The notes under the pieces are model-generated. The model was not told where the DNA came from and did no database searches. It saw only the letters and a list, made by a program, of their open reading frames with translations. Source: Anaeromyxobacter diazotrophicus (GTDB lineage: Bacteria; Myxococcota; Myxococcia; Myxococcales; Anaeromyxobacteraceae). From it: a stretch of DNA of 64,000 nucleotides. Numbering within the stretch: position 1 is the first letter of the stretch; each line of letters opens with the position of its first letter. Below, piece by piece: positions 1-64,000 of this stretch. The translations under genes and the position numbers were made by a program. The stretch is taken from the NCBI RefSeq assembly GCF_013340205.1, contig NZ_BJTG01000008.1:62001-126000 (forward strand), given 5' to 3'.

Positions 1-45
1 GGGGCTCGCCCCTCGCGCGCGCCTCGAGCCGGCGGAGGACTGACC

Positions 46-1182
46 ATGCTCTCGAAGCTCGCGCACCACGCCCTCGAGCAGGACGGCCTCGGCCCCATCC
101 GCGACAAGGTGCTCGCCCGGGAGCGGCTCACCGACGCGGAGGCGCTGCGGCTGTTCGAGGCGAAGGACCTGGCGGCGCTGGGCGCGCTCGCGAACCACGT
201 CCGCGAGGAGCGCCACGGCGACCTCACCTTCTACAACCGCAACGTCCACCTCAACTTCACCAACGTCTGCGTCGCCTCCTGCAAGTTCTGCTCGTTCGCG
301 CGCCCGGACGACCGGGCCGCGAGCGAGGGCTACACGATGAGCCTCGACGAGGCCGTGAACCACGTCCTCTCGAAGCGCGACCTCGGCATCACCGAGGTGC
401 ACATCGTGAACGGGCTCCACCCGGACCTCGGGTGGGAGTTCTACCTGGAGGTCCCGCGGCGCATCCACGCCGCCTGGCCGGAGCTGCGCATCAAGGGGTA
501 CACGGCGGTCGAGATCCACTTCTTCGCCCAGAAGTTCGGCAAGAGCTACGAGCAGGTGCTGCGCGAGCTCCAGGCCGCCGGGGTCGAGACGCTCCCCGGC
601 GGCGGGGCCGAGATCTTCGCCAGCCGCGTGCGCCGGAAGCTCTGCGACGACAAGGCCACCGCCGAGGAGTGGCTGGAGGTGCACCGGGTGGCGCACCGGC
701 TCGGCATGAAGACCAACGCCACCATGCTCTACGGCACCATCGAGCGGCTGGAGGAGCGGGTCGACCACATGCGCCGCCTGCGCGAGCTCCAGGACGAGAC
801 CGGCGGCTTCCAGGTCTTCATCCCGCTCGCCTTCCACCCCGAGCACAACATGATCGGGAAGGCGTTCCCCAAGCCGACCGGCTTCGACGGCCTACGCACC
901 TACGCGGTGGCGCGGCTCTACCTCGACAACTTCGACCACCTGAAGGCGTACTGGGTGATGCTGGGGGAGCGCCTGGCGCAGACCGCGCTCAGCTTCGGGG
1001 TGGACGACCTCGACGGCACGGTCATCGAGGAGCGCATCTACCACATGGCCGGCGCGAAGACGCCGCAGGCGCTCTCCGAGGGGCAGCTGCACCGCCTCAT
1101 CCGCGCCGCCGGCCGCGTCCCGGCCGAGCGCGACAGCCTGTACCACGTCCTGCGCGTGCACCCCGCGCCCGTCGCCGCCTGA
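46..1182 (+). CDS. mqnE: Aminofutalosine synthase MqnE (radical SAM)
   Basis: Radical SAM enzyme that joins SAM to the chorismate-derived enolpyruvyl-benzoate to give aminofutalosine, an early step of menaquinone synthesis by the futalosine route. The 378-residue length fits the family. The CxxxCxxC iron-sulfur motif is at Cys75, Cys79 and Cys82 inside NVCVASCKFCSFAR, preceded by the NRNVHLNFTN stretch typical of the MqnE/MqnC/CofH group. A GGAGG at 34-38 lies 7 bases before the ATG. It is the first gene of a run of futalosine-pathway genes, with only 11 bases before the next start. MqnC is the nearest alternative, but a clear MqnC lies just downstream, so MqnE is preferred. Confidence 0.93.
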   Translation: MLSKLAHHALEQDGLGPIRDKVLARERLTDAEALRLFEAKDLAALGALANHVREERHGDLTFYNRNVHLNFTNVCVASCKFCSFARPDDRAASEGYTMSLDEAVNHVLSKRDLGITEVHIVNGLHPDLGWEFYLEVPRRIHAAWPELRIKGYTAVEIHFFAQKFGKSYEQVLRELQAAGVETLPGGGAEIFASRVRRKLCDDKATAEEWLEVHRVAHRLGMKTNATMLYGTIERLEERVDHMRRLRELQDETGGFQVFIPLAFHPEHNMIGKAFPKPTGFDGLRTYAVARLYLDNFDHLKAYWVMLGERLAQTALSFGVDDLDGTVIEERIYHMAGAKTPQALSEGQLHRLIRAAGRVPAERDSLYHVLRVHPAPVAA

Positions 1183-1193
1183 GGATCCGCACC

Positions 1194-3074
1194 ATGCCGA
1201 AGCTCCGCGCCGCCGCCGTCTCCTTCCTCAACGCGCTCCCGCTCACCGCCGCCCTGGAGCGCACCGGCCGCATCGAGCTGGTGCTGGCCGAGCCGGCGCA
1301 GTGCGCCGCCAAGCTCGAGGCCGGCGAGGTCGAGATCGCGCTCCTGCCGGTGGGCGGGCTGGTCGGGAAGGACTACGAGATCGTGCCCGGCATCGCCATC
1401 GGCGCCGACGGGCCGGTGACGACGGTGCTGCTCGCCGGCGAGCAGCCGCCGGAGACCTGGGACGAGGTCTTCCTCGACACCGCCTCGCGCACCTCGCAGC
1501 TCCTCTCCAAGGTGGTGCTGGCCGAGCGCGGGCTGCACCCGAAGTTCACGCCCATGCCGGCGCTGGAGGGGCTCGCCCGCGCCCAGGGGACGAAGGGCGC
1601 CCTGGTCATCGGCGACCGCGCCTTCGACGTGAAGGCGAAGCACGTGCTCGACCTCGGCCGCGAGTGGGTGAAGCTCTCCGGCTTCCCCATGGTGTTCGCG
1701 CTGTGGGCCGCCAAGCCCGGCGTGCTCGCGCCCGAGGACGTGGCCGAGCTCGCCCGCGCCGCGCACGAGGGCCTCGGGCTCCGCACCGAGCTGGCGCAGG
1801 CGTTCGCGAAGGAGCGGGGCGGCGACCCGGAGCGCTACCGCCGCTACCTCACCCAGAAGATCCGCTACGGCCTCGGGCCCTACGAGCTGCAGGGCCTGGA
1901 GGCGTTCGTGGAGCGGGTGGCGAAGCACGGCTTCGCGCCGCCCACCACCCTCCGCTTCGCGGACGACCACGTCCGCACCCGGCGCGCCCGCCGCCAGGTC
2001 TCGCTCGACACCGCGCTCCAGAAGGGCGCCGACGGCGAGCGGCTCGACGCGGACGAGGCGGAGCTGCTCGACGAGAAGGCGCCGCTGCTCGAGCTCGGCC
2101 TCGCCGCCGACGCCCGCCGGCGCGCGCTCCACCCGGACGGCGTCGTCACCTACATCGTCTCGCGCAACGTCAACTACACGAACGTCTGCACCACGGCCTG
2201 CCACTTCTGCGCGTTCTACCGGCCGCGCGGGCACGAGGAGGCCTACGTCCTCTCGCGCGAGGTGCTGGCGAAGAAGATCGAGGAGACGATCGCGCTCGGC
2301 GGCATCGAGCTGCTCCTCCAGGGCGGGCTCCACCCCGACCTCGGCGTCGAGTGGTACGAGGACCTCTTCCGCTGGGTGAAGTCCACCTACCCCACCATCA
2401 ACCTGCACGCGCTCTCGCCGGAGGAGATCTGGCACATCGCGCGGACGAGCCAGCTCCCGCTCGACGCCACCATCGACAAGCTGGTCGCGGCCGGGCTCGA
2501 CTCGATCCCGGGCGGCGGGGCGGAGATCCTCGACGACGAGGTCCGCCGGCGCATCGCGCCCCTCAAGTGCTCGACCGACGAGTGGCTCACCGTCATGCGC
2601 GCCGCGCACAAGAAGGGCCTGCGCTCCACCGGCACCATGATGTTCGGGGTGGGCGAGGACGCGGGGCACCGCACCCGCCACCTGCTGCGGCTGCGCGAGC
2701 TGCAGGACGAGACCGGCGGTTTCACCGCCTTCATCTGCTGGACCTTCCAGCCCGAGCACACCCGGCTCGCGCCGGGCGACAACAGCGCCCACGCCTACCT
2801 GCGCGAGAACGCGCTGGCGCGGCTCGTCCTCGACAACGTGCCGAACCTGCAGGCCTCGTGGGTGACCATGGGCGGCGGGGTGGCGCAGGCGGCGCTGCAC
2901 ATGGGCTGCAACGACTTCGGCCAGGTCATGATCGAGGAGAACGTCGTCTCGGCCGCCGGCACCACCTTCAACATGGACGCGGACGAGGTGGAGCGGCACA
3001 TCGTCGGCGCCGGGTTCGTCCCGGCCCGGCGCAACATGCGCTACGACCGGCTCTCGCCGGTGAAGGCGGCCTGA
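1194..3074 (+). CDS. mqnAC: Fused chorismate dehydratase MqnA - dehypoxanthine futalosine cyclase MqnC
   Basis: One 626-residue frame carries two enzymes of the futalosine pathway. Residues 1 to about 265 are MqnA-like, starting KLRAAAVSFLNALPL with the SFLNALPL substrate-site signature and a TASRTSQLL stretch; MqnA dehydrates chorismate. Residues about 270-626 are MqnC-like, a radical SAM enzyme cyclising dehypoxanthine futalosine, with Cys332, Cys336 and Cys339 in NVCTTACHFCAFYR. The frame passes from one domain to the other with no stop and no obvious internal ribosome site. The two are usually separate genes, so this is a real fusion or, less likely, a sequencing error that removed a stop. 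The start follows mqnE by 11 bases, and the stop sits 2 bases before the next GTG. Confidence 0.9.
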   Translation: MPKLRAAAVSFLNALPLTAALERTGRIELVLAEPAQCAAKLEAGEVEIALLPVGGLVGKDYEIVPGIAIGADGPVTTVLLAGEQPPETWDEVFLDTASRTSQLLSKVVLAERGLHPKFTPMPALEGLARAQGTKGALVIGDRAFDVKAKHVLDLGREWVKLSGFPMVFALWAAKPGVLAPEDVAELARAAHEGLGLRTELAQAFAKERGGDPERYRRYLTQKIRYGLGPYELQGLEAFVERVAKHGFAPPTTLRFADDHVRTRRARRQVSLDTALQKGADGERLDADEAELLDEKAPLLELGLAADARRRALHPDGVVTYIVSRNVNYTNVCTTACHFCAFYRPRGHEEAYVLSREVLAKKIEETIALGGIELLLQGGLHPDLGVEWYEDLFRWVKSTYPTINLHALSPEEIWHIARTSQLPLDATIDKLVAAGLDSIPGGGAEILDDEVRRRIAPLKCSTDEWLTVMRAAHKKGLRSTGTMMFGVGEDAGHRTRHLLRLRELQDETGGFTAFICWTFQPEHTRLAPGDNSAHAYLRENALARLVLDNVPNLQASWVTMGGGVAQAALHMGCNDFGQVMIEENVVSAAGTTFNMDADEVERHIVGAGFVPARRNMRYDRLSPVKAA

Positions 3075-3076
3075 GC

Positions 3077-4321
3077 GTGAGCGTGCGGGTCGTCGCCGGC
3101 CGGTGGGTGTTCACGGGCGCGGCCGTGCTCGCGGACGGCGCGATCGCGCTCGACGGCGACGCGGTCGCCGCGGTGGGCCCGCGCGCCGAGCTCGAGCCCC
3201 GCTTCGGCCCCGCCGAGCGGCTCGACGCGGTGCTGCTCCCCGCGCTGGTGAACGCGCACACCCACCTCGAGCTGTCGCACCTCGGCGGGCGCATCCCGGG
3301 GGGCGAGGGGCTGCCGGCCTGGGTCCACCTCCTCGTCGCCACCCGCGCCCAGGATCCCGGGCCCGGCCGCGCGCTCGAGGAGGCGGTGCTCGACCTGGTG
3401 GACCTGGGCGTGGCCGCGGTGGGCGACGTCTCGAACACGCTCGCCTCGCTCGAGCCGCTCGGCCGCGCCGGGGTGGCCGGCACGGTCTTCCACGAGGTGT
3501 TCGGCTTCTCGGAGCGGCGCATCGAGGCGGCGCTCGCGCAGGCGCGCGCGCTGCGCGAGGCGGCCCCGGCGGCCGCCCCGGGCCTCCGCGTCGCGACCTC
3601 GCCGCACGCGGTCTACTCGACCCACCCGCGCGTCCTCGCCGAGCTGCTGCGGGCCGGGCCGGCCTCGGTCCACCTGGCGGAGGACCCCGCCGAGCGCGAG
3701 TTCTGCGTCGCGGGGAGCGGCCCGTTCGCCGCCATGAACCGGGCCCTCGGCTCGGCCCCGCTGCCGGCGCTGGGGCGCTCCGCCGTGGCGGTCGCCGGCC
3801 CGCACCTCGGGCGCGGGTCGCTGGCGGTGCACGCGGTCGACCTCGACGAGGAGGACCTGGCCGTGCTCGGCCAGTCCGGCGCCACCGTGGTCCTCTGCCC
3901 GCGCTCGAACCTCCACATCGGCGGGCGGCTCGCCGACCTGCCGCGGCTCCTCGCCGCCGGCCTCCCGCTCGCGGTGGGGACCGACTCGCTCGCCTCCGCG
4001 CCCACGCTCTCGCCGCTGGCCGAGCTGGCGGCGCTGGCGCGCGCCTTCCCCCAGGTGCCGCCGTCGCGGCTCCTGCCGCTCGCCTGGAACGGCGCGGCGG
4101 TGGGCGCCCCGGCGGTGGGGCGGCTCGCCGCCGGCGCCGCCCCGGGGATCCTCGCCGCGCCGCTCGGCGGCGTGCGCCCGGCCGACCCGGCGCGGTGGCT
4201 GGTCGAGACGTTCGGCGCGGAGGAGCGGCGCTTCACCTGGATCGCCCGGCATCGCCCGGCCCCCGCCACCTCCGCTCCCCGGCCCGCGCCTCCCGCGGGG
4301 GAGACGAGCCCCCCAGGATGA
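3077..4321 (+). CDS. mqnX: Amidohydrolase, probable aminofutalosine deaminase MqnX
   Basis: A 414-residue metal-dependent amidohydrolase. The first metal-binding pair is His61 and His63 in NAHTHLELSH, and later conserved stretches are SPHAVYST, HLAED, CPRSN and GTDSLAS. In futalosine-pathway organisms an enzyme of this type deaminates the MqnE product to futalosine, which fits its place between mqnAC and the prenyltransferase gene. The GTG start at 3077 follows the mqnAC stop by 2 bases, and the next gene starts 4 bases after its stop, so it is part of the operon. Its substrate is inferred from context; a general chlorohydrolase or guanine-deaminase-like role cannot be excluded. Confidence 0.75.
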   Translation: MSVRVVAGRWVFTGAAVLADGAIALDGDAVAAVGPRAELEPRFGPAERLDAVLLPALVNAHTHLELSHLGGRIPGGEGLPAWVHLLVATRAQDPGPGRALEEAVLDLVDLGVAAVGDVSNTLASLEPLGRAGVAGTVFHEVFGFSERRIEAALAQARALREAAPAAAPGLRVATSPHAVYSTHPRVLAELLRAGPASVHLAEDPAEREFCVAGSGPFAAMNRALGSAPLPALGRSAVAVAGPHLGRGSLAVHAVDLDEEDLAVLGQSGATVVLCPRSNLHIGGRLADLPRLLAAGLPLAVGTDSLASAPTLSPLAELAALARAFPQVPPSRLLPLAWNGAAVGAPAVGRLAAGAAPGILAAPLGGVRPADPARWLVETFGAEERRFTWIARHRPAPATSAPRPAPPAGETSPPG

Positions 4322-4325
4322 CGAC

Positions 4326-5198
4326 ATGAGCCTTGCCGCCCTCTCCCGGATGGTGAAGTTCGAGCACTCGCTCTTTGCGCTGCCGTTCGCGGCCAGCGCA
4401 GCCGTACTGGTGCTGCCCGAGGCGGCGCTCGACGCCCGGCGCCTCCTGCTCGTCGCGGTCGCGGTGGTGGCGGCGCGCACGGCGGCGATGGCGATGAACC
4501 GCATCGCCGACCGCGCCTTCGACGCCAGGAACCCGCGCACGCGGCGGCGCGAGCTCGTCACCGGCGAGGTCTCGCCCGGCGCGGCCTGGGCCCTGCTCCT
4601 CGGCTCGAGCGCCGCCCTGGTGGCCGCCGCCGCGCTCATCTCGCCCCTGTGCGGCGCGCTCTCCCTGCCGGTGCTCGCGATCCTGCTCGGCTACTCCTAC
4701 GCGAAGCGGTTCACCTGGGCGGTCCACCTGTGGCTCGGGGTGGCGCAGGCGCTCGGGCCCATCGGCGTCGCGCTCGCGCTCACCGGGCGCGTCCCCGCCG
4801 CGGCGGTCGTGCTCGGCCTGGGCGTCGGCGCCTGGGTGGCCGGCTTCGACGTCCTGTACTCGCTGCAGGACATGGACTTCGACCGGGGCGAGCGGCTCCG
4901 CTCCATCCCGGCCCGCTTCGGCGTGCAGGGCGCGCTGCTGTGGGCGCGGCTCCTCCACCTCGCCGCCGCGCTGGGCATCGCCGGGGCGGGCCTGGTGGCG
5001 GGGCGCGGGCCGGGCTGGCTGGTCGGGTCGGTGCTCATGATGGCGGTGCTGGGCGCCGAGCACGCCTACGCGGCGCCGGGCGGGAAGCTCCGCCCGGAGC
5101 GCATCGGCGCCGCCTTCTTCACCTTCAACGCCTTCGCCTCGGTCGCCTTCGCCGCCTGCGCCCTGGCCGACGTGGCGCTCCGGGTGGCCCCGCGGTGA
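4326..5198 (+). CDS. mqnP: UbiA-family prenyltransferase MqnP
   Basis: Integral membrane prenyltransferase of 290 residues that would attach the polyprenyl tail to the naphthoate precursor of menaquinone. Both aspartate-rich motifs of the UbiA family are present: NRIADRAFD at 58-66 and DMDFD at 182-186, each binding Mg-diphosphate. Several hydrophobic helices surround them, for example around 18-30, 40-56, 88-108, 110-123 and 158-178. The position, 4 bases after the deaminase gene, supports MqnP over the ubiquinone enzyme UbiA. The stop codon overlaps the GTG of the following regulator (GTGA), so the two are translationally coupled. Confidence 0.88.
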   Translation: MSLAALSRMVKFEHSLFALPFAASAAVLVLPEAALDARRLLLVAVAVVAARTAAMAMNRIADRAFDARNPRTRRRELVTGEVSPGAAWALLLGSSAALVAAAALISPLCGALSLPVLAILLGYSYAKRFTWAVHLWLGVAQALGPIGVALALTGRVPAAAVVLGLGVGAWVAGFDVLYSLQDMDFDRGERLRSIPARFGVQGALLWARLLHLAAALGIAGAGLVAGRGPGWLVGSVLMMAVLGAEHAYAAPGGKLRPERIGAAFFTFNAFASVAFAACALADVALRVAPR

Positions 5199-5785
5199 GC
5201 GCCACCGAGCACCAGGACCGCGGCGCGCACCGCCCCGGCTCGTTCGCCCTCTCGCGCGCCGAGCTCACCGTGGCCGACGCGGTGGGCGAGCTCATGGAGC
5301 TGTGGGGCTTCCGCCGGCAGCTCGGGCGGATCTGGGCGGTGCTCTTCCTCTCCGAGCGCCCGCTGGCCGCGCCCGACCTGTGCGACCGGCTGCGCATCTC
5401 GACCGGGCTCCTCTCCATGAGCCTCGCCGAGCTGCGGCGCTGGGGGGTGGTGCGGAGCGTGGCCGTGCCGGGCGACCGCAAGGAGCACTTCGAGGCGGAG
5501 ACGAACATCTGGTCGCTGGTGCGCCGGGTGCTGGCCGAGCGGGAGCGGCACGCCATCGAGTCGGCGCTGGCCACCGTCGAGGCGGCGCTGGCGGACGTGC
5601 GGGGCGCCCTCTCCGACGTCGACCCCGAGGTGAAGGCCGGCGCCCGCTTCCGGCTGCAGCGGCTGGAGCAGCTGGCCCAGCTCTGCCGCGTGGGCCAGAA
5701 CCTGCTCCGGGTGCTGCTCGACAGCGCCCGGGTCGACATCGGGCCGCTCAAGCTCCTCAGCGACGCGCTCACCCGCCGGAGCTGA
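5195..5785 (+). CDS. GbsR/MarR-type transcriptional regulator
   Basis: A 196-residue protein with a winged-helix domain over roughly residues 28-95, including the GbsR-like stretch LMELWGFRRQLGRIWAVLF and then LRISTGLLSMSLAELRRWG as the recognition helix region. The C-terminal half is helical and probably mediates dimerisation. GbsR-type regulators are known mainly from choline and betaine control, but here the gene overlaps the prenyltransferase stop by 4 bases and closes the menaquinone operon. It is therefore a candidate regulator of that operon or of respiration, which is inference only. The GTG start at 5195 is chosen because it gives the coupling overlap. Confidence 0.82.
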   Translation: MSATEHQDRGAHRPGSFALSRAELTVADAVGELMELWGFRRQLGRIWAVLFLSERPLAAPDLCDRLRISTGLLSMSLAELRRWGVVRSVAVPGDRKEHFEAETNIWSLVRRVLAERERHAIESALATVEAALADVRGALSDVDPEVKAGARFRLQRLEQLAQLCRVGQNLLRVLLDSARVDIGPLKLLSDALTRRS

Positions 5786-5848
5786 ACGGGGGACCGCGAC
5801 CCGCCGTCCTTGCCGGGACGCCTCGAGAGCGGTTAAAGAAGCCGTCCC

Positions 5849-6967
5849 ATGCTCTCCCCCGACGTCCTGAAGAGGCTCGACGCGATCGAGTCGCGGTTCG
5901 ACGAGCTGACGCACCGGCTCTCGGACCCGGAGGTCGTCTCCTCGGGCGAGCGCTACCGGAAGATCTCGAAGGAGCGGGCCGGCCTCGAGGCGACCGTCAC
6001 CGCGCTGCGCGCCTACCGCAAGCTGCAGCAGGACCTGGCCGACAACGAGGCGCTCCTCGGCGAGAAGGACCCGGAGCTGCGCGAGCTGGCGAAGGAGGAG
6101 CTGGCGGGGCTGCGGCCGCTCGTCGGTCCCGCTGAGGAGCAGCTCAAGCTGCACCTCGTGCCGAAGGACCCCAACGACGAGAAGGACGTCATCCTCGAGG
6201 TGCGGGCGGGCGCGGGCGGCGACGAGGCGGGGCTGTTCGCGGCCGAGGTGCTGCGCATGTACCTGCGCTACGCCGAGCGCCGCGGCTGGCGCTGCGAGGT
6301 GGTCGACTCCTCGCCGGGCGCGCTCAACGGCGTGAAGGACGTGACCGTCACCATCGCCGGCGACGCGGTCTACTCGTCGCTCAAGTACGAGTCGGGCGTG
6401 CACCGCGTCCAGCGCGTGCCCGCCACCGAGGCGCAGGGGCGCATCCACACCTCGACGGTGACCGTGGCGGTCATGCCGGAGGCGGAGGAGATCGACGTCC
6501 AGATCAACCCGGCCGACCTGGAGATGGACGTCTTCCGCTCCACCGGCTCGGGCGGGCAGTCGGTGAACACCACCGACTCGGCCGTCCGCCTCACCCACAA
6601 GCCGAGCGGCGTGGTGGTGAAGTGCCAGCAGGAGAAGTCGCAGCTCAAGAACCGCAACATGGCGATGAAGATGCTGCGGGCGAAGCTGTTCGAGATGGAG
6701 CTGGAGAAGCAGCAGAGCGCCCGGGACGCGGCGCGCAAGAGCCAGGTCGGCACCGGCGACCGCTCCGAGAAGATCCGGACCTACAACTTCCCGCAGGACC
6801 GCCTCACCGATCACCGCATCAACTACACCCGCCACAACCTGCCGGCGGTGATGGACGGCGACGTGCAGGACGTCATCGAGGCCTGCCGCACCCACTACGC
6901 CGCCGAGGCGCTGCGGGAGGCGTCGCGCGAGCAGGCCGGCGCGCCGGCGGCGGAGCGGCGGGCGTAG
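5849..6967 (+). CDS. prfA: Peptide chain release factor 1
   Basis: Class I release factor reading UAA and UAG stop codons. The 372-residue protein has the PAT tripeptide in [14 protein letters not shown], which marks RF1 rather than RF2. It also has the GGQ peptidyl-hydrolysis motif at 235-237 in [11 protein letters not shown] and the typical KTYNFPQ-like C-terminal stretch ([14 protein letters not shown]). It starts with ATG at 5849 and is followed after 45 bases by prmC, whose product methylates the GGQ glutamine. That gene order is widely conserved. The prfA-prmC gap contains a short hairpin (CTCCCC / GGGGAG, 6986-7003). Confidence 0.97.
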
Positions 6968-7012
6968 CCTCCACCCTCTCCCGGCCCTCCCCTGGCAGGG
7001 GAGACGAGGCGG

Positions 7013-7861
7013 ATGTCGACCGAGATCTGGACGCCGCTCAAGCTCCTCACCTGGACGCAGGGCTACTTCGCCCGCGCCGGGGTGGACGCGCCGCGCCTCA
7101 CCGCCGAGCTCCTCCTGGCGCACGCGCTCGGCTGCGACCGGGTCCGGCTCTACCTCGACTTCGACAAGCCGCTCGGCCCCGACGAGCTCGCCCGCTACCG
7201 CGCGCTGGTGAAGCGGCGCGGCGAGGGCGAGCCGACCGCCTACCTCACCGGCGCGAAGGAGTTCTACGGCCACGCGCTGCGCGTCGACGCCCGGGCGCTC
7301 ATCCCGCGGCCCGAGACCGAGCTGCTGGTGGAGGCGGCCCTGGCGGCGCTGCCGGAGGAGGGCGCCGCGCTCGACCTGTGCACCGGGACCGGCTGCGTGG
7401 CGATCGCGCTCGCCCTGGCGAGGCCGCGCGCCCGCGTCACCGCCACCGACCTGTCGCCCGAGGCGCTCGCCCTGGCGGCCGAGAACGCCGCCCGCCTGGC
7501 GGCGCCGGTGACGCTCCTCCAGGGCGACCTCTTCGCGCCCGTCCCGGCCGGCGCCCGCTTCGACGTCCTGACGGCGAACCCGCCCTACGTGCCCACCGGC
7601 GAGCTGGCCGGCCTCGCCCGCGAGCTCGCCCGCGAGCCGCGCCTGGCGCTCGACGGCGGCCCGGACGGCCTGAGCGTGCTGCGGCGGGTGGTGGCCGACG
7701 CCCCCCGCTTCCTCGCCCCCGGCGGCGCGCTCCTCCTCGAGATGCACGAGAGCCACGCCGGCCCGCTCCCGGCGCTGTGCCGCGAGGCGGGGCTGGCGGC
7801 CGAGGTGCGGCGCGACCTGGCCGGCCTGCCGCGGCTGGTGGTGGCGCGCGCGATGGGATAG
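7013..7861 (+). CDS. prmC: Release factor glutamine methyltransferase PrmC
   Basis: SAM-dependent N5-glutamine methyltransferase that modifies the GGQ motif of release factors. In this 282-residue protein the N-terminal helical release-factor-binding domain is followed by a Rossmann methyltransferase fold with the LDLCTGTGCVAIALA SAM-binding loop. The catalytic NPPY is at 189-192. LIPRPETELLVE, typical of the family, comes just before the SAM loop. It lies downstream of prfA and 12 bases before murA. Confidence 0.95.
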   Translation: MSTEIWTPLKLLTWTQGYFARAGVDAPRLTAELLLAHALGCDRVRLYLDFDKPLGPDELARYRALVKRRGEGEPTAYLTGAKEFYGHALRVDARALIPRPETELLVEAALAALPEEGAALDLCTGTGCVAIALALARPRARVTATDLSPEALALAAENAARLAAPVTLLQGDLFAPVPAGARFDVLTANPPYVPTGELAGLARELAREPRLALDGGPDGLSVLRRVVADAPRFLAPGGALLLEMHESHAGPLPALCREAGLAAEVRRDLAGLPRLVVARAMG

Positions 7862-7873
7862 GAAGGCGCCGCC

Positions 7874-9148
7874 ATGGACAAGATCGTCGTCGAGGGGGGC
7901 CCGGCGCTGCGCGGCGAGGTGCAGGTCTCGGGCGCCAAGAACGCGGGCCTGCCGGTCCTCGCCGCCACCCTCCTCGCCGAGGGCGAGCACGTCGTCACCA
8001 ACCTGCCCGACCTGGCGGACGTGCGGACGATGGGTCGCCTGCTGGCGCACCTGGGCTGCGAGGTGGGCCGGGCGGCGGCGGGCGGCGACGCGCGCGCGGC
8101 GGTGCTGCGGGTCCCGGCCCTGCTGCGTCCGGAGGCGCCCTACGAGCTCGTGAAGACCATGCGCGCCAGCGTGCTCGTGCTCGGGCCGCTCCTGGCGCGC
8201 TTCGGGCAGGCGCGGGTGTCCTTGCCGGGCGGCTGCGCCATCGGCGCGCGCCCCATCGACCAGCACCTCAAGGCGCTCGCCGCCATGGGGGCGGAGATCG
8301 CGATCGACCACGGGTACGTGAACGCGCGGGTCCCGGGCGGCCGGCTCCGCGGGACCGACTTCGTCTTCGACGTGCAGACCGTCACCGGGACCGAGAACGC
8401 CCTCATGGCGGCGGCGCTGGCCGAGGGGCGCACGACCCTCCGGAACTGCGCCCGCGAGCCGGAGGTGGCGGACCTGGCCCGCGCCCTCGGCGCCATGGGC
8501 GCGCGCATCGAGGGCGCCGGCCGGACCGAGATCCAGGTGGACGGGGTGGAGCGGCTGGGCGCGCTCCACCACGCGGTCATCGCCGACCGCATCGAGGCGG
8601 GCACGCTGCTCGTGGCGGGCGCGCTCACGGGGGGCGACGTCCTGGTGCGCGGGGCGGACGCGGCGCACCTCTCGGCGCTCATCGAGAAGCTGCGCGAGGC
8701 GGGGGCCCACGTCGAGGCCGAGGCGGGCGGGGTGCGGGTCCGCGGGAACGGCCCGGCCCGGCCCATCCAGCTCCGCACCGCGCCCCACCCCGGCTTCCCC
8801 ACCGACATGCAGGCGCAGATGATGGTGCTCCTGGCGGTGGGGGCGGGCTCCTCGGTGGTGACCGAGACCATCTTCGAGAACCGGTACATGCACGTGCTCG
8901 AGCTGAGGCGGCTCGGCGCCGACGTCACGGTGGACGGCAAGACGGCGGTGGTGAAGGGCGTCCCCAAGCTCTCCGGCGCGCCGGTGATGGCGAGCGACCT
9001 GCGCGCCTCGGCGGCGCTGGTGCTGGCGGGCCTCGTCGCGAGCGGCACGACCGAGGTGCAGCGCGTGTATCATCTGGACCGCGGCTACGAGCGGCTGGAG
9101 GAGAAGCTGTCGGCGCTCGGCGCCCGGATCCGGAGGGTGAAGGCGTGA
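7874..9148 (+). CDS. murA: UDP-N-acetylglucosamine 1-carboxyvinyltransferase MurA
   Basis: First committed enzyme of peptidoglycan synthesis, transferring enolpyruvate from PEP to UDP-GlcNAc in the cytoplasm. The protein has the normal length of 424 residues and two EPSP-synthase-like lobes. The [14 protein letters not shown]-terminal signature is present, and the catalytic Cys121 lies in [12 protein letters not shown], the residue alkylated by fosfomycin. Other family stretches are [14 protein letters not shown] and [14 protein letters not shown]. The stop overlaps the hisG GTG start by 4 bases (GTGA), indicating coupling. Confidence 0.97.
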
Positions 9149-9804
9149 AGCGCCCGGCAGCCGACCTCATCACCGTCGCCGTCCCCAAGGGCCGGCTCCT
9201 GCAGGAGTCGTCCGCGCTGTTCGAGAAGGCGGTCGGCGTCTCGCCGCGCGCGCTGCTCGAGCACACCCGCAAGCTCGCGGCCGACGCGCCCGAGGCGGGG
9301 CTGCGCTTCATCTCCATCCGGGCCGGCGACGTGGCGAGCTACGTGGAGCACGGCGCCGCCGCCGTGGGCGTGGCGGGGCTCGACGTCCTGCGCGAGGAGC
9401 CGCGCGAGCTGTACGAGCCGCTGGACCTCGGGATCGGCCGGTGCGCGGTCATCGTGGCCCGGCCCAAGGGGGCCGCGGCGCTGCCGAAGGGGGTCGCCCC
9501 TCGCGTCGCCACGAAGTACGTGTCGCTGGCCTCGGCCCACTTCGCGAAGAAGTCGCTGCCGGCCGAGATCATCGAGCTGCACGGCTCGATCGAGGTGGCC
9601 CCCTCGCTCGGGCTGGCCGACGTCATCGTCGACATCACCGAGACGGGCGAGACCCTGCGGGCCAATGGGCTGGTGATCGAGGAGGAGGTCCTCTCGGTCT
9701 CGGCGCGCCTCATCGTCAACCGGGTGGCGCTGAAGCTCCACGCGGAGCGGCTGCGCCGCCTGATCGCCGCCCTGCGGGCCGCCGCCTCGGCGGGGCCTGC
9801 CTGA
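9145..9804 (+). CDS. hisG: ATP phosphoribosyltransferase HisG, short form
   Basis: First enzyme of histidine synthesis, condensing ATP with PRPP. The 219-residue protein has the N-terminal [11 protein letters not shown] signature, and [21 protein letters not shown] is the phosphoribosyl-binding region. It ends without the C-terminal ACT-like regulatory domain of the long form, so it belongs to the short HisGS class that normally works with the HisZ subunit. No hisZ and no other his gene is in this window; hisG followed by hisD is common elsewhere, but here the next gene is a zinc-ribbon protein. The GTG start at 9145 overlaps the murA stop. Confidence 0.94.
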
Positions 9805-9809
9805 ACTGG

Positions 9810-9839
9810 TTGATCGGCGAGCGTCAAACCGCCTATCCT
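9810..9839 (+). promoter_or_regulatory. Possible sigma-70-type promoter before the zinc-ribbon gene
   Basis: TTGATC at 9810-9815 and TATCCT at 9834-9839 are separated by 18 bases. This unusually AT-rich stretch begins just after the hisG stop and lies 68 bases before the ATG at 9907. It would start a transcript for the zinc-ribbon gene separate from the murA-hisG operon. Spotted by eye only. Confidence 0.35.
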
Positions 9840-9906
9840 CCTCTCCTACACCACCCCGCCCCATCCACCGCCTCGTCCGCGAGGTCTTGAGGAGATCGGT
9901 TCCCGT

Positions 9907-10287
9907 ATGGATTGCCCCCGGTGCAGCGTCGAGATGAGCGAGATCGCGAGCGGTGACTCCACGCTCCAGCGCTGCTCCACCTGTGGAGGCCTGTGGATCG
10001 ACAGCGCCGATCTGAACCGGGTGATGCTCCACGCCAACCTGCCCTCGCTGTCGGCGGTGGGCGGCTACGTGAACCCGGACGAGATCGCGGGCATGTGCCC
10101 GGCCTGCCACGTCGACCTGGTGGCGGTGGAGGGGGGCGAGAAGCGGTCGCTCCACTACGACACCTGCGAGTCCTGCGGCGGCATCTGGCTGGAGGGCCCG
10201 GACGTCGACGAGGTGCCGGAGCAGCTCAGCCCCAAGGACGCGGAGAAGGAGATCGTCGACTTCTACCGGAAGTTCCGGAAGAAGTAG
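9907..10287 (+). CDS. Double TFIIB-type zinc-ribbon protein
   Basis: A small 126-residue protein with two zinc-ribbon units of the zf-TFIIB type. The first has CPRC near residue 3 and CSTCGGLW near 25; the second has CPAC near 63 and CESCGGIW near 87. Each ends in the characteristic GG-aromatic turn (GGLWID, GGIWLE). The linker and the lysine-rich tail (YRKFRKK) are short. The function of this family is unknown; the ribbons suggest nucleic-acid or protein binding. AGGAGA a few bases before the ATG acts as the ribosome site. Similar ribbon proteins recur in this window. Confidence 0.85.
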   Translation: MDCPRCSVEMSEIASGDSTLQRCSTCGGLWIDSADLNRVMLHANLPSLSAVGGYVNPDEIAGMCPACHVDLVAVEGGEKRSLHYDTCESCGGIWLEGPDVDEVPEQLSPKDAEKEIVDFYRKFRKK

Positions 10288-10305
10288 GGCGAGTCGCCTC
10301 TCCCT

Positions 10306-10323
10306 CGCCGCCCGGGGGCGGCG
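10306..10323. terminator. GC-rich hairpin between convergent genes
   Basis: CGCCGCC at 10306-10312 pairs with GGCGGCG at 10317-10323 around a 4-base loop. It lies between the zinc-ribbon gene on the plus strand and the molybdopterin gene on the minus strand and could end transcription from either side. There is no U-tract, so factor-independent action is uncertain. The 3' arm runs into a 21-base sequence that recurs inverted at 63665-63685. Confidence 0.4.
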
Positions 10324-10335
10324 CTCCGCAATGGC
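10315..10335. repeat. Dispersed 21-base repeat, copy 1
   Basis: A 21-base sequence beginning GGGGCGGCGCTCC and ending CAATGGC is found again, perfectly and in the opposite orientation, at 63665-63685. Both copies are in gene-free DNA. Even in a GC-rich genome a perfect 21-base match containing CATTGCGGAG is unlikely to be chance, so this is probably a member of an extragenic repeat family. Confidence 0.6.
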
Positions 10336-10401
10336 TCCTCCCGCGCGCGCGGACTCGGAGCGGCGCGGCCGGCGCTGCCCGCAGTGACGCGGCGCTTGGG
10401 G

Positions 10402-11088
10402 TCACCGGTACCGATCGTCCCGCCACGGCCGCGCAGTGTCCGAGTACCCCCGCTCCTCCCAGTACCCGGGCCGATCGCCCTTCATCACCTCCACCCGGTT
10501 CACCCACTTCGCGCCCTTCCACGCGTAGAGCCGCGGCGTCACCACCCGGGCCGGGCCGCCGTGCTCGACGGGCAGCGGCGCGCCGTTCACCGTGTGCGCC
10601 ACCAGCACGTCGTCCTCGAGCGCCTCCTCCAGTGCGACGTTCGTGGAGTAGCCGTCGTAGCCGTGGAGCATGAGGTGGCTCGCGCCTTCCTGCGGGCGCG
10701 CCAGCGCGAGCAGGTCGGCGAGGCGCACTCCGCCGAAGCGCAGGTCCATCTGGCTCCAGCCGGTGACGCAGTGGAAATCCGAGACGTCCTCCACCTGCGG
10801 GAGCGCGAGGAGGTCCGCCCAGGCGAGCGTCACCGGCTCCTCCACCGCGCCGTCCACGGTAAGCCGCCAGCGCTCGCGCGGCACCTCGGGGTGGCGGCCC
10901 AGGTCGAGCACCGGCCACTTCGTCGTGACGGACTGGCCGACCGGCAGCTTCGGCATCCCGTGCCGGTTGGGCGGCCCGGAGCCGAGCGGCCGCGCGTCGG
11001 CGCGCGACGGGGTGCGCGCCGCCCGCGCCTTGAACCTGTCGCGGAGCGCGAGGCGCGCGGCGACGATGCGCTGCTCCTTCTCGTCCAT
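10402..11088 (-). CDS. Sulfite-oxidase-like molybdopterin-binding oxidoreductase (copy 1)
   Basis: A 228-residue protein of the oxidoreductase molybdopterin-binding fold. The likely molybdenum-ligating Cys107 is in DFHCVTGWS, and other family signatures are LGSGPPNRHG near the start, EHGGPARVV and LYAWKGAKWV. No signal peptide or membrane segment is visible, so it is probably cytoplasmic. The substrate of these short proteins is not established; sulfite or another small oxyanion or sulfoxide is possible. The start codon overlaps the stop of the upstream paralogue by one base (TGATG), so the two are co-translated. The proteins are closely similar across their full length. Confidence 0.85.
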   Translation of the reverse strand: MDEKEQRIVAARLALRDRFKARAARTPSRADARPLGSGPPNRHGMPKLPVGQSVTTKWPVLDLGRHPEVPRERWRLTVDGAVEEPVTLAWADLLALPQVEDVSDFHCVTGWSQMDLRFGGVRLADLLALARPQEGASHLMLHGYDGYSTNVALEEALEDDVLVAHTVNGAPLPVEHGGPARVVTPRLYAWKGAKWVNRVEVMKGDRPGYWEERGYSDTARPWRDDRYR

Positions 11089-11795
11089 CACCACTCCCGG
11101 TCGTCGCGCCACGGGTAGCCGGTGTTCGAGTACCCGCGGATCTCCCAGTACCCGCGCCGGTCGTGCGTCATGAGCTCGAGGCGCGAGACCCACTTGGCGC
11201 TCTTCCAGCCGTAGAGCTGCGGGACGACCAGGCGCGCCGGGCCGCCGTGCTCGCGGGGGAGCGGCCCGCCGCCGAGGCCGTGCGCCACGAGGACGTCCGC
11301 CTTGAGCGCCTCCTCGAGCGGCAGGTTCGTGACGTAGCCGTCGCGGCCGTGGACGAGGAGGTGCGTCGCGTCCGCGGCCGGCCGCGCCAGCCCCAGGAGC
11401 GCGTCGAGCGGCACGCCGCGCCAGGTGAGGTCGAGCATCGACCAGCCGGTCACGCAGTGGAAGTCGGCCGCGAGCTCCACCTGCGGCAGCGCCAGGAGGT
11501 CGGCCCAGGAGAGCGTGACCGGCGCCTCGACCGCGCCGTCGATGGCCAGCGTCCAGCGGTCGAGCGGCGTCTCCGGCTGGTCGCCCAGGTCGAGCACCGG
11601 CAGCTCGTCCTGCTCCCCCTGCCCGGGCGGCAGCCGCGGCATGCCGTGGCGGTTGGGCGGCCCCGAGCCGAGCGGCGTGCGGTCGGACAGGCTGGGGGTG
11701 GCGCGCATCCGCACGTCGAACCGCGCCCGCAGCGCCCGCCGCCCCTCCTCGAGCCCGGCGAGCGTCGCCTGCACGTCCCTGGAAGCGCCAGCCAT
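11088..11795 (-). CDS. Sulfite-oxidase-like molybdopterin-binding oxidoreductase (copy 2)
   Basis: A 235-residue paralogue of the downstream gene, with Cys114 in DFHCVTGWS as the probable molybdenum ligand and the same LGSGPPNRHGMP, EHGGPARLV and LYGWKSAKWV stretches. It is the first gene of a two-gene operon read leftward. The start chosen is the ATG at 11795, which gives MAGASRDVQA; an in-frame upstream start near 11849 would add 18 residues of low-complexity sequence and is less likely. The pair could form a heteromer or act on two substrates. Divergently placed upstream is the tRNA-Gly gene. Confidence 0.83.
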   Translation of the reverse strand: MAGASRDVQATLAGLEEGRRALRARFDVRMRATPSLSDRTPLGSGPPNRHGMPRLPPGQGEQDELPVLDLGDQPETPLDRWTLAIDGAVEAPVTLSWADLLALPQVELAADFHCVTGWSMLDLTWRGVPLDALLGLARPAADATHLLVHGRDGYVTNLPLEEALKADVLVAHGLGGGPLPREHGGPARLVVPQLYGWKSAKWVSRLELMTHDRRGYWEIRGYSNTGYPWRDDREW

Positions 11796-11856
11796 GGCGG
11801 TGAGAGATAACGTCCGCCCGTGGCCCCGGCCGCCCGGAACGCCCCCCACGCGCGCC

Positions 11857-11885
11857 TTGACTCGCGGCCGCGTTCACGGCAGAAA
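11857..11885 (+). promoter_or_regulatory. Probable promoter of tRNA-Gly
   Basis: TTGACT at 11857-11862, then 17 bases, then CAGAAA at 11880-11885, about 15 bases before the mature tRNA end at 11901. The -35 box is good and the -10 box poor. The position relative to the tRNA is the main support. Confidence 0.5.
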
Positions 11886-11900
11886 TCAGCGTCAGGTCAC

Positions 11901-11976
11901 GCGGGAATAGCTCAGTTGGTAGAGCATCAGCTTCCCAAGCTGAGGGTCGCCGGTTCGAATCCGGTTTCCCGCTCCA
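11901..11976 (+). tRNA. tRNA-Gly (anticodon CCC)
   Basis: A complete cloverleaf of 76 bases. The acceptor GCGGGAA pairs with TTCCCGC and is followed by U73 and an encoded CCA. The D arm contains GCTC-AGTTGGTAG-AGC. The anticodon arm is TCAGC / GCTGA with loop TTCCCAA, giving anticodon CCC for glycine codon GGG. The T arm has TTCGAAT. A strong hairpin follows 6 bases after the CCA. Confidence 0.97.
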
Positions 11977-11981
11977 GTCTT

Positions 11982-12020
11982 CCGAGGGGTCCCGTCGCGA
12001 GGCGGGACCCCTCGGCGTTT
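11982..12020 (+). terminator. Terminator after tRNA-Gly
   Basis: A perfect 13-base-pair stem, CCGAGGGGTCCCG at 11982-11994 with CGGGACCCCTCGG at 12003-12015, encloses an 8-base loop and is followed by CGTTTGT. It sits directly after the tRNA and has the form of an intrinsic terminator with a weak T-tract. Confidence 0.85.
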
Positions 12021-12043
12021 GTGGCAACTCGAGCAGCGAACGG

Positions 12044-12754
12044 ATGTCTTCCGCAAAGCGCCTCACCTGCCCGGACTGCAAGCTGGACCTCACCGGCGTG
12101 GAGTCGGGGTCCGTCGTCGCTCGTCGCTGTGGCCGCTGCCGCGGCGTCTGGCTCGACCCTGCCTCGTTCCGGCGCATCTGCGAGGAGGAGTCTCGCCCCC
12201 TGGACGATGGCGGCGCCCTCGCCGTCGCGCGCTCTCGCCCGCCCAGAGGCCGTCCACGCCAGGAGTCGCGAGTCCGTTACCGTCCGTGTCCTGCGTGCGG
12301 GGAGATCATGAACCGGTCCAACTTCGGCCGGGTCTCCGGCGTCGTCATCGACGTGTGCCGCGCGGACGGCGCCTGGTTCGATCGAGGCGAGCTCGGGGAG
12401 ATCCGTCGTTTCCTGCGGGAGGGAGGACTGGAGCGGTACGACCGGCGCCGCCGCGTGGATCACGCGATCCGGAGCGGGCACGAACCAGCTCCAGCGAGCA
12501 GGCGCGACGTGTCGCTCGACGACATCTACGACGTGCTCGTGGGCGGAGACGGTGGATCGGATGTACCGAGCCGCATCCCCAGACTGCTCGTGGCCGCGGT
12601 GTCCGCGGCGGTCGGCGGATGGTTCCTTTGGATCGCGTTCCATCCACGCGGGTACAGCCGCAGCTTCGGCCTGGGCCGCGTGGTGATTGGGCTCACCTGC
12701 CTCTACTTCGCATGGCGGGCCGTCGAACAGTGGGCGGCCCGCAGGCGCCGCTGA
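12044..12754 (+). CDS. Zinc-ribbon protein with C-terminal membrane segments
   Basis: A 236-residue protein. Residues 1-50 hold a zf-TFIIB-type ribbon (CPDC and CGRCRGVWLD), and residues about 80-125 hold a second, less perfect one (CPACGEIM and CRADGAWFDRGEL). The C-terminal quarter has two hydrophobic stretches near 180-200 and 208-225, then a basic end. It therefore looks like a membrane-anchored cytoplasmic ribbon protein. Function unknown. Codon use here is somewhat less GC-saturated than in neighbouring genes. It follows the tRNA terminator and has the downstream 12755-12980 stretch to itself. Confidence 0.75.
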   Translation: MSSAKRLTCPDCKLDLTGVESGSVVARRCGRCRGVWLDPASFRRICEEESRPLDDGGALAVARSRPPRGRPRQESRVRYRPCPACGEIMNRSNFGRVSGVVIDVCRADGAWFDRGELGEIRRFLREGGLERYDRRRRVDHAIRSGHEPAPASRRDVSLDDIYDVLVGGDGGSDVPSRIPRLLVAAVSAAVGGWFLWIAFHPRGYSRSFGLGRVVIGLTCLYFAWRAVEQWAARRRR

Positions 12755-12980
12755 AGGACGTGGTGGGGCGTCGCCCGGGGGGCCTCGTTCCGAAACGCGC
12801 TGTTGCCGGGTTGGACATACTGGCAGGCAACCACACGGACCGTCACCACGCAACGACAAGTCACGAGTGCGTGCGTGGCGGGAAAGCTGCGCGAGCCGAA
12901 GCTTCGCCGGCCCGGCCGCGCCAGGTTCCGCTCGCCACCCGCGGCGCCGCGGTCGGGCGCGGGCGCGGGCCGCGCCGACC
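12755..12980. other. Gene-free stretch of lower GC
   Basis: About 225 bases between the zinc-ribbon membrane protein and a small leftward zinc-ribbon gene. The part around 12810-12890 is clearly less GC-rich than its surroundings. I see no convincing coding frame, terminator or repeat. It may hold the 3' ends of both transcripts or a decayed gene. Confidence 0.5.
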
Positions 12981-13124
12981 TCAGCGCATCGCGACCCACC
13001 GCTCCCCGCAGCGGGGACACACGTAGCTCGTCATGTTGCCGGCGGTCTGCTGCGCGGTGCCCTGGGCGCCGCACTTCGGACACTTGTCGGTCGGTCTGGT
13101 GGGCGCGGGGACGTGGATGGGCAT
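12981..13124 (-). CDS. Small zinc-ribbon protein, 47 residues
   Basis: A 47-residue protein consisting almost entirely of one zinc ribbon, with CPKCG near residue 15 and CPRCGERWVAM near 36. The ATG at 13124 is preceded on its strand by GAGGAGGGAG, a strong ribosome site, which supports it as a real gene despite its size. The function is unknown; such mini-ribbons may bind RNA or act as adaptor proteins. The divergent SnoaL-like gene begins 195 bases away. Confidence 0.7.
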   Translation of the reverse strand: MPIHVPAPTRPTDKCPKCGAQGTAQQTAGNMTSYVCPRCGERWVAMR

Positions 13125-13319
13125 GGCGGACTCCCTCCTCGATGGCCGGAGCGTGGCGGCGCGCGTGGGGCTCGTCCTAGCCATACCACCTGCGACCGAG
13201 CCGGCGCGGGATCGCGTGGCCGCCATGCGCAAGCGTGCGCCCGCCCCGCGCGCCGCCTCCCCATCTGCCGCTTGCGGCGGCCGCGCCCCTCGCCAGGCTT
13301 CAGCGCCGGAGGTGTCCTC

Positions 13320-13775
13320 ATGGAACAGACGGGCACGAACGTGGCAGGACCGCAGCAACAGGCGAAGGGGGTGGAGGCGTCCCTGGAGGCGGCGCTGCGG
13401 CAGTTCACCGAGGCGTTCAACCGGCTCGACGCGAAGGCGGTCGCCTCCTGCTGGGCGGAGGACGGCACGCTCATCAACCCGATCGGCAACCACGGCCAGG
13501 GGCGCGCGGGGGTCGAGCGGGTCTTCCGGGAGGACGCCGAGGCGATCCTGGGCGGCACGACCTCCTCCTTCCGCATCGCGAGCGTGCGCCGGATCGGCGA
13601 CGACTGCGCGCTGCTCGACCTCGACCACGAGGCGCAGAACTGGACGCGCCCGGACGGCTCGAGCGGCACGCTGAAGCTGCACGTCGTCATCCTGGCCCAG
13701 AAGAAGGGCGAGAGCTGGCAGTGGCTCGACGCGCGCCCCTACGCGTTCATGCAGCGGCCGCAGCGGGTGCACTGA
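13320..13775 (+). CDS. SnoaL-like / DUF4440-type protein
   Basis: A 151-residue protein of the NTF2-like fold (SgcJ/EcaC, DUF4440 type). After a hydrophilic N-terminus of about 20 residues comes the family pattern AALRQFTEAFNRLDAKAVASCWAED, then a beta-rich half with GRAGVERVF and LHVVILAQKKGESW. Members are small dimeric cone-shaped proteins with varied or unknown activities, so no substrate is assigned. The ATG start at 13320 is the first Met in a frame that fits the domain. Confidence 0.75.
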   Translation: MEQTGTNVAGPQQQAKGVEASLEAALRQFTEAFNRLDAKAVASCWAEDGTLINPIGNHGQGRAGVERVFREDAEAILGGTTSSFRIASVRRIGDDCALLDLDHEAQNWTRPDGSSGTLKLHVVILAQKKGESWQWLDARPYAFMQRPQRVH

Positions 13776-13839
13776 CGGGCACCGGCGCGCCGCCGAGCGC
13801 GCGCTGGCGAGGCGGCGGGCGCGGCGTTAGCCCCCGGGC

Positions 13840-14511
13840 ATGCGCCGCCCCGCCGCCGCCGTCTTCGACGTGATCGAGACCCTCTTCCCGCTCGAGCCGC
13901 TGCGCCCGAGGCTCGCCGCGCTGGGCCTCCCGGACGCGCTCGACCTCTGGTTCACGCGGATCCTGCGGGACGCCTTCGCGCTCGACGCGAGCGGCACGTT
14001 CAAGCCGTTCCGCGAGATCGCGGGCGGGGCGCTCGAGGTGCTCGCCGCGCAGCGCAGCCTGGCCCCGGACCCCGGCGCGGTCGCGGCGGTGCTCGACGGC
14101 TTCATGACCCTCGACCCGCACCCCGAGGCCGCGCCGGCGTTCGAGCGGCTGCGCGCCGCTGGCGTCGCCGTGGCGACGCTCTCCAACGGCGGCGTCGAGG
14201 CCACGCGCGGCCTGCTCGAGCGGTGCGGGCTCCTCCCGCTCGTGACGCGCGTGATGGGCGTCGACGAGGTCCGCCGCTACAAGCCGGCGAGGGAGGTCTA
14301 CCTGCACGCGGCGCGGACGCTCGGGCAGGACCCCGGCCGCGTGGCGATGGTCGCCGTGCACGCCTGGGATCTCGAGGGCGCGCGCCGCGCCGGGCTCTCC
14401 ACCGCCTGGGCCTCTCGCCTCGAGCGCCGCCATCACCCCGCGATGGCGCCGCCGGACGTCTCCGCGCCCGACCTCCTCGGCCTGGCGGAGGCGCTCGCGG
14501 GCCTCGCCTGA
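13840..14511 (+). CDS. HAD-superfamily hydrolase, haloacid dehalogenase type II-like
   Basis: A 223-residue hydrolase of the HAD superfamily. Motif I is FDVIETLF with the nucleophilic Asp10; motif II is the Ser in ATLSNGG; motif III is the Lys in RYKPAREVY; motif IV is VHAWDLEGA. The DVxETL form of motif I and the HxWDLxGA ending are those of the L-2-haloacid dehalogenase branch rather than of phosphatases. The substrate is uncertain, but dehalogenation would fit a genus known for reductive use of chlorinated compounds. No obvious operon partner. Confidence 0.78.
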   Translation: MRRPAAAVFDVIETLFPLEPLRPRLAALGLPDALDLWFTRILRDAFALDASGTFKPFREIAGGALEVLAAQRSLAPDPGAVAAVLDGFMTLDPHPEAAPAFERLRAAGVAVATLSNGGVEATRGLLERCGLLPLVTRVMGVDEVRRYKPAREVYLHAARTLGQDPGRVAMVAVHAWDLEGARRAGLSTAWASRLERRHHPAMAPPDVSAPDLLGLAEALAGLA

Positions 14512-14533
14512 GCGGGAGGCGAGCGCGGCGCCC

Positions 14534-14827
14534 TCAGCCGCTGCGCCGCCGCGCCGGCGCGAGCGGGATGACGGTGGCCGGAGGCGATCCCGCCGCCCGG
14601 GGCGGCGCCTCGGGCGCGTCGAGCCGCCGGAACAGGATCCAGATCGCCAGGCCGAGCGTCATGGGCGGGAGCGCCAGGATGATCGGCGGCAGCACGAACA
14701 CGGCCGAGAGGACGAGCGGCGGGACGACGCACAGTCCGCCGACCACGAGCCAGAGGACGCGCCAGCGCTCGATGCGGGCGATCCTGAGGATGCCATCCCG
14801 GCGCCGCCGGACGACCGTTCGCGCCAT
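14534..14827 (-). CDS. Small membrane protein, unknown
   Basis: A 97-residue protein with a basic N-terminus (RTVVRRRRDG) followed by two adjacent hydrophobic helices over about residues 24-65. The cytoplasmic tail is rich in Pro and Arg. No family was recognised. The ATG at 14827 has no clear ribosome site, and an upstream in-frame ATG at 15025 would add 66 residues of poor composition, so the start is uncertain. The hydrophobic core makes it more likely than not to be a gene. Confidence 0.45.
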   Translation of the reverse strand: MARTVVRRRRDGILRIARIERWRVLWLVVGGLCVVPPLVLSAVFVLPPIILALPPMTLGLAIWILFRRLDAPEAPPRAAGSPPATVIPLAPARRRSG

Positions 14828-15023
14828 CGAGGGGACGATGGGCGCTGCAGCGCGACCGCGCCAGCCTCGGAGGGGTCGCGCCGGCGCGGCGGGGCGGGCG
14901 GTCCCGGGCACGCCGTGCGGGCGGCGCCCACATGTCGCACCTCCGCCGCGCCTCTTGCACGATGAGTGACGACGTTCGCCGGTTCGTTCTAGGATGCGCC
15001 GGCACTCGACGGGAGGGCTGGCC

Positions 15024-15665
15024 ATGATCGTCTTCGGAACCCGCGGCAGCGTCGTGCAGGGACCCCAGCGGCGCGGCGTCCCGTGCGCCTCGTGCGGGAT
15101 GGACGTGCACGCGACCTACGGCCTCCTCCGCTACTTCCACGTCTTCTGGATCCCCATGTTCCCGACGCTGAAGCAGCCGGGCATGGAGTGCCTGCACTGC
15201 AAGAAGGCGCTCCGCGGGAAGGAGATCCCGGAGCGCGTCCGCGCGGAGGTCGCGGCCCAGGTCTTCACCAGGCGGCGCGTGCTCCCGCTGTTCACCGGGC
15301 TCGCCCTGGTCGCGCTCCTCGGCGCGACCGCGGCGTACGGCGGCGCCCAGCAGTCCGCGAAGGAGGCCGAGTACCTCGGCGCGCCCGCCGTGGGCGACTG
15401 TTACGTGGTGAAGCTGGCCGGGTTCGTGAAGGTCCCCGACGCGCAGCACCCGTACGGCGTCCTGCGCGTCGCCAAGGTCTCGCCGGATCACGTGGAGCTG
15501 CGCCTCGGCACCTACGCCTACAGCCGGCCCAGCGGCGCGGACCGCGCGATCCGCGGCGGCGACCTCGCGCGGGCCGACTACTTCGGACCGACCCCGGTCC
15601 TGCTCGCGACCTCCGATCTCGCGCGGTTGAAGCAGGAGCGCACCATCTACTCCGTGCGGCGCTGA
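15024..15665 (+). CDS. Zinc-ribbon membrane protein, unknown
   Basis: A 213-residue protein. The N-terminal 55 residues form a zinc ribbon (CASCGMDVHATYG and CLHCKKALRG) with an aromatic stretch, RYFHVFWIPMFP, between the cysteine pairs, as in the zinc_ribbon_15 type. A single membrane helix lies at about 88-107 (LPLFTGLALVALLGATAAY). The C-terminal 100 residues would be outside the cytoplasm and are beta-rich. GGGAGGG at 15011-15017 supports the ATG at 15024. The function is unknown. Confidence 0.75.
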   Translation: MIVFGTRGSVVQGPQRRGVPCASCGMDVHATYGLLRYFHVFWIPMFPTLKQPGMECLHCKKALRGKEIPERVRAEVAAQVFTRRRVLPLFTGLALVALLGATAAYGGAQQSAKEAEYLGAPAVGDCYVVKLAGFVKVPDAQHPYGVLRVAKVSPDHVELRLGTYAYSRPSGADRAIRGGDLARADYFGPTPVLLATSDLARLKQERTIYSVRR

Positions 15666-15716
15666 GGTCGACCCGCGGGCGCGCGAGCAGGCGGCGGCGC
15701 CGCCGCGCGGTCGGGC

Positions 15717-16913
15717 TCAGGCGCGGAGGTGCTGCTGCACCACCGTGCGCGCGAGGTCCATCGAGCTGGTGAAGGCGGGCGAGATGGGGTTGAGGACGTG
15801 CACCGTCTCGTCCCGGGCCGCGACGACGAAGTCCATCACCAGCTCCTTCGTGCGCCAGTCGACGAGCTGCGGGCGGATGCCGACCTTGGCGGCGCGCTCG
15901 AAGAGCGCGGGGTCGAAGCGCTTCACCAGCCGGGCGGCGTCGCGGTGGAAGAAGGCCGGCACGTACTTGCGCGGCTCGGTGAGCGCCACCCCGCGGAACC
16001 TGGGGTTCGCGAAGAAGAGCCGCGCGTCCGCCCCGACGATGGCGAGCGCCTCCCGGTCCATCCCCCCGAAGAACCCGTAGTTCTCGCGCCCGAAGGCCGG
16101 GATGGCGGTCGGCCCGACGTAGACCTCGCCGTGGACGCTGCGCGTGAAGTGCACCCCCAGGAACGGGTTCCGGATGTCGGGCACCGGGTAGATGTTGCCG
16201 TTCACCGGGAACGAGGCACCCGGCCGCAGCTTGCGGTAGATGCCCTTGAACGGGATGAGCCGGTAGCCCTCGCCCACCCCGAAGTGGCGCGCCACGCGAT
16301 CGCAGTGCGCGCCGGCGGCGTTGACGAGCCGGGCGTAGGCGATGGGGCCGCCGGAGGTGGCGGCCGTCCGCGGACCGGCGAGCCCGGTGAAGGCGCGGCC
16401 GGTCAGGATGCGGACGCGGCCGCTCCCGGTGAGCTCCTGGCGCAGGCTCTCCAGCACCGCCTTCGGGTCCACCACCGCGGTGTCGCGGGAGAGGAGCGCC
16501 TTCTCCACCGTGCGCGCCGAGGGCTCGAGGTCGGCGAGCTGCCGCTCGTCGACGAACTCGACCCGCGCGCCGTTGGCGAGGGCGCGGCGGTGCAGCTCGT
16601 CCAGCGTGGGCAGCTCGGCGGCGTCGCGCGCCACGATCACCTTGCCGCACTCGACGAGCGGCAGCCCGCGCTCGCGGCAGTACGCGCGCATGAGCATGTT
16701 GCCGCGCAGGCAGGAGCGCGCCTTCAGGCTGTCGGGCGCGTAGTAGATGCCGGCGTGCAGGACGCCGCTGTTCCTCCCCGAGGCGTGCCGGCCCAGCGAG
16801 GGCTCCTTCTCCAGCACCACCACGTTCTCGCGCCCCGCGGCGAGGAGCTCGCGCGCGAGCGTGAGCCCGATGACGCCGCCCCCCACGATGAGCACGTCCG
16901 CCGCCTCGGCCAT
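15717..16913 (-). CDS. lhgO: L-2-hydroxyglutarate oxidase LhgO
   Basis: FAD-dependent enzyme of 398 residues that oxidises L-2-hydroxyglutarate to 2-oxoglutarate and feeds electrons to the membrane. The N-terminal dinucleotide fold is VLIVGGGVIGLTLARELL, followed by the LEKEPSLGRHASGRNSGVLH signature typical of this family and then AGIYYAPDSLKARSC. FKGIYRKL and HFTRSVHGEVYVGPTA are further family stretches. It is read leftward after mmsA with a 126-base gap. Both belong to organic- and amino-acid catabolism. No regulator is adjacent. Confidence 0.92.
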   Translation of the reverse strand: MAEAADVLIVGGGVIGLTLARELLAAGRENVVVLEKEPSLGRHASGRNSGVLHAGIYYAPDSLKARSCLRGNMLMRAYCRERGLPLVECGKVIVARDAAELPTLDELHRRALANGARVEFVDERQLADLEPSARTVEKALLSRDTAVVDPKAVLESLRQELTGSGRVRILTGRAFTGLAGPRTAATSGGPIAYARLVNAAGAHCDRVARHFGVGEGYRLIPFKGIYRKLRPGASFPVNGNIYPVPDIRNPFLGVHFTRSVHGEVYVGPTAIPAFGRENYGFFGGMDREALAIVGADARLFFANPRFRGVALTEPRKYVPAFFHRDAARLVKRFDPALFERAAKVGIRPQLVDWRTKELVMDFVVAARDETVHVLNPISPAFTSSMDLARTVVQQHLRA

Positions 16914-17039
16914 CTCTCGCTCCCCGGCGCTGCAGCGCCGCGCGCAGCCTCCGCCGCGCCTGCCGCCGGCCCCAGCGTACCGCGTCGCGACGGCGCGGGG
17001 GCGCGCGGGCGCTGCGCCGGGCCGGCAGGCGGGGCGCGA

Positions 17040-18539
<1,500 letters not shown>

Positions 18540-18696
18540 GAGGGGTGAGGCGGACCGTAAAAAGATGGTCAGGGCGCTTCAAGGACCAGCCCCAAGCAAG
18601 CCGGTTGACGCAGCGTGACATCCCATCGCCGCGGCGCGTCGGGCCGGGGTATGTTCGGAGAGGCGCGCCAGGCGCTCGCCCGGGAGAGGGGTCGCC

Positions 18697-19737
18697 ATGA
18701 GAGCCGTGGTCTACGAAGCCTTCCAGGGGACGCCCGAGCTCCGGACCGTGCCCGACCCCTCGCCGAGCCGGGACGGAGTCGTCCTCCGGGTCGGCGCCTC
18801 GGGGCTCTGCCGCAGCGACTGGCACGGCTGGATGGGTCACGACCCGGACATCCGCCTCCCCCACGTCCCCGGGCACGAGCTGGCGGGCGAGGTGGTCGCG
18901 GCCGGCGCGGAGGTCCGCCGCTGGCGAGCGGGCGACCGGGTGACCCTCCCCTTCGTCTGCGGCTGCGGCGCCTGCCCGGAGTGCGCGAGCGGGAACCAGC
19001 AGGTGTGCGACCACCAGTTCCAGCCCGGCTTCACCCACTGGGGCTCGTTCGCCGAGTACGTCGCCATCCGCTACGCGGACGGTAACCTGGTCCGCCTCCC
19101 GGAGGAGATGGACGACGTGACCGCCGCCAGCCTGGGGTGCCGGTTCGCGACCTCGTTCCGCGCGGTGGTGCACCAGGCCGCGCTCCGCGGCGGCGAGTGG
19201 CTCGCCGTCCACGGCTGCGGCGGCGTCGGCCTCTCGGCCATCCTGATCGGGCGCGCCCTGGGCGCGAGCGTGGTGGCGGTCGACGTCGGCGACGACCGGC
19301 TGCGGAGCGCCGCGGCGGCCGGCGCGAGCGCGACCGTGCACGGCCTCCGCGTCCCCGACGTCGCCCGCGCCATCCAGGAGCTCACCGGCGGCGGCGCCCA
19401 CGTCTCGATCGACGCGCTGGGACACCCGACGACCTGCTTCAACTCCGTCCGCAGCCTCCGGAAGCGCGGCCGCCACGTCCAGGTCGGCCTCATGCTCGCC
19501 GGCCACCGGCACCCGCCCATCCCCATGGACGAGGTCATCGCCAAGGAGCTTCGCCTCCTCGGCAGCCACGGCATGCAGGCCCACGCCTACCCGGACATGC
19601 TCGGGATGATCCAGCGCGGCGCGCTCGACCCGCGCCGCCTCATCGGCCGCCGCGTCGCGCTCGCCGAGTCCATCGAGGCGCTGCAGCGCATGGACGAGTT
19701 CGCCGGGGTGGGCGTCACGGTCATCGACCGGTTCTGA
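18697..19737 (+). CDS. Zinc-dependent alcohol dehydrogenase
   Basis: Medium-chain dehydrogenase of 346 residues. The catalytic zinc ligand Cys38 is in [10 protein letters not shown], and His60-Glu61 are in PGHELAGEV. The structural zinc site is Cys90, Cys93, Cys96 and Cys104 in [17 protein letters not shown]. The NAD-binding motif is [13 protein letters not shown]. The substrate is not evident. It starts at an ATG preceded by GGGAGAGGGG and is divergent from mmsA across 157 bases, so a shared control region is possible. Confidence 0.88.
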
Positions 19738-19758
19738 CTTTCCTGCCGCGGGCGCCGC

Positions 19759-20070
19759 TCACGCCGCCGCCGCGGCGCTGGCTGCCGCCCCGCCCGCCAT
19801 GGCGCGGCGGTAAGCCGCCACGCCGGCGTGGGTGGCGCGCTCGGGCGCCGGCGCGCGGGACGGCGGGGGCGCGGGAGGGCGCGAGCGCGCCGCGCGGTAC
19901 CAGCGCACGGTGCCGCGCGGCACCGGCGCCGCGCCGCGGCTCGCCTCGCGCGCCTCGGCCGTGAGCGTGACCTTCTCCGCGTGCGTGGCGGCGCGCGCTG
20001 CCTCGCCGTCGGCGGGCGCGGCGGCGGGGAGCGCGGGGAGCGCGCCGATGCGGGCGAGGTCGAGCGTCAC
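19759..20070 (-). CDS. Hypothetical Ala/Pro-rich protein
   Basis: A 103-residue frame with a GTG start. It is rich in alanine, proline and arginine, with a short stretch KVTLTAEAREASRG that resembles no domain I can name and an alanine-only C-terminus. It lies tail-to-tail with the alcohol dehydrogenase, 21 bases from its stop. AGAGG upstream of the GTG is a modest ribosome site. It could be a real lineage-specific gene or a chance frame in GC-rich DNA. Confidence 0.4.
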   Translation of the reverse strand: MTLDLARIGALPALPAAAPADGEAARAATHAEKVTLTAEAREASRGAAPVPRGTVRWYRAARSRPPAPPPSRAPAPERATHAGVAAYRRAMAGGAAASAAAAA

Positions 20071-20202
20071 GGGGTGCGGCGCCTCTGCCGCCGGCGCAGC
20101 CTACACGAGCGCGCGGGCGCGGGGCGTCCCCCGGCGGGCTGACGCCCCGCCCGACCCGGCCGCGACGCCCCGGGTCGGCGGCCCCTCACCCGCGCCGCAC
20201 AC

Positions 20203-21042
20203 CTACAGTCCGTCGAACGCCACCTCCTCGACCTCGAAGCGCGCGTACGGGAAGGGCCGCCCCTCGATGATCCAGCTCGCCTCCATGTGAAAGGGGACGA
20301 GCACGCCGTCCACCGGGCGGAAGTCGCCGGACGCGCCGTGGAACGGCGTCTTCACGCTCCGGCCGCCGCCGAGGTCGCGCTCCCGCTCGCCGCTCATCCC
20401 GGTCATGAGCCCGTCGGGGCCGAAGGCGAAGGTGGCGGTCACGGCGCGGCCGCCCACCGCCAGCGTGGCGCGGGCGTGGTCCGCGTCGATCGCCTCCCAC
20501 CGCAGGTGGCGCGCGTCGAGGAAGGCGGTCGGCATCCAGGCGAGCTCGCCGAGCAGCCGGAGCAGCGCGCCCTGGTCCAGCGCGGCGCCGCGCGCGCGCT
20601 GGAGCGTGACCGTGGACGCGAGCTTCACGAGCATCTCGCCCTCGCCGTCGACGGAGCGGTCCCGCGCGTCGATCCACAGCCCGGCCCCGGCCCGCACCCG
20701 CCCGTGCCAGACGAAGCCGGGCGGCGCGCTCGAGAGCCACTGCTCGCCGCGGATGGGCAGCCAGGGTTTGTCGAGCCCGGGCCGGAACGTGCCCCCGTGG
20801 CGGAGGTGCGCGGCGCGCAGCGGCGCGTGCCGCCCCGCCCCGGACACCTCCAGGTAGCGGCGCACCGGCGCCGGGAGGCCGTCGAGCTGCGGGCGGTGGG
20901 AATTCGGCGCGGAAGCGGCCGCGCGCGCCGCGAGCGCCGCGCCCTCCGCCGCGGCGCTCCGCTCGAAGCGCTCCCGCCGCTCCAGGACGAGCAGCGCCAG
21001 GGCCGCGAACACGGCGAGCGCGATCCCGATCCAGGTGGTCAC
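20203..21042 (-). CDS. Membrane-anchored unknown protein (DUF6544/DUF6920-like)
   Basis: A 279-residue protein with one N-terminal membrane helix (WIGIALAVFAALALLVL, about 4-20), a short helical linker, and then a soluble domain from about residue 55. That domain contains LPAPVRRYLEVSG, RHGGTFRPG, WLPIRGEQWL and HMEASWIIEGRPFPYARFE. The pattern resembles the uncharacterised family of LP.PV.RYL proteins; the family number is from memory and uncertain. The GTG start at 21042 is chosen because it places the helix at the N-terminus. Function unknown. Confidence 0.65.
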   Translation of the reverse strand: MTTWIGIALAVFAALALLVLERRERFERSAAAEGAALAARAAASAPNSHRPQLDGLPAPVRRYLEVSGAGRHAPLRAAHLRHGGTFRPGLDKPWLPIRGEQWLSSAPPGFVWHGRVRAGAGLWIDARDRSVDGEGEMLVKLASTVTLQRARGAALDQGALLRLLGELAWMPTAFLDARHLRWEAIDADHARATLAVGGRAVTATFAFGPDGLMTGMSGERERDLGGGRSVKTPFHGASGDFRPVDGVLVPFHMEASWIIEGRPFPYARFEVEEVAFDGL

Positions 21043-21437
21043 CGAGTGGCCCCTTCGCGCGCCGGGGGACGCGCGGCGCGGGCGCGATTCTACGCCGAGC
21101 CGCGCGATGCGGGCCGACGTTCGCCGGGCGCCCTGGTGAGCCGTCCAGCGCTTCTCGCCCTGCAGGCGCTCGCCTCCCCGGCCGCGTCGAAGATGGGGCC
21201 TGTCGCACCGAGCGGGCGAGCGCCTGGGCCATCGCCCGTACGCCGGCCGGACGATCGGTGAACCCCCCGCCCGCGTGAAATCTCCGCGGTCGCGGCCCTC
21301 TCGCACACCTTGTCCGCTGGTATGCGGCGGTGTGAGCGAAGGCGTGTGCTACACCCGCACCACCCCTCGGCCGGGGGGAACAGGCTCGCTCGGCGAGTCG
21401 TTCGGGGAGCGCAGGACCACCCCGAAAGGAGCCGCCC
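21043..21437. other. 395-base divergent intergenic region
   Basis: It separates the leftward membrane-anchored gene and the rightward DUF4091 gene and must hold promoters for both. AAAGGAG at 21424-21430 is the ribosome site of the DUF4091 gene. I see no convincing coding frame, tandem repeat or riboswitch. A stretch of reduced GC near 21285-21345 is the likeliest promoter area, but no -35/-10 pair stands out. Confidence 0.45.
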
Positions 21438-23336
21438 TTGCCGCCCGCCCGCCCCCTCCTGGCGCTCGCCGTCGCCCTGGCGCTGCCGGTCGCCGCGCGC
21501 GCCACCACCGTCTGGACGGCGACGGGGACCGAGAAGATCCGCCCCGGCGCGGCCGCCCGGGCCGACGCGGCGGGGACGCTCTCGGCCGCGAAGAACGAGT
21601 TCGAGGCGTTCCAGATCGCGGTGGTGGGCCCCGCCACCGGCGTCTCCGCGACAGCCACCGCGCTCACCGGGCCGGGCGTGATCGCGGCCCCGCGGCTCTA
21701 CCGCGAGGCGCTCATCGACCTCCAGTACGCGTCGGCCGCCGACGGCGCGACGGGCAGCTTCCCCGACGCGCTCATCCCGGACGTCGACGACGTGGTGGGC
21801 GAGAAGCGCAACGCGTTCCCCTTCGACGTGCCGGCCGGCCAGACCTGGGTGCTCTACGTCGAGGTGCACGTCCCACCCGGCGCCGCGGCCGGCGACTACG
21901 CGGGGACGGTGACGGTCCACGCCGCCGAGGGCGACGCGGTCGTCCCGGTGAAGCTCACCGTGTGGGACTTCGCGCTCCCCTCCACCTCGTCCCTGCGCTC
22001 GGCCTTCGGCGAGGGCGGCGCCGCCGCCCGGCACGCGCTCTCGGGCGACGCGCTCACCGCGCTCGAGACGCGCTACGCGCAGCTCGCGCTCGACCACCGC
22101 GTCTCGCTCCACGACGTGCGCGACGGCGCGAACCCGGACTGGGCCCACTTCGACCGGTGGTATGGGCCGCTCCTCGACGGCGCGATGCCCACCCAGCTCG
22201 CCGGGGCGCGGCTCACCTCGATGTCGAGCGGCGCCGACCTCGCCTCCGCGGCGCAGCACGCCGACTGGGCGGCGCACTTCAAGGCCAGGGGCTGGTTCGG
22301 CCGGCTCTTCCAGTACACCTGCGACGAGCCGCCCATCACCTGCGCCTGGTCGGACATCGCCGCCCGCGCGCAGAACGCGAAGCAGGCCGACCCGAGCTTC
22401 CGCACCCTCGTCACCACCGACGCCGCCCAGGCCACCCAGAACGGCGTGCTCGGATCGATCGACCTCATGGTGCCGGTCATCAACTACCTCGACGACCGGC
22501 CGTACGACGCCTACGGGTGGACCGCCGGCGGCGAGACGCGGCCCGCCTACGACGCCTTCCTCTCGGCGCCGGGCAAGGAGCTGTGGCTCTACCAGAGCTG
22601 CATGAGCCACGGCTGCGGCGGCACGGTGGACATCGGCAACCCCACCGCGAGCGACCTCTACTGGACCGGCTGGCCGAGCTACATGGTGGACGCGAGCGCG
22701 GTGCGGAACCGCGCCATGGAGTGGTTCAGCTTCCGGTACGGGGCGTCGGGCGAGCTGTACTACGAGACCACCCAGGCCTACTACGCGCGCGATCCCTGGA
22801 CCGGCGGGCTGTGGGACTTCACCGGCAACGGCGACGGCACGCTCTTCTGGCCCGGCACCCCCGACCGCATCGGCGGCACGACCGACATCCCGCTCGCCTC
22901 GCTCCGCCTCAAGCTCGTCCGCGAGGGAATGGAGGACTACGAGTACCTGAAGCTCCTCACCGACCTGGGCGGCGGCGACGAGGCGCAGGCCATCGCGAAG
23001 CAGCTCTTCCCGCACCCGTGGCAGTCGGACGCGAAGCCGGCCGACCTGCTGGCGGCCCGGGCGCAGCTCGCGGCGCGCATCGTGGCCCTCTCGTCCCAGG
23101 CCGCGCCGGCGGCGAGCTCGAGCGGGGCGGGGGGCTCGGCCGCGACCAGCTCCCCCGGCGGCTCCGCCGGCTCATCCGCGTCGGGCACCGCGTCCGGCGC
23201 GTCCGGCTCCGGCTCCGGCGCCGCGTCCGGCTGCGGCGCGGCCGGCGGCGACCCGGCCGGCCTCCTCACCTTCCTCGGCGGTCCGCTGGCGCTCGCCTGG
23301 CGGCGGCGTCGCCTCCGCGCGGGCGCGGCGCGCTGA
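21438..23336 (+). CDS. Secreted DUF4091 protein with MYXO-CTERM-like tail
   Basis: A 632-residue exported protein. The signal peptide (PLLALAVALALPVAARA) is followed by a beta-rich N-terminal domain and a TIM-barrel-like middle. The DUF4091 domain at the C-terminal side includes TCDEPP, YQSCMSHGCGG, GELYYETTQAYY, FTGNGDGTLFWPG and LRLKLVREGMEDYEYL. Glycosidase-like activity is suspected for this family but not shown. Residues about 560-632 are a Ser/Gly/Ala linker, a Cys-containing segment (GCGAAGG), a hydrophobic helix (LLTFLGGPLALAW) and RRRR, the layout of MYXO-CTERM surface-sorting tails. The TTG start is supported by AAAGGAG 8 bases upstream. Its 3' end overlaps the next, convergent, gene by 71 bases. 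Confidence 0.85.
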   Translation: MPPARPLLALAVALALPVAARATTVWTATGTEKIRPGAAARADAAGTLSAAKNEFEAFQIAVVGPATGVSATATALTGPGVIAAPRLYREALIDLQYASAADGATGSFPDALIPDVDDVVGEKRNAFPFDVPAGQTWVLYVEVHVPPGAAAGDYAGTVTVHAAEGDAVVPVKLTVWDFALPSTSSLRSAFGEGGAAARHALSGDALTALETRYAQLALDHRVSLHDVRDGANPDWAHFDRWYGPLLDGAMPTQLAGARLTSMSSGADLASAAQHADWAAHFKARGWFGRLFQYTCDEPPITCAWSDIAARAQNAKQADPSFRTLVTTDAAQATQNGVLGSIDLMVPVINYLDDRPYDAYGWTAGGETRPAYDAFLSAPGKELWLYQSCMSHGCGGTVDIGNPTASDLYWTGWPSYMVDASAVRNRAMEWFSFRYGASGELYYETTQAYYARDPWTGGLWDFTGNGDGTLFWPGTPDRIGGTTDIPLASLRLKLVREGMEDYEYLKLLTDLGGGDEAQAIAKQLFPHPWQSDAKPADLLAARAQLAARIVALSSQAAPAASSSGAGGSAATSSPGGSAGSSASGTASGASGSGSGAASGCGAAGGDPAGLLTFLGGPLALAWRRRRLRAGAAR

Positions 23337-25044
23337 GCGCTTCCGCCAGCGCGCGCCCCAGCTCGTCGTGCGCGGCGAGCCAGGGCCGCGCCTCGCGCGG
23401 GAAGCCGCGCAGGGAGGGCGCGAGCCGGGCGGCGAGCCGGTCCACCAGCCCGCCCAGCCCGGCCCGGCGCGCCAGGGCTGCCAGCTCGCGGTCCTCGATG
23501 GCGTCGCGGACGAGCTTGAGCCGGATCGACTCGACCGGGAACGGGTTCGCCCCGCCGAGCTCGCCCGGCAGGCCCGGGTAGAGGAGCGTCCCGTCGCCGT
23601 TCCCGGCGAACGCGCGCACGTCCCGCCACGGCTCGCGGGTCCACGCCTCGAGGGTCTGGTAATACAGCTCGCCCGCCACGCCGGCGCGCTCGGCGAGCCA
23701 GCCCAGCGCGCGCACGCTCGCGCCAGGGCGGTCCACCTCGTACCCGGGCCAGCCGGCGAACTCGCGCACCATCCGCTCGCGCGCGCGCCCCGCGGCCGGC
23801 AGCTCGTCGCACCCGTGGCTCAGGCAGGAGGCGTACCAGAACGGGCGCCCGTCCCAGCCGCCCGATCCGCCGCGGCGCGCGCCCGGGAACGCGGCCGGGC
23901 CCTTCCCGTCGAAGAAGACGAGGTTCGGCGCCCAGGCCTCGACCAGCCCCTCGAGCCCGGGGCGCGGCTCGCTCGTGACGAAGGTGCGCACGCCCGCCTC
24001 GCGCGCCGCCCGCGCCCGCCGCGCCAGCGCCGGCAGCTCGCCGGGCTTCGGCTCGTCGAGCGTGTAGAGCCAGAGCGCCCCCTCCCAGCCGCGCGCCTGG
24101 AAGTGCTCGCGCCAGGCGCGCAGGAGCGCCACCTGATCCGCCAGCGGCGCCTCCCAGTCGCGGGCGCGGACGCGCGCGTCGGCGAAGGTGCCGCGCACGC
24201 CGGGCACGAGCGTGCCGTCGAGGATGGGCCCGACCTCGGCGTCGTAGGCGCTCCAGTCGAGCGCGCAGCGCGCCGCGGTGCAGTCGCCGGCCGGCGGGTC
24301 GTAGCTGAGCCCGTGCGGCGAGACGCGGTGCCGCAGCAGCGCGGCGGCGAGGGCGCGCGCCAGGACCGGATCGTCGGGGCGGCCGAGCGCCTTCGTGCCG
24401 ACGCGCGTCGGGAGGCCGAAGGTGACCGTGTGCGCGCTCGTGGCGGGGAGCGCGAACGGCCACACCTCGAGCCGCACCGGCACCTCGGCGAGCGCGCGGG
24501 CGCCGTCGGCGAGCCGGACCGCCCCGCGGTAGCGGCCGGGCGCGGCGCCGGCCGGGACGCACAGCTCGACCCAGATCGCCTGCAGCCGCCCCGCCGGGAC
24601 CGCCACCGGGAACGCGCGCCGCGGCTCGCCGAAGAAGCCGTCGCGGACCGGCACGAGCGGGTCGGGCCAGGCGCCGCGCGCGCCGTCGGGGCCGGAGGGC
24701 GCGGCGAGCTCCACCGTCGCGACGCGGTAGAGGGCGGGCGCGAGGGCGGAGGGGCCGGCCAGCGCGGGCGCCTCGGCCGTGAGCGCGGCGAGGGGCCGCG
24801 CGGCGCGCACCGCGATCTGGGCCGACTCGCACTCCCCGCGCGCGGCGGAGAGCTCGATGGCGCGCCCCGGCGGCAGCGGGTCCCCCGGCCGGAGCTTGTC
24901 GAGGGCGCCGGCGGTCCCGAAGACCCCCGGCGCGGCCGGGGCCGCGGCGGCGAGGAGCGCGGCGGCGAGGAGCGCGAGAGCCACGCCGGGAGGGTGGGCA
25001 CGGGCCCGGGGCGCCGCAGGGCGCCACCCGCGGCCACGCCTCAT
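23266..25044 (-). CDS. Secreted DUF4091 protein, paralogue without sorting tail
   Basis: A 592-residue paralogue of the facing gene. Matching blocks are YTLDEPKPGEL, YASCLSHGCDEL, GELYYQTLEAW, FAGNGDGTLLYPG and IRLKLVRDAIEDREL. It has a long basic N-terminus and then a hydrophobic signal segment (VALALLAAALLAAAAPAAP), but no C-terminal membrane helix, so it is probably released or periplasmic whereas its partner is anchored. The ATG at 25044 has no good ribosome site, so a later start before the hydrophobic stretch is possible. The two genes overlap tail to tail at 23266-23336. Confidence 0.82.
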   Translation of the reverse strand: MRRGRGWRPAAPRARAHPPGVALALLAAALLAAAAPAAPGVFGTAGALDKLRPGDPLPPGRAIELSAARGECESAQIAVRAARPLAALTAEAPALAGPSALAPALYRVATVELAAPSGPDGARGAWPDPLVPVRDGFFGEPRRAFPVAVPAGRLQAIWVELCVPAGAAPGRYRGAVRLADGARALAEVPVRLEVWPFALPATSAHTVTFGLPTRVGTKALGRPDDPVLARALAAALLRHRVSPHGLSYDPPAGDCTAARCALDWSAYDAEVGPILDGTLVPGVRGTFADARVRARDWEAPLADQVALLRAWREHFQARGWEGALWLYTLDEPKPGELPALARRARAAREAGVRTFVTSEPRPGLEGLVEAWAPNLVFFDGKGPAAFPGARRGGSGGWDGRPFWYASCLSHGCDELPAAGRARERMVREFAGWPGYEVDRPGASVRALGWLAERAGVAGELYYQTLEAWTREPWRDVRAFAGNGDGTLLYPGLPGELGGANPFPVESIRLKLVRDAIEDRELAALARRAGLGGLVDRLAARLAPSLRGFPREARPWLAAHDELGRALAEALSAPRPRGGDAAARRAPADRRGR

Positions 25045-25115
25045 CCGGGCGCCGCGCGCGGGGAGCCGCGGGCGCCGCCGTCCCCTATGTTCCGCCGCGA
25101 GCCAGGAGGTCCCCC

Positions 25116-25535
25116 TTGCGCACGCTCCGCCTTGGCCTCGCCGCCGCCCTCGTCGCCCTCGCCTGCAGCCACCGCCCGGCGGGCCCTCCCGCGCCGCCCG
25201 AGGCCACCGCGCCCCCGCCGCCCGGGGTCGCGCGGGTGTGGCACGGGCGCGTCCAGGCGGAGAAGGCGGACGCGTACGCCGCCTACCTGGCGAGCGCCAT
25301 CACCAAGTTCCGGACCCTCCCCGGTAACCTCGGCTACGAGCTGCTGCGCGAGGACGGAGGCGCCGAGACGCACTTCATGGTCGTGAGCTACTGGACGACG
25401 GCGCAGGCCATCCACGCCTACGCGGGCGACGACATCTCCCGCACCCGGGCGCTGCCGCGCGATCCGGAGTTCCTCGTGGACCCGGAGCCGCTGGTGCACA
25501 ACTACCGGGTGGTCGTGCAGGACCTCGCCCGCTGA
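25116..25535 (+). CDS. Lipoprotein with ABM-like (dimeric alpha-beta barrel) domain
   Basis: A 139-residue protein with a lipoprotein signal peptide; the lipobox ending in Cys17 (ALVALAC) is followed by a Pro-rich linker to about residue 42. The rest resembles the antibiotic-biosynthesis-monooxygenase fold: HGRVQAEKADAYAAYL, LPGNLGYELLRED, HFMVVSYWTTAQAI. Many members bind haem or quinone-like molecules, but some are inert. A TTG start at 25116 follows AGGAGGT at 25104-25110. Confidence 0.7.
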   Translation: MRTLRLGLAAALVALACSHRPAGPPAPPEATAPPPPGVARVWHGRVQAEKADAYAAYLASAITKFRTLPGNLGYELLREDGGAETHFMVVSYWTTAQAIHAYAGDDISRTRALPRDPEFLVDPEPLVHNYRVVVQDLAR

Positions 25536-25589
25536 GGCGGGCCGGCCACCCCCTACGTCCGGCGGGCGCCGGTCGGGTATGCTGCGCCC

Positions 25590-25967
25590 GTGCCGTGTGC
25601 CCTCGTCGTCGACGACTCCGCCAGCCAGGTGCTCGGCATCGCCGCGGCGCTGACGCGCGCGGGCTACGCGCCCGTGCACAGCGCGGTGGACTGGGCCGAG
25701 TGCCGGCGCGCGCTCGCCCGCGACGTCCCGGCGCTCATCGTGCTCGACGTGACGATGCCGGGCATGGTGAGCGGCGACGTCATGGCGATGCAGCTCCGCC
25801 GGAACCCGCGCTGCGTCGGGGCGCGCCTGGTGCTCTACTCGGGGCTGCGCGAGCACGACCTCGCGGTCCTGGCCGAGCGGTGCGGAGCGGACGCCCACCT
25901 CCGCAAGGGCGACGAGGCCGCGCTCGTCGCGCTGTGCAAGCAGCTCGTCCCGCCGGAGGTCCCGTGA
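25590..25967 (+). CDS. Single-domain response regulator (CheY-like)
   Basis: A 125-residue receiver domain with no output domain. The acidic pair is Asp8-Asp9, the phospho-acceptor is Asp53 in IVLDVTMPGM, the Thr/Ser switch is Ser84 (LVLYSG) and the conserved Lys106 is in HLRKGD. Its stop overlaps the GTG of the bacteriohemerythrin gene by 4 bases. This suggests that the two proteins are made together and that oxygen or redox state is linked to the signalling output, by inference. The GTG start at 25590 has no strong ribosome site. Confidence 0.9.
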   Translation: MPCALVVDDSASQVLGIAAALTRAGYAPVHSAVDWAECRRALARDVPALIVLDVTMPGMVSGDVMAMQLRRNPRCVGARLVLYSGLREHDLAVLAERCGADAHLRKGDEAALVALCKQLVPPEVP

Positions 25968-26386
25968 GCACGCTCGACCCGGACGCGCTGCCCGAGGTGG
26001 CGGTGGCGTTCATGAACGCCGATCACCGCGAGGAGGCGCGCCGGCTGGTCGCCCTCACCGAGGCCCTGTCGGCGCTGAGCCAGGGACGGGGCGATCGCGG
26101 CGAGGTCGTCCGCCGGTGGACGGCGCTCGTGCAGCACACCCGCGAGCACTTCGCCCGCGAGGAGCGCGCCATGGAGCAGACGCGCTTCCCGCCGCGCGAC
26201 GTGCACCGGGCCGAGCACGAGCTGGTGCTCTCCGCCATGGAGACGGAGGAGCAGGCGTTCCTCCAGGACGGCGACGCGGCGCGCCTCGCCCGCTACGTGG
26301 ACCGCGCGCTGCCCGACTGGCTCCGCCGCCACATCGAGACGATGGACCTCGTGACCGCGCGCTTCCTGGCCGCCCGCGGCGCGTGA
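25964..26386 (+). CDS. Bacteriohemerythrin
   Basis: A 140-residue di-iron oxygen-binding protein. All seven ligands of the family can be placed: a His in FMNADH, HxxxE in EHFAREE, HxxxH in VHRAEH and HxxxxD in RHIETMD. Such proteins carry or sense oxygen in microaerobic bacteria. It is translationally coupled to the response regulator in front of it (GTGA overlap). The GTG start at 25964 is chosen because of that overlap. Confidence 0.9.
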   Translation: MSTLDPDALPEVAVAFMNADHREEARRLVALTEALSALSQGRGDRGEVVRRWTALVQHTREHFAREERAMEQTRFPPRDVHRAEHELVLSAMETEEQAFLQDGDAARLARYVDRALPDWLRRHIETMDLVTARFLAARGA

Positions 26387-26420
26387 GCCGCTGGCGGCCG
26401 GCGCTCGGCTCAGGGCCCGC

Positions 26421-27128
26421 TCACGGACGGCCGGCGGAGGTCCGCCGGCGCGGCGCGGGGCGGGGCGACTTCACGCCCAGGAAGACGACGTGCCGCGCCC
26501 CCGCCGAGCCGGCGCGCGCCGGCGCGGGCACCGCCTCGGCCGCGAAGCCGGCCCGCCGCAGCGCCGCCAGGTAGCGATCGTCGGGGCCGGCCGACCACAC
26601 CGCCAGCGCGCCCCCGGGCTTCAGCGCCTCGAACGCCAGGTGCACGCCGGCCTCGCCGTACAGCCGCTCGTTGCGGCCGTGGACCAGCGCCGACGGCCCG
26701 TTGTCCACGTCGAGCAGGATGGCGTCGAAGGCGCGGGTCGCCTCGGCGATGCGGTCCGCGACGTCGGAGACCTGGAGGCGCACGCGCGGGTCGTCGAGCG
26801 GGCGGCCGGCCAGCGCCGACACCGGCCCGCGGTTCCAGTCCACGAGCGCCCGCGACAGCTCCGCCACGATGACGCGCGCGCCGGCGGGCACGCGGTCGAG
26901 CACCGCGCGCACCGTGTAGCCGAGCCCGAGGCCCCCCACCAGCACCGTGTCGCGCCGGGCCGCGCGCTCCAGCCCCAGCGCCGCCAGCCCCTCCTCGGAG
27001 CCGTGGGCGCGGGACGACACCAGCACGTGGCCGCCGGCCCGCACCACCCACTCCGCGCCGCGCCGCGCCAGCACGAGCTCCGTGCCGTCCGGCGCGAGCG
27101 CGCGATCGATCGTCTCCCAGGGCTTCAT
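26421..27128 (-). CDS. Spermidine-synthase-like methyltransferase-fold protein
   Basis: A 235-residue protein of the polyamine-synthase Rossmann fold. Residues about 60-80 form the nucleotide-binding loop (VLVGGLGLGYTVRAVL), IVAELSRALVDWN is the following acidic strand, and FDAILLDVDNGPSALV is the catalytic-side loop. The N-terminal tetramerisation beta-hairpins of true SpeE are abbreviated. It may be an aminopropyltransferase-like or unrelated methyltransferase-fold enzyme. The ATG start at 27128 is the most plausible; an upstream Met would add 20 residues. Confidence 0.7.
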   Translation of the reverse strand: MKPWETIDRALAPDGTELVLARRGAEWVVRAGGHVLVSSRAHGSEEGLAALGLERAARRDTVLVGGLGLGYTVRAVLDRVPAGARVIVAELSRALVDWNRGPVSALAGRPLDDPRVRLQVSDVADRIAEATRAFDAILLDVDNGPSALVHGRNERLYGEAGVHLAFEALKPGGALAVWSAGPDDRYLAALRRAGFAAEAVPAPARAGSAGARHVVFLGVKSPRPAPRRRTSAGRP

Positions 27129-27252
27129 CGGGGCGGCAGGATACCCCGAGACCCGGGCCGGCGCACACCCTGCGCCCTCCTCATACACGCTGCGTGATGG
27201 CCGGGCCGCGCGGCTCTGCTAGACTCGCCGGCCACGCAGCGCGGGAGGGGTC

Positions 27253-27918
27253 TTGCGCAGACGAGTTCTGGTGGTGCTGCTGGCGCTGCTCGGCGCGGGC
27301 TGCATGTCGACCGCCCGGGTGAGGCCGGACGCGGACCGGTGGCGCCGGGGCGTGAAGACGGTGGCGGTGCTGCCGTCCATCCGCGTCTACGAGGTGTCGG
27401 CCGGCGAGGTTCGGGAGCAGCGCGACGACTGGTCCGCGGAGGGCACCCGCCTCGTGGCGGACGCGCTCTCGGCCGGCCTGGCCGAGCGGGGCCTCACCCC
27501 GCGCGTCCTCGACCCCAAGGCGGAGAAGGCCGACCCGGAGCTGCGGGAGGTCCGCCTGCTCTACGAGGAGGTGAGCCTGGGCGTCTACCTCCTCGCCTAC
27601 CCGCCCTTCGCCTCGCGCCACGTGCTCGAGCACTTCGACTACGAGGTGGGGTCGCTCGAGCGCGTGCTCGAGCGCGCCCGCGCCGACGCCCTGCTCGTCG
27701 CCTACGGCAAGTCCAACGTCTCCACCACCGGGCGCGCCATCACCCGCGCCCTCTTCGGCGGACAGTCCGACTTCAACCTGCTCACGGTGGGGCTCCTCGA
27801 CCGCAAGGGCCACCTGGTGTGGTTCGACCTGGCCGGCGCCGAAGACCTGCGCGACCCCGGGACCGTGGGGCGCGCGGTGGCGGGGCTCCTCGACCGCCTG
27901 CCGGGGGAGGACCGGTGA
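27253..27918 (+). CDS. Lipoprotein, unknown
   Basis: A 221-residue lipoprotein with lipobox LLGAGC ending in Cys17. The mature part contains VKTVAVLPSIRVYEV, which resembles the opening of GNA1162- or LpoB-like outer-membrane accessory lipoproteins, and a later RADALLVAYGKSNVSTTGR. No family can be named firmly. A TTG start at 27253 follows GGGAGGGG. It overlaps the M48 protease gene by 4 bases (GTGA), so it is the first gene of a coupled set of three. Confidence 0.72.
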   Translation: MRRRVLVVLLALLGAGCMSTARVRPDADRWRRGVKTVAVLPSIRVYEVSAGEVREQRDDWSAEGTRLVADALSAGLAERGLTPRVLDPKAEKADPELREVRLLYEEVSLGVYLLAYPPFASRHVLEHFDYEVGSLERVLERARADALLVAYGKSNVSTTGRAITRALFGGQSDFNLLTVGLLDRKGHLVWFDLAGAEDLRDPGTVGRAVAGLLDRLPGEDR

Positions 27919-29060
27919 CGTCCCGCCCGCTGGCGCTCGCCGCGGTCGCGCTCGTGCTCGCCACCGGCTGCGCGGCCGCGCGCCTGCCGTCCCTCGCCGA
28001 CGGCGAGCCGGTGATGGAGCAGGACGAGCGGCGCATGTGGCGGGTGGCCGAGGAGGCGGAGGACGACGCGCGGCACAACGGCGCGCTCGACCCCGACCCG
28101 GCGCTCGATCGCTACCTGGGGCAGGTGCTGAAGAAGCTCCTCCCGGCGCGCGCCGCCGGCCGCCTCCGCGCACACGTCTTCGCGGTGGCCGATCCCCGCC
28201 TCGACGCCTTCGCGCTGGCGGACGGGGCCATCTTCGTCTCGACCGGCCTGCTCTGCCGGCTCGAGAACGAGGCCCAGCTCGCGATCCTGCTCGGGCACGA
28301 GCTCACCCACGCGCTCCACCGGCACGCGGTGGTCGAGCACCGGACGGTCAAGAACAGCGCGGCGGTCTCCGCCAGCTTCGGGGGCGGGCTGGGCCTGGGG
28401 CGCCTGGGCGCGCTCGCCACCGTGGCCGGCTACTCGCGCGAACTGGAGCGCGAGGCGGACGAGGAAGGCCTCGCGCTCGCCGCCGGGGCCGGCTACGACG
28501 TGGCCGAGGCGCCGCGGCCCTTCGAGCACCTCCTGGCGTGGATGGAGGAGGAGGAGCTCGAGGAGCCGTTCCTGTTCGCGGACCACCCGCGTCTGAAGGA
28601 CCGGATCGGGAACTACCGCCGGCTCCTCGCCACGGCCTACGCCGGCCGCAAGGGCGGCGAGAAGGGCCAGGACCGGTACCTCGCCGCGGTGCGCGAGCTG
28701 TACCTCCGCAACGCGCGGCTCGACCTCGCCGCCGGCCGCTTCGGCCCGGCCGAGCGCGGCGCCGCCCGGTACCTGGAGCTCCGGCCCCGCTCGGCGCCGG
28801 CGCTGGCGCTCTTGGGCGACGTCGCCGGCCAGCGCCAGGAGAAGGGCTCGGAGGCGAAGGCCGCCGAGCACTACCGGAAGGCGCTCGCGATCGACCCCGC
28901 CTGCCCCGAGGCGCAGCGCGGGCTCGGCCTCGCGCTCGCCCGCGCCGGCGACAAGAAGGGCGCGCGCCCCGCGCTGCGCCGGTACCTGGAGCTGCGCCCG
29001 CGCGCCGAGGACCGCGCCTGGATCGAGGCCGAGCTGGCCGAGCTGGAGGGGAAGCCATGA
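27915..29060 (+). CDS. M48-family metalloprotease lipoprotein with TPR repeats
   Basis: A 381-residue protein of the BepA/LoiP type. The lipobox ends in Cys19 (VLATGC). The zinc protease domain at about 40-230 has HELTH at 128-132 and the third ligand in the ExxxD motif at Glu178-Asp182. From about 235 to the end there are TPR-like helical repeats (ALALLGDVAGQRQEKG, KAAEHYRKALAIDP). Such proteases degrade or help assemble misfolded outer-membrane proteins in the periplasm. It is translationally coupled to lipoprotein genes on both sides (GTGA before, ATGA after). Confidence 0.88.
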   Translation: MTSRPLALAAVALVLATGCAAARLPSLADGEPVMEQDERRMWRVAEEAEDDARHNGALDPDPALDRYLGQVLKKLLPARAAGRLRAHVFAVADPRLDAFALADGAIFVSTGLLCRLENEAQLAILLGHELTHALHRHAVVEHRTVKNSAAVSASFGGGLGLGRLGALATVAGYSRELEREADEEGLALAAGAGYDVAEAPRPFEHLLAWMEEEELEEPFLFADHPRLKDRIGNYRRLLATAYAGRKGGEKGQDRYLAAVRELYLRNARLDLAAGRFGPAERGAARYLELRPRSAPALALLGDVAGQRQEKGSEAKAAEHYRKALAIDPACPEAQRGLGLALARAGDKKGARPALRRYLELRPRAEDRAWIEAELAELEGKP

Positions 29061-29614
29061 GGGTCGTCGCCGCACTGCTCCTCGCGCTGGGGCTCACCGG
29101 CTGCATGGGCCCGCAGACGCCGTGGGATCCCATCGGCCCGCGCTACGCCTCGAGCAACTGGTTCGGCCCGAAGTACGCGCTCGACATCCCGGAGGGCTGG
29201 CTCAAGCTCAACGCCGGGGAGGGCCTCACCAGCACCCGCGACGGGTGGACGCTGCAGAAGATCACCGTCCGCGTGCTCGATCCGGACAAGCCGCTCGGCC
29301 ACACCAAGAAGACGCTCCGCGCCGGCATGGCGCCGCGCGAGCTGGCGGAGGTGCTCGTGGACGACGTGCGCGCGTCGGGCGCGCACGGCCTCTCGGTGGT
29401 CGAGACCAAGCCGGCGACGCTGGCCGGCGCGAAGGGCTTCCGCGCCGTCCTCGCCTACAAGGACGCGGAGGGCCTCGGCCGCCGCGCCGTGCTGACGGGC
29501 GCGTTCGTGGGCGACCGCGTGTGGCAGCTCGCCTACGACGCGCCCGAGCGGGTGTACTTCCAGAAGGACCTGCCGACGTTCGAGAAGGCGCTGGCGAGCT
29601 TCACGGTGCGGTAG
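29057..29614 (+). CDS. Lipoprotein, unknown
   Basis: A 185-residue lipoprotein with lipobox LGLTGC ending in Cys16, then a soluble domain beginning SNWFGPKYALDIPEGW. That pattern is often seen in small PsbP- or DUF-type domains that bind surfaces or partner proteins. No named family was recognised. The ATG at 29057 overlaps the protease stop (ATGA). The protein is therefore a likely partner or adaptor of the M48 protease. Confidence 0.7.
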   Translation: MRVVAALLLALGLTGCMGPQTPWDPIGPRYASSNWFGPKYALDIPEGWLKLNAGEGLTSTRDGWTLQKITVRVLDPDKPLGHTKKTLRAGMAPRELAEVLVDDVRASGAHGLSVVETKPATLAGAKGFRAVLAYKDAEGLGRRAVLTGAFVGDRVWQLAYDAPERVYFQKDLPTFEKALASFTVR

Positions 29615-29646
29615 GCTGGCCTGGCCGCGGCCGCCGCCCGGCCACC

Positions 29647-30870
29647 ATGCGCCTCCACGCCCGGCTCCTCCTCGCCTCGCTCCTGCTCTCCGCCGGCGGC
29701 TGCTCGTGGTTCTGGCCGACGGTCGTGCGCACCTCGCCGCGCGAGCCGCTGTTCCACAGCGGGTTCCCGCTGGTCGGCCCGGCGCGGCTCGACGGCGCGC
29801 TCTGCTCGCTCGTGACGCTCGGCCCCGACGCGCTGGCGGTGGTGGAGCCGCCCGAGCCGCTCGACCGGGCGATCCCGCTCGAGCGCGCCTGCCCGGACGC
29901 GCGGTCGAGCGGTGAGGGATGGCCCAATCGCGCGCCGCCCCTCGTCCGCCTCGAGACGCCCCACGGGCCGGTGCACGGGTACCTCCACGCGCCGAAGTCG
30001 GCGACGGGTCTCCTCGTCGCCTTCAGCGGCCTCGGGATGCCCGCCTCGGGCTGGGTGAACGAGCGCTTCGCGGAGGTCGCGGCGCGCTCCGGGCTCGCCA
30101 CGTTCGCGCCGGTCCGCGACGAGGCGGCGCGCCCGATCTGGTTCGACCCGCGCCGCGAGGCGACGCGCGCGCTCGACGCTGCCGAGCAGATCGCGAGCGC
30201 GTGCGCGATCGAGGATCCGCGCCGGCTGGCGTTCGTCGGCATCTCCATGGGCGGGCTCGAGGCGCTGCTCGCGAACCGCGAGGCGCTCGGGCGCGGCCTG
30301 GACACCCGGGCGGCGGTCCTCGATCCGCTGCTCGACTTCGCGCTCGTCGCCGACCACCTCGACAGCTTCTGGCACCCGCTCGCGGTGGACGCGGTGCAGG
30401 CCTACTTCCGGCGCATCCTCGCCGGCCGCTACGGCGAGGACCCGGCGCCCAGCTTCCGCGAGGTGCTGCGCCGCACGGCCGCGCACCCCGAGGCGATGAC
30501 CGACCCCGTCGCCGACGCGCCGCCGCGGTGGCTGTGCGAGGCGCGGCGCGAGGCGTACCTCGTCTTCTTCTCCGAGGCGGACCCGGTGCTGGGCGACGGG
30601 CAGCGCGAGTTCGCGCGCGCCTGCCGCTTCCCGACCCGGCCTGCGGGCGCGCCGGGACACACGCCGCTCGCCTGCCGCCCGGAGCTCTTCGAGGAGCTGG
30701 TCCGCGGGGCCGTGGCGCGGCCCCGCGTGGCCTGCCCCGGCTCACTTCTTCGCGGGCGCGAACCCGAGGAACGTGCCGAGCGCGGAGGGGTTGAGGCTCG
30801 TGAGCAGGCTGATCCTCACCTCCGACGGATCGCCCGGCGGCCCGATCCCGCGATCGACCTTCATCCGTAG
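29647..30870 (+). CDS. Alpha/beta-hydrolase-fold lipoprotein
   Basis: A 407-residue protein with a lipobox-like signal ending in Cys19 (LLSAGGC). The soluble part has LLVAFSGLGMPASGW and the nucleophile elbow GISMGGLEA, as in serine hydrolases; a late GAPGHTPL holds the probable catalytic His. The last 43 residues (30742-30870) are read from DNA that is also the 3' end of the convergent repeat protein, are Arg/Glu-rich and look unlike the rest. They may therefore be a chance extension. It follows the protease operon by 32 bases. Confidence 0.72.
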   Translation: MRLHARLLLASLLLSAGGCSWFWPTVVRTSPREPLFHSGFPLVGPARLDGALCSLVTLGPDALAVVEPPEPLDRAIPLERACPDARSSGEGWPNRAPPLVRLETPHGPVHGYLHAPKSATGLLVAFSGLGMPASGWVNERFAEVAARSGLATFAPVRDEAARPIWFDPRREATRALDAAEQIASACAIEDPRRLAFVGISMGGLEALLANREALGRGLDTRAAVLDPLLDFALVADHLDSFWHPLAVDAVQAYFRRILAGRYGEDPAPSFREVLRRTAAHPEAMTDPVADAPPRWLCEARREAYLVFFSEADPVLGDGQREFARACRFPTRPAGAPGHTPLACRPELFEELVRGAVARPRVACPGSLLRGREPEERAERGGVEAREQADPHLRRIARRPDPAIDLHP

Positions 30871-32655
30871 CAGCAGGCGCACCCACTTGCTCCCGAACGA
30901 CGGGACCTCGATCTGGCCCTCGGCGTAGACGCGGTTCTGGTTGGCGCCCCTCCAGAACTGGTCGTTCGCGTACCCGGCCTCGACGAAGCCGCGCGTGTTG
31001 CCGAAGCTCTCGGCCGGCTCACCCGCGTTGTAGCCGAGGACCTGCATCCGGAGCCCCGTGAAGAGGCGGCCGCGGACGTCCGTCTTGTCGCCCGAGATGA
31101 GGCTGCGCATCCCGGCGCCCAGGACGGGGGCGAGCCACGGCTGGTGGCTCTCCTTCGCGCCGGCGAGGAACGGGAACGACGACCTGCCGTCGAGGTCGAG
31201 CAGGGCCCGCCCTGCGACGTCGAGCGTCGTGCCGCCGGTGTTGAGGAAGGAGGTCTGCGTGGCGCCGGGCGGCGGCGTCTGGAGCACCTCCACCTTCGTG
31301 AGCCGCAGGTCGACGTCCCCGCTGAGCCAGCTGAGCCAGCGCGAGTTGGCGTTGAGCGCCGCCTCGACGTGCGACGCGAACGAGCCGGCGGCGTCGAGGG
31401 CGAACGCGGCGCCGACGTCGATGGCGAGGTGGTGCTGCTCGAGCACGACCACGTCCTCGATCCGGACCCGGCCCGAGCAGTCCTGCAGCCCGGTGAACTC
31501 GACCTGGACGCGCCCGCCGTTCTCGAGGAGCTGCGCGTCCTGGTTCTCGAAGTCGACTCGGAAAACCTGCTCCTCGCAGCCGTTGGCGTCCCCGCTGGCG
31601 CAGCGCCGGAAGTACGCCACGTCCTTGAACTCGGCGAGCGGCCGGTCCTTCGAGAGGATGCGGATGGACGGGAGCTCCCTCGCGTCCCGCGTGCTGGCGA
31701 CGCGCTCCAGCGTCGACGGCTCGACGGGGGCGAACTTGGCGTTGGTCGTCATGAACGATCCGTGGGTGCCGATCCACCGGAACGTCACGACCGGCGGCAC
31801 GCAGCGCGTGGCGACGGCCTTGAAGTCCATCGCCGGGACGTCCTCGTCCTTGACCGTGACCGTCGCCGCGGCGGGCGTGAAGAGGTAGCCGTCCGCCGAC
31901 GGCTTGACGGTGTAGGTCCCGTTCGCGAGGTTCCGGATCTCGTACCTGCCGGAGGAACTCGAGGTCGCGCTCGCGCTGTTGCTTCCGCTCACGGTCAAAG
32001 TGATCCCGGACACCACCGCCCCGGAGATCGTACCCGAGATGGCGTGCGGCTCCGTCTTGTCCGCCACGAAGTCCACCCCGGGGACGTCCTCGCGGCTCAC
32101 CACGATCCGCGTGCTCGCCGGGGTGAACACGTACTCCTTGCTGGACGGGGCGACGGTGTACGCGCCGGGAGGCAGCTTCGCGAAGCTGAAGGCGCCGTTG
32201 GCATCGGACTTCGTGCTCTTCGTGCCGTCGCCCGTGGTGAGCGTGACCGCGACGTCCTTCTTCGCGGCGCCCGAGATCGTGCCCGACACCGCGTAGCTGG
32301 CCGGGGCGAGGGCCGACGCGACGAGGTCCGGGGCCGTGCCAGGAGCGCCCCCCCCGACGGACACGTCCGCGCTCGCGGGCGCGAACACGTACCCCGCCAG
32401 CGCGGGCGTCACCTTGTAGGCCCCCGCCGCGAGCCCGTCGAAGGCGTAGTTGCCGGCCGCGTCGGTGACGGTGACCTTCGACGGGACGCCCGCGCCCGGC
32501 AGCGCGATCGTGACACCTGCGACGACCGCACCGGTGACCTTGCCGGTGAGCGTGAACGTCGGCGCCGGCGCCGGCGCCGGCGGGGCGGGGGCCGGGTCCA
32601 CCGCCGCGGCCACGAGGGGGAGCAGCGCGAAGCACCAGGCGAGACCTCTTCTCAT
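30742..32655 (-). CDS. Envelope protein with three carboxypeptidase-like regulatory repeats
   Basis: A 637-residue exported protein. After a signal peptide and a Pro/Ala linker come three beta-sandwich repeats of about 85 residues each (about 33-115, 120-205 and 206-290). Each follows the plan G.V.GA...V.....G....T.A.G.Y.F..L..G.Y.V.P...GY.F.P (for example TGKVTGAVVAGVTIALPGAG). These resemble the CarboxypepD_reg / Big-like modules of surface proteins. The C-terminal half (about 300-637) is rich in short strands, contains a FLNTGGTTLDVAGRALLDLDG region, and may form a beta-barrel or adhesin-like domain. GGAGGAG precedes the ATG at 32655. Confidence 0.75.
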   Translation of the reverse strand: MRRGLAWCFALLPLVAAAVDPAPAPPAPAPAPTFTLTGKVTGAVVAGVTIALPGAGVPSKVTVTDAAGNYAFDGLAAGAYKVTPALAGYVFAPASADVSVGGGAPGTAPDLVASALAPASYAVSGTISGAAKKDVAVTLTTGDGTKSTKSDANGAFSFAKLPPGAYTVAPSSKEYVFTPASTRIVVSREDVPGVDFVADKTEPHAISGTISGAVVSGITLTVSGSNSASATSSSSGRYEIRNLANGTYTVKPSADGYLFTPAAATVTVKDEDVPAMDFKAVATRCVPPVVTFRWIGTHGSFMTTNAKFAPVEPSTLERVASTRDARELPSIRILSKDRPLAEFKDVAYFRRCASGDANGCEEQVFRVDFENQDAQLLENGGRVQVEFTGLQDCSGRVRIEDVVVLEQHHLAIDVGAAFALDAAGSFASHVEAALNANSRWLSWLSGDVDLRLTKVEVLQTPPPGATQTSFLNTGGTTLDVAGRALLDLDGRSSFPFLAGAKESHQPWLAPVLGAGMRSLISGDKTDVRGRLFTGLRMQVLGYNAGEPAESFGNTRGFVEAGYANDQFWRGANQNRVYAEGQIEVPSFGSKWVRLLLRMKVDRGIGPPGDPSEVRISLLTSLNPSALGTFLGFAPAKK

Positions 32656-32793
32656 GGACTCCTCCGAGGGGGCGGGCACGCCGCGCCCGGCGGGTCCGAC
32701 CCGCCGGGCGGCGCGCACCGGGAAGCGCCAGGCGGAGGATGTTAGCTGACCGTTACAGTCACGGCGAGCGGAAAGTGACGCTGGGTGGAGGCA

Positions 32794-33231
32794 CTACGCC
32801 GCCCCCGCCCCGGCGCGCTCCAGCCACCGCTCGAGCTCCGGCAGCGCGAGCACGCCGCTGTGGCGCGCCAGCTCGCGGCCCTCGGAGAAGAGGATGAAGG
32901 TCGGGATGGCCTGGATCCCGTGCCGCGCCGCGGCGCTGGCCGCGTCGTCGCTGTTCACCTTGCCGACGAGGAGCCGGCCGGCCCGGCGCTGCGCGAGCTG
33001 CTCCAGGATCGGCGCCGCGGCGCGGCACGGCCCGCACCAGGGCGCCCAGAAGTCGACGAGCAGCGGCACGGGCGCGCTCCGCACCGCCGCGTCGAGCTGG
33101 CCCGCGTCGAGCGGCTGCGGCGCGCCGGACAGGTCGAGGTCGCGCTTGCAGCGCCCGCACACCGGCGGCGCCGGCGGCGGGAGCCGCACGCGGTTCATGG
33201 CGCCGCAGGCGGCGCAGCGGAAGGCGGACAT
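32794..33231 (-). CDS. trxC: Thioredoxin 2 with N-terminal zinc ribbon
   Basis: A 145-residue TrxC-type thioredoxin. A zinc ribbon (Cys6, Cys9, Cys25, Cys28) precedes the thioredoxin domain, whose active site is WCGPC at 65-69; the cis-proline region is AIPTFILF. It reduces protein disulfides in the cytoplasm and is usually linked to oxidative stress. The length and the CxxC pattern in the ribbon match TrxC rather than TrxA. It lies between two leftward genes, 71 bases from acs. Confidence 0.93.
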   Translation of the reverse strand: MSAFRCAACGAMNRVRLPPPAPPVCGRCKRDLDLSGAPQPLDAGQLDAAVRSAPVPLLVDFWAPWCGPCRAAAPILEQLAQRRAGRLLVGKVNSDDAASAAARHGIQAIPTFILFSEGRELARHSGVLALPELERWLERAGAGAA

Positions 33232-33302
33232 GGCCCGAGCCTAACCGGCCCGCCGGCCCGGGGCCGCCCCCGCCCGGACCGCCGGCCTGCCCACCCGGCC
33301 GC

Positions 33303-35258
33303 TCAGTCCGCCAGCGTCGACAGGTCGCCCGGGTCCTGCCCCAGCTCCACCGCCTTGAGGTAGCGGCGGACGATCTTGCCGGAGCGCGTCTTCGGGAGCG
33401 AGGTGCGGATCTCCACGTCGGACGGGGTGGCGATGGGGCCGAGGTCCTGCCGGACGTGGTCCTTGAGCGAGCCGACCAGGCCAGCGCCCTGCGGCACGCC
33501 CGCCTTCAGCACCACGAAGGCCTTGATGCGCTCGCCCTTCACCGGGTCGGGCAGGCCCACCACCGCGCTCTCGGCGACCGCGGGGTGGCGGAGCAGCGAG
33601 CCCTCCACGTCGGCGGTGCCGATGCGGTGGCCGGCCACGTTCATGACGTCGTCGGCGCGGCCGAGCACCGCGAAGTACCCGTCCCGGTCCTTCACGGCGA
33701 TGTCACCCGCCGTGTAGAAGCCCGGGATCTGCCGCCAGTAGTTCTCGTAGCGCTTGTGGTCGCCCCACACCGTCCGGAGCATGTACGGCAGCGGCTTGCG
33801 GATGACGAGCAGGCCGCCCTCGCCGGCCGCCACCTCCTTGCCCTGCGGGTCCACCACCGCCACGTCGGCGCCGGGCAGCGGCTTGCCCACCTTGCCCGGC
33901 CTGGCCTCGAAGGTCGGCATGGTGCCGAGCACCGGCGCCGCGATCTCGGTCTGCCACCAGTTGTCGACCACCATCCCCCTCGACTGGCCGACCAGGTTCG
34001 CCTGCGCCCAGTGGTGCGCCTCCGGGTTGAGCGGCTCGCCGGCGCAGGCGACCAGCCGGAGCTTCTTCAGGTCGTAGCGGGCCGGCGCGTCGCCGCCGTG
34101 GCTCATCCACATGCGCACCGCGGTGGGCGCGGTGAAGAGGATGTCGACGCCGTACCGCTCGCAGAGCTCCCAGGTGACGTCGGGCGACGGGTAGTCGGGC
34201 ACGCCCTCGCGGCAGAAGATGGTCGCGCCGCAGGAGAGCGGGCCGTAGACGATGAACGAGTGCCCGACGATCCAGCCGATGTCCGAGGTGCTCCAGTAGA
34301 TGTCCCGCTCGCCGATCTGGTAGAAGGCGCGCGCCAGGTAGGTGGTGCCGACGAGGTAGCCGCCGGTGGTGTGGACGACGCCCTTCGGCTTCCCGGTGGT
34401 GCCCGAGGTGTAGAGGATGAAGAGCGGGTCCTCCGAGTCCATCGGCTCCGGCTTGCAGTGGATCTCGCGGCCCTCCTGGATGTCGTAGAAGTCGTGCTCG
34501 CGGTCGGAGTCGAAGGTGACCGGCGCGTCGCCCGGGCGCGAGCCGCGGCGGTGCACCACCACGTGCTCCACCGAGTAGAGGTCGCGCACCGCCTCGTCCA
34601 CCGTCGGCTTGAGCGGGATCTTCTTCCCGCGCCGGAAGGTGAAGTCGGAGCAGACCACCACCTTCGCGCCCGAGTCCTCGATCCGGCTGCGCAGCGCCTG
34701 GGTGCCCATCCCGGCGAAGACCACCGAGTGGATGGCGCCGATGCGCGCGCAGGCGAGCATCGTGACGATGCCCTCCGGGCAGAGCGGCATGTACACGATG
34801 ACCCGGTCGCCCTTCTTCACCCCGAGCCGCTTGAGCGCGTTCGCGAACCGGTTCACCTCGCGGTAGAGCCGGTTGTACGTGTACGTGTGCTCCTCGCCGT
34901 TCTCCCCCACCCAGATCAGCGCCGCCTTGAGGCGCCGGTCGCCGTGCACGTGCCGGTCGATGCAGGAGACGGTGGCGTTGAGCTTCCCGCCGACGAACCA
35001 CTGGTGGTCCGGCGCCTCGAACCGCGTCACCTCCTCGAAGGGCCTCATCCAGTCGACGAGCTTGGCCTTCTCGCGCCAGAACCGCTCCGGGTCCTCCGAG
35101 GCGTAGGCGCGCTCGATGGCGTCGTTCGGGACGGTGGCCTGCTGCGCCAGCCACACCGGCGGCTGGATGACCTTCTCGTCGTGGGCGAGGGCGCTGATGG
35201 CGGCCCGCTGGGAATCACTGAGATCCGGCAGGGACTTGCGAGGGGAGTCGGCGGACAT
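33303..35258 (-). CDS. acs: Acetyl-CoA synthetase
   Basis: AMP-forming acetate-CoA ligase of 651 residues, the normal length. The P-loop-like motif is YTSGTTGKPKG, followed by the WWQTEIAAPV adenylate-binding stretch and RADDVMNVAGHRIGT. The catalytic lysine lies in PKTRSGKIVRR, the usual site of acetylation control. It lets the cell use acetate, the main electron donor of many Anaeromyxobacter. The ATG at 35258 is preceded by GGAGACC. The divergent fibronectin-III lipoprotein gene starts 204 bases away. Confidence 0.97.
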   Translation of the reverse strand: MSADSPRKSLPDLSDSQRAAISALAHDEKVIQPPVWLAQQATVPNDAIERAYASEDPERFWREKAKLVDWMRPFEEVTRFEAPDHQWFVGGKLNATVSCIDRHVHGDRRLKAALIWVGENGEEHTYTYNRLYREVNRFANALKRLGVKKGDRVIVYMPLCPEGIVTMLACARIGAIHSVVFAGMGTQALRSRIEDSGAKVVVCSDFTFRRGKKIPLKPTVDEAVRDLYSVEHVVVHRRGSRPGDAPVTFDSDREHDFYDIQEGREIHCKPEPMDSEDPLFILYTSGTTGKPKGVVHTTGGYLVGTTYLARAFYQIGERDIYWSTSDIGWIVGHSFIVYGPLSCGATIFCREGVPDYPSPDVTWELCERYGVDILFTAPTAVRMWMSHGGDAPARYDLKKLRLVACAGEPLNPEAHHWAQANLVGQSRGMVVDNWWQTEIAAPVLGTMPTFEARPGKVGKPLPGADVAVVDPQGKEVAAGEGGLLVIRKPLPYMLRTVWGDHKRYENYWRQIPGFYTAGDIAVKDRDGYFAVLGRADDVMNVAGHRIGTADVEGSLLRHPAVAESAVVGLPDPVKGERIKAFVVLKAGVPQGAGLVGSLKDHVRQDLGPIATPSDVEIRTSLPKTRSGKIVRRYLKAVELGQDPGDLSTLAD

Positions 35259-35462
35259 GGGGGGTCTCCACGACGCGTGATGGAGGGGGGTGACCGAGGG
35301 CGAAACGCCCATCCTACAGGAGCGCACCTGCGGCGCAACACCTCACCCCAGCCAAGCGCTCGCTCGCTCGTACCACCCGTATGGTATCGTGTGCGCTCTC
35401 GTCGGGAACTGGAGTCGCCGGGAGCCGGATCGCCCACCTGGACCGGCGAAGGAGGACCGATC
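35259..35462. promoter_or_regulatory. Divergent control region acs / fibronectin-III lipoprotein
   Basis: 204 bases between two divergent genes. It contains a small palindrome TACCA-N6-TGGTA at 35371-35386 in an AT-richer stretch, which may be a promoter or a regulator site. The ribosome site AAGGAGG lies at 35449-35455, before the GTG at 35463. No typical -35/-10 pair is obvious. Confidence 0.4.
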
Positions 35463-36920
35463 GTGACGACCCGTATCGCGATCGCGGCCGGATGCGCTGC
35501 GTTCCTCGTGGCTGGTTGCCGGCAGGAGCGGGCGGTCCCCGCCGAGCCGCCGGCGCGCGTCGCCCGCGAGGCGACGCCGCGGGCGTGGGCGGATCCGGAT
35601 CCAGCGCCCGAGGCGGCGAACGCGACTTCGACCTCGACTGCGACCTCGACCGCGACTGCGACCGCGACCGCGACTGCGACTGCGACTGCGACTGCGACCG
35701 CGGCTGCGGCTGCGGCTGCGGCCTCGAGCGCCGCGACGCCGCGTGGGGGTCGGGCCGCGGGTCCGGTGGCTCGGGCGCAGGAGGAGGTCGCGCCGCCGGC
35801 CGCGCCGGAGCCGCCTCCCCCCGATCTCACTCCGCCCACCGCGCCTGCCGAGCTCACCGCCACGGCGCTCGGCGAGACCGAGGTCGAGCTGCGCTGGACG
35901 GCCGCCACCGACGAGGTGGGCGTCGCCGGCTACGAGGTCGTGCGCGACGGGCGCGTCGTCGCCGGCGGGCCGGGGCTCGGGGCCCGCGAGAAGGGGCTCG
36001 CCGCCTGGTCCAGCTACTGCTGGGCCGTGCGCGCCTTCGACGCCGCCGGGAACCGCTCCCCGCCCTCCCCGGCGGCCTGCGCCCGCACCCTCGACCTCAC
36101 CCCGCCCTCCACCCCCCTGCACCTCGTGGCGAGCGCCACCTCCGACAAGAGCGTGCAGGTCCTCTGGCAGGCCTCCACCGACAACGTCCGGGTGGAGAAG
36201 TACGAGCTCCTCCGCGAAGGGGACGTGGTGGCCGAGTCGTCCGCCGCCTGGGCCGACGAGCACGAGCTCCGGCCGGGCGTGCGCTACTGCTACGCGGTGC
36301 GCGCGGTCGATCCGGCGGGCAACCGCTCGGCCAAGAGCGCGACCGCCTGCGCCGTCACGCCCGATCTCACGCCGCCCACCGTGCCGGGCGCGCTGGCGGC
36401 CCAGCCGGTCTCCTCCTCGGCGATGTTCCTCGCCTGGGACGCCTCGAGCGACGACGTCGGCGTCACCGGCTACGAGGTCGTGCGGGACGGCGAGCTCGCG
36501 GCGAAGGTGGCGGTCCCGGACGCGCTGGCGACGGCGCTCACGGCCGGCAAGCACTGCTTCCGGGTGCGCGCCGTCGACCAGGCGGGGAACCGCTCGGCGC
36601 TCTCCCCCGCCACGTGCATGACGACCGCCGATCCGGAGGTGCCGCCGGCGCCCTTCCGGCTGCAGGCGGAGCCCGCCTCGGAGAAGGCGGTGCGCCTCTC
36701 CTGGCGGCCGTCCGCGCGCGAGGACGTGGTCTACCGGGTGTACTGGGAGGACGGGAAGAGCATCGGCGTCACCCGCCTCACCGGCTACAGCGCGGTGGGC
36801 CTCAAGCCCGGCGAGCGCCACTGCTACCGCGTCGGCGCCGTCGACGAGGAGGGGCACGAGTCGCCCCGCACGCTCGAGGCGTGCGCCGCGCCGCGCAACG
36901 AGTCGCTGTCGGTGCGGTGA
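35463..36920 (+). CDS. Lipoprotein with four fibronectin type III domains
   Basis: A 485-residue lipoprotein with lipobox LVAGC ending in Cys19. Residues about 54-92 are a low-complexity Ala-Thr/Ser-Thr then poly-Ala tract. Four fibronectin-III-like domains follow at roughly 118-210, 211-305, 306-395 and 400-480, each opening with DLTPPTAP-like sequence and containing W-A-T-D and YEVVRDG patterns. Each also has a Cys pair (for example YCWAVRAFDAAGNRS). It is probably a surface or periplasmic adhesion or binding protein. The tract is written in DNA hexamers (35622-35729) that recur near 63 kb. Confidence 0.85.
   Translation: MTTRIAIAAGCAAFLVAGCRQERAVPAEPPARVAREATPRAWADPDPAPEAANATSTSTATSTATATATATATATATATAAAAAAAASSAATPRGGRAAGPVARAQEEVAPPAAPEPPPPDLTPPTAPAELTATALGETEVELRWTAATDEVGVAGYEVVRDGRVVAGGPGLGAREKGLAAWSSYCWAVRAFDAAGNRSPPSPAACARTLDLTPPSTPLHLVASATSDKSVQVLWQASTDNVRVEKYELLREGDVVAESSAAWADEHELRPGVRYCYAVRAVDPAGNRSAKSATACAVTPDLTPPTVPGALAAQPVSSSAMFLAWDASSDDVGVTGYEVVRDGELAAKVAVPDALATALTAGKHCFRVRAVDQAGNRSALSPATCMTTADPEVPPAPFRLQAEPASEKAVRLSWRPSAREDVVYRVYWEDGKSIGVTRLTGYSAVGLKPGERHCYRVGAVDEEGHESPRTLEACAAPRNESLSVR
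35622..35729 (+). repeat. Tandem hexamer tract [G/T]CGAC[C/T], intragenic
   Basis: About 18 units of six bases, mostly GCGACC, GCGACT, TCGACC and TCGACT, ending in GCGGCT units. They are in frame with the lipoprotein gene, so each unit encodes Ala-Thr or Ser-Thr. Length change by whole hexamers would keep the frame and alter the linker. The same unit type forms non-coding arrays at 63024-63119 and 63916-63950. Confidence 0.8.
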
Positions 36921-36970
36921 CGGGCCTCGCGCGGCTTGCGCCGCGCTCGACGATGGGGGTAGAGGGCGTC

Positions 36971-38293
36971 ATGCCCAGCACCTCCCTCGCCTTCGCGTCC
37001 GCCGAGGCGCACCGCGCCTGGCTCGAGACGCAGGCCGCGCTGCCGGCCGGCTTCCGCGTCGGGACCGCCAGCTTCGCCTTCACCCCGGTCGAGGTGTCGA
37101 AGCCGTCGAAGATGAACCTGACGCTGCTGGCGCTGGACCGCCCCACCGACGCCTTCGCGCTCGCGCTCACCACCAACGCCTTCCCCGGCGCGCCCATCCT
37201 CGTGGCGCGCCAGCGGCGCGAGGGCGCGCGACTCGGCGCGGTGGTGGTGAACAACAAGGTCTCGAACGTCTGCGCGCCCGGCGGCGTGGAGGCGGCCGAG
37301 CGCGTCTGCGCCGCGGCGGGGCGCGCCCTCGGCCTCGCGCCGGACGAGGTGCTGCCGGCCTCCACCGGCGTCATCGGCTGGCGGCTGCCCGACGCCGCCA
37401 TGGTCCAGGCGCTGCCCGGGGCGGCGGCGGCGCTGCAGCCGCGCTCGGTGCTGCCGGCGGCGGAGGCGATCATGACCACCGACCTCTACCCCAAGGTGCG
37501 CCGGGCGGAGGTGGGCGGCGGCGCGATCGTCGGCATCGCCAAGGGCGCCGGCATGATCGAGCCGAACCTCGCCACCATGCTGGTGTTCCTGCTCACCGAC
37601 CTCGACGTCGCGCGCGACGAGCTGCGCGCGGCGCTCGACGAGGCGATCGAGGGGAGCTTCCACGGCATCACGGTGGACTCCGACACCAGCACCTCCGACA
37701 TGGTGGTCCTGCTCGCCTCGCGCGCCCGGCCGGCCCCGGCGCGCGCCGCCTTCCGCGACGCGCTGCGCCGCGTGTGCCGCGATCTCGCCGAGGACCTCGT
37801 GCGCAACGGGGAGGGCGTGCACCACGTCCTGCGCCTCCAGGTGAGCGGCGCGCCCGATCGCGCCGTCGCGCGCGCGGTCGGGAAGGCGGTCGCCAACTCG
37901 CCGCTCTTCCAGTGCGCGGTGAACGGCAACGATCCGAACGTGGGCCGGCTGCTGTGCGCCATCGGCAAGCACGTCGGCGCGGCCGGCCTGCCGCTCGACA
38001 TGAGCCGGGTCCGGATCCGCATGGGCGGCGAGCTCCTGCTCGAGGGCGGCCTGATGCAGCTCGACCCGGCCAAGGAGGAGCGGCTGGTGCGGCACCTGCG
38101 CGCCGCGGAGCTGTACGCCTCCGCCCCGCCCGCGGACGGCCTCACCTTCCGGCCGCCCCTCCGCCACCCGCCGCACGAGCGCTCGGTGGAGCTGGAGGTG
38201 GACCTCGGCGTCCCGGGCGGCCACGCGGCCGAGGTCCTCGGGGCCGACCGCAGCCACGAGTACATCACCGAGAACGCGGACTACCGCAGCTGA
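36971..38293 (+). CDS. argJ: ArgJ-type glutamate N-acetyltransferase / ornithine acetyltransferase
   Basis: A 440-residue self-cleaving acetyltransferase. The autocleavage site is the Ala-Thr bond at Thr202 in EPNLATMLVF, the oxyanion stretch PASTGVIG is intact, and the C-terminus is EYITENADYRS, as in the family. Two places differ from usual ArgJ: the NSGNANA-type stretch reads VNNKVSNVCAPGG, and the protein is about 30 residues longer than common. It may thus be a divergent member with altered substrate. The ATG at 36971 has no clear ribosome site. It stands alone between unrelated genes. Confidence 0.87.
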   Translation: MPSTSLAFASAEAHRAWLETQAALPAGFRVGTASFAFTPVEVSKPSKMNLTLLALDRPTDAFALALTTNAFPGAPILVARQRREGARLGAVVVNNKVSNVCAPGGVEAAERVCAAAGRALGLAPDEVLPASTGVIGWRLPDAAMVQALPGAAAALQPRSVLPAAEAIMTTDLYPKVRRAEVGGGAIVGIAKGAGMIEPNLATMLVFLLTDLDVARDELRAALDEAIEGSFHGITVDSDTSTSDMVVLLASRARPAPARAAFRDALRRVCRDLAEDLVRNGEGVHHVLRLQVSGAPDRAVARAVGKAVANSPLFQCAVNGNDPNVGRLLCAIGKHVGAAGLPLDMSRVRIRMGGELLLEGGLMQLDPAKEERLVRHLRAAELYASAPPADGLTFRPPLRHPPHERSVELEVDLGVPGGHAAEVLGADRSHEYITENADYRS

Positions 38294-38367
38294 GGGGCCG
38301 CCGCCTCGCGTCGGCGCGCTTCTCCCACCTTTCGGCGCCGCGGGCCTCGCGTGTAGTCTGGCCGGCG

Positions 38368-40275
38368 ATGATGACGGCCGCGTCACCGGAGCTCGTCCGG
38401 GCGCTCTTCGATCACAGCCCGCTCCCCCAGTTCGTCGTCGACCGCGAGACGCTCGCGTTCGTCGACGTGAACGAGGCGGCGCTGCGGCACTACGGCTACA
38501 CGCGCGCGGAGTTCCTCGCCCGCTCGATGCTCGACATCCGGCCCCCGGAGGACGTCGAGCGCGCCCGGCGCTCGGCCGCCCGGCCGGTGGCGGCCGCCGC
38601 CGAGACGCGCGGGCTGTGGCGCCACGTGAAGAAGGGCGGCGCGGTCGTCGACGTCGAGGTCCTCGCCGCCGACTTCGAGCTGGGCCGGCGCAAGGCGCGC
38701 CTCCTCACCGTCCGCGACGTCACCGAGCAGAAGGCGGCCGAGGAGGCGCTGCGGCGCTCCGAGGAGAGCTTCCGCGCCGCCATCGAGAGCGCGCCCGACC
38801 TCGTCGTCGTCCTGCGCGAGGAGCGGGTGGTCTACGCGAACGCGGCCGTCACCGCCGCGCTCGGCCACGCCCGCGACGCGCTGCTGGGGGAGGAGGCGGT
38901 CCGCTTCGTCCACCCGGACGACCGCGCGCGGGTGGCCGAGATCGTGGCGCGCGCGCAGCAGGAGCCGCACGCGCCCTCCGAGGAGCTGCGCCTCCTCCGC
39001 GCCGACGGCGGCGAGCTGCGCGTCGAGTTCAGGGTGGTGGCGGTGGCCTTCGACGGCGGCCCCGCCGTCCTCGCCTTCGGCCGCGACCTCACCGCCCGGC
39101 GGCTCCTGGAGGCCCGCCTGGCGGCGGCCGGCCGCATGAGCTCGCTCGGCGAGCTGGCGGCCGGCCTGGTGCACGAGATCAACAACCCCATCTCCTACGC
39201 GCTCGCCAACGTCTCGTTCGCGGCCGAGGCCGTCGAGCCGCTGCTCGCCGCCGCGCCGTCGCCGGGCGACGCGCACGAGCTCGGCGGGGCGCTGCGCGAC
39301 GCGCGCCTCGGGCTCGAGCGGGTGCGCGATCTCGTCCGCAACCTCAAGACCTTCTCGCGCGTCGACGAGGAGCCGTTCCAGCCGGTGGACCTGCACGCCG
39401 CGCTGGAGGCGGCCTGCAGCATGAGCCGCAACGAGGTGAAGCACCGCGCCCGCCTGGTCCAGCGCTACGCGCCCGGCACCTGGGTGCGCGGGGACGAGGG
39501 GAAGCTGGCGCAGGTGTTCGTGAACCTGCTCGTCAACGCCGCGCAGGCCATCCCGGACGGCCGCGCCGACGAGCACACCGTCAGCATCGAGGTCATCCCG
39601 TGGCCCGGCGGTCGCCTGGCGGTCGAGGTCAGCGACACCGGCCAGGGGATCCTCGCCGAGCACCTGCCGCGCCTGTTCGACCCCTTCTTCACCACCAAGC
39701 CCAAGGGCCTCGGGACCGGGCTCGGGCTCTCCATCTGCGACAGCATCGTCCGCGCGCACGGCGGCCACATCGAGGTGGAGACCCGCCCCGGCCAGGGCAC
39801 CTGCGTCCGGGTCGTCCTCTCGCCGGGGCTCCCGCCGCCCGCGCCGGCCGCTCCGGCTCCCGGCGTGGGGCCCGCGCGCGGTCGCCGCGGCCGGGTGCTG
39901 GTGGTGGACGACGAGCCGCGCGTGTGCGACGCGCTGGCGCGCCTGGTGAGCGGCCAGCACGAGCTGCGCGGCGCCAGCTGCGGGCGCGCGGCGCTGGAGC
40001 TCCTCCGCGCCGGCGAGCAGTTCGACGCCGTCCTCTGCGACGTCATGATGCCCGAGCTGAACGGGGTGCAGCTCCAGCGCGCGGTGGCGGAGATCGCCCC
40101 CGCGCTGGCGGCGCGGTTCGCCTTCATGACGGGCGGCGCCTTCTCCGCCGAGGCCGGCCGCCTGCTGGCGGAGTCGGGCGCGCCGGTGCTGCGCAAACCG
40201 TTCGAGCGCGACGCGCTGCTCGGCTGTCTGCGGGTGCTGTGCGACGGCGCGGCGCCGCCGGAGGGCCCGGCTTAA
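38368..40275 (+). CDS. Hybrid sensor histidine kinase (PAS-PAS-HK-receiver)
   Basis: A 635-residue cytoplasmic kinase without membrane helices. The PAS domains are at about 5-120 and 130-245. The phospho-acceptor is His269 in GLVHEINNPISY. The ATPase domain at about 370-490 has NLLVNAAQA, DTGQGI and GTGLGLSI, and a receiver at about 508-625 has Asp558 in CDVMMPE and a Lys in LRKPFE. It signals within one polypeptide; its partner receiver may be elsewhere. The hemerythrin-domain gene begins 12 bases after its stop, so oxygen or redox sensing is a reasonable inference. Confidence 0.92.
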   Translation: MMTAASPELVRALFDHSPLPQFVVDRETLAFVDVNEAALRHYGYTRAEFLARSMLDIRPPEDVERARRSAARPVAAAAETRGLWRHVKKGGAVVDVEVLAADFELGRRKARLLTVRDVTEQKAAEEALRRSEESFRAAIESAPDLVVVLREERVVYANAAVTAALGHARDALLGEEAVRFVHPDDRARVAEIVARAQQEPHAPSEELRLLRADGGELRVEFRVVAVAFDGGPAVLAFGRDLTARRLLEARLAAAGRMSSLGELAAGLVHEINNPISYALANVSFAAEAVEPLLAAAPSPGDAHELGGALRDARLGLERVRDLVRNLKTFSRVDEEPFQPVDLHAALEAACSMSRNEVKHRARLVQRYAPGTWVRGDEGKLAQVFVNLLVNAAQAIPDGRADEHTVSIEVIPWPGGRLAVEVSDTGQGILAEHLPRLFDPFFTTKPKGLGTGLGLSICDSIVRAHGGHIEVETRPGQGTCVRVVLSPGLPPPAPAAPAPGVGPARGRRGRVLVVDDEPRVCDALARLVSGQHELRGASCGRAALELLRAGEQFDAVLCDVMMPELNGVQLQRAVAEIAPALAARFAFMTGGAFSAEAGRLLAESGAPVLRKPFERDALLGCLRVLCDGAAPPEGPA

Positions 40276-40287
40276 GGCTCCCCGGCG

Positions 40288-40803
40288 ATGATCTCCCTCC
40301 TCAAGGCCTCCCCCGCCGGCGACGCGGTCTCGGCGCTGCTCGACTGCCACGACCGCATCCGGTCCTTCACCGCGCTCGCGCTGCGGCTCGCGCGGGCGCA
40401 CGATCTCGCCGAGCCCGAGGCCCGCGACGCGGCGGCGGCCGTCCACCGCTACTTCTCGGCCGCCCTGCCGCTCCACGCGCGCGACGAGGAGGAGTCCATC
40501 CTGCCGCGCCTGCGCGGCCGCGAGCCCGCGCTCGACGCGGCGCTCGCGGTCATGGTGCGCGAGCACCGCGAGCACGAGGCGGCGGTCGGGCGCCTGCTCG
40601 CCGCCTGCGCCGCGGTGAGCGCGCGCCCGGCGGAGCTGGCGCGGGTGGCGCCGGAGCTGGAGGCGGCCGCGCTCGACCTCGAGCGGCACTTCGACGAGCA
40701 CCTCGCGGCCGAGGAGCGCGTCCTCTTCCCGGCGCTCCGCGCGCTCTTGCGGCCCGAGGACCACCAGGCGGTGCTCGCCGAGCTGCGGGCGCGGCGGACG
40801 TGA
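40288..40803 (+). CDS. Hemerythrin (HHE) domain protein
   Basis: A 171-residue all-helical protein with HHE iron-binding motifs: LDCHDRIR near 20, LPLHARDEEESILPRL near 60, MVREHREHEAAV near 90, and LERHFDEHLAAEERVLFP near 130. These supply the His and Glu ligands of a di-iron site. It begins 12 bases after the hybrid kinase and overlaps the GTG of a HAD phosphatase by 3 bases. The kinase, hemerythrin and phosphatase are probably one operon. Confidence 0.86.
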   Translation: MISLLKASPAGDAVSALLDCHDRIRSFTALALRLARAHDLAEPEARDAAAAVHRYFSAALPLHARDEEESILPRLRGREPALDAALAVMVREHREHEAAVGRLLAACAAVSARPAELARVAPELEAAALDLERHFDEHLAAEERVLFPALRALLRPEDHQAVLAELRARRT

Positions 40804-41471
40804 AGGCCCGCCTGCGCGCCGCCATCTTCGACCTGGACGGCACCCTGGTCGACAACATGCGGTACCACGGCGACGCCTGGCTGGCGCTCGCCCGGCGGCT
40901 CGGCGCATCCGCCACCCGCCACGACTTCGAGCACCGCTGGGCGGGCAAGAAGGCGGACGAGATCTTCGGGTACCTCCTCGGCCGGACGCCGTCGCCCGAG
41001 GAGACCGCTCGGCTCGAGGACGAGAAGGAGCGCGCCTACCGCGCGGCGTACCGCCCGCTGGTGGCGCCGGTCCCGGGGCTCCTCCCCTTCCTCGACCGGC
41101 TCGAGGCGGCCGGGGTGCGCCTGGCGGTGGCCACCGCTGCCCCGCGCGAGAACCGGGAGATGGTGCTCGCCGCGCTCGGGCTCGCGGAGCGCTTCGAGGT
41201 GGTGGCCGGCCCCGAGGGCGGCCACGTGCGGGGCAAGCCCGCCCCCGACATCTACCTGGCCGCGGCCCGCGCGCTCGACCTCCCGCCCGCCGCCTGCCTG
41301 GCCTTCGAGGACGCGGTGAACGGCGTCCTCTCGGCCCGCGCCGCCGGGATGGCGGTGGTGGGCGTGCTCACCTCCGCGGGCGAGGCGGAGCTCGCCGCCG
41401 CCGGCGCCGGCTGGTTCCTGCGCGACTACGCGGCGTTGCCGCCTGCGCTGGAGCGGATCCTCTTCGGGTGA
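40800..41471 (+). CDS. HAD-superfamily phosphatase (beta-phosphoglucomutase / GPH-like)
   Basis: A 223-residue HAD hydrolase. Motif I is FDLDGTLVDN, with Asp10 and Asp12; motif II is the Thr in AVATAAPREN; motif III is the Lys in GKPAPDIY; motif IV is FEDAVNGVLSA. The cap domain is helical (class I). Phosphatases of this type act on sugar phosphates, phosphoglycolate or pyridoxal phosphate; the substrate cannot be told from sequence. The GTG start overlaps the hemerythrin stop (GTGA). Confidence 0.88.
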   Translation: MKARLRAAIFDLDGTLVDNMRYHGDAWLALARRLGASATRHDFEHRWAGKKADEIFGYLLGRTPSPEETARLEDEKERAYRAAYRPLVAPVPGLLPFLDRLEAAGVRLAVATAAPRENREMVLAALGLAERFEVVAGPEGGHVRGKPAPDIYLAAARALDLPPAACLAFEDAVNGVLSARAAGMAVVGVLTSAGEAELAAAGAGWFLRDYAALPPALERILFG

Positions 41472-41502
41472 GGTGTCGGACGGCGGCGCTACGCTGCCCG
41501 CG

Positions 41503-42744
41503 ATGGTGCTCGCCCTCCTCGCCGTGACCTGCCTCGCCGCGCTGGGGTCGGCCGCGCTCGCCCTGGCGGCGCCGGGGCGCGCGGCGGCCGCGGTGCGCGC
41601 CGCCCTGGCGGACCGGCTCGACGCCCTCGCCCGCGGGCAGGAGCGCGAGGAGCGCGCCCTCCGCGAGGAGCTCTCGGGGCTCCGCGCGGAGCAGGCGGCG
41701 TCCGCGGCGCAGCTGCGGGCCGAGCTGCGCGGCGCGCTCCAGGGCGTGGAGCTCCGGCTCGAGGCGCTGCGGCGGGCGGTGGACGAGAAGCTGGCCGCGC
41801 TCCAGCAGGAGAGCGCCCGGCAGCTCGAGGAGATGCGCCGGACCGTCGACGAGAAGCTGCAGGGCACGCTGGAGCAGCGGCTCGGCGAGGCGTTCCGGCT
41901 GGTGGGCGAGCGGCTCGAGGCGGTGCAGCGCGGCCTGGGCGAGATGCAGACGCTGGCGAGCGGCGTCGGCGATCTCAAGAAGGTGCTCTCCAACGTGAAG
42001 GTGCGGGGCACCTGGGGCGAGATCCAGCTCGGGCACCTGCTCGCGCAGGTGCTCGCGCCGGAGCAGTACGCGGCGAACGTGACGACCCGGCCGCACGCCT
42101 CCGAGCGCGTCGAGTTCGCCGTCCGGCTGCCGGGCGGCGAGCGGGGCGAGGAGGTGCTCCTGCCCATCGACTCGAAGTTCCCGGTCGAGGACTACCAGCG
42201 GCTGGTCGAGGCCTCCGAGCGCGGCGACGCCGCGGCGGTCGAGGCGTGCGGCCGGCAGCTCGAGGCGCGCCTCGAGGCGTGCGCGCAGGACATCCGGGAC
42301 AAGTACCTGAACCCGCCCTCCACCACGGACTTCGGCCTGCTGTTCCTGCCCACCGAGGGGCTCTACGCCGAGGCGGCGCGGCGGAGCGGCCTCATCGAGC
42401 GGCTGCAGCGCGAGCAGCGGGTGGTGCTGGCCGGGCCGACCACGCTGGCGGCGCTGCTCAACAGCCTGCAGATGGGCTTTCGCACCCTCGCCATCCAGCG
42501 GCGCTCGAGCGAGGTGTGGCAGGTGCTCGGGGCGGTGAAGGCCGAGTTCGGCAAGTTCGGCGAGGTGCTGGCCGCGGTCGAGAAGAAGCTCGTCGAGGCG
42601 TCGCACAAGCTCGGCGTGGTCGGCACGCGCAGCCGCGCCATCGAGCGTCAGCTCCGGGGAGTGCAGGAGCTCTCCCCGGAGGAAGCGCCGGCGCTCCTGC
42701 TGCGCGAGGCCGCGCGCGAGGTCAGCCCGGAGGGCGACGGCTGA
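41503..42744 (+). CDS. rmuC: DNA recombination protein RmuC
   Basis: A 413-residue protein with an N-terminal membrane helix (VLALLAVTCLAALGSAALALAA), a long coiled coil to about residue 150, and then the RmuC nuclease-like domain. That domain shows NVKVRGTWGEIQLGHLL, DSKFPVEDYQRL, IRDKYLNPPSTTDFGLLFLPTEGLYAEA and LAGPTTLAALLNSLQMGFRTLAIQ. RmuC limits inversions at short inverted repeats in E. coli. I prefer the ATG at 41503 because it places the helix first; a GTG at 41473 would add 10 residues. The 3' end overlaps the convergent PAP2 gene by 23 bases. Confidence 0.93.
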   Translation: MVLALLAVTCLAALGSAALALAAPGRAAAAVRAALADRLDALARGQEREERALREELSGLRAEQAASAAQLRAELRGALQGVELRLEALRRAVDEKLAALQQESARQLEEMRRTVDEKLQGTLEQRLGEAFRLVGERLEAVQRGLGEMQTLASGVGDLKKVLSNVKVRGTWGEIQLGHLLAQVLAPEQYAANVTTRPHASERVEFAVRLPGGERGEEVLLPIDSKFPVEDYQRLVEASERGDAAAVEACGRQLEARLEACAQDIRDKYLNPPSTTDFGLLFLPTEGLYAEAARRSGLIERLQREQRVVLAGPTTLAALLNSLQMGFRTLAIQRRSSEVWQVLGAVKAEFGKFGEVLAAVEKKLVEASHKLGVVGTRSRAIERQLRGVQELSPEEAPALLLREAAREVSPEGDG

Positions 42745-43294
42745 GGCCGCCGTCCTCGAACCTCGCCGCGAAGGCCCGCCCCGCCGCCGCCGCGAACGTC
42801 CCCCACAGCGCGCCGGCCGCGACGTCGCTCGGCCAGTGGACCCCGAGGTAGACGCGCGACACCGCCACCGCCAGCGCCACCGCGAAGGCGAGCGGCCCGA
42901 GCCGCGGGCGCGCCCAGGCCACCACCCACGCCAGGGCGAACATGTTCGAGGCGTGCAGGCTCGGCAGGGACGGCCCGTTGGCGGCGGCCCCGACGAAGCG
43001 GAACGTCCCCGGCGGGAGCGCGTAGCAGGGCCGCATCCGGCCGAAGAGGGGCCGCAGGAGCTGGGACCCGACGAGGTCGCTCAGGAGGATGGCGATCGCG
43101 AGCGCCAGCAGCGGCCGCGCCGCGCCGCGCCCGAGCCGGGCCAGGAGGACGGCGGCCAGCAGGACCCCGAAGGCGATCCCGAAGGCCCGCGCCGAGAGCG
43201 CGCGCATGACGGCGTCGAGGAGCGGTCCGCCGTCCCGGTTCACCAGCTGGAAGAGCCGGAGATCGAGCGCCCCGTGGAAGTCGCTGAGCACCAT
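42722..43294 (-). CDS. PAP2-family membrane phosphatase
   Basis: A 190-residue integral membrane protein with the three catalytic motifs of the PAP2 superfamily: RPLFGRMRP at 81-89, PSLHA at 111-115 and SRVYLGVHWPSD at 146-157. The last holds the nucleophilic His153 and Asp157. There are about five or six hydrophobic helices. Typical substrates are undecaprenyl diphosphate, phosphatidic acid or sugar-lipid phosphates. Its 3' end overlaps rmuC by 23 bases on the opposite strand. Confidence 0.88.
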   Translation of the reverse strand: MVLSDFHGALDLRLFQLVNRDGGPLLDAVMRALSARAFGIAFGVLLAAVLLARLGRGAARPLLALAIAILLSDLVGSQLLRPLFGRMRPCYALPPGTFRFVGAAANGPSLPSLHASNMFALAWVVAWARPRLGPLAFAVALAVAVSRVYLGVHWPSDVAAGALWGTFAAAAGRAFAARFEDGGLSRRPPG

Positions 43295-43501
43295 CCGCGC
43301 GAGTCATAGCACGGGCGCGGCGGCCCCCGTCCGCGGGGGCCAGCGCCCATCCCTCGGGGCCACACGCCGCGAGGTGTGGAGGCGAGCCGACGTGCGCCCC
43401 TCCCATGCCGTTTCCGGCGCCCGCAGCGAGCCCTAGGTTCGGCCTTGAACGCGCTCCCCTGGCCGAGCGAGACGGCCTGGGGCGAGCGCCGGAGGTCGGC
43501 T

Positions 43502-44938
43502 TTGACACCGCAGACGAACAAGACGCCCACCGCGCCCGCCGATCCGGGTCCGGGCAAGAACCCGCTGCTCTGGCTCCGCGAGCGCCTCGCGGAGCTGCGC
43601 GCCCCGCGCGCGGCCCCGGCGGTGCGCCTCCCGCGCCGCGCCAGGATCGCCCCGATGCGGGTGAGCTGGCTCTCCTCGTTCTGGAGCGCGCGGCAGGCGG
43701 TGCGGTCCGGCATCGCGGTCGAGGACTTCCTGCAGCACCGCCTGTCGCAGCGCGTGGCGGCGCTGCCGGTCCCGCCGGCCCGCCTGCCGGTCGCGATCAC
43801 CGTCGAGGAGCGCGGCGCCATCCTCACGGTCACGCAGCAGCCGCAGGCGCGCCGCGCCCCGTGGCTCGAGTCCTTCCTCCGCGCGGAGGGCGCGGCCGCC
43901 CTCGCCCCGGAGATCCAGCTGGCCCAGGCGGACGTGGCGCGCCTCGCCGCGCGCCTGGAGGGCCAGCGGCGCCGGGTGGACGAGCTCGGGCGCGAGCTGG
44001 AGGACGCGACCCGCGGCCAGGAGCTCGCCGATCCCGCCGACGAGGCCCAGGCGGCGCAGATGGGCCGCCCGCCGGTGCCGCCGCCGGTCGGCTTCGGCCT
44101 GCAGCTCTTCGGGCTGGCGCTCCTGCTCGCCGAGACCTGGCAGCTGGCGGTGCCCTGCCTGGAGGCGGCCGGCATCCGCACGCTCGACCTGCAGGCCGAG
44201 CTGCACCGCAACCCGGTCGGCCTGGTGCTCGGCGGCGTGTTCGCGCTCGGCGCCTCGGCCAGCCTCTTCCTCTTCGCGCACCTGGCGCTGCGGCGCGGGC
44301 GCGACCTGTTCGGCGAGCAGCCGGGGCGCCGGCGGCTCTGGGCCGGCCTCGCCGCCACCGGCGCGCTGGCGCTGGCGGTCTCGATGGCCTGGTCGATCGC
44401 CGGGATGCGGCCGGGCGCGAGCCACCCGGTGAACCTCGAGTACGCGCGGGTGACGCTGTTCCTGGTCGCGCTCGCCATCCCGCTCACCACCGCCTGGCTC
44501 ATGCAGCTCGCGAAGCGGATGGGCGAGGAGCGGGGCGAGGCGCTGGCGCGGGCCCGCGCCTGGGACCACGAGCACTACCGCTCCTTCGCGGAGCTCTCGC
44601 GCCGCGCCGCGGCGCTGGGCGAGGAGGAGCGCCGGCTCATGCGCCTCGAGGCGGAGCGCCTGCTGGCGGTGCGCCGGCTGCGGGCGCTGCAGCAGCGCAG
44701 CATCTCGGCCGAGCGGGTGGCGGCCGACGCCGCCGACGAGGAGGAGCAGGAGCTGGCGCGGCTCGGCCAGGCCATCGCCGCCTCGCTGGAGCTCGACCGC
44801 TACGAGTACGTCCGGCAGTCGGCCGCGCGCGGCCTCCCGGTCGAGCACCGGCCGCTCTCCGGCCCGCCGGTCGGCCCGAACACCCCGCCGCCGGTGCGCC
44901 GCGGCGACGTCGGGCACGGCCTCGGGCTCGCGAGCTGA
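43502..44938 (+). CDS. Membrane protein with coiled coils, unknown
   Basis: A 478-residue protein. After a soluble N-terminus there is a predicted coiled coil at about 135-175, then four hydrophobic helices (about 199-217, 240-262, 279-300 and 313-335), and a second long charged helical region at about 350-435, probably also coiled coil. No family was recognised. The TTG start at 43502 is preceded by GGAGGT at 43491-43496, which decides it over longer starts. The stop codon lies inside a palindrome shared with the convergent ferredoxin gene. Confidence 0.7.
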   Translation: MTPQTNKTPTAPADPGPGKNPLLWLRERLAELRAPRAAPAVRLPRRARIAPMRVSWLSSFWSARQAVRSGIAVEDFLQHRLSQRVAALPVPPARLPVAITVEERGAILTVTQQPQARRAPWLESFLRAEGAAALAPEIQLAQADVARLAARLEGQRRRVDELGRELEDATRGQELADPADEAQAAQMGRPPVPPPVGFGLQLFGLALLLAETWQLAVPCLEAAGIRTLDLQAELHRNPVGLVLGGVFALGASASLFLFAHLALRRGRDLFGEQPGRRRLWAGLAATGALALAVSMAWSIAGMRPGASHPVNLEYARVTLFLVALAIPLTTAWLMQLAKRMGEERGEALARARAWDHEHYRSFAELSRRAAALGEEERRLMRLEAERLLAVRRLRALQQRSISAERVAADAADEEEQELARLGQAIAASLELDRYEYVRQSAARGLPVEHRPLSGPPVGPNTPPPVRRGDVGHGLGLAS

Positions 44939-44960
44939 CGCGCGCCGGGCGCGTCAGCTC
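44932..44960. terminator. Bidirectional terminator overlapping two stop codons
   Basis: A perfect 12-base-pair palindrome, GAGCTGACGCGC at 44932-44943 with GCGCGTCAGCTC at 44949-44960, encloses a 5-base loop. It contains the TGA of the plus-strand membrane protein and, on the other arm, the TGA of the minus-strand ferredoxin. It would terminate both convergent transcripts. Confidence 0.7.
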
Positions 44961-45724
44961 ACGCGCGAGACGACGCTGCCCGCGATCCCGACCGTCGCCA
45001 CCTCGAGCGGCGCGGCGTGCCCGGAGAGCGCCAGCGCCTGCCGGACCGCCGCGGCGATCCCGTTGCAGCAGGGGACCTCCATCTTCACCACCGTCACGCT
45101 GCGCGGCTGCGCGCGGCGGAAGGTCTCGGCCAGCTTCGCGGCATAGGCGGAGAGGTCGTCGAGCTTGGGGCAGCCGACCAGCACGCGGCGGCCGGCCAGG
45201 AAGTCGTCGTGGAAGCGGGCGTAGGCGAAGGGGACGCAGTCCGCCGCGACGAGCACGTCGGCGCCGCGGAGGTAGGGGGCGTCGGGCGAGACGAGGTGGA
45301 TCTGCACCGGCCACTGCCCGAGCTTGCTCCCCCCCTCCGGCACCAGCGGCGGCGGCGCCTCGGTCACGATCGAGAGCCGGGGCCGGGCGGCCGGCCGAGG
45401 CTCGGACACCGGCGCGAGGGTCCGCGGGCGCGCGCCGGGGCAGCCCAGCTCGGCCGGCGAGGGCGCCACGGTGAGCGCGGGGCGCGGGTGCGCCGCGTGC
45501 GCCTTCACGGCCGCCTCGTCGAACGCCGGCGCCTCGCGCCGCGTGACCTTGAGCGCGCCCTTCGGACACTCGCCCAGGCAGGCGCCGAGGCCGTCGCAGA
45601 GCGCGTCGTCCTTGAGCCGCACCTTGCCGCCCTCGAGGTAGAGCGCCCCCTCCGCGCAGGAGGGGATGCACTGGCCGCAGCCGTCGCACTTCGACTCGTC
45701 GATCTCGAGGATTTCGCGGATCAT
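44954..45724 (-). CDS. 4Fe-4S ferredoxin-type protein with C-terminal domain
   Basis: A 256-residue protein. The N-terminal 60 residues form a two-cluster ferredoxin fold: Cys13, Cys16, Cys19 and Cys23 in SKCDGCGQCIPSCAEG, and Cys43, Cys49 and Cys53 in LCDGLGACLGECP. In the second set Leu46 stands where a fourth cysteine is usual, so the second cluster may be 3Fe-4S or be ligated differently. A Pro/Ala linker leads to a C-terminal domain (about 130-256) with QIHLVSPDAPYLRGADVLVAADC, VGCPKLDD and VPCCNG, which has further cysteines. It is probably an electron carrier or iron-sulfur sensor. Function unknown. Confidence 0.82.
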   Translation of the reverse strand: MIREILEIDESKCDGCGQCIPSCAEGALYLEGGKVRLKDDALCDGLGACLGECPKGALKVTRREAPAFDEAAVKAHAAHPRPALTVAPSPAELGCPGARPRTLAPVSEPRPAARPRLSIVTEAPPPLVPEGGSKLGQWPVQIHLVSPDAPYLRGADVLVAADCVPFAYARFHDDFLAGRRVLVGCPKLDDLSAYAAKLAETFRRAQPRSVTVVKMEVPCCNGIAAAVRQALALSGHAAPLEVATVGIAGSVVSRVS

Positions 45725-45817
45725 CGACCGCGTTGTGCCACATTCCGGGGCGACTGGTCGAGAGGGCGAGCGTGGGGCAGGCTCGCACCGGGGACCGCGC
45801 GTTTCGTCCCCCGCGAC

Positions 45818-46882
45818 TCAGGCCAGCGGCAGCCGCACCAGCGCGGTCACCCCGCCCCCTTCGCCGGTGCCGACGGCGACGCTCCCGCCGAGCGCGGAGG
45901 CGAGGCCGTGACACACCAGGAGCCCCAGATCCGGGCGCTCGGCCGCCGGCTCGGGCGCGGCGAGCGGGCGCGCCCCGGCGCCCTCCGCCGCGACCTCCAC
46001 CCGCGCCTCGCCTCCCCGCACCTCCAGGCCGACCCGCAGCGTCCCCTCCTCGCCGCCGGCCGCCGCCGGGAGCGACTGCGCCGCGTGCGCGACGATCCCC
46101 AGGAAGAGCTCGGTCAGCGCGGCCTCGCTCGCGCGCACCGCGATCCCCTCCGCCAGCGAGAGCGCGAGCCGCGCGCGGCCCCGCAGCGCGGGCTCGGCGA
46201 GGAGCGCCGCGTCGCGGATGGCGCGCGCCAGCTCGACCTCGCCCAGGAGCGGCGCCGTCGGGCGGCCGAAGACCTGGAGCGACCGCACGATCCGGCCGAC
46301 GCGGAGCGCCGCCGCCCGCGCCTCCTCCAGCGCCGCGCGCGCCTCCACCAGGTCGGCCTCCGCCACCGCCGGGCCGAGCCGCTCGTGCTCGGCCTCCACG
46401 AAGGAGAGCCCCGCCACCACGCAGGCGAGCGGGCTGTTCACCTCGTGGGCGATGCCGGCCGCGAGCGTGCCGAGCGCCGCCAGCTGCTCGGCCGCGCGCA
46501 GCCGGGCGTCCAGCGCCCGCCGCTCGGTGAGGTCCTCGAGCACCACCACCGCCCCGCGCAGCGCGCCCCCGGGCCCGCTCACGCGGCGCAGCCGCGCCGA
46601 GAGGCAGCGGCGGCCGCCGCCGGTGCGCACCTCCGCCTCCAGGGCCGCCTCGGGCGCGCCGCCGAGCACGTCGGCCGCCGCGGGCGCGAGCCAGGGCAAG
46701 GCCCGCGCGAGCGGCTCGCCCGCCTCGGCCGAGGCCACCGCCGCGGGGCCCAGCAACGCCTCGGCCGCGCCGTTCATCCCGGTGAGGCTGCCGCCCTCGT
46801 CCACGAGCAATGTCGGCTCGGGGAGGCTCGCGAACGCGAGGTCGTAGGGGTAGCTGTCGGGATGTGCCGCGGCGGCCTGCAT
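45818..46882 (-). CDS. PAS-containing histidine kinase with degenerate ATPase domain
   Basis: A 354-residue protein with a PAS-like N-terminal domain (about 15-120) and a dimerisation/His box with His146 in GIAHEVNSPLACV. The ATPase domain is worn: the N-box reads VAHAAQSL (His266 in place of the Mg-binding Asn), the DxGxGI motif reads AAEGAGA, and the following G-rich lid is LGLLVCHG. It may therefore bind nucleotide poorly and act as a pseudokinase or phosphatase. The start is uncertain: ATG at 46882 (used here) or at 46927; neither has a well-spaced ribosome site. Confidence 0.75.
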   Translation of the reverse strand: MQAAAAHPDSYPYDLAFASLPEPTLLVDEGGSLTGMNGAAEALLGPAAVASAEAGEPLARALPWLAPAAADVLGGAPEAALEAEVRTGGGRRCLSARLRRVSGPGGALRGAVVVLEDLTERRALDARLRAAEQLAALGTLAAGIAHEVNSPLACVVAGLSFVEAEHERLGPAVAEADLVEARAALEEARAAALRVGRIVRSLQVFGRPTAPLLGEVELARAIRDAALLAEPALRGRARLALSLAEGIAVRASEAALTELFLGIVAHAAQSLPAAAGGEEGTLRVGLEVRGGEARVEVAAEGAGARPLAAPEPAAERPDLGLLVCHGLASALGGSVAVGTGEGGGVTALVRLPLA

Positions 46883-47053
46883 GGTCGGGGAGCGTCTCCT
46901 CCGCCAACTTCCTGACGCACGCTTCATGCCGCCCCATGGCGTGACGTACCCAGGACCCGGGACACCCCGATCGCGAGCAACTTTCTTGACTTACGCGGCG
47001 ATATCGAACGCTCTCCGGCGCGGGAGCGAACGAGTCCTGCGCGACCCGGTGGG

Positions 47054-47995
47054 TCAGGGAACGGGTCGAGCGGGCCCGCGCGCCGCGGTCTCCTGCGGCA
47101 GGAGCGCGGCGTACAGGAAGCGGTGGACCGGAGCGTCCACCCCCGCCTCCGCCGCCAGCCGGACCACCGCCCCGGGCTGGTCGAACAGCTCGGAGGGCCG
47201 GCCGCCCTGGATGTCGCGCTGCATGGAGGCGGTGGACTCGGGCTTCACGGCGTCGATGAGGGCGAGCGCCTTCTCGACCGCGTCGGCCGTCAGCCGCACC
47301 CCGCGCGCGCGCCCGACGGCGGCGGTCTCCTCCATCGCGGCCCGGAGCAGCGCCCGGCTCTCTGGCAGCGTCCGCACCACGCCCACCGGCGCGCGGGTCA
47401 CCGCGCCGACCGAGCCGAAGGCGTCGATGAAGAGGAACTTCTCCCAGGCGGCCGCCTCGATGTCCGGCGAGATCACCGCGTCGACCTTGGCCTCGCGCAG
47501 CGCGGCCGCCAGGCGCTCGAGGCGCGCGCTCGAGCCGCCGCGCCGCTCGCCCATGGTCACCCGCAGCAGGTCTCCGGCGTGCTTCACGACCCCGGGCGCC
47601 TCGGTCCAGGCGAAGAGGTGGCAGAGCCCGCCCACCACCCGCTCCTCCCCCAGCGCCCGGGCCAGGGTCGGCGCGGCCTCGACGCCGTTCTCGAGCGGGA
47701 GCACCAGCCCGCCGGGCGCCAGCAGCGGCGCGAGCCGCGGCGCGACCTCGCGCACCTGCCAGCCCTTCACCGCCACCAGCACCGCCTCGGCGGGGCGGAG
47801 CGCGCCGGGGTCGTCGCTCGCCTCGACCGGCGCGACGCGGAAGGTCCCCCGCGGGCTCTCGACCTCGAGCCCGCGCTCGCGCAGCGCCGCCAGGGTGGCG
47901 CCGCGCGCCACGAAGGCGACCTCGTGACCGGCGCGGGCGAGCAGCCCGCCGATGAGCCCACCCACCCCGCCCGCTCCGACGACGGCGACGCGCAT
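47054..47995 (-). CDS. panE: 2-dehydropantoate 2-reductase (PanE-type)
   Basis: A 313-residue NADPH-dependent ketopantoate reductase, a step of pantothenate and CoA synthesis. The dinucleotide fold is VAVVGAGGVGGLIGGLLARAGH. The conserved stretches VLVAVKGWQV, PLENGVEA and the catalytic Lys in AAWEKFLFIDAFGSVGAVTR are present, and the C-terminus has KPESTASMQRDIQGGRPSE, typical of the family. It ends 126 bases before the kinase start on the same strand and is divergent from the ABC transporter genes. Confidence 0.92.
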   Translation of the reverse strand: MRVAVVGAGGVGGLIGGLLARAGHEVAFVARGATLAALRERGLEVESPRGTFRVAPVEASDDPGALRPAEAVLVAVKGWQVREVAPRLAPLLAPGGLVLPLENGVEAAPTLARALGEERVVGGLCHLFAWTEAPGVVKHAGDLLRVTMGERRGGSSARLERLAAALREAKVDAVISPDIEAAAWEKFLFIDAFGSVGAVTRAPVGVVRTLPESRALLRAAMEETAAVGRARGVRLTADAVEKALALIDAVKPESTASMQRDIQGGRPSELFDQPGAVVRLAAEAGVDAPVHRFLYAALLPQETAARGPARPVP

Positions 47996-48086
47996 GCCCC
48001 GAGTTGTACGGGCCTCGCGCGGGCGCCGCAAGCGCCGCGGCGCTTGCCGCCCGCGGCGGCGCGGGTTAGGTCCGTCGGCGCCCCGC

Positions 48087-49573
<1,487 letters not shown>

Positions 49574-49577
<4 letters not shown>

Positions 49578-51295
49578 TCGCGCCCGCCGCGCCGGCGCTC
49601 GCCCCGGCGCCGCGGCCCTGGTTCCTCTCCTGGCCCGGCCTCCTCCTGGCGACCGCGCTCGCGCTCGCCTGGCGCGGCTCGGGCGGGAGCCTCGCCGCGC
49701 TGGCGTCGCCCGGCGCGCGGAGCGCGGCGCTCGACTTCGCGCGCGGCTTCTGGCCGCCCGCCCACGACCCGGCGACGCTCGCCGCGCTCCTGCGGCCGCT
49801 CGCCGAGACCTGCGCCATCGCGCTGTGCGGGATGGCGCTGGCGCTCGCGCTGGGCGCGCCGCTCGCGCTCGCCGCGCTGGCCCCCGAGGTGCTCCGCGCC
49901 TGCGGCGCGCGCCCCGGCCCGGGCCGCCGCGCCGCGCAGGTCCTCGCCCGCGGGGCGCTGGCGGTGATGCGCTCCGTCCCCGAGCTCGTGTGGGCGCTGC
50001 TCTTCGTGCGGGCGCTCGGGCTCGGGCCCGCGGCGGGCGTGCTCGCCATCGGCGTCGCCTACGGGGGGGTGGTGGGCAAGGTGTTCGCCGACCTGCTGGA
50101 GGGCGTCCCGCGCGCGGCGGCGGGCGCGCTCGGCGCCGCCGGCGCGCGCCCGTGGACCGCCTTCGCGCTCGGGCTCCTGCCGCCGGCCCGGCCGCTCCTC
50201 GTCTCCTACACCCTGTACCGGTTCGACTGCGCGCTGCGCGCCTCGGCGGTGCTGGGGCTCGTCGGCGCCGGCGGCCTCGGGCAGCAGCTGGAGCTGTCGC
50301 TCAAGATGCTCCGGTACGACGAGGTGGCCACCTGGGTGCTGGCGCTCTTCGCGCTGGTCGCGGCGGTCGACCTCGCCTCGCAGGCGCTGCGGCGCCGGGT
50401 GGCCGCGCGGCGGTCGCTCTTCCCGGCCTCGCCGGGCGCGCTGGCGCGGCGCGCGGCGGCGGCCGCCGGGCTCGCGGCGCTGACGGTCGCGGCGGCGCGC
50501 TTCCTCGAGCTCTCCCCCGCCGCGCTCCTCTCCGCGGAGGCGCGGCGGGGCCTCCGCGCCTTCGCGGCCGGGCTCTGGCCGCCCGACCTCGCGCCGAAGG
50601 TGCTCGCGGGGGCCCTCCCGGCGGCGCTCGAGACGCTCGCGGTCTCGGTGCTCGGGACCGCCCTCGCCGCCGCCGGCGGGCTCGCGCTCGCCTGGTGCGC
50701 GGCGCGCCCGCTCGCGCGCGTGCCGGGCGAGGCGCGCCACGCCGGCCGCGCCGCCGCGGCATGGGGGGCGCGGGCGATCATGAACCTGGCGCGCACGCTG
50801 CCGGAGCTGCTGTGGGCGCTGGCGCTCGTGATGGTGGTCGGGCTCGGGCCGTTCGCGGGCGCGCTGGCGCTCGGCGTCCACACGGCTGGCGTGCTGGGCC
50901 GGCTTTACTTCGAGGCGCTGGAGGAGGTGCCCGCCGCGCCGCTGGCCGCGCTGCGCGGGGTGGGCGCCTCGCGCGCGGCGACCGCGCTCCTCGGCGTCCT
51001 GCCGCAGGTCTGGCCGCAGCTCGTCGCCTACACGCTCTACCGGTGGGAGGTGAACATCCGCGCCTCCGCGGTGCTGGGCGTGGTGGGCGCGGGCGGGCTC
51101 GGGCGCGACCTCAAGCTCGCGCTCTCGTGGTTCGACTACCCGCGCGCCGCCACCCTGGTGCTGGCCATCCTCGCGCTCGTGCTGGCGGTGGACGGCCTCT
51201 CGGCGGTGGTGCGCCGGCGCGCCCTCGCCGGGCGGGCCACCTGCGCCGGGACGACGCCCGGCGGCGCCGACGCCGAGCGCGCGCTCGCCGCGTGA
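49574..51295 (+). CDS. Fused double permease of a phosphonate-type ABC importer
   Basis: A 573-residue integral membrane protein with two BPD-type permease halves, at about 75-290 and 355-560. Each has the PhnE-like pattern: RSVPELVWALLFV with RASAVLGLVGAGGLGQQL in the first, and RTLPELLWALALV with RASAVLGVVGAGGLGRDL in the second. Such importers usually use two copies of one permease or two separate permeases; here both are in one chain. The GTG start overlaps the ATPase stop. It converges on the binding-protein gene. Confidence 0.87.
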
Positions 51296-51298
51296 AGA

Positions 51299-52159
51299 TC
51301 AGCGGATGAGCCCGGCGCTCTTCGCCGCCTCCTCGATCTTCAGGTAGTTCTCCGGCCGCGTCTCGACGAAGCGCTTCGTGCGCTGCAGGTCGAGGATGGC
51401 CTTCTGCTCGGGCTTGGCCGGGTCGAGCGCCAGGAAGGCCGCCTTGAGCTGCTGCACGAGCTTCGGGTCGAGGTCGCCGCGGACGGTCCAGTTGTAGTCG
51501 TGGAAGTCCGGCGTCGTGTGGAAGACCACCACCTTCGCCGGGTCCACCTTCTTCTCCTCGACGAGCTTGTTCCACACGGACTCGTTGAGCGCGCCGGCGT
51601 CCACCTTCCCCTGCTCCACCCACTTGACGGTGGCGTCGTGGGCGCCGGTGAAGGCGTAGCGAGCGAGGTCCTTGTCGGGGTCGAGGCCGGCCTGAAGCAG
51701 GTCGTAGCGCGGCATGAGGTGGCCGGAGGTGCTGCTCTCCGAGCCGAAGGCGAGGGTCTTGCCCCGGAGGTCCTGGAGGGTGCGGATGCCGGACCCGGCG
51801 CGGGTGATGAACTTGGAGTGGAAGTGGGCGTCCTCCTCGCGCTGTACCAGCGGGAGGGCGGTCCCGGTCCGCCGGCGCGCCTGCACGAAGGTGAAGCCGC
51901 CGTACCAGACGAGGTCCAGGCGGCCGCCGGCCAGCGCCTCGACGGTGGCGGCGTAGTCGGTCACCGGCTGGAACTTCACCTCCACCCCGAGCTGACGGGC
52001 CAGGTACTCGCCCAGGGGCTGGAACTTGCGCTGCAGCTCGGTCGGCGCCTCGTCGGGGATGGCGGAGACCCGGAGCACCGGGCGATCGGCGGCGGCGGCC
52101 GGGGCGGTGAGCGCGGCGGCGAGGAGGAGGGCGGTGGGGCGCAGGCGGAGCGGGAGCAC
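51299..52159 (-). CDS. Periplasmic phosphate/phosphonate-type binding protein (PhnD-like)
   Basis: A 286-residue exported solute-binding protein. The signal peptide (TALLLAAALTAPAAA) is followed by the PhnD-like core: VSAIPDEAP, FQPVTDYAATVEALAGGRLDLVWYGGFTF, LRGKTLAFGSESSTSGHLMPRY and GAHDATVKWVEQGKVDAGALNE. The solute may be phosphonate, phosphite or another oxyanion. It faces the permease gene with a 3-base gap, so transporter and binding protein are on opposite strands. GAGGTG precedes the GTG at 52159. Confidence 0.88.
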   Translation of the reverse strand: MLPLRLRPTALLLAAALTAPAAAADRPVLRVSAIPDEAPTELQRKFQPLGEYLARQLGVEVKFQPVTDYAATVEALAGGRLDLVWYGGFTFVQARRRTGTALPLVQREEDAHFHSKFITRAGSGIRTLQDLRGKTLAFGSESSTSGHLMPRYDLLQAGLDPDKDLARYAFTGAHDATVKWVEQGKVDAGALNESVWNKLVEEKKVDPAKVVVFHTTPDFHDYNWTVRGDLDPKLVQQLKAAFLALDPAKPEQKAILDLQRTKRFVETRPENYLKIEEAAKSAGLIR

Positions 52160-52267
52160 GGGGTGACACCTCGGGTGAGCGGACCGCCTGCTCGTAACTC
52201 GGGGCGGCGCGGGACGCCAGGTCCGGATAAGGTCCCGCCCGGCCCGCCCCCGGGCCCGAGGAGGAAC

Positions 52268-52777
52268 ATGACCATGCGTGCAACCTTCCTGGCCGCCCTG
52301 TCCCTGCTCCTGCCCGCCGCCGCGCTCGCCGCCGGCCCCGCCCACGCCGTGCTCAAGGACGCCCAGGGGCGCGAGGTGGGCACGGCCACCTTCACCGGGG
52401 CGAAGGGGGGCGTGGAGCTCACGGTGGAGGCGCGCGGCCTGCCCCCCGGCACCCACGGGATCCACGTGCACGCGGCGGGCAAGTGCGAAGGCCCCGAGTT
52501 CAAGAGCGCCGGCCCCCACTTCAACCCCGACCAGAAGCAGCACGGCCTCGCGAACCCCGCCGGCCACCACGGCGGCGACCTGCCGAACCTGGTCGTGAAC
52601 GCCGAGGGCCAGGGCCAGCTCAAGGCCACCCTGACCGGCGCGACGCTCGCCGCCGGCCCGCGCTCGCTCCTCGGCCCGGAGGGCACCGCGCTCGTGGTCC
52701 ACGCCGGGCCCGACGACGGCAAGAGCGACCCGGCCGGCAACTCCGGCGCGCGGATCGCCTGCGGCGTGATCCGCTGA
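52268..52777 (+). CDS. sodC: Copper/zinc superoxide dismutase
   Basis: A 169-residue exported enzyme converting superoxide to peroxide in the periplasm. It has a signal peptide (ATFLAALSLLLPAAALAA). The copper and zinc ligands lie in GIHVHAAGKCEG, HFNPDQKQHGL and HHGGDLPN; HAGPDDGKSDPAGNSGARIACG completes the metal loop and the disulfide. The ATG at 52268 is used, with GAGGAAC just before it; an ATG 6 bases later is also possible. It is followed after 5 bases by a membrane exporter gene. Confidence 0.95.
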   Translation: MTMRATFLAALSLLLPAAALAAGPAHAVLKDAQGREVGTATFTGAKGGVELTVEARGLPPGTHGIHVHAAGKCEGPEFKSAGPHFNPDQKQHGLANPAGHHGGDLPNLVVNAEGQGQLKATLTGATLAAGPRSLLGPEGTALVVHAGPDDGKSDPAGNSGARIACGVIR

Positions 52778-52782
52778 CCGCG

Positions 52783-53583
52783 ATGGAGCCGGCGGTGCAC
52801 CTCGGCCCGGGCGCGCTCGCCCTGCTCGCCCTGGCCGCCTTCGCCGCCGGCGTGGTGGACGCCGTCGCGGGCGGCGGCGGCCTCGTGACCATGCCGGCCC
52901 TGCTCGCGGCCGGGCTCCCGCCCCACCTCGCCATCGCCACCAACAAGGGCCAGGCGGTCTTCGGCTCCGGCGCCTCGCTCCTGCGCTTCGCGCGCGCCGG
53001 CCTGGTGGACCCGGCGCGGGCGCGGGTGGCCTTCCCGGCCGGCTTCGCCGGCTCGCTCGCCGGCGCCGCCCTGGTGCTGCTCCTCTCCCCCGCCGTGCTG
53101 CGCCCCATCGTCCTCGGGCTGCTGGTGGCGGTGGCCGCCTTCATGGCCTTCCGCCCGCCGCTGGCGGCGCCCGCGCCCGGCGCGGCCCGGGGGGTCCTCC
53201 CGCTCGGCCCGGCGCACGCCCCGCTGGCGGCCGCGGTCATCGCGGCGGTGATCGGCGCCTACGACGGCTTCTTCGGGCCGGGCACCGGCACCTTCCTCAT
53301 CGTCGCGTTCGTGCTGGTCCTCGGCGACGGCCTCACCCGCGCCTCGGGCGAGGCGAAGGCGGTCAACTTCGCCTCGAACCTGGCGGCGCTGGCGCTCTTC
53401 GCGGCGCGCGGGGTCATCCTGTGGAAGGTGGCGCTCCCCATGGCGGCGGCGCAGTTCGCCGGCAGCACCCTGGGCGCGCACCTGGCGGTCCGTCGCGGCG
53501 ACGTCTTCGTGCGGCGCGTGGTGCTGCTGGTGGTGGTGGCGCTGGTGGTCAAGCTCGGCCGCGACCTCCTCGCCTCCGCCTGA
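52783..53583 (+). CDS. TauE/SafE (TSUP) family membrane exporter
   Basis: A 266-residue integral membrane protein with about eight helices. It carries the TSUP signatures AGVVDAVAGGGGLVTMPALLAAGLP near the N-terminus, IATNKGQAVFGSGASL and a second copy IGAYDGFFGPGTGTFLIVAF. Family members move sulfite, sulfoacetate or other organosulfur anions. It lies 5 bases after sodC and is probably co-transcribed with it; a link between sulfur oxyanions and oxidative stress is speculative. Confidence 0.87.
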   Translation: MEPAVHLGPGALALLALAAFAAGVVDAVAGGGGLVTMPALLAAGLPPHLAIATNKGQAVFGSGASLLRFARAGLVDPARARVAFPAGFAGSLAGAALVLLLSPAVLRPIVLGLLVAVAAFMAFRPPLAAPAPGAARGVLPLGPAHAPLAAAVIAAVIGAYDGFFGPGTGTFLIVAFVLVLGDGLTRASGEAKAVNFASNLAALALFAARGVILWKVALPMAAAQFAGSTLGAHLAVRRGDVFVRRVVLLVVVALVVKLGRDLLASA

Positions 53584-53616
53584 TCCGCGGCGGCGGGTGC
53601 GGTAGCATCCCCCGCC

Positions 53617-54102
53617 ATGATCCGCCTCGCCGCCCCGGCCGACCTGCCCCGCATCGTCGAGATCTACAACGCCGCCATCCCCGGTCGCCTCGCCACCGCC
53701 GACACCGAGCCGGTCACGGTCGAGGCGCGGCGCGCCTGGTTCGAGAAGCACGGGCCGCGCCGGCCGATCTGGGTGGACGAGCGCGACGGGGAGGTGATCG
53801 GGTGGGCCAGCCTCACCGACTTCTACGGCCGCCCCGCCTACGGCGCGACCGCCGAGCTCAGCATCTACGTCGCGCCCGAGGCGCAGCGCCGGGGCGTCGC
53901 CCGCGCGCTGGTGGCGCACGCGGTCGCCGCGTCGCCCGCGCTCGGGCTGACCACCCTGCTCGGCTTCGTCTTCGGCCACAACGCCCCCAGCCTGGCGCTG
54001 CTCGGCGGCTTCGGGTTCGTCCGCTGGGGCCACCTGCCGCGCGTCGCCGTGCTGGAGGGCGTCGAGCGCGACCTCGACATCGTGGGGCTGCGGCTGGGCT
54101 AG
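53617..54102 (+). CDS. GNAT acetyltransferase, phosphinothricin-acetyltransferase-like
   Basis: A 161-residue acetyl-CoA-dependent transferase. It has the ASLTDFYGRPAYGATAELSIYV region of the PAT branch and the acetyl-CoA-binding loop in EAQRRGVARALVAHA (RxxGxA). The family acetylates amines such as methionine sulfone or sulfoximine and phosphinothricin. Its stop overlaps the stop of the convergent pgl gene by 4 bases. Confidence 0.85.
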   Translation: MIRLAAPADLPRIVEIYNAAIPGRLATADTEPVTVEARRAWFEKHGPRRPIWVDERDGEVIGWASLTDFYGRPAYGATAELSIYVAPEAQRRGVARALVAHAVAASPALGLTTLLGFVFGHNAPSLALLGGFGFVRWGHLPRVAVLEGVERDLDIVGLRLG

Positions 54103-54863
54103 CGGCGCAGCCCCGACGCGGCCGCGGCGTCGAGCGCCCACAGCAGCTCGCCGCGCTCGGGCCGCACGCGCGCGGCGGGCAGGTCCGCGCCGCCCTCCAG
54201 CACCGCCGCGACGGCGGGGGCCTTCTCCGCGCCGGCGACGAGGAAGATCACCGCGCGCGCCGCGTCGAGGAGCGGGAGGGTGAAGGTGAGCCGCCAGGCG
54301 CCGAGGCGCGGGACGTGGTTCGCCGCCACCAGCCGGTCGGACGCCTCCAGCGCCGCGGTGCCGGGGAAGAGCGAGGCGGTGTGGCCGTCCGGGCCGAGCC
54401 CCAGCAGGACGAGGTCGAGCCGCGGGACGCCGTCGCCCTCCTCCGACCCCAGGGCCGCGCGCAGCTCCGCCTCGTAGGCGCGCGCCGCCGCGGCGGGATC
54501 GGGGTCCTCGCCGCGCAGGCGGTGCACCTGCCGCTCCGGCACCGGGACGCGGGCGAGGAGCGCCTCCCGGGCGGCGCGGTAGTTCGAGTCGGGGTGATCG
54601 GGGGGCACGCACCGCTCGTCCCCGAAGAAGATCTCCGTGCGCGCCCAGGGGATCCGGGCGCGGAACGGCTGGGCCGGGTCGGCGAGGAGCGCGTGGAGCG
54701 CCCGCGGGGTGTGCCCGCCGGCGAGCGCCAGCGCGAAGCGGCCGCGCAGCGCCGCCGCGGCCTGCCCGCGCGCCACCACCTCCTGGGCGGCCAGCTCCGC
54801 CGCGCCGGCCAGGTCCGGCGCGACGAGGACCCGCGCGCCGCTCAGCCCCCCGGGTTCACCCAT
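54099..54863 (-). CDS. pgl: 6-phosphogluconolactonase
   Basis: A 254-residue sugar-phosphate isomerase-fold hydrolase converting 6-phosphogluconolactone to 6-phosphogluconate. [50 protein letters not shown] and [14 protein letters not shown] match the family. It is the last gene of the leftward gnd-zwf-pgl operon and its start lies 22 bases inside the end of zwf. Confidence 0.93.
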
Positions 54864-56364
54864 CGCCGGCCCTCCCTGCGCAAGAGCTCCTCGGCGGCGG
54901 CCGGCCCCCAGCTCCCCGCCGCGTAGTTGGGGAAGTCGCGCGGCGGCAGGCTCGACCACAGGTCGAGCACCGGCGAGGCGAGGCGCCAGGCGGCCTCGAC
55001 CGTGTCCCAGCGGTGGAAGAGCGTCGCGTCCCCGACCATGACGTCGTAGAGGAGGCGCTCGTAGCCGGTGGCCGGGACGAGCGGGCCGAAGTCCTGGTAC
55101 CCGAAGCGCAGGTCCACGTCGGTGAGGCGGATCCCCTGGCCCGGGATCTTCGCCTTCATGCGCAGCGCGATGCCCTCGTCCGGCTGGATGCGCAGCTCGA
55201 GGCGGTTGCGGTCGATCGCCTCCACGCCGGCGCCGCGGAAGAGCATGAGCGGCGGGCTCTTGAACTCGAGCGCGATGAGCGTCTCGCGCCGGGCGAGCCG
55301 CTTGCCGGAGCGGACGTAGAACGGCACCCCGGCCCAGCGCCAGTTCTCGACCACGAGCTTCATCGCCGCGTAGGTCTCGGTGCGCGAGGCGGGGTCGACC
55401 CCGGGCTCCTCCCGGTAGCCGGTCACGCGCCGCCCGCCCACCACCCCCTCGCCGTACTGGCCGCGCACGGTGGAGGCGATCACCTCCTCCGGCTGCATGG
55501 GGCGGATCGCCTCCAGCACCTTCGTCTTCTCGTTGCGCACCGCCTCCGCGCCCAGCGAGCTCGGCGGCTCCATCGCCACCAGCGTGAGGAGCTGGAAGAT
55601 GTGGTTCTGGATGATGTCCCGCAGCACCCCGGCCGACTCGTAGTACGCGCCGCGCCCCTCCACGCCCAGCTCCTCCGCCACCGTGATCTGGACGTGGTCG
55701 ACGTAGCGTCGGTTCCAGATGGGCTCGAACAGGCCGTTGGCGAAGCGGAAGACGAGGATGTTCTGGACCGTCTCCTTCCCCAGGTAGTGGTCGATGCGGA
55801 AGATCTGCCGCTCCTTCATGACCCGCACCAGCGCCGCGTTGAGCGCGCGCGCGCTGTCGAGGTCGCGCCCGAAGGGCTTCTCGACCACCAGCCGCCGCCA
55901 GCGCCCGCCCTCCTCGCCGAGGAGCCCGGCCGCGCCCAGCCGCTCCGCGATGGGCCCGAACGCGTCGGGCGGGGTGGCGAGGTAGAAGAGCGCGTTGCCG
56001 CCGGTGCGGTGCTCGCGGTCGAGCTCGGCGAGGCGCGCGCCGAGGCGCTGGTACAGGTCCGGCGCGGCCGGGTCGCCCGCCACGGCGTGCAGCCGGGCGC
56101 GGAAGTCGGCCCACAGCTTCGGGTCGATGGGGCGGGTCGCGAACTCGCGGATGTCCTCGCTCATGAGCTCGCGGAACGCCTCGTCGTCCATGGGCTTGCG
56201 CACCACGCCCACGAAGGCGAACTCGGTCGGCAGGAGCCCGTTCGCGTGCAGGTTGTAGAGCGAGGGCAGGAGCTTGCGGCGGGTGAGATCCCCGGTGGCG
56301 CCGAAGATGACGATGGCGCAGGGATCGCCGGGGCAGTCGAGGCAGGAGGCGGGGGGCGCGGCCA

Positions 56365-56368
<4 letters not shown>
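54842..56368 (-). CDS. zwf: Glucose-6-phosphate 1-dehydrogenase
   Basis: A 508-residue first enzyme of the oxidative pentose phosphate route. The cofactor loop is [10 protein letters not shown] at 23-32, and the active-site stretch RIDHYLGKE has its catalytic motif at 193-199. EKPFGRDL is also present. The ATG at 56368 is chosen because it overlaps the gnd stop (ATGA) and follows AAGGAGGG; an ATG 3 bases later is possible. It lies in the middle of the gnd-zwf-pgl operon. Confidence 0.96.
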
Positions 56369-57369
<1,001 letters not shown>

Positions 57370-57502
57370 CGCGCCCCTCCGCGGCCCGGGCGCCCGGGAA
57401 GAACGCCCCTCGCGAGCGCCGGCTCGCGCCCGGGATCTAACGGGGCGGCCGCGCGCGCGGGCGGACGGCCGCGGCCGAGTTGGGGAGGGCCGGCGCGGGG
57501 CG

Positions 57503-60010
57503 CTACGGCCCGGCCTGGCGCGCCCGGGGCCCGCCGGCCGGCTCGCCGCCCGCCGCCAGCGCTTCGTCCACCGCCCGCAGGAGCTGCGCGGGCGTGAACG
57601 GCTTCTCGACCACCGTGCTGCCCGAGTCCGCGATCTGGCGCCGGGCCGCCTCGTCCAGGAGGGCGCCGGTCACGAAGACCATCCCGCGCGCCAGCCGCGG
57701 CGCCGCCCGGGCGAGCTCGCGCTGCAGCTCGAGCCCCGTCATCTCCGGCATCAGCACGTCGGAGACCACCACGTCGAAGCGCTCCCGCTCGACGGCGGCC
57801 AGCGCGCCGAGCCCGCTCGCGACCACCGTCACCTGGTGGCGGCGCGCCAGGGCGCGCTCGACCGCGCGCGCCACCAGCGGATCGTCGTCGACGACCAGCA
57901 CCCGCGACCTCGGCTCGCCTCCGTCGGCCGCGACCGGCGCGGGCGTCGTGCCGGCCGACGGCGCCGCCTGCGGGAGCAGCACCGTGAAGGTGCTGCCCTG
58001 GCCCGGGGTGGACTCGGCCCCGATCGCGCCGCCGAGCTCGGTCACGATGCGGTGACAGATGGCGAGGCCGAGGCCCGTCCCGCCCCCGCCCTCGTCGGTG
58101 GTGAAGAACGGCTCGAACAGGCGCGGCAGCACCTCGGGGGAGATCCCGCGGCCGCTGTCGCGCACCGCCAGCGCGACGCGGCCGCCCGGGGCCGGGCGCA
58201 CCGTGATCCGCACCTCGTTCGCGTCGACGCGCCCCTCCGGGATGGCGTGGGCGGCGTTGACGAGCAGGTTCAGCACCACCTGCCCCAGCCGGCCGGCGTC
58301 GCCGCGCACCGGCGGCACCGGGTCGAGCTCGGTCACCACCCGCGCCCGGTGCTTGAGCTCGTGGCGCGCCATGTTGACGGCCGAGGCGATCACCCGCGCC
58401 AGCTCGACCGGCCCGTCCTCCCGCCGGGGGCTGCGCGCGAAGGCGCGCACGTCGGCCACGATGACGCGCAGCCGCGCCGCCCCGTCGGACGCCTCGCGCA
58501 GCGCGGCCAGCACCTCGGGCGCGACGCGCGCGAGCTCGGCCGCGTCGAACCCGGCGCCGGGCCGCTCGGCGAGCCGCGAGAGCTCGCCGAGCGCGTAGTC
58601 GAGGTTGGTCGCGACGTAGGCCAGCGGGTTGTTGAGCTCGTGCGCGACGCCGGCGGCGAGCGTGCCCACCGAGGCGAGGCGCTCGCTGAGGAGGAGCTGC
58701 TCGCGGAGGCGGCGCTGCTCGGTCACGTCGACCGACGTGCCCACCACGCGCAGGGGCCGCCCCTGCGCGTCGCGCCGGAGGATCACCCCGCGCGAGTGCA
58801 TCCACTGGTACGCGCCGTCCTTCCGGCGGTAGCGCAGCTCCACGTCGTAGCAGGGCGCGCGCCCCTCCAGCAGCGCCGCGTAGGCCGCCCGCCGCGCCGG
58901 CGCGTCCTCGGGGTGGACGAGCGCCTCGAAGTCGGCGGGCTCCTGCAGCTCGTCGGGCGCGTAGCCGAGCACCCGGTTCCAGGACGCGGTCGGCTGGACG
59001 TGGCCGGTCGGCACGTCGAGCTCCCAGACGCCGGCGCCCGAGGCTTGCAGCGCGGCGTCGAGCCGCTCGCCGGAGGAGCGGAGCGCGGCGATCTGCTCGC
59101 GCCGGCGGCGCAGCACCTGGGAGGCCGCGGCGGCCGCCAGCGCCGCGAAGCTCGCCAGGGAGAAGAGCAGCGCCGCGCGCGCGGTGCGCCGCGGCCCGAG
59201 CACCTCCGCCTCCGGCAGGAGCGCCACCGCGGTGAGCTCGCTCCCGGCCACCGGCGCGCCGACGGCGACGAGGCGGGCTCCTCCAGGCCCCGCGCCCACC
59301 ACCGCGCCGCGCCGCCCCAGCGCCAGCCAGAGCGCCTCGCGCGGGTTCGCGGCCGTGGGACCGGCGAGCGGGCCGCGGGTCGTCATCACGAGCTCCGCGC
59401 CGGCCTCGCCCGGCCGGACCACCGCCAGCTCGAGCGCGGGCCGGGCGGCCGCCAGCGCCGCCAGCTGCGGCAAGAGGGTGGCCCGCGCCTCCGCCAGCGC
59501 GAGCACGGCGCCTCCCTCGGGGAGCGCCGCGGCCACCTGCATCGTGAGGTCGCCGCCGGCGCCGGCCCGGAGCGCGGTGGTCGCGACGTCGCGACCCTGC
59601 ACCGCCTGCCCGACCAGCCGCGCCTCGCCCTCGTCGAGCGCGCCGCGCCCGGACAGCGAGAAGGCCAGGGAGCCGTCCCGCCGGACGAGGGCGATGTCGC
59701 GGCAGCGGTAGCGGGCCGCCGCGGCGCGGAGCAGCCCCTCCAGCGCCTCGCCGGGGAAGGCGCCCCCCGCGGCGGCGCCGAGGATCGGCTCGACCGCGAG
59801 CACCGCCATGTCGCCGGACCGCTCGTCGCGCCAGGCCGCGATGAGCTTCGCGCCGAGGCTGGCCTCCGCCGCGAGGTGGTCGGCGGCGGCGGCCCACAGC
59901 TCGCGCTCGAGCCGCCGGTCGTAGCGCCAGGCGGCCACGACCACCGCGGCCGAGCAGAGCGCCAGGACGGCCCCCCACGCTGCGCGCTGAGACGTCTCCC
60001 GCACGGCCAT
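57503..60010 (-). CDS. Membrane hybrid histidine kinase (sensor-PAS-HK-receiver)
   Basis: An 835-residue protein. Membrane helices at about 11-27 and 277-298 enclose an extracytoplasmic sensor of about 250 residues of the Cache-like type. A PAS domain at about 313-430 is followed by His457 in GVAHELNNPLAY. The ATPase domain at about 560-690 has NLLVNAAHAI, RDSGRGIS and GTGLGLAI, and a receiver at about 702-815 has Asp751 in SDVLMPEM and a Lys in VEKPF. The ligand is unknown. No cognate regulator gene is adjacent. Confidence 0.92.
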   Translation of the reverse strand: MAVRETSQRAAWGAVLALCSAAVVVAAWRYDRRLERELWAAAADHLAAEASLGAKLIAAWRDERSGDMAVLAVEPILGAAAGGAFPGEALEGLLRAAAARYRCRDIALVRRDGSLAFSLSGRGALDEGEARLVGQAVQGRDVATTALRAGAGGDLTMQVAAALPEGGAVLALAEARATLLPQLAALAAARPALELAVVRPGEAGAELVMTTRGPLAGPTAANPREALWLALGRRGAVVGAGPGGARLVAVGAPVAGSELTAVALLPEAEVLGPRRTARAALLFSLASFAALAAAAASQVLRRRREQIAALRSSGERLDAALQASGAGVWELDVPTGHVQPTASWNRVLGYAPDELQEPADFEALVHPEDAPARRAAYAALLEGRAPCYDVELRYRRKDGAYQWMHSRGVILRRDAQGRPLRVVGTSVDVTEQRRLREQLLLSERLASVGTLAAGVAHELNNPLAYVATNLDYALGELSRLAERPGAGFDAAELARVAPEVLAALREASDGAARLRVIVADVRAFARSPRREDGPVELARVIASAVNMARHELKHRARVVTELDPVPPVRGDAGRLGQVVLNLLVNAAHAIPEGRVDANEVRITVRPAPGGRVALAVRDSGRGISPEVLPRLFEPFFTTDEGGGGTGLGLAICHRIVTELGGAIGAESTPGQGSTFTVLLPQAAPSAGTTPAPVAADGGEPRSRVLVVDDDPLVARAVERALARRHQVTVVASGLGALAAVERERFDVVVSDVLMPEMTGLELQRELARAAPRLARGMVFVTGALLDEAARRQIADSGSTVVEKPFTPAQLLRAVDEALAAGGEPAGGPRARQAGP

Positions 60011-60113
60011 CCCCCGCGTCCGTGACCGTCGCCCAGCATAGCGGACGCCGCGCGGCCCGCCCAGCGAGAGACGCACCCATCGTACGCGGTGCGCCGCCGC
60101 GGGGTGATCCCGA

Positions 60114-62027
60114 TCACGCGCTGGCCGCGGCGCCCCCCGCCGCCGCGTCCGCCCCGGCGGGCGCGACCAGCGGCGGGAGCGGGCACCCGAGCGACGCCGC
60201 GACCGCGCGCACCAGCGCCGCCTCCTGCGGCGTGACGCGGCCGTCGCTGCTGGCGGCCGCGGCGCAGGCGGCGAGGACCCGCAGCTTGAGCGCGGGCGAG
60301 GCCCCGTCGAGCACCTCGAGCGCGCGCGCCGGACCCTCGCTCGCCAGCCGGTCGCGCGGCAGGAGCCGCCAGCGCTGGCGGGCGCCGAGCGCCGCCGTCG
60401 CGCCGTCGAGCGCCGCCTGGGCCAGGGCGGGCTCGCGCGCGCCGGCCCAGCTGAGCAGGGACAGGACCACCAGCGCCTCCGGCTCCACGTCGGACAGGGC
60501 GCGATACCGGACGGGCGTCACCGCGCGCCCCGCGAGGCGGCGGTCGAGGCGGCGCGTCAGGGCGCGGTGGAAGGCCCACGGCAGCACCGCCCCGTGCCCC
60601 GCCTCGCGCGCGAGCGCCGCCAGCTCCTCCCGCAGCGCCCGCGCCTGCGGCGCCGAGAGCGCGTCGAGCGCGGGCGACAGCAGATCGTACAGCGCCACGC
60701 GCGCCTCGCCGCGCTGCCCGTCGAGGAGCGGCGCCAGGCGGGCGACCTCCGCCGCGGTGGCGCCCGCCCCGTCGCCCGCCGCGAGCCCGGCGAGCTGCCG
60801 CTCGCGCGTCGGTCCCGGCGGCGCGAGGAGGAGCGCGCACGAGAGCGCCCTCGCGCCCCACGGCTCGCGGGCGGCGCTCGCCAGCGCCGGCGGCAGCGCC
60901 GCCAGCAGGGCCCCCGCGGCGGCGAGGTGCGCCGGCCCGGGCCCGCCGCCGGCGGCCACGAGCGCGCCGGCCGCCGGCGGGCCTGGCGCGGCCGCGGACT
61001 CGAGCGGGGGCGGAGCCTGGTGCGAGGCTGCGGCGGGGCCGGCCGGCTCCAGGCGGCGCAGGCGCTCCGCGATGGGGGGGTGGGTGGCGAACCACGTCTC
61101 GAGGACACCCACCACGCCGTTCGCGAACAGGAAGTGGTTCACCTGGGAGGCGCCCGGCGCCCGCAGCCGCGAGCCGCGCTCGGCCGCCTTGCGCAGCGCG
61201 CCCGCCAGCCCGGCGGGGTTGCGGGTGAACTGCACCGCCGCGGCGTCGGCCAGGAACTCGCGCTCCCGCACCACCGCGAAGCGCAGGAGCTCGCCGCACA
61301 GCTGGCCGACGGCGCCCGCCACCACCAGCGCGCAGCCCGCCAGGAGCACCAGCGCCGAGACCTGGGCGGCGCCGCGCCGGCGCCCCTGCATGACCCCGCG
61401 GATGAGCAGCCTGCCGGCGAGCGCCAGCGCCGAGAGCCCGCCCACCGCCGCCATGAGCCGCCCGTTGAGCCGGACGTCGAGGTTCAGCACGTGCGAGAGC
61501 TCGTGGGCCACCACCCCCTGCAGCTCGTCCCGGTCGAGCGCCTCGAGCGCGCCGCGCGTCACCACCACCACCGCCCGCGAAGACGAGGCCCCGGCGGCGA
61601 ACGCGTTCACCCCCGGCTCGTCCGGCAGCACGTAGGCGCGCGGCACCGGCAGGCCCGAGGCGATGGCCATCTCCTCGAGGACGTCGCGCAGCCGGCGCGC
61701 GGGCGGATAGCTCGGGTCGGGGGCGAGCGGCACCGCGCCGAGGCGCCGCGCCACCGCGTCGCCGCCGTCCGGCCCGAGCGCCACCGCCTGCCAGCCCGCG
61801 CCGAGCGCCACCACCGCGGCGACGCCCGCCACGACCCAGGCGAGGAGCCGCCCGTTCCACAGCCGCGCCTGGCCGGTGTAGAGGCCGAACGGGAGGAGCG
61901 CCCCCAGGTACACGAGCGCGACGACCAGCGCCGCCGACAGCGCGAACGCGACCAGCAGGAGCGCCGTCCGGCGGCGCGCGGAGGCCTGCCCGGCGAAGAA
62001 GTCGAGGGTGGCGCGCCGCGGCGCCAT
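60114..62027 (-). CDS. HtpX-like M48 membrane metalloprotease with TerB-like C-terminus
   Basis: A 637-residue protein. Four membrane helices (about 21-45, 61-80, 192-215 and 221-245) flank a zinc protease domain with His175, Glu176 and His179 in AHELSH and Glu257-Asp261 in EREFLAD. THPPIAERLRRL follows, as in HtpX. Residues about 345-625 are an additional helical region ending in LRVLAACAAAASSDGRVTPQEAALV, which resembles a TerB-like domain. It is preceded by lemA after a 42-base gap, the common LemA-HtpX pairing in membrane quality control. Confidence 0.88.
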   Translation of the reverse strand: MAPRRATLDFFAGQASARRRTALLLVAFALSAALVVALVYLGALLPFGLYTGQARLWNGRLLAWVVAGVAAVVALGAGWQAVALGPDGGDAVARRLGAVPLAPDPSYPPARRLRDVLEEMAIASGLPVPRAYVLPDEPGVNAFAAGASSSRAVVVVTRGALEALDRDELQGVVAHELSHVLNLDVRLNGRLMAAVGGLSALALAGRLLIRGVMQGRRRGAAQVSALVLLAGCALVVAGAVGQLCGELLRFAVVREREFLADAAAVQFTRNPAGLAGALRKAAERGSRLRAPGASQVNHFLFANGVVGVLETWFATHPPIAERLRRLEPAGPAAASHQAPPPLESAAAPGPPAAGALVAAGGGPGPAHLAAAGALLAALPPALASAAREPWGARALSCALLLAPPGPTRERQLAGLAAGDGAGATAAEVARLAPLLDGQRGEARVALYDLLSPALDALSAPQARALREELAALAREAGHGAVLPWAFHRALTRRLDRRLAGRAVTPVRYRALSDVEPEALVVLSLLSWAGAREPALAQAALDGATAALGARQRWRLLPRDRLASEGPARALEVLDGASPALKLRVLAACAAAASSDGRVTPQEAALVRAVAASLGCPLPPLVAPAGADAAAGGAAASA

Positions 62028-62069
62028 GGCGGCGCTAGCCCGGCCCCGCGGGGACGGTGGTGCGGGCCA

Positions 62070-62657
62070 CTACAGCGCCACCCGCACCGGCGCCCGCTCG
62101 GTCTCGCTGGCGGACTCGTAGGGCGCCGCCTCGGTGAAGCCGAAGGTGCCCGCGAGCGCGCTGGCCGGGAACGACTCGCGGCCGACGTTGTACTCCATGA
62201 CCGCGTCGTTGTAGGCCTGCCGTGCGAAGGCGACGCGGTTCTCGGTGGAGGCGAGCTCCTCGAAGAGCTGCGCCACGCTGCCGTTGGCCTTGAGGTCGGG
62301 GTAGGCCTCCGCCACCGCGACGAGCCGCGCCAGCGCGCCCGAGAGCGCGCCCTCCGCCCCCGCCAGCCGCTGCATCGCGCCCGCGTCGCCCGGCGCCGCC
62401 GCCGCGCCCCGCGCCGCCCCCTCCGCCTGCGCGCGCGCCTGGACCACCGCGTCGAGCGTCTCGCGCTCGTGCTTCAGGTACGCGCGCGTCGCCTCGACCA
62501 GGTTCGGGATGAGGTCGTGCCGGCGGCGGAGCTGGACGTCGATCTGGCTGTAGGCGTTGCGGTAGCCGTTCCGCCGGGCGACGAGCCCGTTGTAGAGCCG
62601 CGCCACCGCCGACCCCAGGACCACCACCACGACGAGGACCACCAGCGCGCCGACCAT
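62070..62657 (-). CDS. lemA: LemA family protein
   Basis: A 195-residue protein with an N-terminal membrane helix (VGALVVLVVVVVLGSAV), then the LemA signature YNGLVARRNGYRNAYSQIDVQLRRRHDLIPNLVE, with LASTENRVAFARQAYNDAVMEYNV toward the C-terminus. The family has an elongated helical bundle and is often linked to membrane proteases. GGAGG a few bases before supports the ATG at 62657 over a GTG at 62663. The M48 protease is directly downstream. Confidence 0.94.
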   Translation of the reverse strand: MVGALVVLVVVVVLGSAVARLYNGLVARRNGYRNAYSQIDVQLRRRHDLIPNLVEATRAYLKHERETLDAVVQARAQAEGAARGAAAAPGDAGAMQRLAGAEGALSGALARLVAVAEAYPDLKANGSVAQLFEELASTENRVAFARQAYNDAVMEYNVGRESFPASALAGTFGFTEAAPYESASETERAPVRVAL

Positions 62658-62747
62658 GGGCACCTCCGGAGCGCCAGCATCGCACAGCGGGGCCGCCCGC
62701 GGTCCACGCGTTCGGGCGGGCGGGGTGGAGCGCCGTGGGCGCCGGAC

Positions 62748-62969
62748 CTACCTCGGCGCGCCGAGGGCGAGGTCGTCGCCCATCCGCGAGCACCCCGCCG
62801 CGTGCGCCTCGCGCCGGAGCGGCGCGCCGGTGTGCCAGCTGAAGGGCTCCACCGCGTGGCTGCACTCCGGGCAGAGCGCCGCGTCCTGCACCAGCTCGCA
62901 GTCCTCGGAGCAGGTGTCCTGGCCAGGTTCGACGGGTTCACCGCAGACGACGCAGCCGAAACGGCTCAT
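62748..62969 (-). CDS. Small zinc-ribbon protein, 73 residues
   Basis: A 73-residue cysteine-rich protein, with CVVCGEP near residue 6, CSEDCEL near 20 and CPECSHAV near 33, plus a late Cys and several His. It probably binds one or two zinc ions. GAGGAG lies shortly before the ATG at 62969, which favours it as real. The function is unknown. It is upstream of lemA with a 90-base gap. Confidence 0.68.
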   Translation of the reverse strand: MSRFGCVVCGEPVEPGQDTCSEDCELVQDAALCPECSHAVEPFSWHTGAPLRREAHAAGCSRMGDDLALGAPR

Positions 62970-63229
62970 GGAGACTCCTCGCTTTCGCGGGGGGAGTGTG
63001 GAGGGGGGATCTGACAGTGGGGGGCGACCTCGACCTGCGACCTGCGACCTCGACCGCGACCGCGACCGCGACCTCGACCACGACCACGACCTCGACCGCG
63101 ACCTCGACCGCGACCGCGAATTGGGACTGCGACTGCGACGCGACTCCGGCGAGTTCGACCTCGACCTCGACGGCGACGAGGGAGGCCATCGCCATTTCCG
63201 CCTCCCTCCTTCGGAGTGAGGAGGCGGAA
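62970..63229. other. Repeat-filled intergenic region upstream of the four-helix-bundle gene
   Basis: About 260 bases between the leftward zinc-ribbon gene and the rightward four-helix-bundle gene. It holds a hexamer array (63024-63119), a degenerate continuation to about 63180, and the left arms of two nested inverted repeats whose right arms lie at the start of the downstream gene. No coding frame is convincing. Confidence 0.7.
63024..63119 (+). repeat. Tandem hexamer array [G/T]CGACC, non-coding
   Basis: About 15 units, mainly GCGACC, TCGACC and ACGACC, with occasional 7-base units that break the register. Because the register breaks, it cannot encode a constant dipeptide repeat over its full length. 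The unit is the same as in the lipoprotein gene at 35622-35729. Confidence 0.8.
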
Positions 63230-63273
63230 ATGGCTCATTCATCTCGTTCATCAATCGTCGTCGAGGTCGAGGT
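63158..63273. repeat. Outer inverted repeat around the four-helix-bundle start
   Basis: ACCTCGACCTCGACG at 63158-63172 is the exact reverse complement of CGTCGAGGTCGAGGT at 63259-63273. The right arm lies inside the coding sequence of the four-helix-bundle gene (codons about 10-15). It encloses the inner palindrome. Confidence 0.75.
63191..63234. promoter_or_regulatory. Hairpin covering the ribosome site and start codon
   Basis: GCCATTTCCGCCTCC at 63191-63205 pairs perfectly with GGAGGCGGAAATGGC at 63220-63234. The 14-base interior itself contains CTCC-TTC-GGAG, so the structure can extend by four more pairs. The 3' arm contains the ATG at 63230-63232, and the ribosome site GAGGAGG (63218-63224) lies at its base, so in mRNA the structure would hide both. 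Spontaneous refolding or a binding protein could open it. Confidence 0.75.
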
Positions 63274-63598
63274 GCTCCCGTTTCAGACACTCGATGTTTA
63301 CGTCGCGGCCCGCGAGCTCGCGGCGCTCGTGCACGCTTTTCGCATCGCGGACGCGGAGCTCCGCGACCAGGCCACGCGGGCCGCGAAGTCGGTCTTTCTC
63401 AACCTCTGCGAGGGGCTGCCCAGCGACAGCGGGCCCATGCGACGCAAGCACTTCGCGCTCGCGAACGGCTCGTTGCACGAGGTGGTCGGGGCCGTGGATC
63501 TGGCGCAGGCCATCGGGGCGCTCGCGCCCGAGCCCGCGCGGCGCGCGCAGGCGCTCGCGGTCCGGGTGAAGCACATGCTGCGCGCGCTGGCGCGGTGA
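63230..63598 (+). CDS. Four-helix-bundle protein (23S rRNA intervening-sequence / S23 type)
   Basis: A 122-residue protein of the S23/IVP four-helix-bundle family. The family pattern FQTLDVYVAARELAALVHAF, then DQATRAAKSVFLNLCEGL and RKHFALANGSLHEVVGAVDLA, is clear, with a further helix to the end (ARRAQALAVRVKHMLRALA). Such genes occur inside 23S rRNA insertions, as Avd partners in diversity-generating retroelements, and alone. No rRNA and no reverse transcriptase is in view, so this copy is stand-alone. The start is hidden in a hairpin and the gene is flanked by hexamer arrays. A role in binding RNA or DNA is inferred from the family. Confidence 0.85.
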   Translation: MAHSSRSSIVVEVEVLPFQTLDVYVAARELAALVHAFRIADAELRDQATRAAKSVFLNLCEGLPSDSGPMRRKHFALANGSLHEVVGAVDLAQAIGALAPEPARRAQALAVRVKHMLRALAR

Positions 63599-63664
63599 GT
63601 CGGGGCGCTCACGTGCGGCACGGCGCACCGGACGCGCCGCACCGCGCCCGCGCGCGCACGAGGC

Positions 63665-63685
63665 GCCATTGCGGAGCGCCGCCCC
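63665..63685. repeat. Dispersed 21-base repeat, copy 2
   Basis: The reverse complement of 10315-10335, identical over 21 bases (begins GCCATTGCGGAG). It lies 67 bases after the four-helix-bundle gene. GGCGC and GCGCC at 63662-63666 and 63676-63680 could form a small hairpin within it. Confidence 0.6.
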
Positions 63686-63915
63686 AGGTCACGCGCTCGC
63701 CGGAACGCGCCGAGGGGACCTCGCCGCGGGCGAGGACTGCTCGAAGCTCCGCGCCGCGGAGGCGGCGCGGTGCAAGGTTCCGCAGCCCGCGTCGCGCGGC
63801 CAGCGGTGCGCGTTCCGGCCGTGGGAGCAGTCCGGCGCGGCGCGGAGCACGGGCGCCGACGCGCGCGCGAGCGCGGGGCGGCGGGGGCAGCCCCTTCGCG
63901 CGCGGGCGAGGGAAA

Positions 63916-63950
63916 CGACTGCGACCTCGACCTCGACCGCAACCGCGACC
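63916..63950 (+). repeat. Short hexamer array downstream of the four-helix-bundle gene
   Basis: About six units (ACGACT GCGACC TCGACC TCGACC GCAACC GCGACC). The unit type is the same as at 63024-63119 and 35622-35729. It and the upstream array bracket the four-helix-bundle gene. Confidence 0.7.
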
Positions 63951-64000
63951 CGGGCCGACTCGACGTCACTGCCCTGCGGGGCCGACGCGCGCGGGGGCGA

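Follow-up and report, generated by a model that had tools for sequence, protein, structure and literature searches.

Two anciently separate GH123-type glycosidase subfamilies, and a probable gene relocation that set them tail to tail in Anaeromyxobacter diazotrophicus

Two genes for GH123-type glycosidases, here called ORF A and ORF B, overlap tail to tail in a stretch of 64,000 nucleotides from Anaeromyxobacter diazotrophicus (contig NZ_BJTG01000008.1, positions 62,001 to 126,000; hereafter the window). A and B belong to two anciently separate, order-wide subfamilies. The best explanation as a whole, which we consider probable, is that these GH123-type subfamilies are old, that B moved to its present site from a DUF3108-GH123-DUF3108 trio, and that the overlap is a by-product of this move. 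Gene movement most likely brought A and B together by accident, and the trio is a stronger lead than the pair.

ORF A (21438..23336, plus strand) encodes 632 amino acids from a TTG start, with a signal peptide and a C-terminal sorting tail; judged from its sequence, GAAAGGAG (21424..21431, plus strand), 6 bp 5' of the TTG, is the likely ribosome-binding site. ORF B (23266..25044, minus strand) encodes 592 amino acids from an ATG start and has an N-terminal signal-like segment, and neither a sorting tail nor a lipobox was found in its sequence. These coordinates and strands agree with the initial annotation, and the 71 bases of shared 3' coding DNA that it described (23266..23336) were borne out, with TGA as the stop codon of both ORFs. 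As was also claimed, the A tail's hydrophobic helix and Arg cluster are encoded on the plus strand of the overlap, and the final 22 residues of B on the minus strand. These last 22 codons of B (23269..23334, minus strand), antisense to the A tail, have no counterpart in the orthologues: in the alignment of B orthologues, 33 residues follow the conserved column in the window B, compared with 13 in the sister and 14 to 21 in the other orthologues of the family, and the surplus of about 20 residues corresponds to the overlap. The pLDDT is low at the C-terminal end of the B model.

Computation established the homology, fold and catalytic residues of the two proteins. Their relatedness, already recognized from shared GNGDGTL, SHGC, GELYY and DEP blocks that we likewise found in both, was confirmed by sequence (37% identity over 521 amino acids, E 1e-76 by BLASTP, far above chance) and by predicted fold. 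The structure models (pLDDT 86.8 for A and 90.0 for B) are alike, and both consist of a beta-sandwich plus a (beta/alpha)8 barrel, as in the solved enzymes. In Foldseek searches with both models, ranks 1 to 22 were all GH123-type enzymes, with TM-scores of 0.58 to 0.79 by target length, and the top match for both was 8k2f/8k2g (NgaCa), with E values of 1.6e-37 and 8.3e-34. The label DUF4091 under which the proteins had been placed is outdated, as PF13320 is now named GH123_cat. The scores against this profile are marginal for the window proteins (A, 23.2 bits, just above the cut-off of 23.1; B, 22.2 bits, just below), and all 25 B-type members match it at E up to 0.01. The statement that the activity is unknown can be replaced, since the domain is GH123_cat and the relatives are characterized beta-N-acetylgalactosaminidases.

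We infer the activity and substrate of A and B from these homologues. Their most likely reaction is the cleavage of beta-linked N-acetylgalactosamine in polysaccharides, by a substrate-assisted mechanism via an Asp-Glu pair. The pair in A (CDEPP; 22323..22328, plus strand) and in B (LDEPK; 24052..24057, minus strand) aligns with the DE of 8k2j and 8k2h. It is invariant, together with the equivalents of NgaLy Y392 and R478, in all 37 A-type and all 25 B-type rows of the residue alignments, which were hand-picked for spread from 54 A-type and 29 B-side rows. Of the nine residues that the compared enzymes share, four (D95, Y392, G427 and R478 of NgaLy) have equivalents in both window proteins, by equivalences read by hand from the alignments and the spacing given in PMC11087588. 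Both subfamilies also have an invariant Cys pair, in the SC-MSHGC loop of A (22599..22616 from first to second Cys, plus strand; 37/37) and the SC-LSHGC loop of B (23809..23826, minus strand; 25/25).

A change was found at W431 of NgaLy, a substrate contact that is strictly conserved across the enzymes compared in PMC11087588: A and B each have Tyr there. This position is always aromatic, with Y in 24, W in 12 and F in one of the 37 A-type rows, and Y in 12, F in 12 and W in one of the 25 B-type rows. W115 and Y466 of NgaLy, at the domain interface, are kept in B and are Tyr and Trp, respectively, in A. Because of these changes, specificity is not transferable from the characterized enzymes. 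Given the Tyr at the W431 position of each protein, we place A and B, by sequence, in the GH123 superfamily and in none of its five characterized groups (GH123 sensu stricto and Groups 1 to 4). It might be that the fold was kept and the activity shifted, with either a different sugar (for instance beta-GlcNAc) as the substrate of the two proteins or one of them reduced to binding. The variability of position 431 in both families would suit this, as would the fact that NgaAt of the same superfamily also accepts beta-GlcNAc (PMC11087588). However, we regard such a shift as unlikely, given the invariant DE pair, Y392 and R478, the constantly aromatic position 431, and a best match, by fold and sequence alike, that is a beta-N-acetylgalactosaminidase.

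The separation of the two subfamilies was evident from phylogeny. In a tree of 83 rows, a single branch with 100% support divides the A-side from the B-side, and either side contains members of eight families of the order. This tree was drawn from 85 distinct homologues, with two short or locus-end-clipped ones omitted; a clipped locus copy of the window B was replaced by the full-length sequence, and one genome (G001) has a second tandem A copy (C114), which was merged with its neighbour and has no row of its own. In a second tree, of 46 hand-picked rows, a mostly Acidobacteriota clade lies between the A and B types. A gene duplication by inversion, as initially proposed, is not the origin of the pair, because the 100% branch separates A from B with order-wide members on each side; local inverted duplication was rejected on both trees. 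The proposal that one gene gave rise locally to a surface-anchored and a free enzyme acting jointly might draw on the 37% identity, the tail-to-tail layout and the restriction of the sorting tail to the A type. Nevertheless, we consider it highly improbable, in view of the trees and also of the ancestral site of B, which is elsewhere and is empty in the window genome. Moreover, A and B are contiguous in only one of 24 genomes of the family, that of the window, and B-type genes are embedded between DUF3108 genes, so that a two-part system of A and B was not upheld either.

The linkage of B-type genes to DUF3108 and the empty site in the window genome were also established by computation. Among the relatives' loci, 25 of 29 B loci are linked to DUF3108, 17 of them with DUF3108 on both sides (here, as in the tail counts below, L045, nearer to A by BLAST and on the B side in the tree, was counted as B). 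In genome records, at least one co-directional DUF3108 neighbour was found for 42 of 47 clear B copies, on both sides for 32 of the 47, and DUF3108 lies beside none of 19 clear A copies; by limits that we set, a copy counts as a clear B when the B profile is favoured by 150 bits or more, and as a clear A when the A profile is favoured by 100 bits or more. Some loci occur in both sets (L104, for example, is the locus of G020), and the counts are not additive. No DUF3108 gene lies beside B in the window. Elsewhere in the window genome, on contig C6, two DUF3108 genes lie nine bases apart with no B between them. The ancestral setting of B would thus be a co-directional trio, DUF3108-GH123-DUF3108, from which B would have departed, so that its two DUF3108 genes are now immediate neighbours on another contig. 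B would then have landed tail to tail with a copy of A and lost its own end on landing, so that it reads about 20 residues further, into the tail-coding DNA of A; because of this run-on, the overlap is taken to be a by-product of the move and appears accidental. The relocation of B is known from one genome assembly.

Since the junction is present in only one genome, B might have been misjoined to A in assembly, its true place being between the DUF3108 genes or in another strain. We regard this as very improbable: both sites lie deep within contigs (C8, 312,593 bases; C6, 356,337 bases), the C6 site is closed, with only nine bases separating the two DUF3108 genes, the genome completeness is 100% with contamination of 0.07, and both frames stay open through the overlap. 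It is also very improbable that the overlap is functional, for example in antisense control, with the transcription of one gene limiting the other. The convergent arrangement, with no terminator-like site in 21250-25250, would be compatible with such control. However, the overlap is unique to the window genome among the 24 of the family, the overlapping residues of B are an extension absent in the orthologues and of low confidence in the model, and no Rfam family was found in 20000-27000. A search for promoters at the A/B locus was likewise negative.

When the window neighbourhood (38 crude gene calls) was compared with 20 relatives' loci, the only match besides A and B was an unrelated gene at 44954-45724, matched in L087. 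The neighbours of A and B are an FAD oxidoreductase, an aldehyde dehydrogenase, an alcohol dehydrogenase, a DUF6544 protein, an antibiotic-biosynthesis-monooxygenase-like protein, a response regulator and an M48 peptidase, and no polysaccharide locus is among them. The flanking genes were dropped as empty-site markers for the pair, their homologues being scattered in the relatives. No insertion sequence was seen among repeats of at least 18 nt in 19700-27300, which came from G+C-rich matches and from the similarity of the paralogues; the longest inverted repeat pair (126 nt at 73%) spans the shared GNGDGTL region.

The tail of A (23232..23333, plus strand), described initially as MYXO-CTERM-like, does show by eye a Cys (23232-23234), a hydrophobic helix and an Arg cluster, and the A model has a helix at residues 596-610 within it. 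However, it scored 14.0 bits (E 0.47) against TIGR03901, below the cut-off of 20, and gave no match in NCBIfam; at an E limit of 1, TIGR03901 picks up 12 of the 37 A-type members, and the window A is not one of these. The Cys column of the tail holds Cys in 31 of 37 A-type rows and a gap in six. The claim of one anchored and one free protein holds in part: a sorting tail is an A-type trait, found in 44 of 54 A-type rows versus 0 of 29 B-type rows, and the same genome has a gene for the myxosortase MrtX (NF040593, 191.3 bits, cut-off 180, contig C6). The signal peptide would export A, and MrtX would cleave it, so that A is most likely anchored on the cell surface. The description of B as released was not sustained, since a Gram-negative protein with a signal peptide alone reaches only the periplasm; in addition, two of the 29 B-side rows have a lipobox. 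With no anchor, B may reach the periplasm or travel beyond it.

The trio is common to myxobacteria and connects DUF3108 with a glycosidase that has a likely activity. As it occurs in the genetically tractable Myxococcus xanthus, the function of DUF3108 is directly testable. The coat of glycerol-induced M. xanthus spores is reported to be 75% carbohydrate, of which two-thirds is N-acetylgalactosamine (PMC2875238), so that a natural substrate may already be available. Tentatively, and with rather low confidence, we suggest that the trio is an envelope module in which the DUF3108 pair holds or presents a surface polysaccharide with N-acetylgalactosamine in it, such as that of the spore coat or an exopolysaccharide, for trimming by the GH123-type enzyme, and that the myxosortase-anchored A-type enzyme does the same outside. 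If so, the window genome would be a natural experiment on this module, with its enzyme gone. The two subfamilies themselves are distant GH123 relatives, marked by an invariant Cys pair and an altered substrate-contact residue.

Within the literature library searched, nothing was found on DUF4091 with Myxococcus or GH123 with Myxococc, and for DUF3108 with glycoside hydrolase just a fungal secretome paper. In PMC4364669, DUF3108 proteins are called outer-membrane beta-barrels of the YmcC fold (PDB 3FZX); the DUF3108 profile gave nothing significant against PDB structures. DUF3108 (PF11306) proteins flank B-type genes across Myxococcota and are absent beside the window B. The tail of A resembles the MYXO-CTERM/MrtX sorting system (TIGR03901, NF040593; PMC11980579) in its Cys, helix and Arg cluster and in the presence of MrtX in the genome, but falls under the profile cut-off. 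Among characterized enzymes, NgaDssm (8k2j, Group 3) and NgaAt (8k2h, Group 2) are the second-best matches and share the aligned DE pair, although identity with A and B in the fold alignments is 17-21% and they belong to other substrate-pocket groups (PMC11087588). NgaCa of Cohnella abietis, a Group 1 oligosaccharide-releasing beta-N-acetylgalactosaminidase (PDB 8k2f/8k2g; PMC11087588), is the closest to both A and B by sequence and fold, with the same beta-sandwich plus barrel, the DE pair and the Y392, G427, D95 and R478 equivalents that A and B retain. However, its identity with them is just 22-24%, their W431 equivalent is Tyr, the A protein has the sorting tail, and both A and B have a longer loop past Y392 with the invariant Cys pair (SC..SHGC), where NgaCa is gapped in the alignments.

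Re-reading of the sequence reproduced exactly the two convergent ORFs, A (21438-23336, plus strand, 632 aa) and B (23266-25044, minus strand, 592 aa), with their stops and their 71-bp overlap; the pair as observed is real. The two proteins are related (37% identity across 521 residues, E 1e-76), and the initial annotation had explained them by an inverted duplication. This origin proved to be wrong: in a tree of 83 homologues, a single branch with 100% SH-aLRT sets 54 A-type rows apart from 29 B-side rows (the subfamilies of A and B, respectively), and eight families of the order are represented on each side. In a tree built from named records, a clade that is mostly Acidobacteriota (L108, L110, L112, L121, L129, L132, L140, L157 and L163, without DUF3108 neighbours) was placed between the two types; both are quick trees, in which some branches are weak. 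The nearest relatives of A are a second copy in its own genome (contig C13) and one copy of genome G001, and the sister of B is the B of G001. When 24 family genomes were searched at the DNA level, only the window's genome had A and B in one contiguous stretch. In each of three genomes (G019, G004 and G009), one chromosome carries a gene of each type, the two facing away from each other at a distance of about 33-35 kb.

The usual site of B is a conserved gene neighbourhood that includes DUF3108 (PF11306) genes. At all nine family loci outside the window's genome, a DUF3108 gene adjoins B, and a SurA/PpiD-like gene, mreC and a PBP2 gene (names assigned from the sequences) lie nearby, with maf also present in six of them. 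Using the DUF3108 profile, at least one such gene was found beside 25 of 29 B loci (on both sides in 17), and the remaining four had none within the locus stretch examined. A second count covered 80 named loci (47 clear B, 19 clear A and 17 intermediate copies). Co-directional DUF3108 genes flank 32 of the 47 clear B copies on both sides and 10 on one side; three have an oppositely oriented DUF3108 gene and two have none within the stretch examined. Such a neighbour was found for 0 of the 19 clear A copies and one of the 17 intermediate copies. Myxococcus xanthus AM003 also has the DUF3108-GH123-DUF3108 trio (L147, 3072-6516), with maf and a gene resembling alanine racemase in the vicinity. 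No description of the M. xanthus trio was found in the literature searched, and DUF3108 had no match among solved structures.

In the window's genome, the B-type neighbourhood is otherwise intact on another contig, C6. At the position where relatives carry the B-type GH123 gene (145229-147025; L097:8230-10026), only nine bases part the stop codon of one DUF3108 gene from the ATG of the other; B is absent from this site and present in the window. What is new is the order-wide trio, together with the enzyme having left it in this genome. The move is drawn from a single assembly, which counts against the favoured reading, as do the B copies that lack a DUF3108 neighbour in the stretch examined (4 of 29 and 2 of 47) and the lack of a structural match for DUF3108. 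B has 33 residues past the last shared column (13 in its sister and 14-21 in the other family orthologues), its last 22 codons lie in the DNA for the tail of A, and its model has low confidence at the C-terminal end. The simplest reading of the origin of the overlap is that the move would have cost B its native end, with reading running on to the next stop through the antisense of A's tail, which would be open by chance.

The initial annotation regarded A as anchored and B as released. The C-terminus of A has a Cys, a hydrophobic helix and an Arg cluster, and a simple pattern for such a tail matched 44 of 54 A-type versus 0 of 29 B-side rows. The genome encodes a myxosortase, MrtX (NF040593, 191.3 bits, cut-off 180), and PMC11980579 shows that M. 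xanthus MrtX cleaves MYXO-CTERM proteins, which stay on the surface. Because of these observations, anchoring of A by its predicted sorting tail is likely. However, the MYXO-CTERM model TIGR03901 gave the tail 14.0 bits, under the cut-off of 20, which counts against this reading; at E up to 1 it matched 12 of 37 A-type members. In Anaeromyxobacter and comparable genomes, MYXO-CTERM proteins are few, e.g., three to six (PMC11980579). Release of B is the weaker claim: its N-terminus looks signal-like by eye, and two of the 29 B-side proteins (L077 and L078) have an N-terminal lipobox (LAAC), so that in some Anaeromyxobacter the B-type enzyme may be a lipoprotein. Same-strand A-type gene pairs, within a few kb of one another, occur in three relatives, at L085 (G001:C114), L060 (G021:C154) and L089 (G022:C1), and one member of each of the latter two pairs has no sorting tail. 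Adjoining mrtX on C6, a 1353-aa ORF (L098:1415-5476) has a mid-protein MYXO-CTERM-like motif followed by a second extracellular-looking part; internal motifs of this kind are mentioned in PMC11980579. The window also encodes a likely surface protein of 658 aa (30742-32718, minus strand), which contains several carboxypeptidase regulatory-like (beta-sandwich) domains.

The activity, previously called unknown, is now largely known at the family level. PF13320 (GH123_cat, the former DUF4091) scored 23.2 bits for A, just above the cut-off of 23.1, and 22.2 bits for B, just below it; these marginal scores count against the favoured reading. The same model matched 25 of 25 B-type members tested at E up to 0.01. 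In the AlphaFold2 models (pLDDT 86.8 for A and 90.0 for B), GH123-type enzymes fill Foldseek ranks 1-22 for each protein, after which match significance by E-value drops by more than 10 orders of magnitude. According to PMC11087588, the source of the solved structures matched best, DUF4091 proteins are beta-N-acetylgalactosaminidases or hexosaminidases, CAZy widened GH123 to take them in, and nine residues are strictly conserved. We placed these residues (NgaLy numbering) by family-profile alignments to solved structures and by the spacing of Y392, G427 and W431. D95, D327, E328, Y392, G427 and R478 are retained in both proteins. The W431 position is Tyr in both, which counts against the favoured reading. 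In A, the two aromatic residues of the domain interface are swapped (Tyr at W115, Trp at Y466), the Trp being found in A alone among 37 A-type rows. The Cys pair of the SC..SHGC loop is invariant (37/37 A-type and 25/25 B-type rows). By these residues, the predicted catalytic machinery is intact, but the substrate pocket matches that of no characterised group. The top sequence match of both proteins among solved structures is 8k2f, an oligosaccharide-releasing beta-N-acetylgalactosaminidase (single sequences, E 3.2e-30 for A and 5e-20 for B; family profiles, 1.9e-69 and 2.7e-47). Thus, by analogy with this nearest enzyme, our best guess is that A and B would cut within a GalNAc-containing polysaccharide.

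What the first reader, a model, noticed from the sequence alone, without database searches (positions are those of the whole stretch)
63024..63950. Stand-alone four-helix-bundle gene bracketed by hexamer arrays, with its start inside nested inverted repeats
Directly seen: hexamer arrays of [G/T]CGAC[C/T] on both sides (63024-63119 and 63916-63950), an outer 15-base inverted repeat (63158-63172 / 63259-63273), and an inner 15-base perfect inverted repeat (63191-63205 / 63220-63234) whose arm includes the ATG, with the ribosome site at its base. The protein belongs to the S23/IVP family, known from 23S rRNA intervening sequences and as Avd in diversity-generating retroelements, but neither setting is present. 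The layout suggests a small repeat-linked unit that may move or be copied, or a translationally self-controlled gene whose RNA hairpin is bound by its own product.
Basis: partly seen in the sequence, partly recalled or inferred. Interest (0 to 1): 0.72.

Follow-up and report, generated by a model that had tools for sequence, protein, structure and literature searches.

The report
S23-gene mobile element between hexamer arrays
A small gene of the unexplained S23 (23S rRNA intervening-sequence) protein family is one of several dispersed copies of a small, apparently mobile DNA unit bordered by short tandem repeats, and related S23 genes in other phyla sit in the same kind of unit, which gives this family a genomic setting outside ribosomal RNA genes and diversity-generating retroelements.

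Summary
The window's genome has three intact copies and one truncated copy of the gene; the intact ones share the 15-bp start-codon palindrome, and all have CGACCN arrays. In relatives the full unit is array / hairpin / gene A> / <gene B / hairpin / array, in several copies per genome. Across Myxococcota, 72 of 106 S23 loci have a period-6 or period-7 array within 700 bp, against 2 of 55 control windows; the repeat unit differs between lineages. Start codon and ribosome site lie in the right arm of 21 distinct hairpins with compensatory changes. On cyanobacterial plasmids single S23 genes sit between inverted heptamer arrays, and related plasmids give empty sites: one exact, with a 5-bp duplication (GTAAT), others without a clear duplication. 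Paralogous proteins are under purifying selection (median dN/dS mostly 0.06-0.15). The genome has no RVT_1 reverse transcriptase. Best reading: small S23-encoding mobile elements, in layout like the 23S rRNA IVS; the window holds a partly decayed copy. How they move, and what S23 does, is inference. I found no paper describing this in the open-access library.

The parts
63024..63119 (+). upstream CGACCN hexamer array, left border of the unit
   Evidence: same-strand arrays flank related units 36 to 3
63155..63176 (+). short second hexamer run; left arm of the outer inverted repeat is 63158-63176
   Evidence: I5
63191..63205 (+). left arm of the start-codon palindrome GCCATTTCCGCCTCC
   Evidence: in the window's genome only at the three intact copies
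63206..63219 (+). loop of the palindrome (variable between copies)
63220..63234 (+). right arm GGAGGCGGAAATGGC: ribosome site 63220-63224 and ATG 63230-63232
63230..63598 (+). gene A: S23/IVP-family four-helix-bundle protein, 122 aa
   Evidence: PF05635 and TIGR02436; model pLDDT 91.9; XCC0516 Z 17.4, Avd Z 12.8-13.9
63255..63273 (+). right arm of the outer inverted repeat, inside the coding region (VEVE codons = complement of the hexamers)
63612..63886 (.). repeat R2, about 270 bp, in the position where full units carry gene B; also found without an S23 gene at C2:399.5 kb (L039)
   Evidence: 84-88% identity to L005, L103, L039
63916..63950 (+). downstream hexamer array, right border

Best explanation
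The feature is a partly decayed copy of a small mobile DNA element whose only genes are S23-family proteins. SHOWN for the family: (1) several copies per genome, with similarity confined to the array-bounded block; (2) short tandem arrays (period 6-8) at the borders, with repeat units that differ between lineages; (3) in Anaeromyxobacteraceae and a sister family, start codon and ribosome site inside a conserved palindrome; (4) a common convergent two-gene form; (5) strong purifying selection on the protein between copies; (6) for cyanobacterial relatives, empty sites in closely related plasmids, one exact with a 5-bp duplication. SHOWN for the window copy: gene A intact, arrays on both sides, no gene B recognised, repeat R2 in its place. 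INFERRED mechanism: the S23 ring binds hairpins formed by the borders or the start palindrome, as single-stranded DNA or RNA, and helps its own unit to be inserted or copied; tandem arrays act as borders and perhaps as landing sites through homology; burying the start codon keeps S23 low until the hairpin is opened or the product binds it. Because border sequences differ so much between elements while the layout persists, recognition by structure is more likely than by sequence.
For: Own genome: PF05635 at C8, C2, C5 and a truncated copy at C1, all with arrays; palindrome only at the three intact copies. Relatives: 51 of 179 Myxococcota genomes have PF05635, up to 25 copies, many in convergent pairs. 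Borders: 72 of 106 S23 loci with period-6/7 arrays against 2 of 55 control windows; other repeat units in other lineages; arrays lie on gene A's strand 36 to 3. Array and gene go together: 10 of 12 family genomes with CGACCN arrays have a strong A/B-type gene, 0 of 12 without arrays. Hairpin: start-in-hairpin in 50 of 145 S23 genes against 16 of 377 control ORFs; 21 distinct hairpins, 12 of 12 consensus pairs with compensatory changes, 0 of 420 shuffles. Mobility: 22 plasmid S23 genes, 9 with inverted arrays of one unit, against 0 of 91 control genes; empty sites, exact with GTAAT duplicated for Trichormus plasmid C against Fremyella plasmid01. G040 copies share long inverted ends in unrelated flanks. 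Selection: dN/dS 0.08 for own copies.
Against: No empty site at base-pair resolution exists for the window copy or any Myxococcota copy: neighbouring genes are not syntenic in available relatives; at the mutS2 side of the C2 copy the unit is absent in 21 relatives, but the other side does not match. The 5-bp duplication is clear at one cyanobacterial site, approximate at a second, and not seen at others. Paired units have arrays in direct, not inverted, orientation, so they are not simple copies of the cyanobacterial layout. Arrays also occur without S23 genes (most array sites in G000, all in G005). Several S23 genes have no arrays (Riemerella, Azospirillum, several Myxococcota singles). No catalytic residue for DNA cutting is known or shown. 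Loci are not independent.
Confidence: 0.7

Rival explanations
1. The arrays are expanding microsatellites and the S23 units spread passively, by homologous recombination between arrays; S23 has no part in movement and is kept for another function.
For: Similarity between copies ends at arrays, arrays on both sides have one orientation, and most arrays lack S23; arrays also carry other repeats R1 and R2.
Against: Arrays of unrelated sequence border S23 genes in distant lineages; the exact empty site has no heptamers and a 5-bp duplication, so that insertion did not use a pre-existing array. Association of arrays with S23-bearing genomes is not predicted.
Confidence: 0.2
2. S23 is cargo in MITE-like elements moved in trans by a conventional transposase; the palindromes and arrays are that transposase's ends.
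For: Short element, inverted ends and a 5-bp duplication look like a transposase product; an S23-less insert with heptamer arms occupies the homologous site in one plasmid.
Against: End sequences differ from element to element even within one host (AAGTCAG, GGGAAAA), which one sequence-specific transposase would not recognise; the protein is under strong purifying selection between copies. A transposase in trans was not searched for systematically.
Confidence: 0.25
3. A static, translationally self-controlled gene: the product binds the start hairpin of its own mRNA; arrays and dispersal are incidental.
For: Ribosome site and ATG are in the stem in 21 distinct hairpins with compensatory changes; the fold is far stronger than shuffles.
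Against: Dispersed copies, convergent pairs, array borders and empty sites are not explained; S23 genes of G032, most of G178 and the single high-scoring S23 genes lack the start hairpin.
Confidence: 0.15
4. A remnant or satellite of a diversity-generating retroelement or other retroelement, with a resident reverse transcriptase acting in trans.
For: Avd of DGRs has the same fold.
Against: No RVT_1 match in the window's genome (100% complete) nor in G009, G017, G018, which carry units.
Confidence: 0.04

Closest known systems
23S rRNA intervening sequence (IVS) with S23 ORF (Coxiella burnetii, PMC4990558)
   Same: S23-family ORF in a short element bounded by complementary ends (28-bp stem in Coxiella); described as a selfish element, mobility proposed but unproven. 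Cyanobacterial single elements found here have the same ORF-in-a-stem layout.
   Different: Not in rRNA; borders are tandem hexamers or heptamers; many copies; in the window's lineage the start codon lies in its own palindrome and full units have two convergent genes.
Avd of diversity-generating retroelements (PDB 4dwl, 8ub7)
   Same: Same four-helix-bundle fold, Z 12.8-13.9.
   Different: No reverse transcriptase in the genome; template and variable repeats were not sought.
Stand-alone S23 proteins XCC0516 (PDB 2gsc) and BT_0352 (PDB 2rld)
   Same: Closest solved structures, Z 17.4 and 17.2; 2gsc 27% identical.
   Different: The window protein falls in a different sequence group (judged by eye from the alignments); the genomic setting of those two genes was not examined.
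MITEs / small insertion elements
   Same: Short, inverted ends, one clear 5-bp duplication in cyanobacterial relatives.
   Different: Carry a conserved, selected protein; ends are tandem arrays of varying sequence.
Cyanobacterial heptanucleotide tandem repeats (STRR) and heptamer elements of Geobacter and Beggiatoaceae (PMC4692102, PMC2700814, PMC4679880)
   Same: Dispersed period-7 tandem arrays.
   Different: Searches of those papers for S23, 23S or intervening-sequence terms gave no link to S23 genes.

Membership tests
S23 / 23S rRNA IVP protein family (PF05635, TIGR02436) | profile match above curated cut-off | tested here: met
   PF05635 47.4 bits (cut-off 33.8), TIGR02436 42.3 bits (cut-off 24)
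S23 / 23S rRNA IVP protein family (PF05635, TIGR02436) | four-helix-bundle fold of solved members | tested here: met
   model pLDDT 91.9; 2gsc Z 17.4 rmsd 1.4, 2rld Z 17.2
S23 / 23S rRNA IVP protein family (PF05635, TIGR02436) | ring of five subunits | not tested
   monomer only was modelled
23S rRNA intervening sequence (IVS) | located inside a 23S rRNA gene | tested here: not met
   no Rfam match in window 60000-64000
23S rRNA intervening sequence (IVS) | ORF enclosed by complementary ends | tested here: inconclusive
   met by related cyanobacterial elements; the window copy has arrays in direct orientation and hairpins instead
Diversity-generating retroelement | reverse transcriptase gene | tested here: not met
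   no RVT_1 match in the whole genome
Diversity-generating retroelement | template and variable repeat with A-specific differences | not tested
   not sought
MITE-like insertion element | terminal inverted repeats | tested here: inconclusive
   present in G040 elements and cyanobacterial elements; window copy has palindrome and direct arrays, right part replaced by R2
MITE-like insertion element | target-site duplication | tested here: inconclusive
   5 bp at one cyanobacterial site; not testable for the window copy for lack of a syntenic empty site
IS200/IS605 or REP/RAYT elements (hairpin ends, HUH transposase) | HUH transposase encoded by the element or host | not tested
   the unit itself encodes none; the host genome was not searched for one

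The most novel reading that the evidence does not exclude
S23 proteins are structure-recognising mobility factors: a class of minimal mobile elements, in at least Myxococcota and Cyanobacteria, in which a non-enzymatic four-helix-bundle protein and hairpin- or tandem-array borders are the whole element, and the 23S rRNA IVS is the special case lodged in rRNA helices.
Probability: 0.3. Interest if true: 0.93.

Novelty: new variant of a known kind. Interest (0 to 1): 0.8.

Why it matters
S23/IVP proteins have been known since 1993 as ORFs inside 23S rRNA insertions and have solved structures, but no function; whether the insertions are mobile has stayed open (PMC4990558). A large, testable set of stand-alone S23 elements with copies, borders and empty sites makes the question approachable, links a protein family to dispersed short tandem repeats of bacteria whose origin is unexplained, and could explain why S23 genes turn up in cas operons.

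Tried and rejected
Resident reverse transcriptase or DGR in trans: rejected for the window's genome. Known structured RNA: none in the window; hits in L071 are a group II intron beside gene B in one relative, and the mir-4716 hit in L079 falls on the palindrome and is below that family's cut-off. Empty site for the window copy through lemA or the activase gene: failed for lack of synteny; mutS2 for copy C2 gave only one side. The outer inverted repeat as a separate feature: rejected, it is array sequence. Palindrome as a general dispersed repeat: rejected, it occurs only at the three intact copies. Hairpin with conserved internal loop in the own genome: one exact copy only, at C5. Start hairpin as a universal S23 feature: rejected, absent in many S23 genes. 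Literature: searches for S23 with tandem repeats, heptamers or mobile elements gave no paper describing the link; the library is open access only, so absence is weak evidence.

Full report
WHAT IS THERE. The window is C8:62001-126000 of a 4.83-Mb genome. G009 in its family has a contig of the same length and the same match as Anaeromyxobacter terrae SG22, so the family is Anaeromyxobacteraceae. The arrays, the inner 15-bp palindrome with the ATG at 63230, and the outer repeat are as described, except that the ribosome site lies at the loop end of the stem and not at its base. The outer repeat is hexamer array pairing with its own complement in the first codons (VEVE). The gene encodes a 122-aa S23/IVP protein; the predicted fold matches XCC0516 (Z 17.4), BT_0352 (17.2) and DGR Avd (12.8-13.9).

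COPIES. The genome has intact copies at C8, C2 and C5 and a truncated one at C1. The intact ones have the same palindrome, which occurs nowhere else, and all have CGACCN arrays. The window unit is 87% and 83% identical to the C2 and C5 copies. Own copies differ at dS about 0.54 with dN/dS 0.08, so the protein has been kept.

THE FULL UNIT. In relatives the gene has a convergent partner: array, hairpin A with ATG, gene A>, <gene B, hairpin B with ATG, array. The genome G006 (5,277,990 bp; from memory the size of Anaeromyxobacter sp. Fw109-5) has five such units, about 89-94% identical in DNA where compared, with similarity limited to the array-bounded block (its output was cut). In the C5 copy of the window's genome gene B is gone but its hairpin and a further hairpin remain. 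In the window copy the place of gene B holds a roughly 270-bp repeat, R2, which also exists without S23. The window copy is therefore read as a partly decayed unit.

ARRAYS. CGACCN arrays lie on gene A's strand 36 times and on the other strand 3 times near such units. They exist in 12 of 24 family genomes; 10 of those 12 have a strong A/B-type gene, none of the other 12 does (the weaker S23 genes of G014-G016 are not counted). They are also common without S23, some in frame inside genes. Among 106 S23 loci of Myxococcota, 72 have a period-6 or -7 array within 700 bp, against 2 of 55 control windows of the same family and 2 of 34 in the rest of the window. Units differ by lineage: CCCGCT in G032, heptamers in G178, G177, G170, and inverted heptamers around single genes in L149 and L152. 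Many loci come from a few genomes, and the controls come from the window's family only, so the counts are a guide and not a test of independent events.

START HAIRPIN. In Anaeromyxobacteraceae and a sister family (G040, G043) the start codon and ribosome site are in the right arm of a long stem. Fifty of 145 S23 genes have an in-frame start in a stem of at least 11 pairs, against 16 of 377 control ORFs. In 21 distinct hairpins (stems of at least 14 pairs) the ATG is always paired and nearly all other positions switch between Watson-Crick pairs; all 12 consensus pairs show changes on both sides; none of 420 shuffles gives such a stem. Hairpins were chosen for Watson-Crick pairing, so the near absence of G-T pairs is not used as evidence for a DNA rather than an RNA role.

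OTHER PHYLA AND EMPTY SITES. On plasmids, S23 genes are mostly cyanobacterial. Of 22 examined, 16 have an array on the right, 11 on the left and 9 have the same unit inverted on both sides; controls: 2, 3 and 0 of 91 genes. The units differ (AAGTCAG, GGGAAAA, ACAGGTG, AACAGGG, AGGGTGT and others). Trichormus variabilis plasmid C has an element of about 420 bp exactly absent from a 98%-identical Fremyella plasmid, flanked by GTAAT twice; Nostoc C052 has a decayed remnant at the same site. Two plasmids of Nostoc ATCC 53789 each carry an S23 element at a site empty in the other. Aulosira, and Anabaena 90 (cas6-S23-cas4), also have relatives lacking the gene; in the Anabaena case the relative has other sequence there, so it is not a clean empty site. 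At the homologue of the Nostoc edaphicum site there is an S23-less insert with heptamer arms. A clear duplication was found at one site, an approximate one at a second.

G040, in the window's order, carries single S23 elements with long inverted ends made of a GGGAAA array and a hairpin with an internal loop, in unrelated flanks. The same kind of internal-loop hairpin is in the C5 copy.

HOW IT MIGHT WORK. Shown: dispersal, borders, empty sites for relatives, protein kept under selection, buried start. Not shown: movement of the window's family in real time, any activity of S23, and any role of the hairpin. No RVT_1 enzyme is present in the genome. Since border sequences vary while layout persists, I favour recognition of structure, with S23 binding hairpins of its own unit; passive recombination between arrays and a transposase in trans are live rivals. 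I put about 0.8 on the mobile-unit reading, and about 0.3 on S23 itself being the mobility factor.

KNOWN OR NEW. The nearest known kind is the 23S rRNA IVS, an S23 ORF between complementary ends whose mobility was proposed and left open. S23 genes in cas loci were reported, and are seen here too. No paper in the library links S23 genes to short tandem arrays.

Noticed in passing
L035 1500-1542 (C2:373293-373334), L017, L029: CGACCN arrays sit in frame inside coding genes (an apolipoprotein N-acyltransferase-like gene, a TolC-like gene, another gene), adding TSTATSTA-type linkers.
   Followed up: partly
L010 1494-1809, L014 1121-1434, L018 1236-1554: A repeat of about 316 bp (R1), 87-91% identical, with GGCGGCGGGGTGGCCCTCC / GGAGGGCCACCCCGCCGCC ends, lies beside hexamer arrays in the window's genome.
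   Followed up: partly
window 63612-63886; L039 1566-1837: Repeat R2 follows gene A and also exists next to an array without an S23 gene.
   Followed up: partly
L226 1995-2363, L234 2001-2360, L238 1992-2348: S23 genes lie inside cas operons (between cas6 and cas4 in type I-D; between cas10 and cmr3 in type III-B), with heptamer arrays in the first two.
   Followed up: partly
L273 561-823: An S23-less insert with GGGAACA/TGTTCCC-type heptamer arms occupies the site that holds an S23 element in L228; it may be a non-coding derivative.
   Followed up: no
L071 3821-5696: A group II intron lies directly beyond gene B in one relative (RF02005, RF00029).
   Followed up: no
L196-L201 (genome G178): Divergent, not convergent, S23 pairs (15 S23 matches in the genome), some with heptamer arrays of several sequences, and AAAAATGCGGTTT-type palindromes near the gene starts.
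   Followed up: partly
genome G005: Has CGACCN arrays at many sites but no PF05635 gene.
   Followed up: no
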